From NCBI GenBank assembly GCA_021292105.1, contig CM037867.1:10296728-10360727 (forward strand): DNA of 64,000 bases, written 5' to 3'. This document shows, one piece after another, positions 1-64,000 of the stretch (positions are counted from its first letter, which is position 1; each line of letters begins with the position of its first letter). This stretch comes from Anadara kagoshimensis. Lineage: Eukaryota; Mollusca; Bivalvia; Arcoida; Arcidae. The notes beneath the pieces are model-generated. The model was not told the origin of the DNA. It made no database searches and was given only the letters and a program-made list of their open reading frames with translations. Both the position numbers and the translations under genes were made by a program.

Positions 1-645
1 AAACACCCATAATAAAGTGCAAATTAAACGTTATCAAAATTGCATTAAAAGAAAATAATCAAAATTGAAAGCAACTCAGTTGTAGACATTAAAATCTGTC
101 TGTGATCAACACACAAAAAATTGAAAATATAAAATACAGCAAATGTAAAAATGGAGCATGAAACATGAAGTCTTAACTATAATTGATCTGATGATAGATT
201 TGACTGATTGATGTATGTACATAGCAGAGCACCTGTTTTATTACAGTTCATCATTATAAAATGTCTGGCCTATAAGCTCTGTCTCTCTTCACCCACAGCT
301 ACGGCAAGATTAAATGTGTGTATGTTGATGAAGTAACAATTCAGATATGAAATCAGCTGTAAGCTAGAGAAGCTTCCCATGCAGTATAGCAATAAAATTT
401 AGCCTTTAACCTTGACACAGTTTTAACCAAGACCTTGACCTAAATTTAGGCCATATGATGTCTAAGGTCTACGATATATTTAAAAACAATTATTACAATT
501 ATTGTATTCAAAACTCCTAAACTCATTTAGTGACTTTTCAATAATTTGTAAATCTTTCTTCACCATGCTGTCTTCCACATTCTCTCTTTTTCAAGTCTTT
601 TCCTTAAAAAAAACCTAATGAAAGCATTTCAAAAAACAACATTAC
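1..645 (-). other. CLASP intron after exon 16 (partial)
   Basis: AT-rich intron starting at a GTAATG donor just below the exon 16 end. I see no further exon in these 645 bases. The next exon should begin in phase 1 and lie outside the window. Confidence 0.6.
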
Positions 646-807
646 CTGGTTGCATGGAAACTCGAGAGGGACTGCCTTCTCGACTTGCTCCCTGACTTCT
701 GGCCATCCCCGAGCGACGGGGCTTCGTAGGTGTCATTGGGTCAGTCCTACCGCCTGTATGTGTAATATACTGTAGTCGAGATGCCGGGGACCCTGACCTA
801 CTACCCG
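646..807 (-). CDS. CLASP: CLASP exon 16, Ser/Arg linker with degenerate SxIP site
   Basis: Exon of 162 nt (phase 1 in, phase 1 out). The acceptor is TATCATTTCTAG and the donor GTAATG. It encodes PGSRSGSPASRLQYI at its start and PTKPRRSGMARSQGASREGS near its end. These align with the vertebrate CLASP linker, where SQSQPGSRSGSPG is followed by KRSKIPRSQGCSREASPSR. The EB1-binding S-x-I-P tetrapeptide of vertebrates is S-G-M-A here, so the first SxIP site looks lost. A second site, if present, would be in the next exon outside the window. The local rise in GC and CpG against the flanking introns supports coding constraint. Confidence 0.93.
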
Positions 808-3800
808 CTAGAAATGATATATGATATGTTGGTTTATATGAGTGAAAGGCAAAGTAAATAAAATAACAATCAACATGCCATAATCAAGACGACTTTAACT
901 TGCAGAATGGAGAAATAAATATGAAAAGAACAAAACCAGCAAAAATCCAAAATATCTAAACATCAATATGTATACCGGTACTTTCGTTTTGTTGTATCAC
1001 TAAATTGATAATTGAGAAAGAAAACGGCACAAAGGAAACATTACTATTTCTTTGGATTTTTGCACAAAGATAGAAAATATGATATTTTTTCCATGCTCAT
1101 CTATAATGAAATGTTTATTACAATTTTATTAATTTTTTCTCAATAGAACTAGATTATTCTTTTTTAAAATTAAAATTAGACAATCATCATGCTAACAGAT
1201 TCACAATGATAAAAAAAACTTAAAAGAAAAGAATAAAACCATTCAAAATAAAAATAAGGAGGGTTGAATAAAATAAGCATATCAAAAAGAACTTGTTGAT
1301 ATTATTTTTAAAAACATAAAGCATAATGACCAAAGCAAAAAAGCAACAGAAATCTCCAAAGTAACTAAAATAGTAAAATATGTAAGTTAGACTAGCCCAA
1401 GGTCAGTATGGATGATTTAGTAGATGAATGGTTATAAGTATAAATCCTTCACCCCAAACAAATCAGAATGGTACAGTCCATTTGTTTGATTGTTTTGCTC
1501 ATACCATTGGTAGGTAGGGGTAGAAGGGTTTAAGAATGACATCAAAGAAGTATCTGCTGTATAATTCCAATTTTATCCCAAAATTTAAATTTTACGTGAA
1601 AAAAACCCCAAAAATTCCCACAAAATATGAAAGAAATTAAAATTTCAGCAACATGTGTATTCAGGAGTACTAGTATGCACGTCTCCATAATACATATGAT
1701 GTCAGAGTATGATGTCACGACTCACAAGACATTTATAAAGGTAGGTCTGGGTTTTTTTTAAATTATAAAACAGCAGAGCCTACTTTTTGGATGAGTTTTT
1801 CACTAAAGTAACTACAGATTACGTGAATTAGAACTAGTTTTTAAGGTGAGATGGAGAGAAGGAAAACTGTTATGCATCAAACTTGCTAATATAAGCATAG
1901 TTTTTAATCTAGAGATAATAAAAAAAAACAAAGTGCAATTTTTTTAAATTTTATAAAAATGCTAAATTTGAATTATAAGTTCAAGCTATGGAATCTGGAG
2001 ATAACTGATAGTTCTACACTAATGAAGCCCATGTTATTTCTTATCCTGTCACCCCTAAAAATTACAATGGTATGACCCAATTTTTTCGGATTCTGGGACA
2101 TACCAAAGAACTACATAGGAGTAACAGGTCTGAAACAAATGTGAATAGGAATGTGTGATCTAATTTTAACTACAAGCATCAAGAAAACCAAACCAAAAAC
2201 CAAAATCATTTTTCCCTCAAGACCTTAAACCAATTACCCTCAAATTGTGATAAAAGTTTGATATAAATTTTATCTGAAATGCCATCAAATGAATAAAATT
2301 CTGCCATATTTAAAGGAAAAAAACTAACAATCATAATCTTTTTAGAAAATTATTATGCCAAAATTTGTATAAATTGATAAAATTGATAAAAGTCCCGCAC
2401 AGGGTAAATTATGTATATTCATTTTGAAGGTTCTTAAATAATTTTTTTTGATTACTAAAATTGTCAAAAAATATGATTTTCAAAATGATTTCATAATCAA
2501 AGTTATCTTCAGGTTCCTTAATTAGTGGTTAAATCGTAAAAATGTGGAAAAATAGATTATTTTGAAAAAATTAATTTTATCATTTCACTCATTTAGCATT
2601 CCTGAATTTTCATTTTACTCACGTTGAGACTGCGATGTCCCAACCTTAGTCCGAGGTCGACTCCGTTCAGGGGGAGAGATAACACTGTGATGGTGTACTG
2701 TAGTGCTCCGCTGTCGAGCTGTAACAATAAAGTCCAAGTTCCCCATTGCAATCAAAAGTTGTTAAGCAATCAAAGTTAAGCAAGTAAAGACAAAACAAAA
2801 CACACAGACTAACAAACAAGAAAACAGTTGACATAAAGAAATAAATGAAAAACAAATATCTGAAAAACAGAAAATTAACAGGAGAAACACAAATTTTACA
2901 AGAACACATTGTGATGATGAATTGAAAAACAAAAAAAAATTAAAATGAAATAACATTGATTATTGTTCAAAATAAAAATATTACTCTCAGCAATATACTG
3001 TTTTTTAAATTCCACTTAAGTGGATTTTTTTCACCTTTATTCCTTTAAAAGTAGATATATAATTATGTCAATTATAAGGATATTTCAACTTTTTCACCTT
3101 GTGTTAAAATTTCTCAATGTATTGATGAAGCAACTAAATTTTAAAACCCCATTTCATAAATCTTAAAACAATTGACATATCGGTATACTGATAAACCCTT
3201 CAGTAAACCTACCCACCCACCAAAGTATTAATATATTCATAAGCAATACTAGCAGCTACTATGTTTATATAATGTAGAATTATTTCAGTTATGGCATATT
3301 TATTACCCTGTACCATGTGATGTTTATTATTGCACTATAATAATATGAAGGCATTTTTGCAATATATACAACTTTTTGGAGATCTGTGATCAAATGATCT
3401 ACAAGCTACTCTTCTTACACATTTTCATTTCACCAACAACTTTCAACACCAAAATTATTTGTTGTAATATATACAAAGTTTAGAAAAGTTCTATGCACAT
3501 TTCTTTTTCAGTGAAAAATAACCAATGGGGCTTAAAACCAGGTGAGCTAGAGAAGGCGAACAAGAGCTTAAAATAAAAGCCAAGTGACCATTTACCAGTA
3601 TACAACATATTCATAATACACCACGACTTAGACCAAGGTGAGATAGACCTGTAGACAGGACTGATGAAATATCAGTGCCTAAAATGAAAGCACACAGTTC
3701 CTTTACAAACAAAGCAAATCTTTGTACACAAGAATGATACCTACGTGATGTAAGATAATTGTGATTCTCGAAATCTGCTGTGATTTCATTTCCGTTCTCG

Positions 3801-6800
3801 TCCTCGTCGGAAGCAGGACCCTCATCTAAACAATCCCTACCAGGGATCTCCACAACATAAGGGAATATTGCAAACTGAACCCTTCTTGTATTATTTTTAT
3901 TTCCCAACTCATTTGATAAATTCCTCATGATGAATTCCAAATTTCTCAAAAAATTCCAATAAATGTAAAATGCATTTATCTGTTTTTAATTACAAAACAG
4001 GGTAAATAAATTCCTCACATTTATCTACTCAGAACAGTTAATTCTCACACTTATTATAACCAATAAATAAAGTTTTCCAGAGAATTTCTAAGGTGACAGG
4101 AAAATAATTAACACATACTGGTCTGTTTTCATTTCAAAACACAGTGAATGATTTCAAAACAACAATACCAACTCATGTTAACAAAAAAATATATATACTG
4201 CAAATTGCATTAAATTATTTTCCTCAAAAAAACTGAATAAATTGGTCAAAACTATATCAAGTATATATGGCATTCATGTTTTTGGAGAACAAATTCCTCT
4301 TTATGATTCCAACCAATTTAAACTTCCAAAGTTCTCTAGAAATTCAATAACAACCAAGTTCATAAAGTCTAAAGCAAAACATTTAAAATCCAGATAATAA
4401 TCTAATCCTCAGATAACATTCAAAATCATCACATTCCAATATCAATTCAGATCCGTGATAAGTGGATTCACAAAATTTGAAAAGCAACGCCACTTTGTTT
4501 TAATCAAATCCTGCATTAAAAACAATGGCCCAATTTTTTTGTCTCTTCCTGGCATTTCAAAAATCCATTTTACTTAAAAGTTAATTAAATTCTCAATATG
4601 TTCTATCAAATTTTGCATGTAAAGCCATGGCCTAAATTTTTTTCTAGCTTCTTGCCGTTTCAAAAATCATTTAATTCAGGTTAATTGCACTCTCAATAAT
4701 TAAATTTAAACACATTCTGCATGTAAAACAATGGCCTAATTTTTGCTTGGCTTGCTGACGATTTTAGACTCATTCATGGGGACCAGGTATACCTCCTGCC
4801 CTAACTTGTAATTGTATCAATAAATCAGGTCTCCGTTAATAGAACAAGAACTATAGTATGTTTAACCCAGCGATTGATTTGATTAACACTTGTACGGTCA
4901 TTATTGAAACACTATATATCCCTCCATACATTCCCATCAGATAACAAAATCAGACGAATATTTAACACAGAAAATACGACAAACGGATCCTTATTAAACC
5001 ATCAAATCAATAACTTTAACAAATCTTAATGAAAATTAGTGGCAGCAATAATTGCTGTGCAAAATGAAAACAGAATATTTCATTCTTTTCCTTATTCTTT
5101 CTTTTTTCAAAAGTCCTCCAAATCTCCAAATTCAGTTTTAAAACAATGAAGTCATGTAGTAACAATATCAATACTGTAACAGAGAACACATTAATTGCTG
5201 TTTTGAGCCCGTATAAGTTTACAACTTTCAGGAGATACTGATCAAAAAGCCGCCCAAACATAATAAATACACTGATCCTAGGTAAACATTGGAAAAGTTC
5301 CATAAATATCACTTATAAATAAAATCTTTGTTGGTTTAGTTTGTGGTCAAACAAATATTCTTATTTAATATTTCTCTTCTTAACAGGATCAACTTTTACT
5401 TCTCAGCACAAATCTTCTTAATCTTTAGTAGTAAATCCCTCCTAATCCCTCGGAACACCAACTGGGCTGACATAAGTGAAAAGTTTAAACACACTTATCA
5501 TTTTATCACACAACAACTATAATATGACTTGTATAAGATAAAACTTCCATTTTTCAGCATTTCAAAGAGAATAAAAATGTTCAAATCAAAACTTTCTTCC
5601 AAATTTAAGCACGATTTCACTGGAAATTTAAATCCTTCACAAATCACATCTGGATATACTTATTAATGAATTTATCCATAACTCTGGGAAGACTTTTCCC
5701 ACTGAAAATGCAATCTTTAAAAGTTTTTGTCATATCCTAAACTGAATCCTGACAAGCACCTGCTAATCAATGTTACATTTCCTAATGCATTTTAACACAC
5801 ACTGAAATAGGCTACATGTACTTTAGTCAAACATCCTACTGTAAACATGTACAAATCTTTAAGGTTTTTCTTTAAAAATACTAGTCAGCAGTCTAAGTAC
5901 TTGTTAATCCTCCTTCTGTCCAGGTACACATCTTACTTACTTAGAACAATTTACAACTACCTGTGACCAGGTAAAAATCTCCAGATTAAAAGCCCACCTG
6001 ACAAGGTGTTAATAACAGTGATTTTTTGGCCATTTAAAACATTTTTCTTTTACTGTGAGATGATTTTTATAAAATTATGATTACACCTTTACTCGCCAGG
6101 TCGTGAACCCTAACTGTTATGACGGACAGGTAGTATACATGTATACCTGTGAACTTCTATGTTAGTTTATCCCCCTATCAGATGTGATGATGATAGGTAA
6201 GACTAATTAATGACACTTTTACCTGTGTTACAGCCAGCAGGTAAACACACCAATGATCTTTTGACATAATCTGACATTAACGATGATATCCAGCCCCCCT
6301 GTTTCACAAACACTATCATTGTTTTCTCTTCATCCCTGGTGTATTCATTTCAATTAAGTAATGAGTATGACTTTTTGATGACGAGACACTTAATGAAATT
6401 AGGTGAAAACTGGACAATCTTACATCTGGTTTACTGAATAAGTAAAAGATGAACGGATTAAACCTCTAACATTTTTTTATTTTTATTATGATTAATGATG
6501 TTTTATACTGCAGTCAAGACTATTTCACTTATAATCAGCTTTTAGAATGGTGACAGAAACTGAAGCACCCAAATAATTCAATAAACCATTGAAAAAGTGA
6601 ACCCACAATATTCTCAAACAAGAACATCCTCGATTGGGACTTGAACTTAGGCTGTGAGAGGCAATGTCCGCATTTAGACCTTATGAATTATGCATAAATA
6701 AACAATTTTGGGAATACACATATATGGAAGAAAATAAAATAAAATAATTTGACAAAATATAAGAAATTGATGTGTATGAATAAGGCAAAAATCTTGATTC

Positions 6801-9800
6801 AGATTCTGTTAAAATGACATACTACCCTAATTGCAGTGACACATAGTTGAGACACATGAAAGAAAGACTTAATAAAGAAGTTGTGGTTTGTGAGATAATT
6901 TTGTTGCCTGCAGTTATGATGGAGACGGGATGGTAGTGACCACGGGTCATCATGATAAGTCTGACAATTAATAAACAGGTACTTTAAAGGAGAGACTTCT
7001 GCTGACATACTGACTGGATACACTCCTAAATACACTGTACTATCTGCAGTAAAAATCTGACTTTAAATGTTTCAGCAATGTGGGGGTGTGAGGCTGAGTG
7101 GCTAAAGCTAAAGATCAACTTAAAAGATCTTGGTTAATATTAAACCATGGGTTATTTGATATTTTTTTATCTTTAGCTTTTTTATTTTAGTTGCTTTAGT
7201 CCTACCAGCTGATAAATTGGTATAGAATCGGGAATGAGGTGAGGGTGGGTGGTTAAACCATGTGGTACCCTAGTATCCTATCCTATCCATGGTGGAAAAC
7301 CAAGCAAACCCACAAGCCCAATGAACTATTAGGTTGAAGACAAACTCTCATCTGAAAATCTAAAGTGCTAGCATTACTAAAAAGTTGGCGAGAAAGTTGT
7401 TTTTATGAACTTGGGAAAACACAAAATAAGAATGAGATGAACAACCCAACACTGAATAATGGATACAAATATAGCAACATAAAGAGACCATACTATATGA
7501 TGTAGATTTACATTAAGGACAATAGATGATACATATTTGATTATGTTGTTGTTAAGGTATAAACTATGTAGGTGTTACATTATCTACCACTGTCGTGTCT
7601 TCCTAAACAATTCCAGTAATGAAAAATATCTAACATTCTTTTTGATGTATCCTATCAGTGAAGGGTTTTTACATGTAACAGATCAACCCAAGCCATGCTT
7701 TAATAGAACATCATGGGAAATTTATCAGATATGTATCCCTTAATTCTATACAGACATGATCTATTTTTGTTATTTACATTAATATCAAATTTTCATTAAA
7801 AACCGAATAAAGATGAAATTCTTTTGAGCTTGTTGTGTTCACAAATAATTTCAATGGGCAATTTACTTAATTGCATCAAAACTATTTTCAGATATAGCAA
7901 TGCAATATTTTTAATATTTGTTGTATTTTAAAGATCCATGGAAGCACTTTGGCAAACCCATTTCTCTTTAGAAATATGCCACTTTGATAAGTTGAACAGA
8001 AATTACTAGAATTTTTTATGTCTGTCCAATGCCAGTTTCCTTCACCATAAACATCTCAATAGTCGAAGTTAGAACAATTAAGAAATTCTCATAGCAACTG
8101 TAAGGACTAACAGTTACTCAATTTCCACTTTGAAAATCAGGTTTTCTCTACAATTTTAAACTGGAATTTGTAGTAAAGTGAAAATTTCTTAAGCTGGGGA
8201 ATTAAAACAAATTACTGTATCCTCTGCAAAGTGCCTTGTTTAAGTAAACAATTATTTAGTTAAAGAAAATAACCTTTTTTGGTCAAAATAATCCCATCAC
8301 TTTTACAAAGTGAGATTTAAATATTTTTATTACATTTTAAATTAGAATCTGACCTAAATAAGTAACCACATCTTTTCATCTTTTAATGGTCAAGAACCTC
8401 CAATAGTGCCCTTAAACCAGGGAATTTGATATGATATACTTTAAGCTGAACCCAAGTTCTATATTTCTGAACCAAAGTCCTATATTTATATAAATCGTAA
8501 ATATTTTATCAAGATTTGTGAATTTATACTTTTGTCACAGGTCACTTAATTTCCATCAGATACTGGTCATAATCCGCTGGTCATTTAGTGGTGGTGGTCA
8601 AATACCAAGACATTTAATCCCAAGGTTATCAGAAACTTAATCCTGAGTATAAAATATACATAAAATAAACAGATGAAATAATGACATGTTAAATAAGACA
8701 GTTAATATGGTTTTTTTTCAGCAAAAATTGTGGTTTTTTGTGATTTTGTGTTGTATTTTGACAAGTTTAAGATGTATAATAACTATATAAAGTCCAATGA
8801 TTTTCACAATGTCACAACTCTGATACTGGCATTAATGGTTGCATACCTCACAAAAATTTTACTATTTCTCAACAATAGATGTTTTGATCACTTAAAGCAG
8901 TATGAAACATATCACAATTGTAATTTTATTTTTTTAATTTTAATTGTTTAAGGCCCCAGTCAAGATTCTTTCATTTATATTAAGGTGGTCAGTTCTGCAA
9001 TAATGGAGTGGAATGGAGTCGAGTAATGGCATTTTTATGCCCTAGTCAAGATTCTTTCACCTTTATCTAGGTGGTAAAATCAGGGATGGTGAAGGAAACT
9101 GAAATATCCAGAGAAAACATCCAAGTAGTAACTTGCTGCAACATATCAAATCATAAAAGATAATATCCCAAGACAAAAAGAATAGAAGAAAACAAATGGA
9201 GGGGAGCAATGGTATTTCTTTCACCTTTATCAAAGCAGATGGAAAAAGTTGAAGTGTCTAGATAACATAGCTACCTTCAGCATACAAAATTTTTCATAAA
9301 GGATCTGTCTGAGCAGAATTTGAATCTACTCAGTGAGAGGTGCTGTGATCTACAAGATGGTACTTTAATACATTCCGCCCCCAAGGCCCAAGAAGAAAAG
9401 GAATAAACTACACAACCTTTATGTGTTTGGATAAATCTCTAAAAGAAGACTAAACTTCAATATTGCCATGACAAATTCAACTCATTTACTACCCAAAGTG
9501 TTCGTTACTATAGAGACTACAACAAACAAAATTCTCAACCAACAACTGAAATTTAGCAATTCACTTTCTGGACCAAAATAACTGACATGACTTCAAATTC
9601 TGGACCTTTGTTTGAAAATTCCATAACCTCTGTGAAATCTATACCCTATTTTTCATATACAAATATTTCCTTTTTCAAAATATTTTGTCAACTTTTTTGG
9701 TGCTACCGTATATATCTTACACTTCAGTATTTACTCAGCACTTACAGATGTCAATCTGTTATATATAAAATCATCAAATATATCTCCTACAGAATACATG

Positions 9801-10644
9801 ATTCTGATTTTAATTATAGCTTCTGCTTAAAACAAAATGTCATTGCTTATTTATAACCAGTAAATATAGGGCATCTAATAGGACCTTCCATGATTACCCC
9901 CATCCCAAATTTGTTGAACAGATTACGCAAATGTAATTTATTTCATTCATTTATTATTTTGTTTTTTATATCTATCAGTTTTTATGTAATATTTTTTATT
10001 AACCAATTGATCTGTTTTCTAGTTATCAGAAAAAATACCCCTGAAAAGACAGAACAGGGCGGGGAACAAAATGCTGAAAATAGAAACCACTTTTAAAGGT
10101 TGTTTATTTCACATAGTTTTATCTGAAAACTGAGGTTTTAAAAATTTGTCCAAGATATATTTGTAGACTATTTTTCTTATGATTTTTCTTCATCTGCAAA
10201 GTAAGAATAGTTTTTTTTTATCCTGATTCCCAACATAAATTGATATATGAGCTTTTGTTTTTTCTATTTTAAAATATATCTCTTTTTATTTGGTACTATA
10301 TCAGGCTTTTTATATACAATAACCCTACGTCCCACATAGTAATATTGAAATATATCATTATATGACTTATAACATACTAATACTGAAAAAGAATAGAAAT
10401 AATAGGAGTATTATATACTATACTAGATGAGGATGAGAATTATTTTATCAAGCATCAGAACAATGCTATATGTATAGGATATTAAGCAGATTTCTCCATA
10501 ATCAGCCATAGATGATTGTTTCATGTTCATGCCATATTTAATCTTGTACATATGCTTTATATATAACTAGATCAGTTGCATGTTCCAGCCAATGAGATGA
10601 TGGAAATGTTGATGCCACTGATGTTGAGGATGATGATGGTGTTG

Positions 10645-10685
<41 letters not shown>

Positions 10686-13600
10686 AACAACAATGATGAT
10701 AAAAATGACAATGACGACAACAATGATGACACCAAAAGCCACCATGAGACAGCAAATGAAAATTGGCATAATATTCTAACAACTGATTGCAATTCAAATA
10801 GAAAATACACTATAAACTAATAACATAGTACTGTAATTAAGCTAAATAAATCAGGAGGTCTTACTTAATGAAGCACATTACAAAAATGTTTTCAAATCTA
10901 AGACAAACTTTATTATCTCCCTTTACTCCAGCTTATGAATAGTAGCCTTATTTTTGATGAGATGAATACATGACTAAAATCCGGTTGACTGCCATTACAC
11001 ATTGATCACACTAGAATGATATCCTTTATGATATTTTTCACTGGCCGGTACCCATAACAAACTCACCCACCCTCTTTCCAAATAAATGATAACCAAAACA
11101 ACATTTTCCAATGTCCTCGACAATCTTATACTACCCCTACTTCCTGCTGTCAATGAATGATGCGATTCCTGAAGTTTCAAGGACTCCCATAGAAACCTTG
11201 AAATCCCCTCTGCCTTATTCCCTGATGAAGAAAATGGAAATCACACATGGTCCCTTACACTATCTATTCTATAGCAAACCCCTCCTTTTCAAATAACCGA
11301 TCATTTTTCATTTAAATATTCTAAAATAATTTTCCATTTACACAATTATTTTAACAAACATCAATTTAACAATTTAACAAGTAAACGATGACAACTCCAC
11401 ACCATTTTAAACATATATGACGTGTAAGTTAAGTACCACCAAAACATTATTGGTAAGTAAAGTTAGATGTTATAACTGTTAATCTGTGTCAACCCACTAC
11501 CATACGAACCCTACAATATCCTTGTCATCTGTATATCAAATTTTGAAACTTTTTATTTGGGAATAAATTATTTTATAGTGAATTCATTCTTGTGATCGTT
11601 TTTGTTTGATAGATAACAAAACGTTCATTCTTGGCAGTCATCAGGTGTGTTGAAGGTAGATTTGTCTTTCAAAATGGTTTTGCTCCAGAGTACAATGATC
11701 ATCCCTCATCTAAAAGAATCTTCATTGCATGTGTATTTGTGTTTTCCTTCCCCTTTCACAGTTCTCTATATTAATCTAAACAGAATATATCTCTCTCTCT
11801 TTCTCTCTCTGAACTTTAAATAAAAGACACCTGCATCCCTTACAATAAATAAAACAAATCCCAAAATCTTTAAATTTCCCATAACCTTAATGCAAAATAA
11901 TGTTGATTTTTTGAAAGCAAAAAATACTGAAAATAACTCAAAAACATAATAAACAATTTTCTAATGTTACTAATGAAAGAGATAAAAAGGGGAAGAAATC
12001 CCGTGATGAGTTCCTGTGTGCAAAAATAAGAGAGAAAAGGTTAATAAGGATGTGCTTACGAAGGGAATAAGTGGCCCCTGGTGTCATCCTGGAGACAGCT
12101 GACATCCCGGGGGAGCGGTACTTAGGAGAAACATAAGATCGTGGTCCGTTAGCCAAATCAACAGCACTACTGGAGCGTACTATGTGTCCCTTACTAGAGG
12201 TGTCTCTTAATGGTTTGTCTAGATCTGCAACATGATTAAAACGTGTAACATAAAGAACAACAACAGACAGCCATTTTGTGTACAAGTGTTTTTATGGTTA
12301 CCATTTTCGAGGAGATAATAATACTTCTAGAAAATTTTCATCAACCATTCATCATTCTTTTTTTTTAGAATTCTAATATGTTGAATTTTATCTTGATTGA
12401 TCATCAGTTTAAACTGAAAGTCATAAACATTGCAATTTGTGTGGTCAATTTGATATAAAGGTGTGACTCTAGCTAAAAATGACTTACTGACACCAAAATT
12501 TCACTGTAAATTAACGTTTTTATTTTGAATAATTGCAAGTCTGCACATTATCCGACATGATACGCGTAGATGTAAACTTCAACAATCATCAATAACTGCT
12601 TTATTTTCCACATATTATTGCATATTTTATATTCAAGTGCATTCTAGATGGTAAAATCTTGCATATCTTTGAGTATCCATTCTCATATGACTTTATAAAT
12701 GTCCGTTTGTGTACATTGACCTTAGATCTACAAGTTCAAAATTTGGAATTTGAGATGGTTTTTGGTACAGTAAAGCCTTAATTTGTTTCCATCAATTATT
12801 CAGTAAGATTTTGGCATTATAAAGTAGTGTGGAGATAAAAAAAAATTAACGAGGGGCAAAATAACCAGGTTTTATGGTATCGATGCTTTTTATGAATGGT
12901 TGATGAAAATTAACAACTGCTGACTACCTCAAATTATCTCCCTTGCATCTGTATTTAATTTATAAAGAAATCTTTCATTGTTTAAAATCAACGGCTGTCT
13001 ATTGTTTTATAATTAAAGTGTAAAATAGAAGGAGAATAAACAAAAAATTAAATTGTTAAAAATTAGCAGTAATTATAATGATAACTAAGAGATAGATATA
13101 AATGTATATATTTATATAGATAATAGATACATGTGCAGATTACAAACTATAGGAATAAACAGCATGTCAAGGGACTATATGCTTTTGCTACTTAAATCCA
13201 TATCGCTTTTCAATGTTTTAAATCATTCGGATTCCCAATATTTTGAATTATTTAAATTTCCAATATTTCAAATCATTTTTTTAGTTTACAAATTGACCAA
13301 CCAGAGACATGCTTAAATTTTCTGTCACATGGTCAAAAATGCCAGTATCATCTGAAGTAAAAGCCAGTGGTTGCACGCATATAGAATAATTTGGCATTCA
13401 ATGGCAATGATGTATATCTAAAATTCAGTTGTAAATTTAGTTGTCCTGGTTTGTATAAATTAAACAATTCAGTATGAGCATTGTACTGTGAATCTGTATC
13501 GTAAATTTGTATTTTTAACAAAATGAAAAAAATAGTTTATACCAGAAGAGTTAAAATGTTGTCAAAAGCTGTTAATTTAATTAGCAAAAGCATATATCGA

Positions 13601-16600
13601 CGGTCCAACAACCACCACTACAAAAACCGCAAAGAAGAAAAGAAAAATAACCGCTCGTTAATAAAGAATAAGTAATACTGAAAGCCACAGCACGCAGCGC
13701 AAGCCACTAGTCATTAATATGCAGATATATATCATATGACTATCACATGACTGGCTGCTTACCTCGTTCTTTGCTGTCAAGGTCATGACCTTCAACATCC
13801 AAGTCTGGATGCGAAGACGGAAAAAAATAAAAGGAATGTGATTGGTTAAGAGAAATCACATGCATGCATCAAGCAATAACATCATTCAAATAACAATAAA
13901 AGAAGTCCAGTGAATATATTCATACATACAAAGTTTCACATTCACAAATTAGATTTCCTACTCTGTATATACAGTTCCTGTGGTCATGTCTGGTATGCAT
14001 GTGTGATTGCATTTTTTGTGGCCCATTAAGCAAATTAGGTCCTGAAGTTTTATTTCCTCCCCCAAAATGTTACTTAGTTTTTTTTAAACTTCAGTGTAAC
14101 CTATTCTTCAGCTGTTTAAGCTACCTTTATTTCTAACGCTAAGCACCAAGCTTGAAAGCTTATATTTCTTATAATCACAAGAAGTGTTTCATCTGGAACA
14201 AGACCAAATTCTTTTTAAATTCAACTGATGAAACAAACAAGAACCCTTTTTAAATTAGCCCAGCTTTGAATAATTGTATTTCAGGGCCATTGTATGTATG
14301 TGCAACAAGAATTGTCCTCAGAAGAACACTAGTTGATATGGACATCAAATCCAACATACAACTTTTAACCTTGGATGTTTTAACATTTTGGGGAATGTAC
14401 AGTTAAGAAACACTTTGATAAAACTTATTTAAAGATACAGCATATGACAAATGACCTTAAAATAACTGGACAACCTCCATCCAGTGTCAAATTCAGCAGC
14501 AAAATCAGAATTTAAACCAATCAAATTGATTTTATCATAGTAGTTTTAAAGCTACCAATATGAAAGACTCAGTCCTTTCATCCTGTTATGGTTAATAATA
14601 CCAATCCTTATTATAACACTTTTACTTATTTACATGGATTTATGATGGGGGCACCTTGTCGATTTCTTAAACAACTTGTTAGTTAGTAATATAAAGAAAT
14701 AAAGACAGACAACCTTCATGCTTACTATAACACTAGATGTACACACTATATCAAAATAATTGTTTACACACTCAAAAACTCATGTCACCATACTGATAAA
14801 AACCTAACTGACTAAACCAGGTCCCAAATACTATAATCAGAAACAGGTTTACAACAGCTAAACATTTATAAGCAGTTTTTCTAATTTTTAAAGAATTTTA
14901 TTTATCTTTTTTTTTTATTTTAGTTGTCACAAAAGGAGAACAACTTTGTTGAGAATGTTGTTTTGCCTGAAAATACAGGGCAAGCAGCATGAAGTGATAA
15001 CCAGGAGAACACGTGGAATTGTTCAGGCAAGTCAAATTTATTTGGAAATCATGACACCCCCATACAGGTATTGCTGTAATCAAACACATATGTGTGTGTG
15101 CAGAGTTTTCTCCCTTTACATATTCTTTTGTCTCTAGTAGTTCATATAACTTGATTTATCAGAGAAAGATTATACATGTACTATGCATTAAGATAAAGCA
15201 AAACTGTCTTTTTCCGTCTTTAAATGTAGTTTTCAACTAATTTTTCTCAGAAGTGTTTTCTTTTAATTAAGACTCTATGCTGGTTAACATGCAAAAGCTA
15301 GTAAAATAACCAAAAATAAATTCCAAACTTTATTTTTGTCTGTTTAAATCCAAATAATTCTATTAATTTTTTTCCCTATTTTTTAAAACTCAAAAATGTT
15401 GTTCTTTAATATTATGTTCATTAATGAGGTAACTTCAACGGAATCTTTTCAAAAACAAATTACCAGCACAGTAGACAAAGCTATGCTTCATAACTTTAGG
15501 CCATGCATATTTTTATTTCTTTTTGCTGCAGCAAACTATTTCAGAAATTTTATTTTATTTTCTGTTATTTCTCTTGTGAAGCATTTAAATAATTGTGAAA
15601 ATATCTTTTTAAAAGCAACCCGAGATATATATCAAATTAGGCAGAATTCCAAAAATATACATGCAGTTAGTTCTGTTTTTCTTCTAGTTCAAATTGTTTC
15701 ATTCACATATCACCTTTTTAAACTTAACTCAACCAGGAAAAAGAAAATAGACAATGAAATAACACTATTATAGTTATATGAAATACTCGTACAACAATAA
15801 CATAAACCAATCTATCATAAATACTCAAAATCGAACTTGACCTGTAGGTTATCAAAACATTGTCAGTTTAATAACAATAAAATGTAGAAATCAGTAATAC
15901 TATACACAGTGATTTTGTTAAGATTTTTAATTACTACCTTCTGTCTCTTAAAATTTGGAATTTCTTGAATGAATATCAAAAAATTTTATGACATGTTTGC
16001 AATAGCTAGAATAATCATTGCAAAGATGTTATATTAAGACAATAACTTAACTTTAGTGGTTCAGGGCAGTATTGGACAATTAGGTTTGATTTGTGTAAAT
16101 ATTTTGCTCTTGCATCATTATTATTTTGAGAATTTTAGTGGTCAATTTGGGAAATTTTAGTCATTTTTCCCCATGGTAAGCTATCTTCAGTAGTGATTTT
16201 AGTCAAACAAAATCACTGGAACAGTACAAAATTCATATAAATACACAAAATTTAAAATTCAAAATTGAATTTAATCTCTTATGATTATTCAAATAACAAT
16301 TTTACATGGATATATAATTTTGCATTACACTAGTTATTTAAATTAAAAAAAATAACTTGTTTAATTTTTGAAATTTTATATATTAGATAAGATTTGAAAT
16401 AGCTGATGACATCTGAAGAATAAAGATTACCTGCTCCTGTGTCACTACGAGCTGAACTGAATTGTCCATGCTTCTTTTTACCAATTCTCCTGAAAAATGA
16501 AAACACAAATTTTTACATAATTTTGTCATGATTTACTCTATCAATAAAAATAATTAAACAACAGGATTTAAGCAGAAAAGAATAACTACCTGTATAATGG

Positions 16601-19600
16601 AATTTAAATCATTATTCATAAAATTATTACATAAAAGGACTTCATTCTGTGAATATGTTCTACTAAATTATTGACATTTTAATCGATTAAATAATGAAAT
16701 ATTTCTTGGTTATCAACTTACACAGAAATTAGGAATAAGGAAACACAACATTTCTCTCCTATCACAATGTATACTAACCCTAGTGTACTAGAATCAAATC
16801 CCCTATCCTGACTTGCTGAGCGTGGTCGTGATCGATGCACTCTCCCCTCTGCACTGTTCAGTGAGTTATTACTAGAAGACCCACTAAGTTCTCCTTGTAA
16901 CAACTTCTGTTTACTGGCATCTAATGTATTTAACAAGGCATCTGCTTGATCTTTAAAATGGTCGGCAAATCCCCAAAATGCTCTGGAATACAAAGAGTTA
17001 TGTTTGATTTGTGTGTGAATATTTGGTTATCTCCCCTTAGACATTGACATATTTTTATTACTAATACTGATAAAATGTCTGAAAATTGAGATTTTGCAAA
17101 TGGAACAGGCATTAAAACATGAATACTCACTTTAGTGTATTCAGGTTATTGAGATAACTCTACCTTCAGAAAATTTGGTTTTATAAACATAACACAAAAG
17201 AACGTTATCCATTTTGGATAAGAACAAGGTAAAACTCCAAACTTTTTATAAACAAAAGAACAAAAGGAGAACATATCAATTTTTCCAATTAAACAAAGTA
17301 AAAATTAGAAATTTTTACAAAAAATAATTTTTTTTTATATCAAGTGGACAAAAACATTAAGGTTCATTAAAAACTTGGTTAGAAGCTGTAAAATTTATGC
17401 CGTTGTACAAAATTGTGATGAAGCACAAGATGTCTTCATAGCAACATCACTTTGTATTATCTATTAAAGTACATATTTTGTCATCAAACGCTATTTTTAT
17501 CTTCCTAAAAAAAGTGTTACACATAGCCATCATACTGCCATATATGTCAGTGATGAATGGGCAGACTTGGTTGAGTGGTATTGTCACTGGTTTTCTAAAT
17601 CAAGGGCTGTGGGTTCGAACCTCATTCGGGATGATTTTCATCTCCTGCCCATACTAGAGCTGTAAAAAGCTTGTTACTTGGTAGTCTTTCAGATGAGACT
17701 AAAAGCTGAGGTTCAGAGTCTCAGTGCACGTTAAAGACACCACTGTAGAGTTAAAAAAAAGAGTATACCACCTGTGGCTGCTACAGAGGACGCTTACAAC
17801 TACAAGCCACTGAAACAGACTGAGCAAAGTAGAATGTATCAATAAAATCAGAAGATTTCTTTGTGAAAATTTGGGTTTTATACAAGATCTGTTCCTATGT
17901 TCCCTATTGTTACATTTATGTATCAGTCAAGACTTACTTTCTAGAGAAAACCCGAGCTTCAGCGTCGGCATCACTGATCCCACGTTTTATGGTTTCCTGT
18001 AGATTAGCGATATGTTTCTCTAAAATATATGTCGGCCATGTGTGTAGTAACTGATTAATAACCTCATAACAATATCTGAAAATAAATATTAAAATACAAC
18101 ATTAAGAAAATACTTTAAAAAATAGATAATCTTATCAAGCCACAAGGACAATTTTCTAAAAACTTTTGACAAAACTTCATATGGATACATTTTGACTTTT
18201 ATTCTTTTGATTCTCAGAAACTTCATTAATATGGATCGACAAGGCTAGCTGACATCACCTAATTTTCAGCATTATTTGGCATTCATTTGATTTTATTCAA
18301 TAAGCATGCTGACTTTTTCAGGTCAAGATTTGTTTTTCTTTGAAATAATATTTTTTGTTGAAATAAGAGAAACCTTCCAACTGAAAATTGTATATCTGTA
18401 TTTTTTAGAATTTTACAATTAAAATCTAGCTTGTGTTAATACAGATATCTAAAACCATTCATTCATACTGTCAAATTGCATTTAAAGAGTAAATATATTC
18501 CATTCAAATTCATTTCCAGGGCACACTATTTCCGACGCACACTTATTTCATGGCGAGATTAATTTTCAGCAAGTGACAACAATGTTATGTCTAGACTACA
18601 CTATACCGTACAATAACTATTAAACTTAAATTACTTAAAAAGAATTTAAATTACTGATGTGAAAGTTGATGACACTGGGTAAATCTAGTACAGGTTACTG
18701 ATGTAGCAGTATACAACAGTATAACTGTAATATACCTACCTTCTAATTATGCTAGATTTGGATGTAGTGTTCCCCGAGATAATTGGTATAAGACGAGGTG
18801 TGTGAGATAACTGTATTATACCTACCTTCTAATTATGCTAGATTTGGATGTAGTGTTCCCCGAGATAATTGGTATAAGACGAGGTGTGTGAGATAACTGT
18901 ATTATACCTACCTTCTAATTATGCTAGATTTGGATGTAGTGTTCCCCGAGATAATTGGTATAAGACGAGGTGTGTGAGATAACTGTAATATACCTACCTT
19001 CTAATTATGCTAGATTTGGATGTAGTGTTCCCCGAGATAATTGGTATAAGACGAGGTATGTGAGATAACTGTAATATACCTACCTTCTAATTATGCTAGA
19101 TTTGGATGTAGTGTTTCCCGAGATAATTGGTATAAGACGAGGTGTGTGAAATAACTGTAATATACATACCTTCTAATTATGCTAGATTTAGATGTAGTGT
19201 TTCCCCGAGATAATTGGTATAAGACGAGGTATGTGAGATAACTGTAATATACCTACCTTCTAATTATGCTAGATTTAGATGTAGTGTTTCCCGAGATAAT
19301 GGGTATAAGACGAGGTGTGTGAGATAACTGTAATATACATACCTTCTAATTATGCTAGATTTGGATGTAGTGTTCCCCGAGATAATTGGTATAAGACGAG
19401 AAGTGTGAGATAACTGTAATATACATACCCTCTAATTATGCTAGATTTGGATGTAGTGTTCCCCGAGATAATTGGTATAAGACGAGGTGTGTGAGATAAC
19501 TGTAATATACCTACCTTCTAATTATGCTAGATTTGGATGTAGTGTTCCCCGAGATAATTGGTATAAGACGAGGTGTGTGAGATAACTGTAATATACATAC

Positions 19601-22409
19601 CTTCTAATTATGCTAGATTTGGATGTAGTGTTTCCCGAGATAATTGGTATAAGACGAGGTGTGTGAGTATACTACAAATCAAAAATTTGGTCATATATTA
19701 TACATAGAATATTTAGGCAAAATCAGAAAATCCATAAAAATAACAAAATATATTTACACTAACTCAAAGAGAGGCCTCAGTGACAGAATGATCTGAGGTG
19801 ATGACTCATAACACAGTCTAGGCTTGAATCCAACTCTGGAGAGATCATAATGTCAAAAAGCTCACCAGTTTGTATGCCAAAGGATGGTGTTTTCTGTAGC
19901 ACTCTGGTTTCTTCTTGTATAAAATAAAACTGAATGCATTGATATAATCTGAATCTTGACTGGGGTGTAAAACACCAACCATTACTGCAATTCTATCAAT
20001 AACAGTGCACTAGACTTTTTTTTTATTATAACCTTAGTTATCTAAGAGTTCAATGTTTTCACTGGTTGGGAAAAAATGAGGACTTTGAATTGTACATAGT
20101 ATTTATTTACATTTAAAACGATACCCGCAATGTAGTTTTGCAACTACAGTTAAAATTTATCAATAAATCATAATGGAATTAAAAATACATATCTGTCAAT
20201 ATGGTATTTAGTACTTACTTGAATAAGAAACCTAATGCAGACAATACCAGATGTAGCCATAATTTTGACACTGTTTGGAATGAGATTAATTAAAGCTTGT
20301 AACATAGACTCTGCAAAATGGTCAAACTTGTGTCCTAATTGCTGAGAATAATATCTGAAATAGAAAAACAAAAAAAATACATGCTCCTATTGTTCACTGC
20401 AAATTTAAGCAGTAGTCTTTTGCAAATTAAAGCATACCAGAATTTTTATTGAAAAATAATTTTTTTCAAAATTTATTTTGAGAAAAAGCATAATTAGATG
20501 TCCTTTTTGGGGGGGTTATATCTCCCTTTCCCCTTTTAATAGGTCCCGGTTGCCAAAGGGTAAAAAGGAAGTGTTCACACATAACAGTGCTTCTTATCAC
20601 TCTAGGCTTGAATCCCACTTGCCACAGATCCTAGTGCTAGTGGCCAGTGGTTTTCTCTGGGTACTCCAGTTTCATGAATCATTGAAGCATTAAAAGCATT
20701 ACAGTGTCTAGAACAAAAAATAGAATAGGCAAAAATCAGTTAAAGGAAGAGTGCAACAAAAATATTCATTTTTGAGCAGACTAACGAATCAAACAGTCAG
20801 TATAGACTTCAGAAAAGCTTTTGACTTGTCAGTGACTTAATGAATCAAAGTCAGCACTATATATTTTTTTCAGACTTCGTAAAAGTCTTCGGCTTATTTT
20901 TGGAGACTTACGCTATTGTAATACATGCTTCTCTAACAATCTGAGATCTGAGATCCTTAACTGCTAACAATAAACATGGTTCTAAAGTACGTAAAATCTG
21001 GAAAAAATCATCGTGTTCTGCACCCCCAGATACCAACATTCCTCGTAACATTTTCATCTGAAATAAGTAAAATATAAATTGAAAGAAATACATTCAAACT
21101 AGCCAATTTTAACAGCAAATTTTAGCCATTTAGACATCTGCTATGGAATGAGGACTGCAACCCTCAAAATTGTAAAATTCAGTGTCCGAAAGCAGTAACA
21201 TTAGGAATTTCGAAACATTTTGAAAACAATTTTCAAAACTTTCAAAAACTTTCAGAAAACATAACAGTTTCATTAAATCTAGATGTCACCAGCTATAAGT
21301 TGAAGACATGTATAATTTTACAATGCTCTAACTGCAAATTTTAAAGACTCGTATCTTGGCAACAGTTTAAGGAGAGACAAGAACCAAATCTATCAACATT
21401 AAGATGTATGGAGCATTATAGACTTACATGGTCATTACGTTTCTCCCAATCATTGTTTGTGTCCATCAAATAATCTCTTACTTTAGTCATGTGATCTTGA
21501 AGATCTCGAGCGGAATATATCTAAAAATACAAATATAACCAAATGTAGAAGAAACATTAAATACACAAGTTTGCTAAAAACAAAGACCAAGATAGCTTTT
21601 AGCATAGTCCACCAGTAAGTGCACAACTAAATTGTGCACTTATGGATCGTGGTACCTCTCACCACCAATTTCAATTTTGCTTGGGACAGATCCTACTGCG
21701 AGAAAGTCTATCAGTTTGCTAGGGCATTTTCCTCCGGGTACTCCTGTTTCCTCTGCCATCGAAAAACCTGACCGGTCTGATATTAATAAAAAGAAGCTTG
21801 ACCTGGGTGTAAAACACCATTACTCAACTCCAACATAGCACCATGCAAAAAGAACCTGTGCATTTTACAAATGTCTCAAGTTCATAAAATATAATCATTT
21901 CAATGTAGCAAATAACAGTTTCAGGTTTGTTAATTTTTTTTCTAGTATATATCAAGGATCCCTTATACAGGTTTGACTTCACTGATGGTGAACTGAACTT
22001 ACCTGAACTTTAGGAACATCCTCAAATGATTTTATAAAGAAGTCTTCATCCACAGCACCAGAGGACGATGACACTGAAAACAAACAATGTATAAAACTGT
22101 TAAATCAAACATAATTATATACATGTCAGCATACACACATCTGTAGACAACCCATATTTTTGTTTCTGTCAGAAGTGATAATGGTAAAAACGATTAAACT
22201 TTGACTTCTTATCTGTTCAAATAGTTAGTTACTGAAAGTCCTAAATGACTGTCCCTCCAAATTCCCCTAAAATAGTTCAGTTTGTCAGTTTGCTTGCGAA
22301 AATTTGGTGTTTTTTTTTTCTTGGTTTCCTTAACTATTCCAGAGCTGATTGCCTCGATATAAGTTAAATAATCCTGACCAAGTAGAATATACCATAATTA
22401 ACTCTTAAA

Positions 22410-22449
<40 letters not shown>

Positions 22450-25400
22450 TTTGTTTGTTTTTCAATTTTGAACATGTGTACATCTAACTTAAAACATATG
22501 CATGTTCATTTGCAATTACATGTATGTATGCAATGTTTATGTGCACCAGACAAACTAGTTTAAACAAACAACCAAAGTTACGTTAATTTAACAGAGAGCT
22601 TACCTAATCATAAAATACGACAGAATAAAAAAATACAAAAAACTCGTAATGAAGAGGGTAAAAAAATACAGAAAAACATTATGTGGTGGTACCACGCCAG
22701 CATAGAGCTTCTTCAGGTACCTAGTCATTAAATATGATGGAATAAAAAACACCAGAAAATCGTAATGAAGAGGATAAAAAAAGTACAGCATGGAGCTTAC
22801 CTACTCTTAAAATATGATGGAATAAAAAACACCAGAAAGTCGTAATGAAGAGGGTAAAAAAGAAGATAGAGAGCTCGTTAGTAAATGAGTAGAATGTGCA
22901 GATGTCAGGTATAATATCATTATGTAATATCTGTATATATAGAGTATGGATACATACTATAATGTACCTAACTATAAATATCCAGATAATTACAGATTAC
23001 AACATCAATATTGTATGCCAACATCAATATAAACCATATCATTTCTAAATCTCTTTCTTTGGCTTTTTTTATTCCCCAAATTATGAATTCTGTGTGTTTC
23101 TTTCTTATTATTTGGTTAGCTGGTGAACTAAATGATACTTTCTTTCTTATGGTGTTTTTTATATATATATCCTGAATCAAAAATTCTGTGTATGTAGTGC
23201 AGTACCCTGGTGAACCAAATGAAAGCTGAACTAATCTCCTAAATATTTAGGTTTGTGGAATTAGCTGCTTTGTGTTTTGTATTGTTTCAGTAATATTTTT
23301 AACTCTAAGTAAATTTGGGTCATCAAATAAACATACATGTTTTTACCCATCTCTTAGTTAGGCAAAGGTAATAGAGCAACATCACCAATAAAGCCGGAGA
23401 TGTAAGGGTAAAAGGAAATGGCTGAATCCTTCTTGTTTAACATTTTGTCACAGTTATTATAAATCTACTCAGATACTTAGGCTTATAATTAGGACTGGGC
23501 CTATGGATGGGACACAAGTTTATCACAAGCTAAACAGGTACCCATTCATTTATAAGCTGAATGAGTTAGAGCAATTTGAAATGAAATGTCTTGCTCGGGG
23601 TTAAACCATAAAACCACCTGGCTGGGACTCAAACCCACAACTTTTGAACCATGTGTAAAGAGGCAGGCTTGAATTCTAACCCACAACTTTTGAACAATGA
23701 GTAAAGAGCCAGACTTGGACTCCAACCCACAACCTTTGAATCATAAGCATGAAGCCTGACTGGGGCTCAAACCCACAACCTTTGAAACATATGTAAAGAG
23801 CCAGACTTGAACTCCAACACATAACCTTTGAACCATGAGTATGTAGCCTGACTGGGGCTCAAACCAACAACATTTGAATCATGAGCATGGACCCTGGCTG
23901 GGGCTCAAACTTACAACCTTTGAACCATGAGCATGGAGCCTGGCTGGGATTCAAACCCACAGCCTTTGAATCATGAGCATGGAGCCTGGCTGGGATTCAA
24001 ACCCACAATCATTGAATCACAAGTATGCTGCATTGCATTTTTAACCTTAGTCACATATCTCCACTTTCATCTTCCTACACACAAAATAAAATACTTAACA
24101 TACAGACACCTGTACTTATGGTACATTTACATGCTAACAACTCATTTTCTCTAAGTGGGATAATTTCTTTTATATAAAAAACACCCTTCAGTGAGCAAGA
24201 AATGGTAAGTAATAGTTAACAATAATAAACATGACCAATCCTATATACCTAACTAGACTAGGATGAGGGTAATTTAATCTTAGTAAAAACCCTTAGGTAA
24301 GTGAATTAGTGTTTTATGCTCAGTCAAGATTTATATCTCTTCTATTGAGGTGATCAGTTCCATGATGACACCAGAGCCCCCCAAAACCAAAACCATCAGC
24401 CTTCAGTTTGAGAATTGACACACATTTTTACACTAGCTGAGTGCCATTCAGAACTGGAAAGTAAGATGCACTGTGATCCTAAATGTGTGCTTTAGACTAC
24501 TCAACCACCATTATTATTAGGTCCCTCCAAAATATCCCAACTAGGTGGAACTGAATTATACACTATGTAAAGACTATTTCACTTATATCAATCAGTTTTG
24601 GTATCCACTTGTATCTGGAATTGTATACACTAGTCCAAATTAGTTCAAACTCTCAAACAACTGAACTTGTGGTAAGATTGATCCTAGAGATCATTATTTT
24701 ATGACTACCGTACATAAAAAATGCTGATGCAACTCAAAACAACATCTAGTCAACCTAGCATTCAACCCTTCTCGATATCTATTAGGGGTCAAACAACCAG
24801 GTGAAAGTTGTCAACACTATAACAATCCTACACCTTACTGATCTATATACTGTAGTAAAATTTATGTAGTTGTGAAATATTTCATCTTGATGAGGTAAGC
24901 TAAAAAATATCACCTGAAGCAATAACACAAGATAATAAAAATAAATTTAAAAAACACAAAGAAAGGTACTTCTGAATTCCTTAAATGTGTGTTTAATGTG
25001 GTTAAAAAGTCCATAAACCCTCTGATATAAGTAACCATTAACTCATGACTGACAGAAAATTTATTCATACGTGTATAAATACACAACATTCCATCATCAA
25101 AAATGTGAATGAAGAGAATGTAGCTGGCTGGCTGGCTAGCTCACCACTTTGTATAGTCTTGACTTAACAGGTTTTTTAGGGAACAAACTACAAGCAAACC
25201 TGTCTATTAAGGTCATCCAAAGGAAAACAATAAAAGTGACAATAATGAACAAGTGGTCCTTATATGCAGGTTAAAATAACTTCAATGAAGAGAAATTGGA
25301 ATTTTTTTTACTGGCCTTAATAAGCAGGTAGCCCTTATATAGAGGGTGGCCTTTAAGGCAGGTTTGACAATTTTTGATAAGTTTTTAGTTCAGGCACATT

Positions 25401-28400
25401 ATAATTGTCAGTATTAGTAATCTAACTATCCATATAAAATTATTGGTTTTCAAACTAGAATCACATACACATGCATGCCCCATACTTCATTTGCCAGTTA
25501 TCCATTTCATAAGCAGTTTGACCACACGAATGTTCTCTTTTTTGTAAGCTGTAGACAGGAGAAATGACATGATACTGTCTGAACAGCTGATTGATAAGTA
25601 CAAGGTTTACCCTTGTAACATGTATTTTTTGTTTTCTGTATGTTATAGTAAAAAACATTTGTGCAAAGTTTGAAAAAATCCTTTTGATGTGTATTCAAGT
25701 GTTCATCTGGAAACCACCATGAAACAGATGACCAGATGAACAGACACATTATGAAAACAGAGGGTCTCACATGATACCTCTCCACTATGTGTGGTGGGGT
25801 ATTAAAACTACTTCAGTATTTACTACAAGAAATACTACATCAAGAATTGCAAGGAAACACACACACACATTTTTGGTGCAAATGACAATAGCGAGTGCTG
25901 TTAGACAAGTTCACAGTTAGTCAAAGGGTGAGGTGGGTGGGTGTATGAAGTTATTACAAGAAGGAAGAGTAAGTAAGTGCTAACAACAAGAGGTCACAGG
26001 AAGGACAAGACAAGGAAATGTTTTGCTGAAGCTACTCTTTCTGTAAACATACAAGCTACTCTATTGAACATTGCTAAGGTAACTACAACATTATGTACAT
26101 ATCCAGATTCAGAAGCCTGGGATAGATGCGTTTATGTTATTACCTGCCCCTGATATAGAACGGCGTCGTTTCAGTTGTGTAGAACCGGCTAATATGATAA
26201 TAAGGTATAAGATAGGTAAGAGATGTTGATTACTAGTTATTGAAAGTTTATATAAATATAGGGTCAAAGGTTATGAAATTATGTTCATTCAGTTTTGTAT
26301 CATATCAAGAGATTTATTTTTCATTATGGTGCAATAAGATCTGTGAATCTCATTTCAATTTTTTTCAATTCTGTCCTTGAACAAAAGGTCTTTCTGCAAT
26401 TAGCTGTCAGAAAACAGATTGATTGATTGATTGTATGGGGTTTTACATCCCAGTCAAGAATATTTCACTTAAATCGAGATGTCACAAGACTCGCATAAAA
26501 TGTGTAATTATTTAGTGATGTGGTTGGATGTAATTTCTTAACAGAAATTCTCATCACACCTCTTGTTGTTTCCAAAAATAGCATGCTGGTCACTTGAAAA
26601 GACTTACAGAATCTGTACACACTTCATGGCTAACTTGCCATGGGAAAAAGACCAACCATCTACAACTTCTCAGATAACTTTTCCAAGAAGACTTTTTTCA
26701 AAATTTTCAAAAATAAAATATTCCATAACCTTTGACCTAGGAAATTTAGTATTAGTATTATAATATGATCTAATTAGCAATTGTATTTTCAAGTTTGGTT
26801 AAATTTATAAGGAAAAGAAAATTGATATAATTTTTAAGGATGTGTAAAGAGAAAAATAGGCTTTCCAATCACCAATTGTTATATATCTAAGTCCACATAT
26901 ATTTCAATTCTATTTGTACATAAACATATGCAATGCAAAGCTATTGCATTTCTACTGTTGATTGATTCTGAAGCAAAAAGCTTACTAAAAGCAACATGCT
27001 CACCCTCTCTCTCTCTCTCTCTCTCTCATTCATTTAGCCATAAAATTTCTCTCTCCCTCTCTCTGTTCTAGCACTTAATTTGTTTAAATTTTGGCAATTT
27101 TTGTCACGTGCGTCAAAGCATTAATTGTAGAACTATCACCATTATTGCATATTGCATACAAAGCAGTGCGGTATCAACTGGCCACAAGATCCCACTTATG
27201 ACTTTTGATTTTCAGATATCCGTCAATATTTAATTTTAACCAGAGTTTCAATCAGAAAACATGAGACATTATTTTGACTATAATTACCTGATGATGTAGA
27301 AAGTTTTGTAGCCGGAGCTGAACTTTTTCTGGATGAGGTGGAACTAGGAGCTCGTCTGGTTTGTGGTACCTTTGTGGATAGTGGTTTAACAAACTCATGG
27401 TCATCATCTAAACCTCTACTTGGAGCTGAAATAAACAAATGAGAAATAAAAATATTTCATCTCTTAAAACACTCTAATTAATTCTAGCAATAAAATAAAA
27501 GTTAATTTACAAACAAATAAATTCATCTGAAGTAGCTATCTATTTAATACCATTTATAGTATTATGGTAGGTAGCATTGCTAATAAGGTGTTAGCTTAAA
27601 ACTCAAATCATATCACTGCTATGGGTTTATCCCGAGTCAAACCAATGAAACAATTTTTTAATTGCCATGGATCTGTTTGGTACATGTACAAGTATAATCT
27701 AAATGGTCTGCAACAATAATTTGAGACCTTGCAGCCCAATGAACTTGACTACTCTAAAAGTCACTTAAATCACACTAGACTTGTAAAAACTCACTTTGAG
27801 TTTCATTGTCAATAGTTGAAAATGTGCTGATGTGGCAAAAATATTTACTAATCAATCTAATTATGCAATTTTATAGTGCTAGCCTACTGAAGTACATGTA
27901 CAATACTTTAGACAGGAAATAATACATATTTTAACAAAATGATATATATTTTACATTGAAATGATAATTTTTTATAGAGAATATGATACATATTTCATCA
28001 TCATCATCATCATCATCAGAGTTAGTCAGTCCGGTCTACCAAGTATGGATAAAAACAACGACCATCTGATATGATGTAGCAGTTTTACACAATGTTAACT
28101 AAAATAAATCTTCAAGTTCACAATAATAAAATGCAGCAAAGTCACCTTCACTAAGATGCACAAGATAATACTGAAGTGTATGTCAATAGGGAGAAGAGGA
28201 GTTTTATCTAAAACATATTTTATATATCAAGTACAGTAGTTCAATGGATTAATGAACTTGTATCTCAACAGTGCATTTGTATTCTCTCTCTCTCAATATA
28301 TACTGTCATTTCTATTAAATTAACCATCTCATTGAAAAATGCATATTATCTCTATTTTTCTTTCCCTTTAAGAATTAAAAAGAAACACCACTTAACAATG

Positions 28401-31400
28401 ATAATGAATTAACCATCCTCTCACTGGATATGCTCTCTCTCTCTCTCTCTCGTACTGTACATCTCACAGACCAGACATACATCATCAGTTGGTAATGTTA
28501 ATAAACTTTACCATCAGACCATTACCTATCACCTGTGTATTGTTTGTTTTTTACTCGCAGCCAGTCATACAAACATTTATCACAGTACCTAAGACAACTG
28601 GACCTATCATCAGTTAGTAATTATATCAGTACTTCATCATGTACTGACAAATGATGTACTGGTCTAGGGTAACGACTGACATACTGGTCTGTGCTGAAGG
28701 CTGGTATACTGGCCAGCGCTGAAGACTCAGTATACTGGACATTAGGTATATATAGCGGCTATGTATGGCATGTCCGGTTTAATTATGATGAGAACTAACC
28801 ATGACTTAATAGATCTGTTTTTCACCTCTTATTAACCATTCTACAGACATAGGAATCTGTTATGTACCCCACCTGTCATTGTTTTTTCATCTCCTATTAA
28901 CCATTCTAAAGACACAGGAATTTGTATTGTACCTCACCTGCCATTGTTAATGGGTTAGAATACATTGAACAACCAGATAATTCATTTTTACATACAATGT
29001 CTAAGAGAACAAATAGGATACAGAAACAAAGAAAACTGAAATACTGAAGTCATTGTAAACAAGTTATAAGTGCAATGGGATGACAATTTCAAGTGTCCCC
29101 CAAACCAACCAACCCTAACTGGGAAATCTGTGTTTTCCCAAGCACTTTGCATGATCAAAATATTAATACCCAACGGCACATTTACATTAAAGCAGTTTTT
29201 GCTCTATAAAACTCTTCTAGAGACCTAATTGTAATTACATAACCATAATTATCATTCATCAAGTGACTTCACTTATTTTTTGCTTTTGTGACATCATTTC
29301 TAAGCAACTCTGTTTTAAAATTTCAGTCAAGAATAAAAAACTAAATAAAGATTTTTTTTTTAAATATGAGTAATGTAAATGCAAACTTATCATAACTTGT
29401 ACTAGCACATTATTCAGTTTGTTTTGCACAGAAATGTAAGTTAAAGCACTATAAACACCATTTTAAGTTGGTTCAATGGTGTATTAATTGAGGTTTTATT
29501 TTTGAAATAAAACATCTCTTGAATAATAACAAACATATTGCAGATTCAACATATCCTGTCTTTAACTCTCAATGAACAACAATTCCTCTAGATTAATAGC
29601 AGTACTATGTGTAACATGGAATCAAAACTGAGTGGAAAATGTAATAAAGCACTAAAATGCATGGCAACCAAAACCATTACCTAGTAACCACTTATAAAAA
29701 AGTCAATGATAGTCTATCTAAAGACAATTTAGTAGCAGTGTAAGAGTGAGAAGTAGTAAAACTGGTAACTACTGCTAGTATCTTCTGTATCGGGGAATTA
29801 TCAGGTTTATATTTTAACAAGGGAGATTACACACCTACCGGGCAGGCAGGCGAGCGAGCGGGAGGCTGTCAGTTACAACAGCTAACACTTATCAAATTTA
29901 TCAAACTGGTATGCAGTATAATCTAGGTAATTACAGTTTATCTGCTACTGCATCAACGTATAACATTTCAAAACTAAAGTACATAAACAAATTAAACTTA
30001 TATCTTCTATCTATATAGTAGCCACTATATGTAAATGATTTTGCATGCAATTTATGCATACAGTTGAAATTATTTTTGTGTTGAGGTTCTGGATGGAGAT
30101 GGAACTGGAGTGCCAGGAGACTTCCATGACCCCCAGCTTACAAAGTCTAGGCAAAGCTAAAGTAAATGAATTATCAGTTTGAACATTGGCCAACAAGCCA
30201 CATGTAGACATCAATCTGTAAGAAAAATGGGTCGAACCTCCCTGACTGTGACAAAGAGTGGAGTAATGGTATTTTAAATACCAACCAAGTAACAAATTCT
30301 ATTTAATAACAGAAAAGAAAATTAAGACTTGTTCTCCAGATTAAGTTATGACAATTTGATTTTATAGAAATTACAAAAAAACATTGTTTTAAAAGACAAA
30401 CTGATATTGCTGAATCATCAAAACAATACAAAGGACAGTAGTGACTGAATGATATAAAGAAATGACTAAAAGATTACAGTGCAATTCACTGTCTAGGTGC
30501 AGATTCCACTCTGGTAGATCTCAAGTGTTAAGTTTATCAGTTTGCTTGCAGAAGGTTGGTGGATTTCTCCAGGTACTCCCATTTCCCTTCATCCCAGAAC
30601 TGACCACCTCAATAAAAGTGAAACTGGGGTATAAAACATTACTCCACGCCACTTAAAACAATAAACAGCCCCACTTGTGCAACATAAACATTTTCATCTG
30701 GAACTTAGGAAATCAGCATGAATAATTCAGCTACAAGTCTGTACAGATCACGACCTTTTGGATTTCGAAATGAATAAAAGATAAAATTTACCTTTCTTTG
30801 TTGAGCTGATAAAAGACCTGTATTTTTGGATAATTTTTTCTTTTATTGATCCCATTGTGTTTGTTTGTTTCCTAATCTTTTGTACTTCTCATTTTTTTTC
30901 CACGGCTAAACTAAGTATACACACTCCACAAACACTATCAGAAACTATATACAATGGCTGGAACCTCAAACACTATATACAAAGACTGTAACTACATCAA
31001 CTATAACAACACATTGATCAACACAATCTTACACACTTAACGAAAATTATAAATATCCCACTATAAAGTGTGTGAAAACTTTTGAAATTATAAAAGTTTT
31101 ACTATAGTACGTGTGAAGACTAGACTGTAATTTTTGAAACTATAAAAATATTCCACTGCAGAATGTGTAAGAACTAGCCTGTTTTAATTTTTAAAATTAT
31201 ATATATATATCTTCCATTGCAGAATTTATGAAAACTGAACTGTTTTAATTTTCAAAATAATACATATATTCCCTGCAGAATGTGTGAAAACATAAGTTTA
31301 ATTTTTAACGTTTACTTCCAAAACACATAACTGCCCGAGGCATAATAAAACCTTCATCTATATATAAATGTCGAGGGATTTCTGAAACTTTATACAAAAC

Positions 31401-33023
31401 ATGTAACACAAAGGAATTAAAAAAAAGTCACAGCATAAATACTCCCAATAAATTTTCCAAATCAATCTACTTCTTTTCACAACATTCAGGTATTACTATT
31501 CCAATATTTTAATGAATCAAAATCATTCTATGGCAAAGTTCTAACTGCCATGAAAAATTCCAATTTCAACTATGGTACATTAAACAAAAAAATTTCCAAT
31601 CCACATTTATCCTGCAGAATTCATATCCAATTTCCTTTGGAAAATGTTCGGCAAAATTATATCCAATTTCTCAATTCTAACTAAAAATGTTCCAATTAAA
31701 ACTGTCTTTTAAGTCAAAATTTTCAACTGCCTTTTAAAAAGTCAAAATTTTCAAATTTTACCTGTCTAAACTTAAAACAAAAGTCAAAATCCTCCTATAT
31801 ATTGATATGAATTATCCTACATCGTTTGCAATATTTATGATCACATGTTCAGTGAAGTATTACTTTTATTTTTGCAATTTTTTTTTCTTCACATTTTCCA
31901 TGTCTGTTTGCTCTATGAATTTTAATTCTATGATAATTATCCCAATAGTCGACTAAAAACAATCGGCGTCGTAATTCTAATTAATAATTTCCCACTTGAT
32001 ATTCAGCGCAAATACGGATAAAAAAAATCAAATACAAGGACACACACACACACACACACACATCAAAATGAACTTAAATCACAAAAAGATTGAATTTTTA
32101 ACGAACTGTTAATAACTATATATTAACATCAATTAGAAGAATTTTCCATTTCAATTTTTGCCTAATTTCTTGTCCAAAAAAGTAAAAACATCTTTTAAAT
32201 CCATTGAAAACATCAGCAAAGCAATCAAACACAAAAGTTCACACTACACCTGGACATGACAGAAAAGTTTGCGAAAATGAAAGAAAAAGAGGGGAAAACC
32301 ATTAGTCAGGGGAACATGAAGTTACGTTAGCAAGCTGACTCATTACAACATCACTACAGAAGCTTGTAAGACACTGCAACTTATTAAAAACAGGAAATAA
32401 TTTGGTGGTATGCCAAAATACTTCTGCCAGATGGTTAAGAAAAACGGTATTACCCATGATGCTCCTAATGCCCGTCAATCACGGAGACATTAATAACACA
32501 TGTAGTAAAGAAGATTCATAGTCCTTGGGAAGCTTTAATCTAAGGCATGGATATGTTTGTATAAGCAAAGAGGAACAAAAACTAAATTTCAGAATGTTCA
32601 TCCTCTCGTTTTAATAATTATGTTGCTAGGCAACAGATTAACAACCCATATTTACTTTGGAACAGCCATTTTGTAGACAGATGTCTTCTGAGAAATAATA
32701 GGTATCACAGATATGAAGATATAACTCTATTCATCAAAAAGTCTAGAAATGTTTTGGTTTTGTACAATACTTCAAAATTCTTGAAGAAGGAAAAAAGACA
32801 ATACAAACCAACAAACATTTAACAGTGAATTTTTGAAACCAATACAAAAATATAAACTATTTAATTATGTGAATTAAATACACAAGCTGAAAAAAACCTA
32901 AATTTTCATATATCATATTATTTTAATGCTTATGACAATTGGCAACATCAATATTTTGATATGAAAGAGAAAGCTATTGAGATCGAGAGATCAAGAGAGA
33001 TTAAGAGAGATTGAGAGAGAGAG

Positions 33024-33079
<56 letters not shown>

Positions 33080-36000
33080 AGAAATCATGTGCATTGAGTA
33101 CATATGCATATGAGTATTACTGGTACCAAATGTAAAACATATTTATGGTTAAGGACAGCCCCCTCCTCCTTTTATTCTTTCCAAACCAATCAGATACCAA
33201 ATAAATATCTATTCTTGTAAACCTGTAGTAAAAAAATTTCTTTTCCCCAAAATACCTGACATGCGAGCTAAGTGTGAATATCATTAACGCCTATTTACTC
33301 TCCAGGTAATAGAGTCCTGTAGCAGCCAGCATTATCTTCCACGGCGTACAATCATTACAACAGCAACCAATAACTCGATCCAGACAGCTGTCTCAGTTAA
33401 CTCAATGTACAAATCACATATATGGACAGACGAGTCAGCACTCCAAACACACAAATATGCATCAGCCACAGCAGAAGACTCGCAGTTCATCCTATAACTA
33501 ACCGTCCATCCGTCTACCCTTTACCACATTTAAATATCAAAAACATCAGATATGCAGCATATTCATTACGTTACATAATCAAAATATAACATTATATGTT
33601 CTAAGGAAGGCCTAAATAATTTTACTGTTTTCAATATACAGAATCGCTTGTGTTTCTTTACAAAGAATCAACAACCATCTAACCTCTTTAATATGCTAGT
33701 TTTAAGCCTGATGCAGTAACATGCGAGTTTGTACAATTGATTTTTTGTCTGCACACCAGTAAAACTGACATCAATCACTGGTAACCGTTACACAGTTTAT
33801 ATTATGTACTGATATTGCTTACTCTGAACATAAAATCAAACAGAGCCAGTCAGTCATAATATAAATTATGAAAATCACAAATCTGTTTAAAGGTCTCCAG
33901 TAAATGTATTTATTTATCAATGACAATATTAACAAACAACATAACAAGCCATTGTACATAAATTTTGAGTAGGCGGAGAGGGGTTTACATCAGCTTAATT
34001 TGAATAGCCTCCCTTGCATTTATATCGTCATTCGGTTGCTTGTATAGTGCTTATAACATGACATTAGCAACTCTTTGGCGATTCACAATGCTGGTCTGCT
34101 TTTGCATCAGCACTTAATAATAGTGCACACCTGAAGCAATACCTAGCCAACTATAATAAGGCAAGTTTATTCATAAAAATTTTCAAAAATTATCTAAAGT
34201 TGGAGAGAAAACTAGTATTTCTGTTAGAAGTTGAGGTGATATCACAATTCTTGTACAGAAACATTTATGCATGTGCCAAGGTGCTGCATATGGAGCATGT
34301 TAAGTTGCATAATAACATGTACATTGCCTGTATTTGTCAGTCAGGTATATGTATCAGATTTTGTATGAAAAGTAAGTTTTTACTCTCTCCATCACACAAA
34401 GATAAGATAATAAGGATAATGTGGAGGTACTTCATACATACATCATACAAATATATACACAGGTTACTTTGCCATCTCTGGGTCATATAGATAAATTGAA
34501 TATGACAGCTCTCATTATTACTATAATACACATATATATATATACACTCATAAAGATTGCTACTGAAATTTTGGGGGGGGGGGGGGGGGGGGGGCAGCGG
34601 CGGCTGCTCATCATGTTCTTTTTATCTAGGCTTTATTTACATGCTCTCTCTCTCAATGTATGGTTATCTTTATTTACATGTTCTTTTTCCCTTCTTTCTA
34701 CATGTAATATGTTCTCTCTCTCTCTCTCTCTCTCAATATAAAGGTTATATACATGTTTTCTTTCTCTCTGCAGGTACCAGTAGTCTATAACTACTATATG
34801 TTCTATTGTGAATTTACAAAAAATTACATGTCTGGCTAAAACTTTCTCAGGTCTGAAGATTGGCCTAAATTTGAACCCTGGTGGTAGGAGGGGAAAATAA
34901 TTATTGTAGGACCTTTCACCAGACTTCTCATAATATTCCATGTTATATGAGTGGGGAAAAAATTTCTCCCATTTCTGAGAATTATGTTCATGAGACAGTG
35001 TCACTTAGTCCATCATGTACTAACCGATGTACAGACATCATATCACTGACCAGTCCCAAAATATGTATGTTAACAAAGGCCAGACAGTTACTGACCATCA
35101 TATGTCATATCAAGTGTAAAGATCTCCACAGGTCACATGAGATCAGTCTACCATGTATCATTATAACAACATCATCCTCATTAATAATGCTTAGCTGTCT
35201 ATAGTTGTCTCCCCTTTAACATGTAGCTAGTTTCCACAATTACTTTTAGCCAAATTTCAAAAATTTACAAAAGGTCCTTTTTAAGGTATTTTTTAATAAA
35301 TTTGCTTAACTAGGTTAATTTTTTTTCCAGAAATAAGTAGCAAATGGTGATTTTGAATACCAGGATTAGAAACATGGATGTGGAAAAAAGACCTGAAAGA
35401 TGTCCTCTTTTGACTGAAGCCCGAGACATTTAATATCATGTCAAGTGTATATACATGCATTAATTATGTATTCCTGGGATGTGATTTATTACATTTTATC
35501 ATTATGAATATTATCATACAATAAGTTTGAGTGAAATATTTGCCTCAAACATGTACCGGGATAAACTGGTAATGTTTCCTATATTCTCAAAAGTCTTGGA
35601 AACTGGACTGAACAATACCTTATACAGTGCACATTGACAAATACAATCCAAAGAGCTAAGTTCTGGAAAAAGACTGTATCAAAATTAGATCACTATATTT
35701 TAAAAATTTCAATAAAATTCCCTTTCTTCAGCTACTGCTGTGATTAAGTTTACAGTGACCTAATTTTCCAATAGTGACCTAGATATCCAACTGAGAAACA
35801 CCAAGTATCTTGTGTGTGTATATAACCTTAATTTCACATTTCCAAGGGAGTGAAAAATTATTTTAAAACCATAGATTAAATTTTATGTCCAAAATGATCA
35901 ATTTATTTTCAATTTAAGTTACCATTACAAAAAAGTTACCAATCTAAAATAAATTATAAATAAATAAATAATTTTCAAATTAAAATGTAACCAAGTGTTA

Positions 36001-39000
36001 TGACTATAATCTTTACATATCAATTGAAACCCAATGCCATCTCTAGGGAGAGAAAAAAATAATTTCAAACTTTAAATTACTTCTATTTAAATTTCTAAAT
36101 AAGGTAGCCCCAGATGAGAATTTAAATATTTGCTAACCCTATTAAATGTTCAAGTATAAGGTCAAGTGGGTCTTCTTCAGTGTAAACATATTCTGTATGA
36201 CATCAAATATTATTGTCATAGTGAACATCCACCCATATTTTACATAAAAACCCTTTTATTTAAGTATCTCTGATCTTTTCATCTCAATTAAGGTAATTCT
36301 ATCCCAATTTATTTATTTTTTAAACCATAATCATGTAAATAAATGCACCAGTCTAAATGTAAATAAATGCACCAGTCTAAATGTAAATAAATTCACCAGC
36401 CTATCAAATGAATAAAACTGACAAAGTTTGCCTCACTGCACAAAATACTAAAGCCCATTCTGTTATGTCACAAACTCTGTCTTGCTGCACAAAATACCAA
36501 ACCCCTATTCTGTGACCAGACAAAATCTAGCTCACTGCATCATGTCTTGACTTTTCAAAAGCATGATGTTGATGTTTGTTGAATATTTGATAACTTAAGG
36601 TCACTCAATCAGTAATGCACTAGTCACATTTGTTTTTGTATAAGGAGAAAACCTAAGTACCAAATTATAAGAAGAAAAGTGTGAACCATCAGCAAGCCAT
36701 ATGACATAATATATATGCTGACATTAATGGAATGGCAAACAGTAAATGCTTACTAATTATACTATATAGGATTTGAACCATCAAAATCTCAAAAGTTTAT
36801 TTTTTCATGGTGCATTTGACAGGGAAAATGTGGTAGTAAAATTTATATTATTTATCTACAGTAAAAGCTTATGTTCAGGTATCGTGTTGACACTGTAAAC
36901 TTATTAGTATGTAGGTAACCATATTATACCAACATAACTACTAGTTATAAGTATCTACTTCACAAAAATTGCCTGAATATAACCATATGACATAATACCA
37001 GTGAGAAACAACTGAAACTTGAATTACACAAAATTATAATATATTTACATGATATCATATGATTTATTATAAAGAAAGGTTGTTGATGATTATGTCATAA
37101 GATGACAAAGAATTTGAAACACAAGATTCATGGAAGAGTTAATTTGAATCTAAATAGTATTTTTTAAAAATTTTAACTGAAAAAGAGGCCTCAAATAACT
37201 AAATAGCGATACCATAAATATTTATTTTTGTACAAAGCTTTAGAAAGAATATTTACATATAGGGACTAAAATGATGTTTATGTCAAGATTATGACTTATA
37301 TTGGGATGCCACCAGCTATAGGTGAATTTAAAGAAATATCCACTTTTGCAATAATCAAATGACAATAAGCAGTAAAGGTTTTTTCACTGATACACCACCT
37401 GGTCACTTTTAAATTCAACCTGGTGTGAGAAAGTTTGTTTTTCTTGCTGTAGATCAGAGGTTTCATCTGGAGTAACCCAGTGTCTTTACCATCCAAGAAC
37501 TATAAGTAAAAGAATCTTGATTGGGATATAAACCACCATTATTCAACACCATTCAACTTGAACTTATTCAAAATCAATCTTAAAATTTTAAGAAAAAAAA
37601 CTTCTATGACCACTGGTAAACTGAATGTATAATAACCCAACAGAAGATATTGGCCTGCTCAACACAATTTACAAAGTAAGTGTTACCATAGAAACATAAA
37701 ACTTACAAAACTGATGTCAGATAAGTACAGACAATTAAGAATGCATGACATAGATAATTATAAAACCAGTCCAGGACACCCTAATTGAAATTCAGAACGA
37801 AATACAACCCCTAGCTACTTCAGAAAATTTACCAATTAAATATCTTATATTTCCATCATGAATTCAGATAAAACTATTGAATTTCCCCATTACTTTTAAC
37901 TATATACCCGGCCTTCTTAAAACTTTAGAAACTAGAAAAAAATATCTATGTACCTATAAAATTATATTAAGATTTTTATACACAGTACAATTAAGTAAGT
38001 AAGACTACTAGTATATCATCTTAATTTGCATATCTACAATCTTGTAATCTAATGCGTCCAGGTACTATATGTATGTATATATACACCAGTTGCAAGTTTT
38101 TACATAAATTTACATAATATTTCGTCAAAGTCAAAAACTAAAACGCTCTATATAAAACATCATTGAAAATAACCTTGTCCATGTATTATAAACTATAGCT
38201 TTTTTAATCATTAGCTTCGAACAACAGGGGCTAAAAGTATATATACACTTTGGCAAAAAAGTTCTGAATTTGAAGTTTGACAGGTCTGTTGGTAAGACTA
38301 GAAGTGCAATGATTCAGACATCTTCCCCTTCAATTATCAATTCTGTTCTCTTGTTCAATCAATTTTTCTTGAATTGGGATTTTATTAAAAAAAATTATTT
38401 TGAAATCTAGGCAAAAATCATTAAAAGTGGATCGTTGCCAATCAAAAACATGATGGTTACCACAATATAACCTTGAACACAGAAGATGCAATGTCCTATC
38501 TTACAAATAACCTCTCTTAACAAAGTTCACACGCTACCACTCAATGAATAACTCATAATATAACAGAAAGACTTAATTCTACATTGTCTCATAATATGAC
38601 ATCATTTTGCAAATATGCAGTTTAAACAATTCCATATCTATTAGAAATAAAACTTCTGCATGACCATTATGGGATATTATGTGGTACGCTGTGGAAGTTC
38701 ATTGAATGTTGTTTGTCGTAAGATAGTACTTTTTCAACAAAACCCTGCAAACAGGTTAAAATAACCCTAATGAACTTTGATTCAAAATTTTCTTTTCAAC
38801 TTCAAAATTCTTTCATATATTTTTTTCTCTTTTTTCAACAGACAAAAATACTGTTTTAACATGTTTTAAACCTCTAATTTTGCCGTGATTGATAGATTTT
38901 TTCCCCACAAAAGAAATACCTGTCATGTTTAAACTCATTAAGAGTAAGCAATAGCTCTTACAACAAACGTATAGGTTTTACATAACATAATGTACAGAAT

Positions 39001-42000
39001 ACTATCGTCATGGCCTGATCTATGTGTTAGCTGATCCACAACTGACAACTCTGATAGTGGATCAACAGAATAGGATTAATACAGATAATACTCATGCTTG
39101 TTTTACTGTGTAACAAAGTATGAAATTAATTACTCTAAAATAAGAAGATAATTTCTTCTTGGCTCGTTGGTTTGAATGATTGAAGAAAAAGAGTGGAACT
39201 TTGATATTTTATGGACTAGTCTAGAGTATTTCACTTATATTGAGGTGATAAGTTCTGGGATGGTGAAGGAAGCCGAGGTGATAAGTTCTGGGATGGTGAA
39301 GGAAGCCGAGGTGATAAGTTCTGGGATGGTGAAGGAAGCCGAGGTGATAAGTTCTGGGATGGTGAAGGAAGCCGAGGTGATAAGTTCTGGGATGGTGAAG
39401 GAAGCCGAGGTGATAAGTTCTGGGATGGTGAAGGAAGCTGAGGTGATAAGTTCTGGGATGGTGAAGGAAGCCGAGGTGATAAGTTCTGGGATGGTGAAGG
39501 AAGCCGAGGTGATAAGTTCTGGGATGGTGAAGGAAGCCGAGGTGATAAGTTCTGGGATGGTGAAGGAAGCTGAGGTGATAAGTTCTGGGATGGTGAAGGA
39601 AGCCGAGGTGATAAGTTCTGGGATGGTGAAGGAAGCCGAGGTGATAAGTTCTGGGATGGTGAAGGAAGCCGAGGTGATAAGTTCTGGGATGGTGAAGGAA
39701 GCTGAGGTGATAAGTTCTGGATGGTGAAGGAAGCCGAGGTGATAAGTTCTGGGATGGTGAAGGAAGCCGAGGTGATAAGTTCTGGGATGGTGAAGGAAGC
39801 TGAGGTGATAAGTTCTGGGATGGTGAAGGAAGCCGAGGTGATAAGTTCTGGGATGGTGAAGGAAGCCGAGGTGATAAGTTCTGGGATGGTGAAGGAAGCC
39901 GAGGTGATAAGTTCTGGGATGGTGAAGGAAGCCGAGGTGATAAGTTCTGGGATGGTGAAGGAAGCCGAGGTGATAAGTTCTGGGATGGTGAAGGAAGCCG
40001 AGGTGATAAGTTCTGGGATGGTGAAGGAAGCCGAGGTGATAAGTTCTGGATGGTGAAGGAAGCCGAGGTGATAAGTTCTGGGATGGTGAAGGAAGCCGAG
40101 GTGATAAGTTCTGGGATGGTGGAGGAAGCCGAGGTGATAAGTTCTGGGATGGTGAAGGAAGCCGAGGTGATAAGTTCTGGGATGGTGAAGGAAGCCGAGG
40201 TGATAAGTTCTGGGATGGTGAAGGAAGCCGAGGTGATAAGTTCTGGGATGGTGAAGGAAGCCGAGGTGATAAGTTCTGGGATGGTGAAGGAAGCCGAGGT
40301 GATAAGTTCTGGGATGGTGAAGGAAGCCGAGGTGATAAGTTCTGGGATGGTGAAGGAAGCTGAGGTGATAAGTTCTGGGATGGTGAAGGAAGCTGAGGTG
40401 ATAAGTTCTGGGATGGTGAAGGAAGCTGAGGTGATAAGTTCTGGGATGGTGAAGGAAGCCGAGGTGATAAGTTCTGGGATGGTGAAGGAAGCCGAGGTGA
40501 TAAGTTCTGGGATGGTGAAGGAAGCCGAGGTGATAAGTTCTGGGATGGTGAAGGAAGCCGAGGTGATAAGTTCTGGGATGGTGAAGGAAGCTGAGGTGAT
40601 AAGTTCTGGGATGGTGAAGGAAGCCGAGGTGATAAGTTCTGGGATGGTGAAGGAAGCCGAGGTGATAAGTTCTGGGATGGTGAAGGAAGCCGAGGTGATA
40701 AGTTCTGGGATGGTGAAGGAAGCCGAGGTGATAAGTTCTGGGATGGTGAAGGAAGCCGAGGTGATAAGTTCTGGGATGGTGAAGGAAGCCGAGGTGATAA
40801 GTTCTGGGATGGTGAAGGAAGCTGAGGTGATAAGTTCTGGGATGGTGAAGGAAGCCGAGGTGATAAGTTCTGGGATGGTGAAGGAAGCCGAGGTGATAAG
40901 TTCTGGGATGGTGAAGGAAGCCGAGGTGATAAGTTCTGGGATGGTGAAGGAAGCCGAGGTGATAAGTTCTGGGATGGTGAAGGAAGCCGAGGTGATAAGT
41001 TCTGGGATGGTGAAGGAAGCCGAGGTGATAAGTTCTGGGATGGTGAAGGAAGCCGAGGTGATAAGTTCTGGGATGGTGAAGGAAGCCGAGGTGATAAGTT
41101 CTGGGATGGTGAAGGAAGCCGAGGTGATAAGTTCTGGGATGGTGGAGGAAGCCGAGGTGATAAGTTCTGGGATGGTGAAGGAAGCCGAGGTGATAAGTTC
41201 TGGGATGGTGAAGGAAGCCGAGGTGATAAGTTCTGGGATGGTGAAGGAAGCCGAGGTGATAAGTTCTGGGATGGTGAAGGAAGCCGAGGTGATAAGTTCT
41301 GGGATGGTGAAGGAAGCCGAGGTGATAAGTTCTGGGATGGTGAAGGAAGCCGAGGTGATAAGTTCTGGGATGGTGAAGGAAGCTGAGGTGATAAGTTCTG
41401 GGATGGTGAAGGAAGCTGAGGTGATAAGTTCTGGGATGGTGAAGGAAGCTGAGGTGATAAGTTCTGGGATGGTGAAGGAAGCCGAGGTGATAAGTTCTGG
41501 GATGGTGAAGGAAGCCGAGGTGATAAGTTCTGGGATGGTGAAGGAAGCCGAGGTGATAAGTTCTGGGATGGTGAAGGAAGCCGAGGTGATAAGTTCTGGG
41601 ATGGTGAAGGAAGCTGAGGTGATAAGTTCTGGGATGGTGAAGGAAGCCGAGGTGATAAGTTCTGGGATGGTGAAGGAAGCCGAGGTGATAAGTTCTGGGA
41701 TGGTGAAGGAAGCCGAGGTGATAAGTTCTGGGATGGTGAAGGAAGCCGAGGTGATAAGTTCTGGGATGGTGAAGGAAGCCGAGGTGATAAGTTCTGGGAT
41801 GGTGAAGGAAGCCGAGGTGATAAGTTCTGGGATGGTGAAGGAAGCCGAGGTGATAAGTTCTGGGATGGTGAAGGAAGCCGAGGTGATAAGTTCTGGGATG
41901 GTGAAGGAAGCCGAGGTGATAAGTTCTGGGATGGTGGAGGAAGCTGAGGTGATAAGTTCTGGGATGGTGAAGGAAGCCGAGGTGATAAGTTCTGGGATGG

Positions 42001-45000
42001 TGAAGGAAGCCGAGGTGGTAAGTTCTGGGATGGTGAAGGAAGCCGAGGTGATAAGTTCTGGGATGGTGAAGGAAGCCGAGGTGATAAGTTCTGGGATGGT
42101 GAAGGAACTGCAGTGCCTGGAGAAAACTGCTAACCTTGAGCAAAGCAAAACAGCAAACTTTCCCACATTCTTTGTGGAATATAAATCTAGCGAGTGGCAG
42201 TTGGATCTGCAGACTACATGCCCAACAAGGCCCTCAAGGCTCTCTAGTTGGATAAAAATACTCAAAATCATTTATCATACAAAATGTTTTGGTCAAATTA
42301 AGGATACCTAAAAGTAAGACCTAACTGGTTAGGGTCCAGTGCTTGTCAAAAGATTACAAGTTTGATAATTAAGTGGCTTTAATATGTGTGTATCATGTAT
42401 AATTTTCTTATTTCATCTATTTGTTATGATAGTCATGTTCTTGGTCACTATGAGTATTGCTATGTACATGGTCTTTTTTCAACAAATAGGTTTATTGATA
42501 CAAAAGTAGACCAAAATCACTTGCACAAATTCACGCAGCATGACACAAACATGTGTTAAGATTAATCCTTGATTTCATATTAATGAACATGAAAATCTCT
42601 TTACAAAATGAAAATTTCCTGTGTCATACATTATACAACTGTGAAGATGAAGGAAAAAAATTGGCTTTTCACATTTTACTGACTTGTGCGTGAAAATTAA
42701 AGCAAGCTAGAATTTAATCTCAGTCTATACAAAAATGTATTAAGTGTGAATAAAATGCTTAATATGTATATAAGAGTCAAAAAAAAGGGTGAAGTTTATG
42801 TCATTGTACCTATCGGTATGTATAATCTTCTGTACTGTATAACAATTAGCTACTAAAATACCGCCTATATATATACATTACAGACCCCTCCAAAGTTTAA
42901 CACTCGGATAACGAAAAGGAGTCGAAGCTTGGCTGCTGAGTGGCTCAAATATGGATAGCTAGTCATCGAGAAAGTAGAAATACAGCTGTCTGAATGCTGC
43001 GGTGACATAGGTAAGGGGGGGGGGGGGGGGGGGCTGGATTGACCTGCTGATTCAGCACTAATTTGTCAGTTTAGTGTTTAACTTTTGACAATGCTGTACT
43101 GTAGGTATAGGGTGATGAATTCCTCCTTGTAATAAAAAATATTGAAGCTAAATTACCATATAATAATAAACTTATAAATTATATATACAGGTACATGTAA
43201 AATTATTTAAAAGTAAAACATAGATGATATGTATTCTTGAATGATTGATAAAAAAATAGAAATGCCATCAGAAAATATTTGTGTTTTTGAATTATTAACC
43301 CATTTTAAGAGTAGAATTATTTAACACACTTTTGACGTATGCAGGTGAAGAAAGAAGATAATCCATTTTAGGGTAAAAAATATTTAAGAATGCATTTGAA
43401 ATATTTTGCAGATAACAATTTAAATGTTTTTCTGAATATAAAATAACAACAACAACGTCTTAATTGTTGTCACTGGTGTTGTCATCAACACTTGTACAAA
43501 GGCTTTGGTTGAAAGTTCTTTTTTCAGATCTGTTTTGGTTCAAAAGAACAAGTGGTCTTGTATCTTGTACCAGTACAACAGAAATTGCTGTAGCAGATGA
43601 ATCTACTAGTGCTACAGGAATTGTTGTAGTAGATGGGATGACCAAGTCGATAACTTAATGACAATACTTTTCAAGGCGACCGAGACTTGAAAACTGTCAA
43701 TATGATAACATCTTGTTTAAATTAATATTGCAGGTTGAATCTCTCAATCCACACATACTTATCTATATAAAAGTAAAAAATATGAAAGCAACCCTTTCAG
43801 TATATTTAAAGTAGAAGACAAATTTCTTTAAGAAAGCAACATGTATGGAATAATATGTATCGCAAAATGTATTCACAAAGTAAACTGAGTGGAAGTAGGC
43901 AACAAACTTATTCCAAACAGACACTTTTGTCTGCTTGCTGGCTTTATTGAAACCAATGTAGAGTTTTCCATAGATAGGGGTACAAGTAATTTAGTGTTAA
44001 GAGATTTCCATATAAAAGTAGTAGTTTTAACAGCTTACTACTGTAGAGTTATACAGGGGTACGGGGAGATTTCCATATAAAAGTAGTAGAATGTTAGAGT
44101 TTTAACAGCTTACTACTGTAGAGTTATACAGGGGTACGGGGAGATTTCCATATAAAAGTAGTAGAAAGTTTAGAGTTTTAACAGCTTACTACTGTAATAC
44201 TGATTAAGTAGTGTTCAGTCATAAAACAGTCACTTTAGAACTACATAATGGCCGTCATAATAGATATTTTATTACTTTTTGACACATCTTTCCTGCCATA
44301 AGCCAGGTCACAGTAATGTCCTAGTATTTTAACAGTTCACACTTTGTATACCATAATAAGATACAAATCTTTATCTGAATGACTATAGGAATATAGACTA
44401 TGACTGAACAAGTACAAACATTGTTATAGAGGCAGAAATGGTTTGGAGGTCAAAATGCATACCAGACAAAACCAATACTGAAAGTCTTATGTTCAAACTT
44501 ATTTCAACATGATTTCTGGTCTGTACAGCAAATTATAATTTGTCTTCCCTTTTGCTTACACTGAACTTGTTTCCAACTTGTTGTTGTGGTCATTTCATCA
44601 GACTTAAAAAGAAGCATTTAGTCAATGAAAAGTAATGAGTTCAGAATCATTTTGTGTTATTCAGACAATTACTCTATCATTACTTTTATTAAGTAAATCT
44701 CTATACACAAGCCAATGTGGTTTGCCCTGTACTCGTGCTTGCTGATGGAGTGAAATGGAGCAATGGTGTTTTATACCCAATTCAAGATTCTTTCACTTAT
44801 ATCTAGGTGGCCAGTTTGAGGATGGTGGAAGAAGCTAGAATACCAAGAGGTAACCACCAGCCTTCAACAAGTGAACTGACAAACTTTGTTTGAACAAGGC
44901 AGCTAAAGTGGGATTTAAAGCAAGGAATTGAGTGGTGCTGTGATTCTTAAGAGTATTCTTTAGATTGCTTGGCCACTAAGGGCCCTGGCAACCAGTACAG

Positions 45001-48000
45001 GCCAGTGTCATTTTAACTTTGTGCAATGTGTAAACAGTGCCTTCATTATTAAGTAGCCTTATATCTAGTCGAGTACTGGTGTCAGAAACCAATCCAAAAT
45101 GGAGAGTTAAACAAACATGATGTTTCAAGTGTACCAGCTGATCATAGATATATGAACTTTTATGAAAGGTTTACATAATACTCTAGTCACAAGGAGTCAT
45201 TTACAAAGTTAAGTAACATCACAGCAAAACCAGGTACCAAGCACTCAGCATAAATCTTCAAAACATTTACACTTACATGTACCAGTATATATCATAATCA
45301 TAAATCATATTCCAGATAAGTATATATAAATATATAGAGAGTATCTCTAGATTGACCAATAAATAAATCATACTTCTACTCATTTTTTGAAATTGTGTCC
45401 CGTCTTTGAAGTAACGACATAACTTGTACTATATATAGCTATCAACAATCTATAAATAATTCAATATGGTGTTTTATCACAGTCATATTGACAGTTTTGT
45501 CATTTTGGTATGTGTTAAGGTACATAACCACCTCAAGTGTAATGGTCTACAGAGCTTGATCAAAGACAGAACAACACAGACCACCAGTCAAGATTGTTTC
45601 AAGATTCTTTCACCTGTAAACAAGAGTTGCAAGACCTAAAGTTTGGCAACCAAAATTTGATCAACAACTTCGTTTCCATAAAAAACAGCCAAGTTAGATT
45701 TAGTCAGTTTGACTTTACTATACATCTACAATTTTTCAGATATTTATGACAAGATACCATTTTCTTTTATCTCCAGGATTTGTGCAAATGTTTTGAAATT
45801 GAAATTTATCAACCCCCAGTGCTTCAGATTGTTTTTACAGATAGTGGGCCACAAGGGCCCACCAGGTCCAATAACAAGGGGTCATTTCTTGTTATAGTGG
45901 GTCATGTTTTGCCACATAATTAAATGTTATGCCACGACCACGTGACTGAAAGTGAAAGTCGGCACTTGACATCTTCATATAATGCACCAAAAGCGATCTT
46001 GTCATCTGCTAATTTATACTTTGTTAACCTTTACGATATATTTTAAACTCTTTCAACTCCATGATTCATTTTATGTATCTACTTCTCTGCGCTTTGTGTT
46101 GTTTTAAAAAATGTGAATAGAGTCGTCTGCATCTCATAGCCATGGTTGCCGCTAGCATATTAAATGAACGACAACGTCCGAGGTCATAAAAAGTTTTATT
46201 ACGAGTTCTCCCCCTTTGAATATTAATGTTAATAACCGACGCATAGAGCAAAGAGAAGGGGCTTGTCGGGAGTCCTGTCTACATGCTGATTATGAGATAA
46301 ACAAAGATGCTAGAGATTTTCCGATAGAAAACGAAAACAGAAAGTCAAATCGGAAAACCGCATGGAATCTAATATGTAGTTTTGGGAAGAAATTATTAAC
46401 GATCAATTTGGCTAAGAAAAACCATGCGCCACGTGGACCCATTAGAAGAAAATGTTATGCGCCATTTTTTAAAATAATGCGGGATTGGCGCGGGCGCACC
46501 GACAATCTGAAGCACTGAACCCCATTTAATATAAAATGGTTCAAACCTAATCCCCACCAAAATCTAAATCTAAAGCAGCGGGGAGAGGCACTGCTATCCA
46601 TAAGCCCGCTGTAGACCACTTAGCCACTGATCATAAAATTGTTGAAATGTGCATGTCCTGAATATACAAGTAATACCGTAATTAATACATTTATAGTTAA
46701 TGGATTAAAGATTACAGTTATCTAACACATGGGCTAACCACATTTATAAGTATACTTATAACCACATCAAGTGGATGAAGAGATTTCCTACCACAGTTAT
46801 ATCATGTCTATTCAAAAATCACCAAATATCACCACTAAATAAGATCCTTATATTTTTTCTCCAAATAAAAGACCTAGCATAACTGTATAAAAATATTATT
46901 ATAATCATGATATACATCTTATGTGGGATTACCACTGCTTAATGGGTTCAATGGTATATAGACTTATGACGACAATGTATGGTCAATTGCTATTTAAAAT
47001 CTTGCATAACATCATCAAAATTTTTGTATACCCAAGGAATATTTAAAATCCAGATTAACTATATGAAAAGAAATTCATATCCAAAATCAATACCATTAAA
47101 TTGAATCTGATCCACACAAAAATACCCCCCCCCCCCCCCTAATTCAAATGAGTTTGAAATGATTTGAAAAACATGCATCATTAAAAGATCATCCAATTTA
47201 TGCAGCGTTAAAATGAGTCTGCAAGATAACATTTTTCCTAAAAATAATAAGAGATAAGAATTGAAAAGAAATTGGATTCTAAATTACTGCATGTGCATAG
47301 GTTCACAATGGGTTCTCTCTTCACATGTTAAAAGTAATGGACAGAAATAGCAGTGACGATCAACTACAAATTTAACCCTCCAGTTTGCTAGACCCAATCT
47401 GCAGGCTGTACAGTGTCAGAAAGGATGTGCATACTTCCCAACTTCATTTATCGAATAAAATGGCTTTTACTTCTCAGTGAAGAATATTTCACTTACATAC
47501 ATGTTATTGGCTTTATGTGAAATGGCAGAAATGTTTACCTTTGCAGTGTGCTCTTGACAATGTGCAGTGGGAATTCTTTAGCATGCCACACCCATCATGA
47601 CAAAAGCGTATCAGTTTCAAACCCAATATACAGATATTCTGTACTTCAGCATTTTCAACTCCCATAATAACATCAATTTACTTATAATAATTGACCTGCA
47701 GTGTGCCAAGCTGCTAAATGTATTGGTATCAGCAGAAATGCAGATGAGTAACCTTGTAGCGGACTGTCTATACAATCATTTGTACTCTTACTTAGAAACT
47801 GGACAATGTCCTTACAAACAAACATACCCAGGACACACACACTTAACATTAACATGAATGAACATTAAAAAACAACAACATGGTAATTTAAAAACTCCAG
47901 TAAACAGTCCTATAAAGAACTGGTGGTATACATTATACAATGTATATAAACACCCAGAAGTGGTTTTTAAGAAAAATTTGAGTAATTCACTTGGGATAAT

Positions 48001-51000
48001 TTGCCACTTGCCCACTAATAGTGGACCATTAGTACAGCTAATTTAGCATGAAATAAAGAAAATGTCTTTACACAAACTGTCCATTGTCCTCAGATATTTA
48101 TGTGTAACATTGTATTTAGTAAATATTATCACTCAGTATTTGACATTTACTTGTATAAGTTAAGTGAGAATGGTAAACATTTTGCTGAATTGTTATAGGT
48201 ATGGTGAGAATGGTCAATATTTGTACAAATTGTTAGGGTATTTCTGTTAACAAGATTCTAACATTTATTGTCAGACCCAAGTTTAGGTCTAGCTGATATC
48301 CAAACAAGACACATAAAGTTAAAATCAAATACTTTAGAATTACAGGATAACTAAGCAACATTGCTCATTCCAGATAATTTCTGATCCTCTTCCACCCCAC
48401 CTCCCACCCTCAAAAAGGCAGGGGGGGGGGGGGGATGTTCAACTTACATGAAGATGGTCTAGAATAGAGGGAATCAAGGTTACCAGATAAAACAACTAAC
48501 CTTCAGCTAGCAAACTAACCAACTCACACTAGAATCTGCTTAGGACAGGCAGTGAGAGATTATTCACAACCTGGTGCATTAGACCACTATGTGAAAACAA
48601 AATTGAAATCACAGATGCCTCTTAAAGGCAACAAGAGGCTGTGATTGTAAGCTGGTGAATTAGACACGCAGTCCATCAGAGGCCTCTAGATATATCACAG
48701 TGAAAGAAGAGTAGGCAGAGAGGTTATGATGCATAGACCACTTTTGCTCTAGACCACTTAGCCAATAAGACTTATCCTCCTACAGAGGGGCATTTGCGTA
48801 ATGACCAATTGCTTCATAATGAGCTTATTAAGACAGCACAACCACCTCTAAAATATATCGTGACACACTTTTGAATATCCTCAGGTGAAGAAAGGAGAAA
48901 ATTCAGATATCTCAATTCCATCTGCAAACAAACACACAAACATGATTTATCTTGCTGCGATACCATCAAGATGTCCTGAGGACAGGAGTCAAATCTTTGT
49001 ATCAGGAATTTATTTGTAATGATATCTCCACAAGTTTTTATTTATTTAGCTGCTATATAATATACTATCTTGATATACCTCAGTTTATTTAATTTTCATT
49101 TGTCATGGTTTGACCATGGGGCAGTTTTGCACATCTAGCCAATAAAACTTAGCCATCTACATCAATACAAAGAACTCTTAAAAATCACTCTTATTTATAC
49201 AGCTGAAAAGTGAAGAAAAAAGGTTTTTTATAGCTTCTACTTGTGTATCCAACTTACTAGTGCTCTTCACTTGTTGTGGGCCTCATTTGAAAGAGTTGAG
49301 TGGAATAATGCTATTTTATGTCTAAGGCAAGAGCACTTCACTTATATTGAGAGTGGACAGTTGTTGGATAGTAGAGAAAATCAGCATGCCTGAAGCTTAC
49401 AGCCAACCTTACTGTCCTAAACTAGTATCTGCCCAAGTGAGATTTGGGCCTTGACAGTCTGAAGTGCTTCAATTTGAAAGTTGTACTTTATACCACTCTG
49501 CAAATGAGATGAAGACTCCCCTAGTTTTAAAGACATAACATGATAAATTATACATATGAGGTCCATGAGTAGTGTGAATTGTTGTTTATTTTCACCAAAT
49601 GCAAATGTTCACGCAAACAGTACCATTTCCTATATAACTGTTTAAATGTTAGGTTTTATTGTAAACAAAGAAGCCTTAAATTAGGTTCAAGTTTAACAAA
49701 TATTTAACACAGCTGCAAAATTTAAAACAGAAATTTAACTCTCTAAAGCCAATACTAAATACATTTGTAACAAGTTTTGTATCCTGTTTTTGTAATTTTG
49801 GGGTTGTTTTTTTTTCAAAATTACCATAACAACATCAACAACAAACATGATTAATACATGTATTTCTACCGATTTCATATTTCAAATATAAAAAGAACAG
49901 ATATAAGTTCTGATGACCAATCTCTGTGTGAAGTTGAATTCGACACTCTAAGGCAGGGTAGGGATACTAAGCAGATTACATAAATTTTAAATTCTGTATC
50001 AACTGGTGACATCTAGATGTAAGTGAAATAATCTTGACTGGGATGTACAACTCCATTTCAATCCATCATACAAGAACTGGCCAGGCAGTCAATCAGTAGC
50101 TGAACCTCAGAACTTGATGACCAAGTAAAATAGAAGCTTCAAACACAGAGGTATAATAACTACTTTAACAAAGAGACACAAACAAAACCTTGAGACACAA
50201 ATATACAAATGTAGATGTCTAAAATAAAAGTCTACCTCTTAAATTTCTGAACTTAAAAGAGAAAAGTTTAAATTACATCACCCTGAGATGTTCAGGATAA
50301 AGGCATGTTTACAGGGAAGTAAACAACATCTTAATTTGTCAGCAACAAGGTTGTATTTCACACATATCCATCTCTCTACTAAATGTATAACCAACAAAGA
50401 GAGTAACATTTGTCTCTGTGGTGTTTTTTCAAACTGTTGTTAGGTATATTTCATTCAGCTTCACACATATACAAGGAAATGTTTTTAACAATATATTATT
50501 TGTTTTTATTTATTCACATTCCTAGAAAAAACAAGGCCAGGTCCGTTTTTACATTTATACAAACTTAAGATCACAAAATGGACAATTTTACTTTCTTTTA
50601 CCTTACAATTCTGTTTATCACAATTCATTAGTGGGTGAGTGAATTATTGTTTTGAGCAACATCAGCATTATTTTGGTGTGTTCAAGTATCCATTGCAGTA
50701 CATTGTACAATCCTGCTGATTGTGCTGGACAAATTGCTAACCTTGACAACATTGGGGAGCTTGTTCTGCCTTAATGTAAATGAATGAGACCAATTCTAAA
50801 GTGCCTTAGACTCAAGAAAGCCTGGTCATTAACTACCGTATTAATGTGCTGTAAAATGCACTTACCAATGTGCACTTATTGCACAAGTACATGTTTAGTT
50901 ACATTTTCATTAATATTATTATACATGACGTTACATTAATCTCAGACCAATATCACCCTCTGAATAATTCTTCAAAAATAAATACTGGGTATAAATAAAT

Positions 51001-54000
51001 TAACATACTTCTACCTGACTTTTATATTGTGATCAGGGTAAATCAAAAGGCTGTCTCATGGGTTAAATAGACTGAAGATCATTAATGTCTATGTTTGACA
51101 AAATTTTAAATAATTAACAACCTCTAAGACAATACCCACATTGATCATCAAACTTTATCTAAAAGAAACAGCGGATAAAATCGTATTGACGGAATTGGCA
51201 GAATTTCAAATATGCAAAAACAAACACGACATATGGCCATCGCTCACATGACCACGGTTACTCCAGTGTGACTAACCGCAGATTTTATATGCTATGTAAT
51301 TTTAAATTAACCTGTTAACCTTTGATAATTAACTATATCAGCATTTCTGTGACGGAACTCTATCCATATGAATTCTTCCAGTTGTGTGATCAAAACAAAC
51401 TGTGCTTAATGGATTTATTTATCATCATATTTAACAAGTCCGATCAAATTTTTGTCTCCTTAACAAAAACTTTTAGAGTATGCAATATATGTTTCTTACT
51501 TTAAAATATATTAAATCTGCAAGAAATAATAAAATTCTATGAGCTTCATCATGAATGCTTTGTACCAATCAACTAGCTTAGCTGGATGCTGTTTGGTTTC
51601 TACAATCAAGGATAGTGCCAGCATTGTCAAACACCAAATTTTTTAACAGATTATTTTCAATCTCCTTAGCTCAAAAAATGACTCTTGCTTTTTTTCTCCA
51701 GATAATATAAAAGATTTGAGGCCATGAAAATATTTCCTTTTAAGGCAACTTATATGTAATATACTAATAGTAACCCTGTGTTTGGTCTCTTATAGTATAC
51801 AAAATTTAAGTTAAGACTTACAATCACTTGTATTGTACAAGGCTTGTGAATACTGGAGAGACCAGATTCTGATATACCGGTACCAAGAATATATTTATGA
51901 TGTAACAATTTCAGAGTGGCACCAAAGATATTGAAACATTTCTGTTTGTGTTCTTTCATCACCTTATTTTCAATCACATCTTTATATGGACATTATTTTA
52001 TTTCCATAAGGTCAGCTATCTATACCATCTAATATCAGCATTTATTTCAAAAGGCTGTTAACTTTTTATAGTTCTTTTATGTAAAACAATGCAGCAACAC
52101 AGAAAATAACACAGAACTGTCATTATACAGGGTGGTCCAAGAGTCAATATGGAATTTTATCAAAATTATCAAATCTAGATCAATGCAACTTCTGTGTTAG
52201 TTTTTTTCCAACATAAAATGTTATCAAAAGACATTAAAATTTTCATTACAAATCAAATTTTTAAAAATTCAGAACATAATAAGAAATCATATCAAATTCA
52301 TAAAGTAACCTAATTTTGTACTTGTTAAATACAAGGTGTGGTAACTTAGACAAAAAAAATAAATTTTGTTTCCAAATTACAACAAAACCTCTTTATATTG
52401 CTATGTGATACATTAACATCCTCTTTAATATCGTGTCAGTATTTTGAAGTCCACAGGTTTACTTCTTTGATATTTTTTTATAAGTCACCCTTAATTTATT
52501 GCAAACCCCTTTTTGCAATAGTATGCTTTGTTTCAAAGTCTAACTTATTGACAACAAATTAAGCCATTTTATTTGGGAGAAATGCCAATGGACACGGGAA
52601 GGGTAGATAACATTCTCAAGACACAGAAACATTAGTCTATGCTGAAACAATATTCAAATAAGCATATGTGGGATATAGGAGGAAATTGGAGTGCCAGGAG
52701 AAACCCACCGAACTTTGGCAAGCAAATTCACAAACTATCTCACCCTATAACCTGCCCAAGTGGGATTCAGTGAGAGGCATTGATTAGATCATAGGGCCAC
52801 CAAGGCTGCCAAACTAAGAAATTGTCACACTCTCAGCCTCTTGACACCATGAGAACATAATCACTAGCCTATAGGCTCTAGAAGACATTTAACTTTTCAC
52901 ACCTTTCTGTAATTTTGTAAATAATCTGGATTTTAGCCAAATTTCTTTCATAAAAATAAAATTTCTACCCATTAACAAAAGGTCAATATCCAAATATTTA
53001 TGACATATATTTAAAAAACACATTTACTACATTACAAGATCATATATTTTTTCCGGCAACAATTTTGTCTTTTTTTTTCAATAACTCGGCTTACAGTTCC
53101 GTAACATCAGGTTCTTTTATCGGGGGTTTTAATTGGGTTTGTAAAATGAACCTTACAAATGAGGAGGTGTAATTATGTGAAGGAAAAATGTTTCTTCTGT
53201 AGGAAATATATGGACTATTACATATTCTTATCTACTGCTCTATCTCACAAGTATGTTATGCCCTGCTTGTTCAACTGAAGTCGTTTTTTAATTAAAATAA
53301 TGAAAGAACATCCGGAAAAATAAAATATTTCACAAATGTCACAGGGATTTTTTCTAAGCAATATTTGAACTTTGTTGAACAATGATACAAAAGAGTTTAC
53401 ATAGCAAAAGGTGCCAAGAAAAATAGGTACTAGACATGGCAAATGTTTTCCAATATTCTAAGCTATATATGTATTAAAACTGAAACCATACTGACACTGA
53501 GAAAATTAAATTAGATCAACACAAAATCAATTTAGATCAACACAAACTATAAGTTCAGACCTTTGAAGACTATAAAACTTCAACTACAATAAAGAGTTTT
53601 GAAGGGCCCTCAGAAAAAAATTCAAAATGTGTTCATAATCTTCAACATGATGTTGTACTTGGTATCAATTTTGAAAAGCTTTTTCAAAAATGTCACCATT
53701 ATGGTAAAACTCAAAATAAGGTATTAACTACAAAAACAATTTTCAAAACCACTTAAAAGAGGGAACTTTGAAAAAATAAATTTTATATAAGTTTAAATAA
53801 GTTTATCCATTTCAAAGTCAGTCCATGACCTCTGTAACCAAAACCCTAAAAGCCCCTGACCTGAATACCACAGGGGTCAAGCTACTGAAAGAACTGACAA
53901 GACACAGTGACATAAGGGGCTACCATGACATAGGACTGCCACTTATAACATGTCTAAAAACAGATCTCTCACGTAAAATAGTTTGATATTATCTGTCCGA

Positions 54001-57000
54001 TCTTTATATCTTCACAAAGAATGCATTTAAGTTTTTTTTACATATATTTTATCTCTTGTACAACACACAGATTCTTATTACCGATAAATTTTTATGATAG
54101 GGTATTCTAAAATAAACCACAAACTAAGGGGGAAAATATAAGCATTTTTTAATAAATATTACATTTAACTCATCATTGTCAAAATTTCAATTCAATTAAA
54201 TTTAATAACTTTTTTTCAAAGCAAAAAATATGTAAATATTCCGTGACAAAAAACATACACAGAACATTTATGGGAGAAAATTCTCCCAAAAAATGAAAAT
54301 TTACAATTTAGAAAAAATTGCTAATATCAATCATAGTTTTAAATAGTATGGTCCTTTAGTGTCAATGAGACCTATAAAGTACCAAGCAGGTCCTCAAACA
54401 AAGACACCAGTATCAGGTTACTTCCAACAAAAACAGGTCTGTAATGGAACTCTTTTGTGCTTGGAGATAATAAAAAAATAAGAAGGATCACTTTTAAACA
54501 CGGGTGCATTTTAACCTGACAATTTTTCACTGAAATGAGATGTCAATGGTTTAAAATTAATGAATTAACAACCTGCCATCATCCTCAGAGGTATATAACT
54601 ATCCACCATGTATTTTGGCATGGCTCGTATTTTTGTTGTAAATGACACCCTGTCTTCTTCAAGTTACTGTGATTATTTTTGATTGAGAAGATTTTCCCAA
54701 ACATAAATAAAAGATTGCTTTACAACTGATGATCAAATTATAACCTGACACCATGAAATTAAGAAATTACTTTCTATCTATAAAAAATCTTTTCATTAAA
54801 GTTCCCACACATGGGTGGAGTGTATTTCTGGTAAATCTATTAACTTTCTAAAACATTAAAAGTTCAGACTGTCCAAGTCTACACATGCTTACTGGTTGTT
54901 GCTCACCTCTCTTCCAATGGAGTGAAACAATTAAAAGTAGAGCAACCCTTGGGTTGGACATAAGTCCATTGAAAGGCTAATCTCTCCAACCCCTCCCACC
55001 ACCAGTATTTCTCAGTTTATGCTTTTGGTGTATGTCCATTACAAGGCTAAAACCTTCACCCTTTCTGCTAGTGCTTCTATGTGTTTGTAAATTACATGTC
55101 TAGCATCCCCACATCTGCCTTCTACGTATGTGGCACACTGTGCTTATCTCTGTGATGGGGACATCAGTCCACTGAAAGGAGGTTAGACTGTACCCCTCCT
55201 CAGTATTTCAAACAGTACCCATTCATTTATCAGTTAATGTGAAATTAAACAATCACCTAGGTTTCCACAAATTTAAAATAATGAGTAGCCAAATTTCCAA
55301 AATTTGTGAAAATATAGTCCTTTTTAAAGTATTTTTCTACAAATTTGCTAAAATAGGTTACTTTTTGAAAGAATTCCTCAGAAATTAGTAGCCAATGGTG
55401 ATTTTGGCTACCAGGAATGGGAACATAGAATCACATGAGGACATAGCCAGAGAGGGGTTTGAACCCACAACCCTTAGACTCATGAATCTAAAGCTTTAAG
55501 AACCTTAGTAACTCCACTGCCAAGTGTCTCCAACAAAAAGTACATCTGGGCCTGTATTTAAAACATACATCAAATCAAGGTACACATAAACCCCCCTGGT
55601 GAGATAATATCCAGTTAAATATTCATTAATTAAAATACTGTATTTATTAATATCAATGGATGATTAAGTTTCTCTCCTAATTTGAAAGTTAATGATCTAA
55701 AAACCAAGTCACAGTACTTTAATTCATGTTGAAGGTACTTAATGAATAAAGACAAAACATCCCTCAAGGTAGCCAAGAAATTAGATATACCATCAAATAT
55801 TACACCATTATGTAGACTTCCCAGGTCTCTATGTCATGTCATCGTAAATTGTCAGAATTAAAATGAGTAAACTGTCACACTTTCTGTTGCCACCACACCC
55901 TCTCTCTCTCCACCCACAAAGCTGTTTTCTGCTACAACCCTCTCCCTCCATCCACAATGCTGTTGCCACCACCCTCTCTTCCTCATACAACACTGTTTCT
56001 TGTTATTACCCCTTCCTCCACCCAAATACTAGTTTTTCTCTTTGATATGTGTGCTTTTCTGATTTGTAACCTATGAACTATTGTGACAAATCTCAGTTGA
56101 CGTTTTTTGTAGATAGACACATCAAGTAGTCAAGGAAGCAAGCAAATTGGACATGATACTTGGGCTTTGTCCAGCAAAGATGTAAAAGTCTTGCCAATGT
56201 GCTCATCATCAATTTTCTTAATTTTGGTTAAATTATTTCAATATCAACAAAATGGAACTTTTCAGGTAAGACTTGAGGACCTGTTGATCTCTTGTTGAAT
56301 GATAAAAATGATATAAACTTGTGTGTGATATTTTGAGCAGCGGGGATGATTTCTTATCACAGATATAATTAAAACAATAAATGTGCTGGTTTTTTACTGC
56401 GAGTAAACAAACAAATCTAAAATGTGTTCTCTATATCTGTCAAAAGATTAAGAATGTTGATAATGTACATTTTCTCAGAAGTTAATCAACTCAACAAAAC
56501 CTTCAAAGATAGGTAACACCATGCCTTGTTTACAGATATACTTAGTGAAAAGGAATCTAAAATGAAAATATGTTGTTTGGCAAAATAGCAAAAATATAAT
56601 TTTGTATTAAAGATAATCTGGAGATTCTCAATTTATAACCAAATTTCAAAATTAAATTTTATCCTATAATGAAACTGCTTACTGTGAACTGCAACTATAC
56701 ACTTCTGGGGAAAGGCACTGTGTGCAATTTTGAAGACTTCATTATAAGATGAACATCTCCAATCGAACCAAAGATGGTAAAGATTTTGATCCATATTTTT
56801 GTGGCACGTTCTGCTAAGGTCATTTTTCTTTACAAAACAATGACAGGACACGTCAGTCTAACAAGACACTTAATTCGACCAAAAGATGAATACAGTAAAT
56901 ATAATAAATGAAATGAATGAAAATCCAATTGAGTTGTAGATAAATGTAGAAATTTCAAAATGTCTAACAATTCTGAAAACCATGTTTTGATACAAATTAT

Positions 57001-57841
57001 CGCCTTAATCATTAAATTCAAATGCTATGTTCGGTTCTATCCAGTAAAGCATAAAGTTTTGTGTAAAATTGTGAATTTCTGAGAAAGAAGGAGAAACATA
57101 ATGTCAAAGTAAAAGATTTATTGAATATGTTGTCTTTGAACCAACAGATTTAGAAGGTTTGTAGGACAAAACTAGACTTTCAGAGTCCTGAACTAGACAC
57201 AATACAAGTGTGACATCTTGTCTGTATATGATGTAATGAGTCAGATATGACATAAAACTGTCATCCAGGACAACCATTAAGGACAGACATTCTCAACACC
57301 AAAATGAAGACCAATCCTGGACAATTGGTTCTACATCACAGTCTAGAATATTTCACTTATATCAAGATGTCACCAGCTACAAATGAGGTGGCAGATATTT
57401 TTACCTTTGCAGTGTGCTCTGGGCAATGTACAGGGATGGCTCTTTAACATTCCATGTCTGCCATGACACATCACATTGGTTTAAATGTCTCTTCCAAAAC
57501 TTTTATTTCTAAATGCTGAGTGCTTGCCAAAAGAACAGTCACTACCTTTTATTCAAGTCTTGGTCAGAGCACAGTTGGTGTTTGAACCCATGACCTCTCA
57601 TATACCAATCCAGGACAATTCTGTGATCCACTATAAACATGCATTTCATTGAAATATACTTACTTGAAGTTAGAGAATCGTGGTTGTTCACAGGGAACTG
57701 AAACACATTGTCACTATCATCAATCTCATCAAATAATTCTTTATAATCATCAAACGGTGAGGTATAGTTCATCAACGGTGAAGACCACAGCTCGGGATCC
57801 AGGTCAACATCGCTACTGGCCGAGGATCTAGATCTGCTCAT
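646..57841 (-). CDS. CLASP: CLASP (CLIP-associating protein) gene, 16 exons in window, 3' end missing
   Basis: CLASPs are microtubule-associated proteins that promote rescue and suppress catastrophe at microtubule plus ends, kinetochores and the cell cortex. Joining 16 minus-strand exons gives one open frame of 608 codons plus one base, with every splice phase compatible. The order is an acidic N-terminus (residues 1-59), a Ser/basic linker (60-120), the TOG2 HEAT-repeat domain (about 128-400) and a Ser/Arg-rich linker (about 400-608). Diagnostic stretches include KDLRSQIVREACITIA, HKFDHFAESM, NLIPNSVKIMATSG, HTPRLIPIISGNTTSKSS, SQSQPGSRSGSP and ARSQGASREGSPSR, each closely resembling vertebrate CLASP1/2 at the same position. 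TOG1 is absent from this transcript model, as in known short CLASP isoforms. TOG3 and the C-terminal domain must lie left of base 1. The exon 8 region is tandemly amplified. Family assignment is firm; the paralogue cannot be named, and invertebrates usually have one CLASP. Confidence 0.93.
808..2622 (-). other. CLASP intron 15
   Basis: AT-rich intron of 1.8 kb with many A- and T-runs. I see no convincing exon, RNA gene or structured repeat in it. Confidence 0.6.
2623..2718 (-). CDS. CLASP: CLASP exon 15, Arg-rich linker
   Basis: Exon of 96 nt, phase 1 to 1. Acceptor TTTATTGTTACAG, donor GTGAGT. It encodes PRQRSTTVHHHSVISPPERS followed by RPRTKVGTSQSQ, matching the vertebrate RRQSSG...RGRSRTKMVSQSQ segment. 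The codon split over the junction with exon 16 gives SQSQPGSRSGSP, a hallmark of CLASP1/2. Confidence 0.93.
3745..3825 (-). CDS. CLASP: CLASP candidate cassette exon 14, acidic linker insert
   Basis: An 81-nt segment bounded by TTGTTTAG and a GTAGGT donor, phase 1 to 1, so inclusion or skipping both keep the frame. It encodes HEGPASDEDENGNEITADFE followed by NHNYLTS. CpG and GC content are clearly above the flanking intron. Vertebrate CLASP2 carries a comparable acidic insert (EDTSDKLDGTASEDG) at the equivalent point between the SYASL and RGRSR segments. The acceptor has a weak pyrimidine tract, consistent with alternative use. An alternative acceptor 11 nt upstream would break the phase. Confidence 0.6.
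4505..4760. repeat. Three-copy imperfect tandem repeat, about 102-bp period
   Basis: A block containing TGCATGTAAA..CAATGGCCTAATTTTT recurs near 4507, 4609 and 4711. Each copy continues into a CTTCTTGCCGTTTCAAAAAT-like segment. Intronic, with no coding signal. Confidence 0.6.
8950..9390 (-). mobile_element. Two partial family A SINE copies
   Basis: The GTCAAGATTCTTTCA..TTTATAT motif occurs at about 8957 and 9047, followed by GGGATGGTGAAGGAAACTG and CCAGAGAAAACA. A further degenerate copy spans about 9200-9390 and ends in CAGTGAGAGGTGCTGTGAT and CCAAGGCCC. Read on the minus strand these form a tRNA-like head followed by the family A body and tail. All are decayed. Confidence 0.55.
10647..10683. 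repeat. ATG/GAT trinucleotide microsatellite
   Basis: Uninterrupted GAT repeats, flanked by interrupted copies from about 10600 to 10740. Homopolymeric open frames in all frames here are products of the repeat. Confidence 0.9.
12060..12224 (-). CDS. CLASP: CLASP exon 13, Ser-rich linker
   Basis: Exon of 165 nt, phase 1 to 1. Acceptor CATGTTGCAG, donor GTAAGC. It encodes DLDKPLRDTSSKGHIVRSSS, then AVDLANGPRSYVSP and KYRSPGMSAVSRMTPGATYS. RSSSAVDLA corresponds to the RSRSDIDVNAA motif of vertebrate CLASPs. The segment is rich in S/T-P and R-x-x-S sites, as expected for the GSK3- and CDK-regulated linker (family knowledge). Confidence 0.88.
12225..13762 (-). other. CLASP intron 12
   Basis: AT-rich intron of 1.5 kb. 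No exon, SINE or structured repeat recognised. Confidence 0.5.
13763..13804 (-). CDS. CLASP: CLASP candidate small exon 12
   Basis: A 42-nt segment with a strong pyrimidine-rich acceptor (TTTTTTTCCGTCTTCGCATCCAG read on the minus strand, of which the last 20 bases abut the exon) and a GTAAGC donor. Phase is 1 to 1. It encodes DLDVEGHDLDSKER. It fits the frame whether used or skipped. No clear counterpart in vertebrate CLASP is recognised, so it may be a lineage-specific cassette. Confidence 0.65.
13805..16430 (-). other. CLASP intron 11
   Basis: A 2.6 kb AT-rich intron. An open frame at 15396-15773 on the plus strand has no recognisable domain and strongly A/T-driven composition. Nothing else is supported. 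Confidence 0.5.
16431..16489 (-). CDS. CLASP: CLASP exon 11, basic linker
   Basis: Exon of 59 nt, phase 2 in and phase 1 out. Acceptor TCATTTTTCAG, donor GTAATC. It encodes RIGKKKHGQFSSARSDTGA after the split Gly codon. This exon changes the phase to 1, which all later visible exons keep. Confidence 0.85.
16779..16982 (-). CDS. CLASP: CLASP exon 10, end of TOG2 and start of Ser-rich linker
   Basis: Exon of 204 nt, phase 2 to 2. Acceptor TTTGTATTCCAG, donor GTTAGT. It encodes AFWGFADHFKDQADALLNTL, then DASKQKLLQGELSGSSSNNS, then LNSAEGRVHRSRPRSASQDR. The first part matches the last TOG2 helices, where vertebrates have a RK-x-YW-x-F-x-x-HF pattern. The second part begins the disordered Ser/Arg linker. 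Confidence 0.93.
17555..17830 (+). mobile_element. tRNA-derived SINE with A and B boxes
   Basis: The head has an A-box-like TGGTTGAGTGG at 17568-17578 and a near-perfect B box GGTTCGAACCT at 17612-17622, spaced as in a tRNA. The body contains GTCTTTCAGATGAGACTAAA and GCACGTTAAAGACACC. A similar central block recurs in many invertebrate SINEs, and I suspect one of the conserved SINE core domains without being sure which. It lies in the intron between exons 9 and 10, in antisense to CLASP. Confidence 0.8.
17938..18075 (-). CDS. CLASP: CLASP exon 9, TOG2 HEAT repeats
   Basis: Exon of 138 nt, phase 2 to 2. Acceptor TTATTTTCAG, donor GTAAGT. It encodes YCYEVINQLLHTWPTYILEK, then HIANLQETIKRGISDADAEA, then RVFSRK. 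This aligns with vertebrate TOG2 CFEFLDLLLQEW...LERH...LAETIKKGIHDADSEAR. The phase 2 start requires the preceding exon to deliver two bases (AG), which any copy in the exon 8 array does (copy nine changes AG to GG). Confidence 0.95.
18740..19671 (-). repeat. Eleven-copy tandem array of CLASP exon 8 with splice sites
   Basis: Eleven head-to-tail copies with an 86-bp period, each a 71-nt exon plus a 15-nt spacer. Exon copies by low end: 18740, 18826, 18912, 18998, 19084, 19170, 19257, 19343, 19429, 19515 and 19601. The spacer reads GTAGGTATATTACAG or, for copies 6, 8, 9 and 11, GTATGTATATTACAG, so each copy has a donor at its 3' edge and a GT...AG spacer. Copy 6 is 72 nt (one inserted base, frameshift). 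Other differences are a few silent changes, T to I (copies 4 and 6), S to F (copy 5), P to S (copy 8), and an AG to GG change at the donor edge of copy 9. The array continues into the intron past copy 1 with the same spacer sequence. The number of copies was counted by hand. Confidence 0.95.
19601..19671 (-). CDS. CLASP: CLASP exon 8 (transcript-first copy), TOG2
   Basis: The best candidate for the functional exon. It alone has a unique acceptor with an upstream T-rich tract (TTTTTGATTTGTAG) and it carries the GTATGT donor. At 71 nt it runs phase 0 to 2. It encodes YTHTPRLIPIISGNTTSKSS then IIR plus a split Arg, matching vertebrate HTHIPRLIPVITSNCTSKS...RR. The other ten copies start LSHTPRL instead of YTHTPRL. 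If splicing does not stop at this copy's donor, reading continues AGA-AGG-TAG into a stop. Confidence 0.9.
19770..20010 (+). mobile_element. Family A tRNA-derived SINE, degenerate
   Basis: CTAGGCTTGAATCCAACTCT resembles a B box. It is followed by CACCAGTTTGTATGCC, CACTCTGGTTTCTTC and the shared tail ATCTTGACTGGGGTGTAAAA CACC. It lies about 100 bp from the exon 8 array, in the intron between exons 7 and 8. Confidence 0.7.
20219..20354 (-). CDS. CLASP: CLASP exon 7, TOG2
   Basis: Exon of 136 nt, phase 2 to 0. Acceptor TTCTATTTCAG, donor GTAAGT. It encodes YYSQQLGHKFDHFAESMLQA, then LINLIPNSVKIMATSGIVCI, then RFLIQ. Vertebrate CLASP has LGNKFDHGAEAIMPTIFNLIPNSAKIMATSG at this place, which makes this one of the most diagnostic exons. 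Confidence 0.97.
20580..20705 (+). mobile_element. Family A SINE fragment
   Basis: CTCTAGGCTTGAATCCCACT (B-box-like) is followed by GACAGATCC-like, TGGTTTTCTCTGGGTACTCC and AGTTTC. The copy stops before the common tail. Confidence 0.6.
20912..21057 (-). CDS. CLASP: CLASP exon 6, TOG2 core
   Basis: Exon of 146 nt, phase 0 to 2. Acceptor TTATTTCAG, donor GTAAGT. It encodes MKMLRGMLVSGGAEHDDFFQ, then ILRTLEPCLLLAVKDLRSQI, then VREACITIA. The vertebrate counterpart reads LKKIRSLLLAGAAEYDNFFQHLR...AKDLRSQVVREACITL. DLRSQIVREAC is almost invariant in CLASPs. Confidence 0.97.
21428..21520 (-). CDS. CLASP: CLASP exon 5, start of TOG2
   Basis: Exon of 93 nt, phase 0 to 0. Acceptor TTGTATTTTTAG, donor GTAAGT. 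It encodes IYSARDLQDHMTKVRDYLMD then TNNDWEKRNDH. Vertebrate CLASP has QIYSSRDLEESINKIREILSDDKHDWEQR. It is the only TOG2 exon that could be skipped without a frameshift. Confidence 0.96.
21640..21840 (+). mobile_element. Family A SINE, nearly complete body and tail
   Basis: The order is GGGACAGATCCTACTGCGAG, AAAGTCTATCAGTTTGCT, CTCCGGGTACTCCTGTTTCC, a CATCGAAAAACCTGACCGG segment, then the tail TTGACCTGGGTGTAAAACAC followed by CATTACTC. Sits in the intron between exons 4 and 5, antisense to CLASP. Confidence 0.75.
22003..22073 (-). CDS. CLASP: CLASP exon 4, linker to TOG2
   Basis: Exon of 71 nt, phase 1 to 0. Acceptor TTGTTTTCAG, donor GTAAGT. It encodes SSSSGAVDEDFFIKSFEDVP then KVQ, matching vertebrate GAGAVDEEDFIKAFDDVPVVQ. 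Confidence 0.96.
22225..22385 (+). mobile_element. Family A SINE fragment
   Basis: CAGTTTGTCAGTTTGCTTGC, then TTTCTTGGTTTCCTTAACTA, CCAGAGCTGATTGCCTCGAT and ATAAGTTAAATAATCCTGAC follow the family A order. Confidence 0.6.
22413..22446. repeat. (GT)n microsatellite
   Basis: About 17 GT dinucleotides, then TTTG repeats. Confidence 0.95.
22592..22866. repeat. Three-copy imperfect tandem repeat, about 90-bp period
   Basis: Each copy has GAGCTT, an ATAAAATATGATGGAATAAA-like block and TCGTAATGAAGAGGGTAAAA. The copies begin near 22595, 22703 and 22795. Intron between exons 3 and 4. Confidence 0.75.
22867..23600 (-). other. CLASP intron 3 segment
   Basis: AT-rich, no exon seen. From about 23535 it contains ACAGGTACCCATTCATTTAT and a TCTTGCTCGGGGTTAAACCA segment. 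These resemble an invertebrate interspersed repeat that runs into the adjoining minisatellite. Confidence 0.4.
23618..24018. repeat. Nine-copy 46-bp minisatellite with B-box-like unit
   Basis: Nine units begin with GGCTGGG(A/G)(T/C)TCAAACCCAC-like sequence near 23619, 23667, 23713, 23758, 23804, 23850, 23896, 23942 and 23988. Each is followed by AACCTTTGAACCATGAGCAT. The GGATTCAAACCCACA core resembles a decayed tRNA B box, so the array probably grew from the end of a SINE-like element. A related single copy, GGGTTTGAACCCACAACCCT, is near 55454. Confidence 0.85.
24320..24510 (-). mobile_element. Family A SINE, degenerate
   Basis: Plus-strand order is GCTCAGTCAAGATTTATATC, TTGAGGTGATCAGTTCCATG, ACCATCAGCCTTCAGTTTGA and TGCACTGTGATCCTAAATG. 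This is family A read tail first, so the element lies on the minus strand. Confidence 0.55.
24511..26143 (-). other. CLASP intron 3, remaining part
   Basis: AT-rich with CTGGCTGGCTGGCT near 25125 and a short CA run near 25858. The overlapping open frames at 25461-25785 have no recognisable domain. No exon supported. Confidence 0.45.
26144..26188 (-). CDS. CLASP: CLASP exon 3, basic micro-exon
   Basis: Exon of 45 nt, phase 1 to 1. Acceptor TTATCATATTAG, donor GTAATA. It encodes GSTQLKRRRSISGA after a split Ala codon. It corresponds to the basic GTTRRLGSSTLGS linker before TOG2 in vertebrates. RRRSIS fits a basophilic kinase site (inference). It is symmetric and may be alternatively spliced. 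Confidence 0.82.
26410..26480 (-). mobile_element. SINE tail fragment
   Basis: GGGGTTTTACATCCCAGTCA followed by AGAATATTTCACTTAAATCG and AGATGTCACAAG is the 3' tail of family B read on the minus strand, preceded by GATT repeats. Confidence 0.55.
27005..27027. repeat. (CT)n microsatellite
   Basis: Pure CT run in intron 2. A second short CT block is at about 27046-27064. Confidence 0.9.
27288..27425 (-). CDS. CLASP: CLASP exon 2, Ser-rich linker
   Basis: Exon of 138 nt, phase 1 to 1. Acceptor TGTTTATTTCAG, donor GTAATT. It encodes PSRGLDDDHEFVKPLSTKVP, then QTRRAPSSTSSRKSSAPATK, then LSTSSG. This is similar in place and composition to the DDEDSVDGNRPSSASSTSSK linker between TOG1 and TOG2 of vertebrate CLASPs. 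The full-length form, if present, would also splice into this exon from upstream TOG1 exons. Confidence 0.9.
27995..28019. repeat. (CAT)n microsatellite
   Basis: About eight CAT/TCA trinucleotides in intron 1. Confidence 0.9.
30490..30655 (+). mobile_element. Family A SINE
   Basis: The order is GTGCAGATTCCACTCTGGTA (decayed B box), TATCAGTTTGCTTGCAGAAG, GTTGGTGGATTTCTCCAGGT, CATCCCAGAACTGACCACCT, CAATAAAAGTGAAACTGGGG and TATAAAACATTACTCC. This copy shows the region (CATCCCAGAACT...CACCT) that became the 33-bp satellite unit elsewhere in the same intron. Confidence 0.8.
31045..31310. repeat. Imperfect tandem repeat, about 65-bp period, 4-5 copies
   Basis: The block ATTCCACTGCAGAATGTGT(A/G)-AAAACT...TTTTAATTTT recurs near 31055, 31085, 31150, 31210 and 31265 with much divergence. 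Confidence 0.6.
32041..32062. repeat. (CA)n microsatellite
   Basis: Pure CA run of about 11 units. Confidence 0.9.
33013..33076. repeat. (GA)n microsatellite
   Basis: GA run, uninterrupted from about 33027 after one AT interruption. It is preceded by GAGATCGAGAGATCAAGAGA-type degenerate copies. Confidence 0.95.
34573..34594. repeat. Poly-G tract, 22 bases
   Basis: Uninterrupted G run followed by CAGCGGCGGCTG. CT-rich microsatellites follow at 34640-34740. G runs of this length are prone to sequencing error. Confidence 0.85.
36333..36402. repeat. Three-copy 24-bp tandem repeat
   Basis: AATGTAAATAAATGCACCAG plus TCTA, present two and two-thirds times. The last copy has ATTCACCAGCCT. Confidence 0.85.
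37270..37560 (+). mobile_element. SINE mosaic with family A tail
   Basis: The left part has TATATTGGGATGCCACCAGC (family B-like, opposite orientation). The right part has CTGGTGTGAGAAAGTTTG, then AGAATCTTGATTGGGATATA and AACCACCATTATTCAAC, the family A tail on the plus strand. Two degraded insertions appear to abut. Confidence 0.5.
39195..42240 (-). mobile_element. Family A SINE split by internal satellite expansion
   Basis: Left of the array the plus strand reads TATTTTATGGACTAGTCTAG then AGTATTTCACTTATATTGAG (tail of the element). Right of the array it reads AACTGCAGTGCCTGGAGAAA, CTGCTAACCTTGAGCAAAGC, CAGCAAACTTTCCCACATTC and a GACTACATGCCCAACAAGGC head region. Removing the array rejoins the normal family A order, so the satellite grew inside this copy. 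Confidence 0.8.
39242..42110. repeat. 33-bp satellite, 87 tandem units
   Basis: The unit is GAGGTGATAAGTTCTGGGAT followed by GGTGAAGGAAGCC. From the first to the last unit start is 2836 bp; adding back two single-base deletions (near 39720 and 40049) gives exactly 86 periods, so 87 units. Variation is low. The main variant is GCCGAGG to GCTGAGG in 14 units. Three units carry GGTGGAGG (near 40122, 41145 and 41936) and one has GGTGGTAAG (near 42017). Because 33 is divisible by three, all frames stay open for long distances on both strands; I do not call these as proteins. Confidence 0.97.
43015..43033. repeat. Poly-G tract, 19 bases
   Basis: Uninterrupted G run after GACATAGGTAA. Confidence 0.85.
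44001..44196. repeat. Three-copy tandem repeat, 65-75-bp period
   Basis: GAGATTTCCATATAAAAGTA begins copies at 44001, 44066 and 44141. Each continues with TTTTAACAGCTTACTACTGT and GAGTTATACAGGGGTACGGG. Copies 2 and 3 carry a roughly 10-bp insertion (AATGTTAGAG / AAAGTTTAGAG). Confidence 0.9.
44750..44995 (-). mobile_element. Family A SINE, near full length
   Basis: Plus-strand order is TGGTGTTTTATACCCAATTC, AAGATTCTTTCACTTATATC, TAGGTGGCCAGTTTGAGGAT, GGTGGAAGAAGCTAGAATAC, CACCAGCCTTCAACAAGTGA, AAGTGGGATTTAAAGCAAGG, GTGCTGTGATTCTTAAGAGT and TTGCTTGGCCACTAAGGGCC. Read on the minus strand this gives head (GGCCCTTAGTGGCCAAGC, a decayed A box), body and tail. Confidence 0.8.
45845..45862. other. 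GC-rich inverted repeat
   Basis: GTGGGCC and GGCCCAC flank a five-base loop (ACAAG). It stands out in an AT-rich intron and sits just upstream of the CpG-rich segment. Confidence 0.5.
45939..45959. promoter_or_regulatory. E-box and IRF/ISRE-like motif pair
   Basis: CACGTG (45939-45944, in the context CCACGTGAC) is followed within three bases by GAAAGTGAAAGT (45948-45959). The first fits the bHLH-ZIP E-box and the second the GAAANNGAAA pattern of IRF sites. Motif matches alone do not prove function; location beside the CpG-rich segment is the reason to list them. Confidence 0.3.
46080..46520 (+). other. CpG-rich segment with a 100-codon open frame
   Basis: About 25 CpGs in 430 bp, including GCGCGGGCGCACCGAC near 46488, against a nearly CpG-free background. 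An open frame at 46216-46518 encodes a basic peptide beginning MNINVNNRRIEQREGACRES, with no domain I recognise and no splice donor of quality. It could be a promoter-like island inside CLASP intron 1, an exon of a nested gene, or a recently inserted sequence not yet depleted of CpG. Confidence 0.3.
47125..47139. repeat. Poly-C tract, 15 bases
   Basis: Uninterrupted C run in intron 1. Similar runs are G14 at 48421-48434 and C11 at 60411-60421. Confidence 0.85.
47460..47600 (-). mobile_element. Family B SINE fragment
   Basis: GAATATTTCACTTACATACA, GAAATGGCAGAAATGTTTAC, CTTTGCAGTGTGCTCTTGAC and AATGTGCAGTGGGAATTCTT match the copy at 57325-57610 in order. Same orientation as that copy. Confidence 0.75.
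48421..48600 (-). mobile_element. Family A SINE fragment next to a G14 tract
   Basis: After 14 Gs come AACAACTAACCTTCAGCTAG, CAAACTAACCAACTCACACT and ACCTGGTGCATTAGACCACT, the middle and head of family A read in reverse. Confidence 0.5.
49285..49510 (-). mobile_element. Family A SINE, degenerate
   Basis: AGAGTTGAGTGGAATAATGC, GAGCACTTCACTTATATTGA, GCATGCCTGAAGCTTACAGC and TACTTTATACCACTCTGCAA follow family A order on the minus strand. Confidence 0.55.
49985..50070 (+). mobile_element. SINE tail fragment
   Basis: CTGGTGACATCTAGATGTAA then GTGAAATAATCTTGACTGGG and ATGTACAACTCCATTTCAAT. This is the end shared by families A and B. Confidence 0.55.
52675..52820 (-). mobile_element. Family A SINE fragment
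   Basis: GGAGGAAATTGGAGTGCCAG, GAGAAACCCACCGAACTTTG, GCAAGCAAATTCACAAACTA, CAAGTGGGATTCAGTGAGAG and AGGGCCACCAAGGCTGCC. The head end is better kept than the tail. Confidence 0.65.
55200..55520. mobile_element. Interspersed repeat related to the 46-bp minisatellite
   Basis: ACAGTACCCATTCATTTATC at about 55213 and GAGGGGTTTGAACCCACAAC at about 55451 match the two parts of the element around 23535-24018. Between them the sequence ATTTGCTAAAATAGGTTACT...CCAATGGTGATTTTGGCTAC resembles 35235-35365. Confidence 0.4.
57325..57610 (-). mobile_element. Family B SINE
   Basis: Plus-strand order is CTACATCACAGTCTAGAATA, TTTCACTTATATCAAGATGT, CACCAGCTACAAATGAGGTG, TTTACCTTTGCAGTGTGCTC, TGGCTCTTTAACATTCCATG and GGTGTTTGAACCCATGACCT. 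The minus-strand GGTCATGGGTTCAAACACC is a B-box-like head. It ends about 55 bp from exon 1 in its downstream intron. Confidence 0.75.
57664..57841 (-). CDS. CLASP: CLASP exon 1, alternative acidic N-terminus
   Basis: The coding part is 178 nt, starting with ATG at 57841-57839 and ending at a consensus GTAAGT donor in phase 1, which exon 2 requires. It encodes MSRSRSSASSDVDLDPELWS, then SPLMNYTSPFDDYKELFDEI, then DDSDNVFQFPVNNHDSLTSS. There is no HEAT repeat, so this transcript starts without TOG1. Vertebrate CLASP genes also make TOG1-less isoforms from internal promoters, with unrelated first exons. The acidic, aromatic segment FDDYKELFDEIDDSDNVFQF might be a short linear motif, but no partner can be named. 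Higher CpG content than the surroundings supports coding use. The start is the first ATG after the putative TATA element. Confidence 0.82.
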
Positions 57842-57893
57842 TCTAATCTAAATCCAACACAACTCAACATCATCCTTGAATTCCAACAACACG
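57842..57893 (-). other. Putative CLASP short-isoform 5'UTR
   Basis: About 50 nt upstream of the ATG, with no other in-frame ATG. The exact start is unknown; it is set here about 30 nt below the TATA-like site. Confidence 0.3.
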
Positions 57894-57920
57894 AAACTTA
57901 CACATAACTATATATCCTTA

Positions 57921-57927
57921 TTATATA
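57921..57927 (-). promoter_or_regulatory. TATA-like element upstream of exon 1
   Basis: TATATAA on the minus strand inside TTTTATATAATAAGG, about 80 nt from the start codon. AT-rich surroundings make chance matches common. Confidence 0.3.
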
Positions 57928-58446
57928 AAACTCCAAGTAAATTATGAACATACTAATGATACCGATGAATTATATTCCATTTCCATTTTTTGAAATTTTA
58001 TTTTTTACACCTTTTCATTAATTTCCTCCACACCACATTGTATACCACACCTGAGCAAACTATTATTATTATTTTAACACAAATATACTATTTTAATTTC
58101 CAATATTAACTTAAATTTACCAGATACACATACATATTTTTTCTATATAGCAGGTAAATATATATATCAATATATGATTGCTATAACCACGCTTAATTAA
58201 ACATTAAACATTATATATTTTCCACTTTACGATATTGATATGATCCAAGAACGTGATCAAACAAAAATAATTAAAACGGTGTCAAGACCCGCTTTCATCA
58301 TTTTAAACCAACTGAACAATTTACACAACATACCATAAACAAACGAAAAAAAATCTATAATTAAAATATAAATTCTATCCTCGGTCATAAGCTAGGAAAA
58401 AGCATATTATGAGACCAAACTTTCAGCGAACTACTTCTTCAATGAA

Positions 58447-58760
58447 GCCTGTATTCATTCAAGTTTCCCATTAATTTTTCTCTTTAAGTCATGTTCTAGA
58501 ACAGAGAAAACTGCTACCAATTTGTTCTGTACTGCAAGCTTCTTTAGTGATCTACATTCATTCAAATTTTTTTTAAAGCTTCCTTTAAAAAATTAGTATC
58601 CTTATTTTAGCGAAGTGTATATTCATTCAAGTTTTTAAACTGTAATACTTCCCACATGTGATATTTCAAAATGTAGTAATTCTTCTGTCTGTAGTCTATA
58701 TTCATTCAAGTTTCTAAAACTTTTTGTTAAAATTTATAAACTTGCCACATGTGATATTTT
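58447..58760. repeat. Imperfect repeat with ATTCATTCAAGTTT core, four copies
   Basis: TATTCATTCAAGTTT recurs near 58452, 58555, 58620 and 58689. CCACATGTGATATTT occurs twice, near 58652 and 58744. Lies just upstream of the putative short-isoform promoter. Confidence 0.65.
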
Positions 58761-61700
58761 GTCTTCTTATTTTCTTCCTAGTATTTCCCTACTTTAATAC
58801 TGGTCACATACGAATGACAAAATAAAGTCTCCTATCCAAAGTTAATACATTGTTATGGACTATAAAACACTGACTGACGAAGCTTTTATAAAAATTTGTT
58901 TAACTTTAAGCTTGATAGATCAATCCTATATATCATACAGTCCATGATACCAAAATACTATTTCAATGTCCTTTACTCAGTCTATATGTGTATATATATA
59001 TATGTATATAGAGACACTTTTAAATCCATTTTTGGAAATTTGCCACCATGAAATACATTCCCGCTAAATCCTCATAATTGCGATGTCATATGACACAACA
59101 AAACGTGAGATACCATACAAAAGTTAAAACATCCAATACTTATTTAACTTTTTACTATCTTGTCCTAATTGTGACCTAATACTGCACATGTTCCTATCAA
59201 AATACAACAACTTCAAAATGTACACTACAGCATGCATATATAAATATATGTCTATGTCCAGCAAGGTGTGGACAATGGTCACTCACTTATATAAAGTGAC
59301 CATGCCTCAACGACCATATTGCTACAGAATGAATAAGACAAACCCCTCAATTAGTTAAAACTGTAATATACACCTGTCCAATGAATCTTAGCAGGTAGGC
59401 TTTATTATGTCTACCTGAATACACTGACCCCCTGTAGCATAAATAGGGAAATCCCAGTGTTTAATGTGTTAAAAATATTAAATGTAAAATTATCAGTGGT
59501 GTCCTACAGGTTGAAATACATCCTATATAATCCCAGTCATATTGACATTATATATATAATATATATATATATGCGTACTTATATATATGGCTTATAAATT
59601 AGTCCTATGTTTGGCCTAAAAATCGGTCCAATGTGTCCTAATAACTAAATACAGTAAGACCTCTTTATAATGCCCTCGACAACTTTGACATCCTGCTCAT
59701 CACAACATTAAATTTTAGGTACTAAATCTCCATTTTTTCTGCATTTTTCTACTAGACTCCCACAATTTATCGTCAAACCCTTTTACAACACCAATCTCTG
59801 ACTGAACAAATGAACAAATGGTGGCAATGAGTCAAGGTTTTACTGTACCATTCTGTATTGTAATTCAATTCTGTCCATTTCTACACAACTTAATTCCTTA
59901 TGAGCGTTAAATTTAACTGTAGAAACATCTTATAGTCCCACAATTTCCTCAAGATGTTCAAATTCCTTATGTTCTAATAGCTAACTCCCCAAACCAACAT
60001 TAAATCACAAAGTTCCCATAAACATGTCAAAATTCCAAATCAAGACGGCACTCGGTAAGAATAGGCTGAATGAAAGGTGACATTCACATGCTTAATTAAT
60101 GCATGTGCAGAAAGTCACATAAAAGTTTAAATAATTTATGCTCAGATATTATGTCCTGAAAGGTCCTTAGACATTCCAATAACATTCAATCTACAATATA
60201 GTCGCATTATACTACGAGTGCAAGGTGTATGTTTAAAAAAAAATAGCCATGGTCCACGTATCTAAAAATAAAATTAATTATTGAAAAGGTCTCATTTAAT
60301 TAAATCAAATTTTTGCATACCAATGTAATTTAATTAGCATATTCTAATTTCAAATATTTCATTTTACAAGTACAAGACTTATAATTACTGCAGCTAACTT
60401 AATCTAATATCCCCCCCCCCCTTCCTTTTCGGAACATGTGTTTTAAAAAGAAACCACATAAATCTAAAGGACTTGCATGAATTGGTCCCCTAAAATACCT
60501 GCAGGCGATGACTGTAACACAAATATGATGATGAATGTGTGTAGGCAAACAACATTGACCTGTCCGCCTGACCTTTCATTAGGAATATTCATATAGGAAG
60601 GTCCATCCAAGTACATGGGTAGCATTAGGATTCAAAGTTAATCCATATACAATGTGCAAGTTTAGTGGTATGTAGACCAGTTAAAACTTCTGTTCCTAGT
60701 AGTAAATGTACTGTCCACAATTAACATTTATATTAAAGGTCAAGCGGACAGGTCAAACTTGATGCATTATACTAATGGAGCCTTCATAACAATAAATACC
60801 AAGACAAAAATCCATTAAACCTCAGCTTATTTATGTAAATTTTTTACTCCTCAGTTTTTTTAAAAAATAAATAAAAACAGACCTGGTATTGCTCCATTTT
60901 CACACCTTCTTGCATTTAAACAACAAATTAAGGCATGTTATATGTAATTATGTATGTTTTAATATACATGCCCCAATCATTTACTTCAGTGACAATTAGA
61001 GGACAATTGCTGTACCCAGGGACCGACACATATAACATGCAATTTTGTCATATACCAAATAAACTTTTGCTTGACTAAAAGGAAGCAATTTTAAACAATT
61101 ATCCCATTACCATCCTTTAAAATGAGATTATAATTTTAGAATAATGTTATTTTTTTTCTCATAATTTTATCATAATTTTAATTTGGTGTGTACCTAGAAA
61201 GGACAAGAAACAAAAGCAAAGAACAGACTCTATTGGAGATAAATCTAGCTCTTTCAGTTACGTTCAAACTAGAACATATCTGGTACAAAGCCACTGTTAT
61301 AATGTGGTGCCTTCTTTGTATTGGCATATGTTAAGACCCTTGTTCTTGAGCTGAAACACAGAAACAACAGTTATAGAAGTTGCTGCCCTGTCACTCCATT
61401 ATCCTGACAATGGGAAAGTCAGCAGCAATGTGAGAACTTGCAAAACATTGTGGTCTTCAATGTCAAAGAAATATTAAGAGAGAAAGAATAAATGTGAAAA
61501 AAAAATCATTTTATTTTACAGTGCAGCATTTATTCATTTATTTATTTATTTATAATTTATTTTAATATATTAATTTATAATTAAGTTTCTATGATAAGCC
61601 TTGCACTTAGTTGCCATTTGGCCACAACCACCACATATTTGTATTCAGTTGATCTAGATATATATATTTATGATATCTTGGGTGGGTTAGATTATACTTT

Positions 61701-61830
61701 GATCTTGTTGACAGAGCACCCTGATATCACCTGTTAACACATTACTCATAATATATCAAGATAACATTATATAAGATAATTATAAATAAACAAACATGTG
61801 GAGGATACCTAATGACTAGATACACATAGA
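58761..61830. other. Upstream region without supported gene
   Basis: AT-rich DNA with an AT dinucleotide run near 59548-59572 and C11 at 60411. A good minus-strand 3' splice site (TTTCTGTGTTTCAG) sits at about 61351 but leads only to short frames. If full-length CLASP has TOG1 exons upstream, none is visible here and they would lie beyond 64000. Confidence 0.45.
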
Positions 61831-61833
61831 ATG

Positions 61834-62440
61834 AAATGTCCAATTCAAGACTCTTTTTCTTGTACTAAAGCTGTCAATTTTTGGATGTTGTAGGAGGCTG
61901 GAGCACTCAGAGACAACCAATTATCTTTTACAAGTGCATTGACAAACAATCTCAAACTAGGATTGTGTGGAGCGAAGTAACAGTGTTTTATATTTAGATC
62001 ATTCCATTTGTACTGAAAAGGTCAGTTCTGGGATGGTGGAGGAAGCCAGTGTACCTAGAGCCAACCACAGATCTTTCACAAGCAAACATACAAACAATCT
62101 TACACTAGGATTGTGTGAAGTGAAGTGATGATCTTTTATACCCTCAAGATCCTTTCACTCATACTGAGGCAGTAAGTTTGAGAATAGTGTATGAAACTTC
62201 AGTGCCCAAAGACAACACTGATCTTTGGCAAGCTTAATGACACAAAGATCATGCAAAGTGGAGCAATGGTGTTTTACACCCCTAACAAGATTTCTGAACT
62301 GATACTAGTGCGGAGTGATGGAAGAAGCTGGAGTACCCAGATACAACCACTGATCTTTTGCAAACTAACTGGCAAACTTTCTCCAGCTACGATATGCCAG
62401 GGTGGAATTCAAAGATCCTACAAATTATTTGGGCAGCTGC
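61834..62440 (-). mobile_element. Four head-to-tail family A SINE copies
   Basis: Four units of about 140-150 bp each start (plus strand) with a tail motif near 61846, 61985, 62130 and 62262. Each continues through a GGTCAGTTCTGGGATGGTGG-like block and a CACAGATCTTTCACAAGCAA-like block. The second copy keeps CAGTTCTGGGATGGTGGAGG AAGCC, the source motif of the 33-bp satellite. The repeated loss of the head suggests tandem duplication of one truncated copy. Confidence 0.7.
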
Positions 62441-63114
62441 AAGTTAGATTGTAAGGAGGGTGTCCTTTAGAGGATACTTTTTAAATCAATACAGAAATAA
62501 GAAGCCATATAAAATGTTTTTAACAACACTGAACCAGATATTTCAATATTAATGTAGAGGATTTAATTTCAAATCATTCCCTGTTTACATAAGATCCTAT
62601 ATATGTCCCAAGTGTCAATATATAATACAGGTACCAGTGTCATATAACTGGGCACAGATCCCTGTATCTACATATTAAAATACCTGACAAAAGCAGAAAA
62701 CTTTGGACACCATTTGTATATGGCTTGAATTGATCGATATTCAAATCCTGGTAACATAGATAAGACCAGCATGCTGGACGCAAAATCACCTGATAGAATT
62801 TGATATATGTATATATAACATTAAATAAATTGAATGTATTGACTTGATAAATATTTATTTAACGATCTAATTTATATAACCATAGAGTTAGGATAGTGGG
62901 CCAATGTTGTACCCTAATATACCCAAGATGGTCCAAATACAATAAAGTGTTAAGTCATATATATTCAAAAATCTTTTTCTTTCCCCATTGGACAGGCTCC
63001 AAGTTGCAAGTGATTTACACAAAAATACAATCAACAATGCTGAAATGATAATCAAAAATTAGGCTTCAGTCGCCAGACGACTTCCAAAATCCGAAACTTA
63101 CTTGAACCCCTAAA

Positions 63115-63300
63115 GGAAAGGAGTGGAATAATGGTGTTTTACTCCCATAGTCAAAATTATTTCACTTATATTTAACTAGTCATTTGGGGATGATTAAGGA
63201 AATCAAGTGTCAAGAGAAAACTACCAACTTAAGCAGTTGAACTGACAAACTTTCTCACACTAGCACCTTCCTTATTACAAGGGAGGAAAAGGTCCATGTG
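63115..63300 (-). mobile_element. Family A SINE fragment
   Basis: GTGGAATAATGGTGTTTTAC, TCAAAATTATTTCACTTATA, GTGTCAAGAGAAAACTACCA and ACTGACAAACTTTCTCACAC follow the family A order. Confidence 0.65.
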
Positions 63301-64000
63301 TCAACCCTTCTGGGTTTTGTGAGATGCCATTTAGACATTTTATTTGACATTGTTCTAGTTTACAAAGATGATAAACGATACCAGTCGAAATGTTTGGATC
63401 AACTCAAGGCTATAACCGAGGACAATTCGTGGGACCAAGGTCAGACCAGTAATATTTTGTAAATTTTCTGATAGCAAACAACAAAATTTTAGATATGGAT
63501 CAGCCTAATTTGGGTTGATACCGGTGGATCATGGCCTGACACCGAATGAACAAGGACAATGGGCTGACACCAGGTATCATAGGCTGCCACCTGGACACTA
63601 AACAAGCACAGGTCTGATAACTCTATACTGTATGGTGAACATAACAACAAGCATACTTCAAACCATTAACAGTCAGTTTTTAACTGCAAACTTTTTCACA
63701 TATACAATCTTATCTAAGCACATTATGGGTATATCCACTGAGAATAATTACTTTTTCATGTAAATATTAGAAATAAAAGGTTTAGGATTAGATAGTAACA
63801 GAGTGACCTGACCATATTCACTGAAGCATGAAAGGCATTAGGTGGTTCTAAAAGAATGGCTGTTTGGCTGGCTACTGGGCTGGCAATAATAAAACTTTTA
63901 TTTAATAGTGTATTAACTTTAATCCCTAACAGGACAATTTTTGGCAAATTTACACATTCTCTTTTTTTGGCACAGATTCTCAGGTCTGTTTTATTACTGG
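63301..64000. other. No supported feature
   Basis: AT-rich DNA. GGTCAGACC, GGGCTGACACC and similar short motifs recur at 63440-63610 (a degenerate local repeat), but no exon or RNA gene is seen. Confidence 0.4.

Follow-up and report, generated by a model that had tools for sequence, protein, structure and literature searches.

A probable intronic minisatellite made of CLASP TOG2 exon 8 in Anadara kagoshimensis

In the 64,000-nucleotide stretch of Anadara kagoshimensis DNA analysed here (the window), CLASP TOG2 exon 8 occurs in eleven tandem copies on the minus strand, between intact flanking exons. Copy 1 is likely the working exon and the rest an intronic minisatellite in CLASP intron 8, which probably arose through slippage at 9-bp direct repeats. 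Tandem Repeats Finder reported a period of 86, 11.0 copies and 96% matches over 18721-19667. Together with a copy-by-copy read-out, this bears out the initial annotation, which had described a 71-nt CLASP TOG2 exon amplified eleven-fold at 86 bp and had placed it correctly at 18740-19671, with an exon base at either end. The features of this locus (A) are listed in the order of transcription; locus B is a second TOG2 locus in the assembly.

21428..21520, minus strand: CLASP exon 5, 93 nt, donor GTAAGT
20912..21057, minus strand: CLASP TOG2 exon 6, 146 nt, donor GTAAGT, protein match
20219..20354, minus strand: CLASP TOG2 exon 7, 136 nt, ends in phase 0, donor GTAAGT, 136/136 at locus B
19672..19711, minus strand: original 3' splice region of exon 8, with TTTGTAG, a T-rich tract and, 20 nt upstream, the candidate branch point ATGAC
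19601..19671, minus strand: exon 8 copy 1, 71 nt, YTHTPRLIPIISGNTTSKSSIIR, donor GTATGT, taken as the working exon, 71/71 at locus B
19515..19585, minus strand: copy 2, 71 nt, LS for YT, acceptor-like ATTACAG, donor GTAGGT
19429..19499, minus strand: copy 3, 71 nt, final bases GG for AG, donor GTATGT
19343..19413, minus strand: copy 4, 71 nt, P to S
19257..19327, minus strand: copy 5, 71 nt, shared part differs synonymously only
19170..19241, minus strand: copy 6, 72 nt, +1 nt frameshift, T to I
19084..19154, minus strand: copy 7, 71 nt, S to F
18998..19068, minus strand: copy 8, 71 nt, T to I
18912..18982, minus strand: copy 9, 71 nt
18826..18896, minus strand: copy 10, 71 nt, acceptor-like AATACAG
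18740..18810, minus strand: copy 11, 71 nt, acceptor-like AATACAG, donor continuous with original intron 8
18721..18739, minus strand: start of original intron 8, GTAGGTATATTACAGTTAT, first 15 nt the counterpart of the inter-copy spacer
17938..18075, minus strand: CLASP TOG2 exon 9, 138 nt, entered in phase 2

The copies are spaced 86 bp apart, with one spacing of 87 from copy 6, which carries an extra nucleotide. The description of eleven 71-nt exons in 86-bp units thus holds for ten copies. Each 15-nt spacer between copies runs GT...AG. Copy 1 starts with TATACT and copies 2-11 start with TTATCT (TTATTT in copy 7), so that the predicted peptide begins with YT in copy 1, LF in copy 7 and LS in the others. 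The donors had been given as GT(A/T)GGT; they actually read GTAGGT (7/11) or GTATGT (4/11). The ATTACAG acceptor that had been assigned to every unit is found before copies 2-9; AATACAG takes its place before copies 10 and 11, and TTTGTAG before copy 1. The copies differ by 3.3% in mean pairwise comparison, in agreement with the earlier view that they are nearly identical and do not form a Dscam-type array. Their variants are mosaic, and all four combinations can be read from the variant table at two pairs of sites. The array is a tandem exon duplication, since homologous exon copies lie side by side within a single gene, and also a minisatellite, or VNTR, with near-identical tandem units whose number differs between the loci (11 units at A, 5 at B).

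The host gene is a CLASP gene with no sign of decay in the exons compared. Exons 5, 6, 7, 9 and 10 are all open; the splice sites of the first four are normal, as is the acceptor of exon 10. The protein joined from exons 6-10 matches human CLASP1 TOG2 (4k92; E 2.6e-70, 199/200 aa), CLASP2 (3woy; E 3.8e-66) and Pfam CLASP_N (E 7e-29), and more weakly the protein STU1 (6cok; E 7.5e-5); the flanking exons and copy 1 match TOG2 along its length. Exon 8 leads from phase 0 to phase 2 and is needed to join exons 7 and 9, as had been proposed, since skipping it leads to a stop. A pseudogene had been named as a possible refutation. Exons 5-10 as compared are open, have their splice sites (for exon 10, its acceptor) and are under purifying selection, with 13 synonymous and 0 nonsynonymous differences between the two loci.

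Copy 1 is distinguished from the other copies by its 3' splice region. The original region, which has no AG for 85 nt upstream, is found before copy 1 only. The protein-supported acceptors (exons 5, 6, 7, 8.1, 9 and 10) have 10-15 pyrimidines in 17 positions and AG-free zones of 27-85 nt. The ten acceptor-like sites of copies 2-11 have 4-6 pyrimidines in 17 and the next AG 9-14 nt upstream, and the two groups do not overlap in either measure. The AG before each of copies 2-11 is not the exon's own acceptor but one that happens to occur in the first bases of intron 8; 23 nt ahead of each is ATAAT, which weakly resembles a branch point. Thus, the statement that splice sites were amplified in every unit is true of the donors, and the native acceptor region stayed with copy 1. 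Splice-site and branch-point scores come from general matrices rather than ones trained on this species. On this scale, the acceptors of copies 2-11 fall in percentiles 27-51 of all AGs on the minus strand of the window, and that of copy 1 reaches a modest 65.5, compared with 94.9-99.8 for exons 6, 7 and 9; the contrast between copy 1 and copies 2-11 therefore rests on the tract and the AG-free zone. All eleven donors are in the top 1.5% of minus-strand GTs by the same kind of matrix. Donor 1 scores 4.99, nine of the ten downstream donors score 6.32 or 4.99, and the copy 3 donor scores 3.71. Since nine of ten score at least as high as donor 1, the donors give no reason for donor 1 to win.

The reading frame restricts the products further. 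Among the 66 contiguous exons that run from acceptor i to donor j, only 10 are open and in frame, namely the single copies other than copy 6. Composite exons running through the spacers were rejected, as none of the 55 multi-copy read-through exons is open and keeps the frame; these include the ten from acceptor 1 to donors 2-11. Among the 2047 subsets of copies, 15 are open (the ten single copies and five pairs with copy 6). Spacers used as 15-nt mini-introns were also rejected by this enumeration, as removing all of them gives no coding product.

The array probably originated as follows. The ancestral exon 8 and the start of intron 8 would have held the direct repeat CAGTATACT 86 bp apart, at the acceptor and at intron +13. 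Slippage or unequal exchange between the repeats may then have duplicated the 71-nt exon with 15 nt of intron, and the tandem array would afterwards have changed in copy number. The same direct repeat is exact at locus B (7649439 and 7650336), where the two are 86 bp apart without the extra units. Because the 5' boundary of the unit is at the acceptor AG, new copies would gain a full donor and no branch point or polypyrimidine tract; the AG of each extra copy would simply end the 15-nt spacer that directly follows the preceding exon copy. Lacking a branch point and tract of their own, the extra copies would go unrecognised and the spliceosome would recognise copy 1 only. Acceptor 1 would pair with a nearby donor, donor 1 for productive mRNA, and copies 2-11 would leave with intron 8. 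Adjacent copies could not be joined to each other across a 15-nt spacer, as the branch point for copy n+1 would lie inside copy n, upstream of its donor.

Comparison with the second locus is consistent with this model. All 22 TOG2 matches in the assembly (26 candidates scored) are at two loci, and both bear the array. Another intact CLASP had been suggested as a possible refutation; the second TOG2 locus is indeed there, and it carries the array as well. Locus B is an inverted, collinear copy 2.65 Mb from locus A, compared over about 130 kb plus satellite, and A and B might alternatively be alleles set apart by assembly. The genome-match counts cover matches of at least 100 bases in one comparison, matches of at least 500 bases on one strand in another, and in a third matches of at least 300 bases on one strand, with 63 matches within a 33-bp array set aside. 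Between the loci, the 584 nt of exons 5-9 show 7 synonymous and 0 nonsynonymous changes, a departure from neutrality at P 4.8e-5; in exon 10, compared over its first 170 nt, the counts are 6 and 0. Exon 7 is identical at 136/136 positions and copy 1 at 71/71, although the copy 1 identity is weak taken alone (P 0.17 at intron 5 divergence, 0.014 at intron 8 divergence). In contrast to copy 1, with 0 events, the extra copies at A and B differ by a mean of 4.08 events (range 2-7, 40 pairs). Locus B has five recognisable units; B2 (69 nt), B4 (70 nt) and B5 (72 nt) are frame-broken, and B3 has P in place of the L of PRLIP. Between B2 and B3 lie 484 nt, and the donor of B2 is GTAGAT. Frame is kept in nine of the ten extra copies at A and by B3 at B (10/14 in all, with 4/14 broken), and several carry missense changes. 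Variable sites in array A are as frequent in the exon (8/67) as in the spacer and next 4 nt (2/19; Fisher P 1.0), and four of the eight exon changes are nonsynonymous (the one at exon position 70 was classified by hand; P 0.15 compared with neutral). The variation within A therefore looks neutral, and the extra copies probably have no function. At both loci the junction has the derived form TTATCT and a +1 variant occurs, suggesting that the array predates the A/B split, unless sequence was exchanged or the +1 arose twice. The annotation's recent expansion that the spliceosome must ignore is thus upheld as an expansion to be ignored, and "recent" needs to be taken with care.

The annotation had also raised splicing-based control of CLASP dose. 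Here any of the eleven strong donors could be paired with acceptor 1. A coding mRNA would come from donor 1 alone, donors 2-11 would give exons that are not open, and nonsense-mediated decay would make the productive share depend on which donor is chosen and on the number of copies. The high rank of all eleven donors, the failure of all ten exons from acceptor 1 to donors 2-11 to stay open and in frame, and arrays at both TOG2 loci found, with 11 and 5 copies, speak for it. However, the 484-nt interruption and the GTAGAT of donor B2 give no sign of a preserved design, and the variation in array A looks neutral; we consider dose control unlikely. A donor-decoy rheostat, in which output tracks copy number because eleven near-equivalent 5' splice sites share a single good acceptor and non-first choices decay, also seems doubtful. 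If true, the length of the array would encode the dose of a microtubule regulator, and this control would have been retained at both TOG2 loci found.

The copies could also be alternative versions of exon 8 in a mutually exclusive cassette, with steric hindrance over the 15-nt spacer and the reading frame keeping them exclusive. Every copy other than copy 6 preserves the frame when used alone, only the 15 subsets are open, the ATAAT motif offers a weak branch point, and Hatje et al. (PMC5740500) treat a donor to branch-point distance of less than 50 bp as potential steric interference. Each copy has its donor, but with no polypyrimidine tract and competing AGs 9-14 nt upstream, the acceptors of copies 2-11 do not appear usable. 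Moreover, all copies encode nearly the same peptide, leaving little to choose between, and frame-broken or missense extra copies at both loci do not look kept in frame by selection. Such a cassette is improbable. Choice guided by RNA structure, with docking and selector elements as in Dscam, is very improbable. An intron 7 and spacer duplex scores -14.6 against a shuffle mean of -11.1 (4/100 shuffles as good), and the intron 8 tail pairs with the spacer (9/100). This is weak over four tests of 100 shuffles each, as whole-unit duplexes were equalled by 55/100 and 32/100 shuffles; near-identical spacers (2 variable sites in 19) could hardly select one copy, and inverted repeats of at least 40 nt are absent from 18400-20200. 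A Dscam-type docking and selector array was rejected on these tests. Tandem repeats are error-prone in assembly, and only one genome is available, so that a single exon might have been wrongly multiplied. However, the copies differ in a mosaic pattern rather than as identical loops, and locus B carries a diverged array with a different interruption. An artefact is thus very improbable.

Among the papers listed from an open-access library, none was on a CLASP exon array by title and abstract start and those listed concerned related kinds only, and none of 25 pattern matches in bacterial and archaeal contigs was confirmed as a relative. The array is of interest as a natural splicing experiment, as both TOG2 loci found make the spliceosome choose among near-identical exon copies. 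Copy 1 is set apart mainly by its upstream 3' splice region. With exon sequence and donor nearly constant, exon definition could be tested directly in the array, as could the way in which a gene with strongly constrained exons tolerates an unstable internal repeat.

Several known systems are similar in part. Unannotated intronic exon copies occur among tandem exon duplications (Ivanov and Pervouchine, PMC9013439; PMC6071210), which share with CLASP the tandem repetition of one coding exon inside its gene. Unlike in the OBSCN case, which has introns between copies, the 86-bp CLASP unit has a 15-nt spacer and no native 3' splice region, and its eleven copies are near-identical (PMC9013439; PMC6071210). 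Gene-internal minisatellites change exon-intron structure, with coding units of 9-228 bp and variable copy number (De Grassi and Ciccarelli, 2009; PMC2812944). Those repeats, in recent primate paralogues, average 30-bp units and 4 copies, some are at exon-intron boundaries, and most coding cases lengthen low-complexity or repeat parts of proteins. The CLASP array is likewise a minisatellite inside a gene, but each unit comprises an entire conserved exon from a folded domain, and the protein would not be lengthened on the minisatellite reading. In potato RdRp and fission yeast SPOG_01682, tandem duplications bring splice sites and the extra units are spliced out (PMC4974935), as would happen in CLASP; the yeast intron spans four duplicates of 24 bp. 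The CLASP array, unlike these, makes no new intron and adds units, a whole exon each, to the front of an existing one. Exons under steric interference (PMC1431707, PMC5740500) resemble the CLASP copies in a donor and branch point too near to join neighbours and in a frame that bars double inclusion. The distant-branch-point exons of the same papers have a long AG-free zone and a tract, and copies 2-11 have neither. The CLASP spacer, exactly 15 nt and GT...AG, is also like the 15-nt introns of Stentor coeruleus (PMC9505925). However, the CLASP here is of animal type with introns of hundreds of bases, and no open frame results when every spacer is removed.

The CLASP gene is located on the minus strand of the window (C11:10296728-10360727, one contig of the 36-contig, 1.115-Gb genome). 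Open exons 5, 6, 7 and 9, bounded by normal splice sites, surround the array, and exon 10 has an open reading frame and a normal acceptor. The protein encoded by the joined exons 6-10 is matched over nearly the whole query by the TOG2 domains of human CLASP1 (E 2.6e-70) and CLASP2 (E 3.8e-66), and also matches Pfam CLASP_N. Between exons 7 and 9, a 71-nt exon is present eleven times with a 15-nt spacer and a period of 86, as the initial annotation had proposed. Copy 6 has one base more than the others. The tail 3' of the last copy, GTAGGTATATTACAGTTATACTG, is the start of intron 8, and the inter-copy spacer is the counterpart of the first 15 nt of this intron. Copies 2-11 start with TTATCT (TTATTT in copy 7) versus TATACT in copy 1, the copy nearest exon 7. 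The predicted peptide starts with YT in copy 1 and LS in copies 2-11, but LF in copy 7; human CLASP1 has HT at these positions.

The initial annotation also placed splice sites in every unit. The donor is indeed repeated, but the native acceptor region, which has a T-rich tract and, 20 nt upstream, ATGAC as candidate branch point, is found only before copy 1. Therefore, each unit duplicates the donor and not the native acceptor, and what stands as predicted acceptor in copies 2-11 is an AG that intron 8 happens to contain. For 16 acceptors, two features were compared: the number of pyrimidines among 17 upstream bases (-20 to -4) and the length of the AG-free zone. Exons 5, 6, 7, 8.1 (copy 1), 9 and 10 have 11, 13, 15, 10, 12 and 12 pyrimidines and AG-free zones of 51, 39, 27, 85, 35 and 46 nt, versus 4-6 pyrimidines and 9-14 nt for copies 2-11 (rank tests, P about 5e-4). 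With a generic score, which uses general matrices not trained on this species and whose percentiles are among all AGs on the minus strand, the acceptors of copies 2-11 fall at 27-51 and those of exons 6, 7 and 9 at 94.9-99.8. Copy 1 is at 65.5, so its acceptor is itself no strong site. Among the GTs of that strand, all eleven copies have donors at percentiles 98.5-99.6, comparable to exons 6, 7 and 9 (95.8-99.2).

The acceptors of copies 2-11 have a weak branch-point candidate, ATAAT at -23, which is outscored in copies 6 and 7 by CTAAA at -34. The branch point for each copy would lie inside the preceding copy, 5' of that copy's donor, so neighbouring copies could not be joined. In six of the ten (copies 3, 6 and 8-11, those with a preceding GTAGGT), an extra AG is located more than 9 nt past the -23 candidate and 5' of the acceptor; the idea of AG exclusion comes from PMC1431707.

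We enumerated the contiguous exons between any acceptor i and donor j (n=66) and the serially spliced copy subsets (n=2047). The frame is kept without a stop in 10 of the 66, namely every single copy but copy 6; the 15 open subsets comprise these ten plus five two-copy combinations that include copy 6. Omission of exon 8 leads to a stop. Judged from the sequence, copy 1 is probably the exon and copies 2-11 an intronic repeat in which donors are present and good acceptors absent. Donor 1 has ten similar competitors; the simplest reason for its preferential use would be that no other donor lies as close to the one good acceptor. Leakage to donors 2-11 would give products that are not open, and on this ground donor choice could control CLASP dose, a reading we consider improbable.

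A search of the genome with the unit, in which only the best candidates were scored, gave 16 matches: 11 in the window (locus A) and five at C11:7649446-7650339 (locus B), on the opposite strand 2.65 Mb away. A search with the TOG2 protein scored 26 candidates, of which 22 were matches: 14 at locus A, eight at locus B and none elsewhere, although a diverged third locus is conceivable. The exon-based minisatellite is thus present at both TOG2 loci found. A pseudogene in the window with another intact CLASP elsewhere had been named as evidence against the initial annotation; the second TOG2 locus found carries the array itself. Its five recognisable units are as follows.

Exon 8 units of locus B
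B1: intact
B2: 69 nt, donor GTAGAT
B2-B3 gap, C11:7649597-7650080 (segments L009 9597-10000 and L010 1-80): fold-back element within 484 nt, its long inverted arms recognised by eye
B3: 71 nt, L to P
B4: 70 nt, R to H
B5: 72 nt, extra base identical to that of A6 (copy 6 of locus A)

At locus B, 2/15 contiguous exons (B1 and B3) and 6/31 subsets are open. Across the 584 nt of exons 5-9, including copy 1, the loci differ at seven positions; all seven differences are synonymous (nonsynonymous fraction expected under neutrality 0.759, P 4.8e-5), as are all six in the first 170 nt of exon 10. Copy 1 shows no difference (71/71), and four intron stretches mismatch by 2.5, 3.1, 5.8 and 8.4%. The extra copies of A and B are on average 4.08 events apart; four of these 14 are frame-broken, and A2-A5, A7-A11 and B3 keep the frame. 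Because the TTATCT junction and the extra-base variant are common to both loci, the sequences suggest that the array predates their separation, unless they exchanged sequence later.

The loci are collinear in inverted orientation over ~130 kb, from window 63621 (7604072 at B) to about C11:10228126 (7733819 at B). Blocks of at least 500 bases, with insertions between them, are 72-98% identical, mostly 89-96%. Past this region, the collinearity continues into a satellite of about 174 bp common to both loci, which reaches 10218721 and 7745105; in the 22 and 25 kb that follow, no inverted match of 500 bases was found. The pair may represent a segmental duplication or else two haplotypes that the assembly put in separate places; in both cases, the array at locus B is a diverged second version. 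Window 1-63621 pairs with C11:7604072-7669029 in this inverted duplication or misplaced haplotype, the 174-bp satellite marks the limit of detectable homology, and the flanking segment L029 holds 145-bp and 174-bp tandem arrays (2368-3633 and 1-775).

In array A, variation affects 8 of the 67 exon sites and 2 of the 19 in the spacer and next 4 nt. Four of the eight exon changes alter the protein (one of them, at position 70, by manual assignment), in line with an absence of selection. All four combinations occur for site 39 with spacer +4 (copies 1, 5, 3, 2) and for sites 51 and 39 (copies 5, 6, 1, 2), a pattern suggestive of inter-copy exchange.

At locus B, CAGTATACT is found in the acceptor region at 7649439 and again in the intron 8 tail at 7650336; with the extra units removed, the distance between the two would be 86 bp, the same as one unit. 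The unit could have arisen from these 9-bp repeats by slippage or unequal exchange, with TATACT to TTATCT as a later change outside this step. At locus A, one of the two repeats reads TAGTATACT and the other CAGTTATACT, which may be later changes from the original repeat, if we infer the direction correctly.

Earlier reports describe tandem exon duplication (PMC9013439), minisatellites altering gene structure (PMC2812944) and tandem units that are spliced out (PMC4974935). A minisatellite in which the unit comprises an entire conserved exon and 15 nt but lacks the 3' splice region, present at both TOG2 loci found, is a neat variant of these known kinds, and there was no report of one among the matches listed in the open literature searched.

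Other repeats are present in the window. A 33-bp minisatellite at 39242-42107 has 87 copies with 98% matches, a strong G over C skew and some stop-free frames of up to 1016 codons. Its copy number seems to differ between the loci, since the window contains 67 exact 33-mers, versus 23 from a search of 40 kb at locus B. A 46-bp array at 23617-24016 (8.7 copies) has the core CAAACCCACAACC, which, read on the opposite strand, we take to resemble the box B of a tRNA. In intron 9, a tRNA-like sequence recognised by eye (17559-17625) contains a box-A-like motif and GGGTTCGAACC, presumably box-B-like, and is possibly a SINE head.
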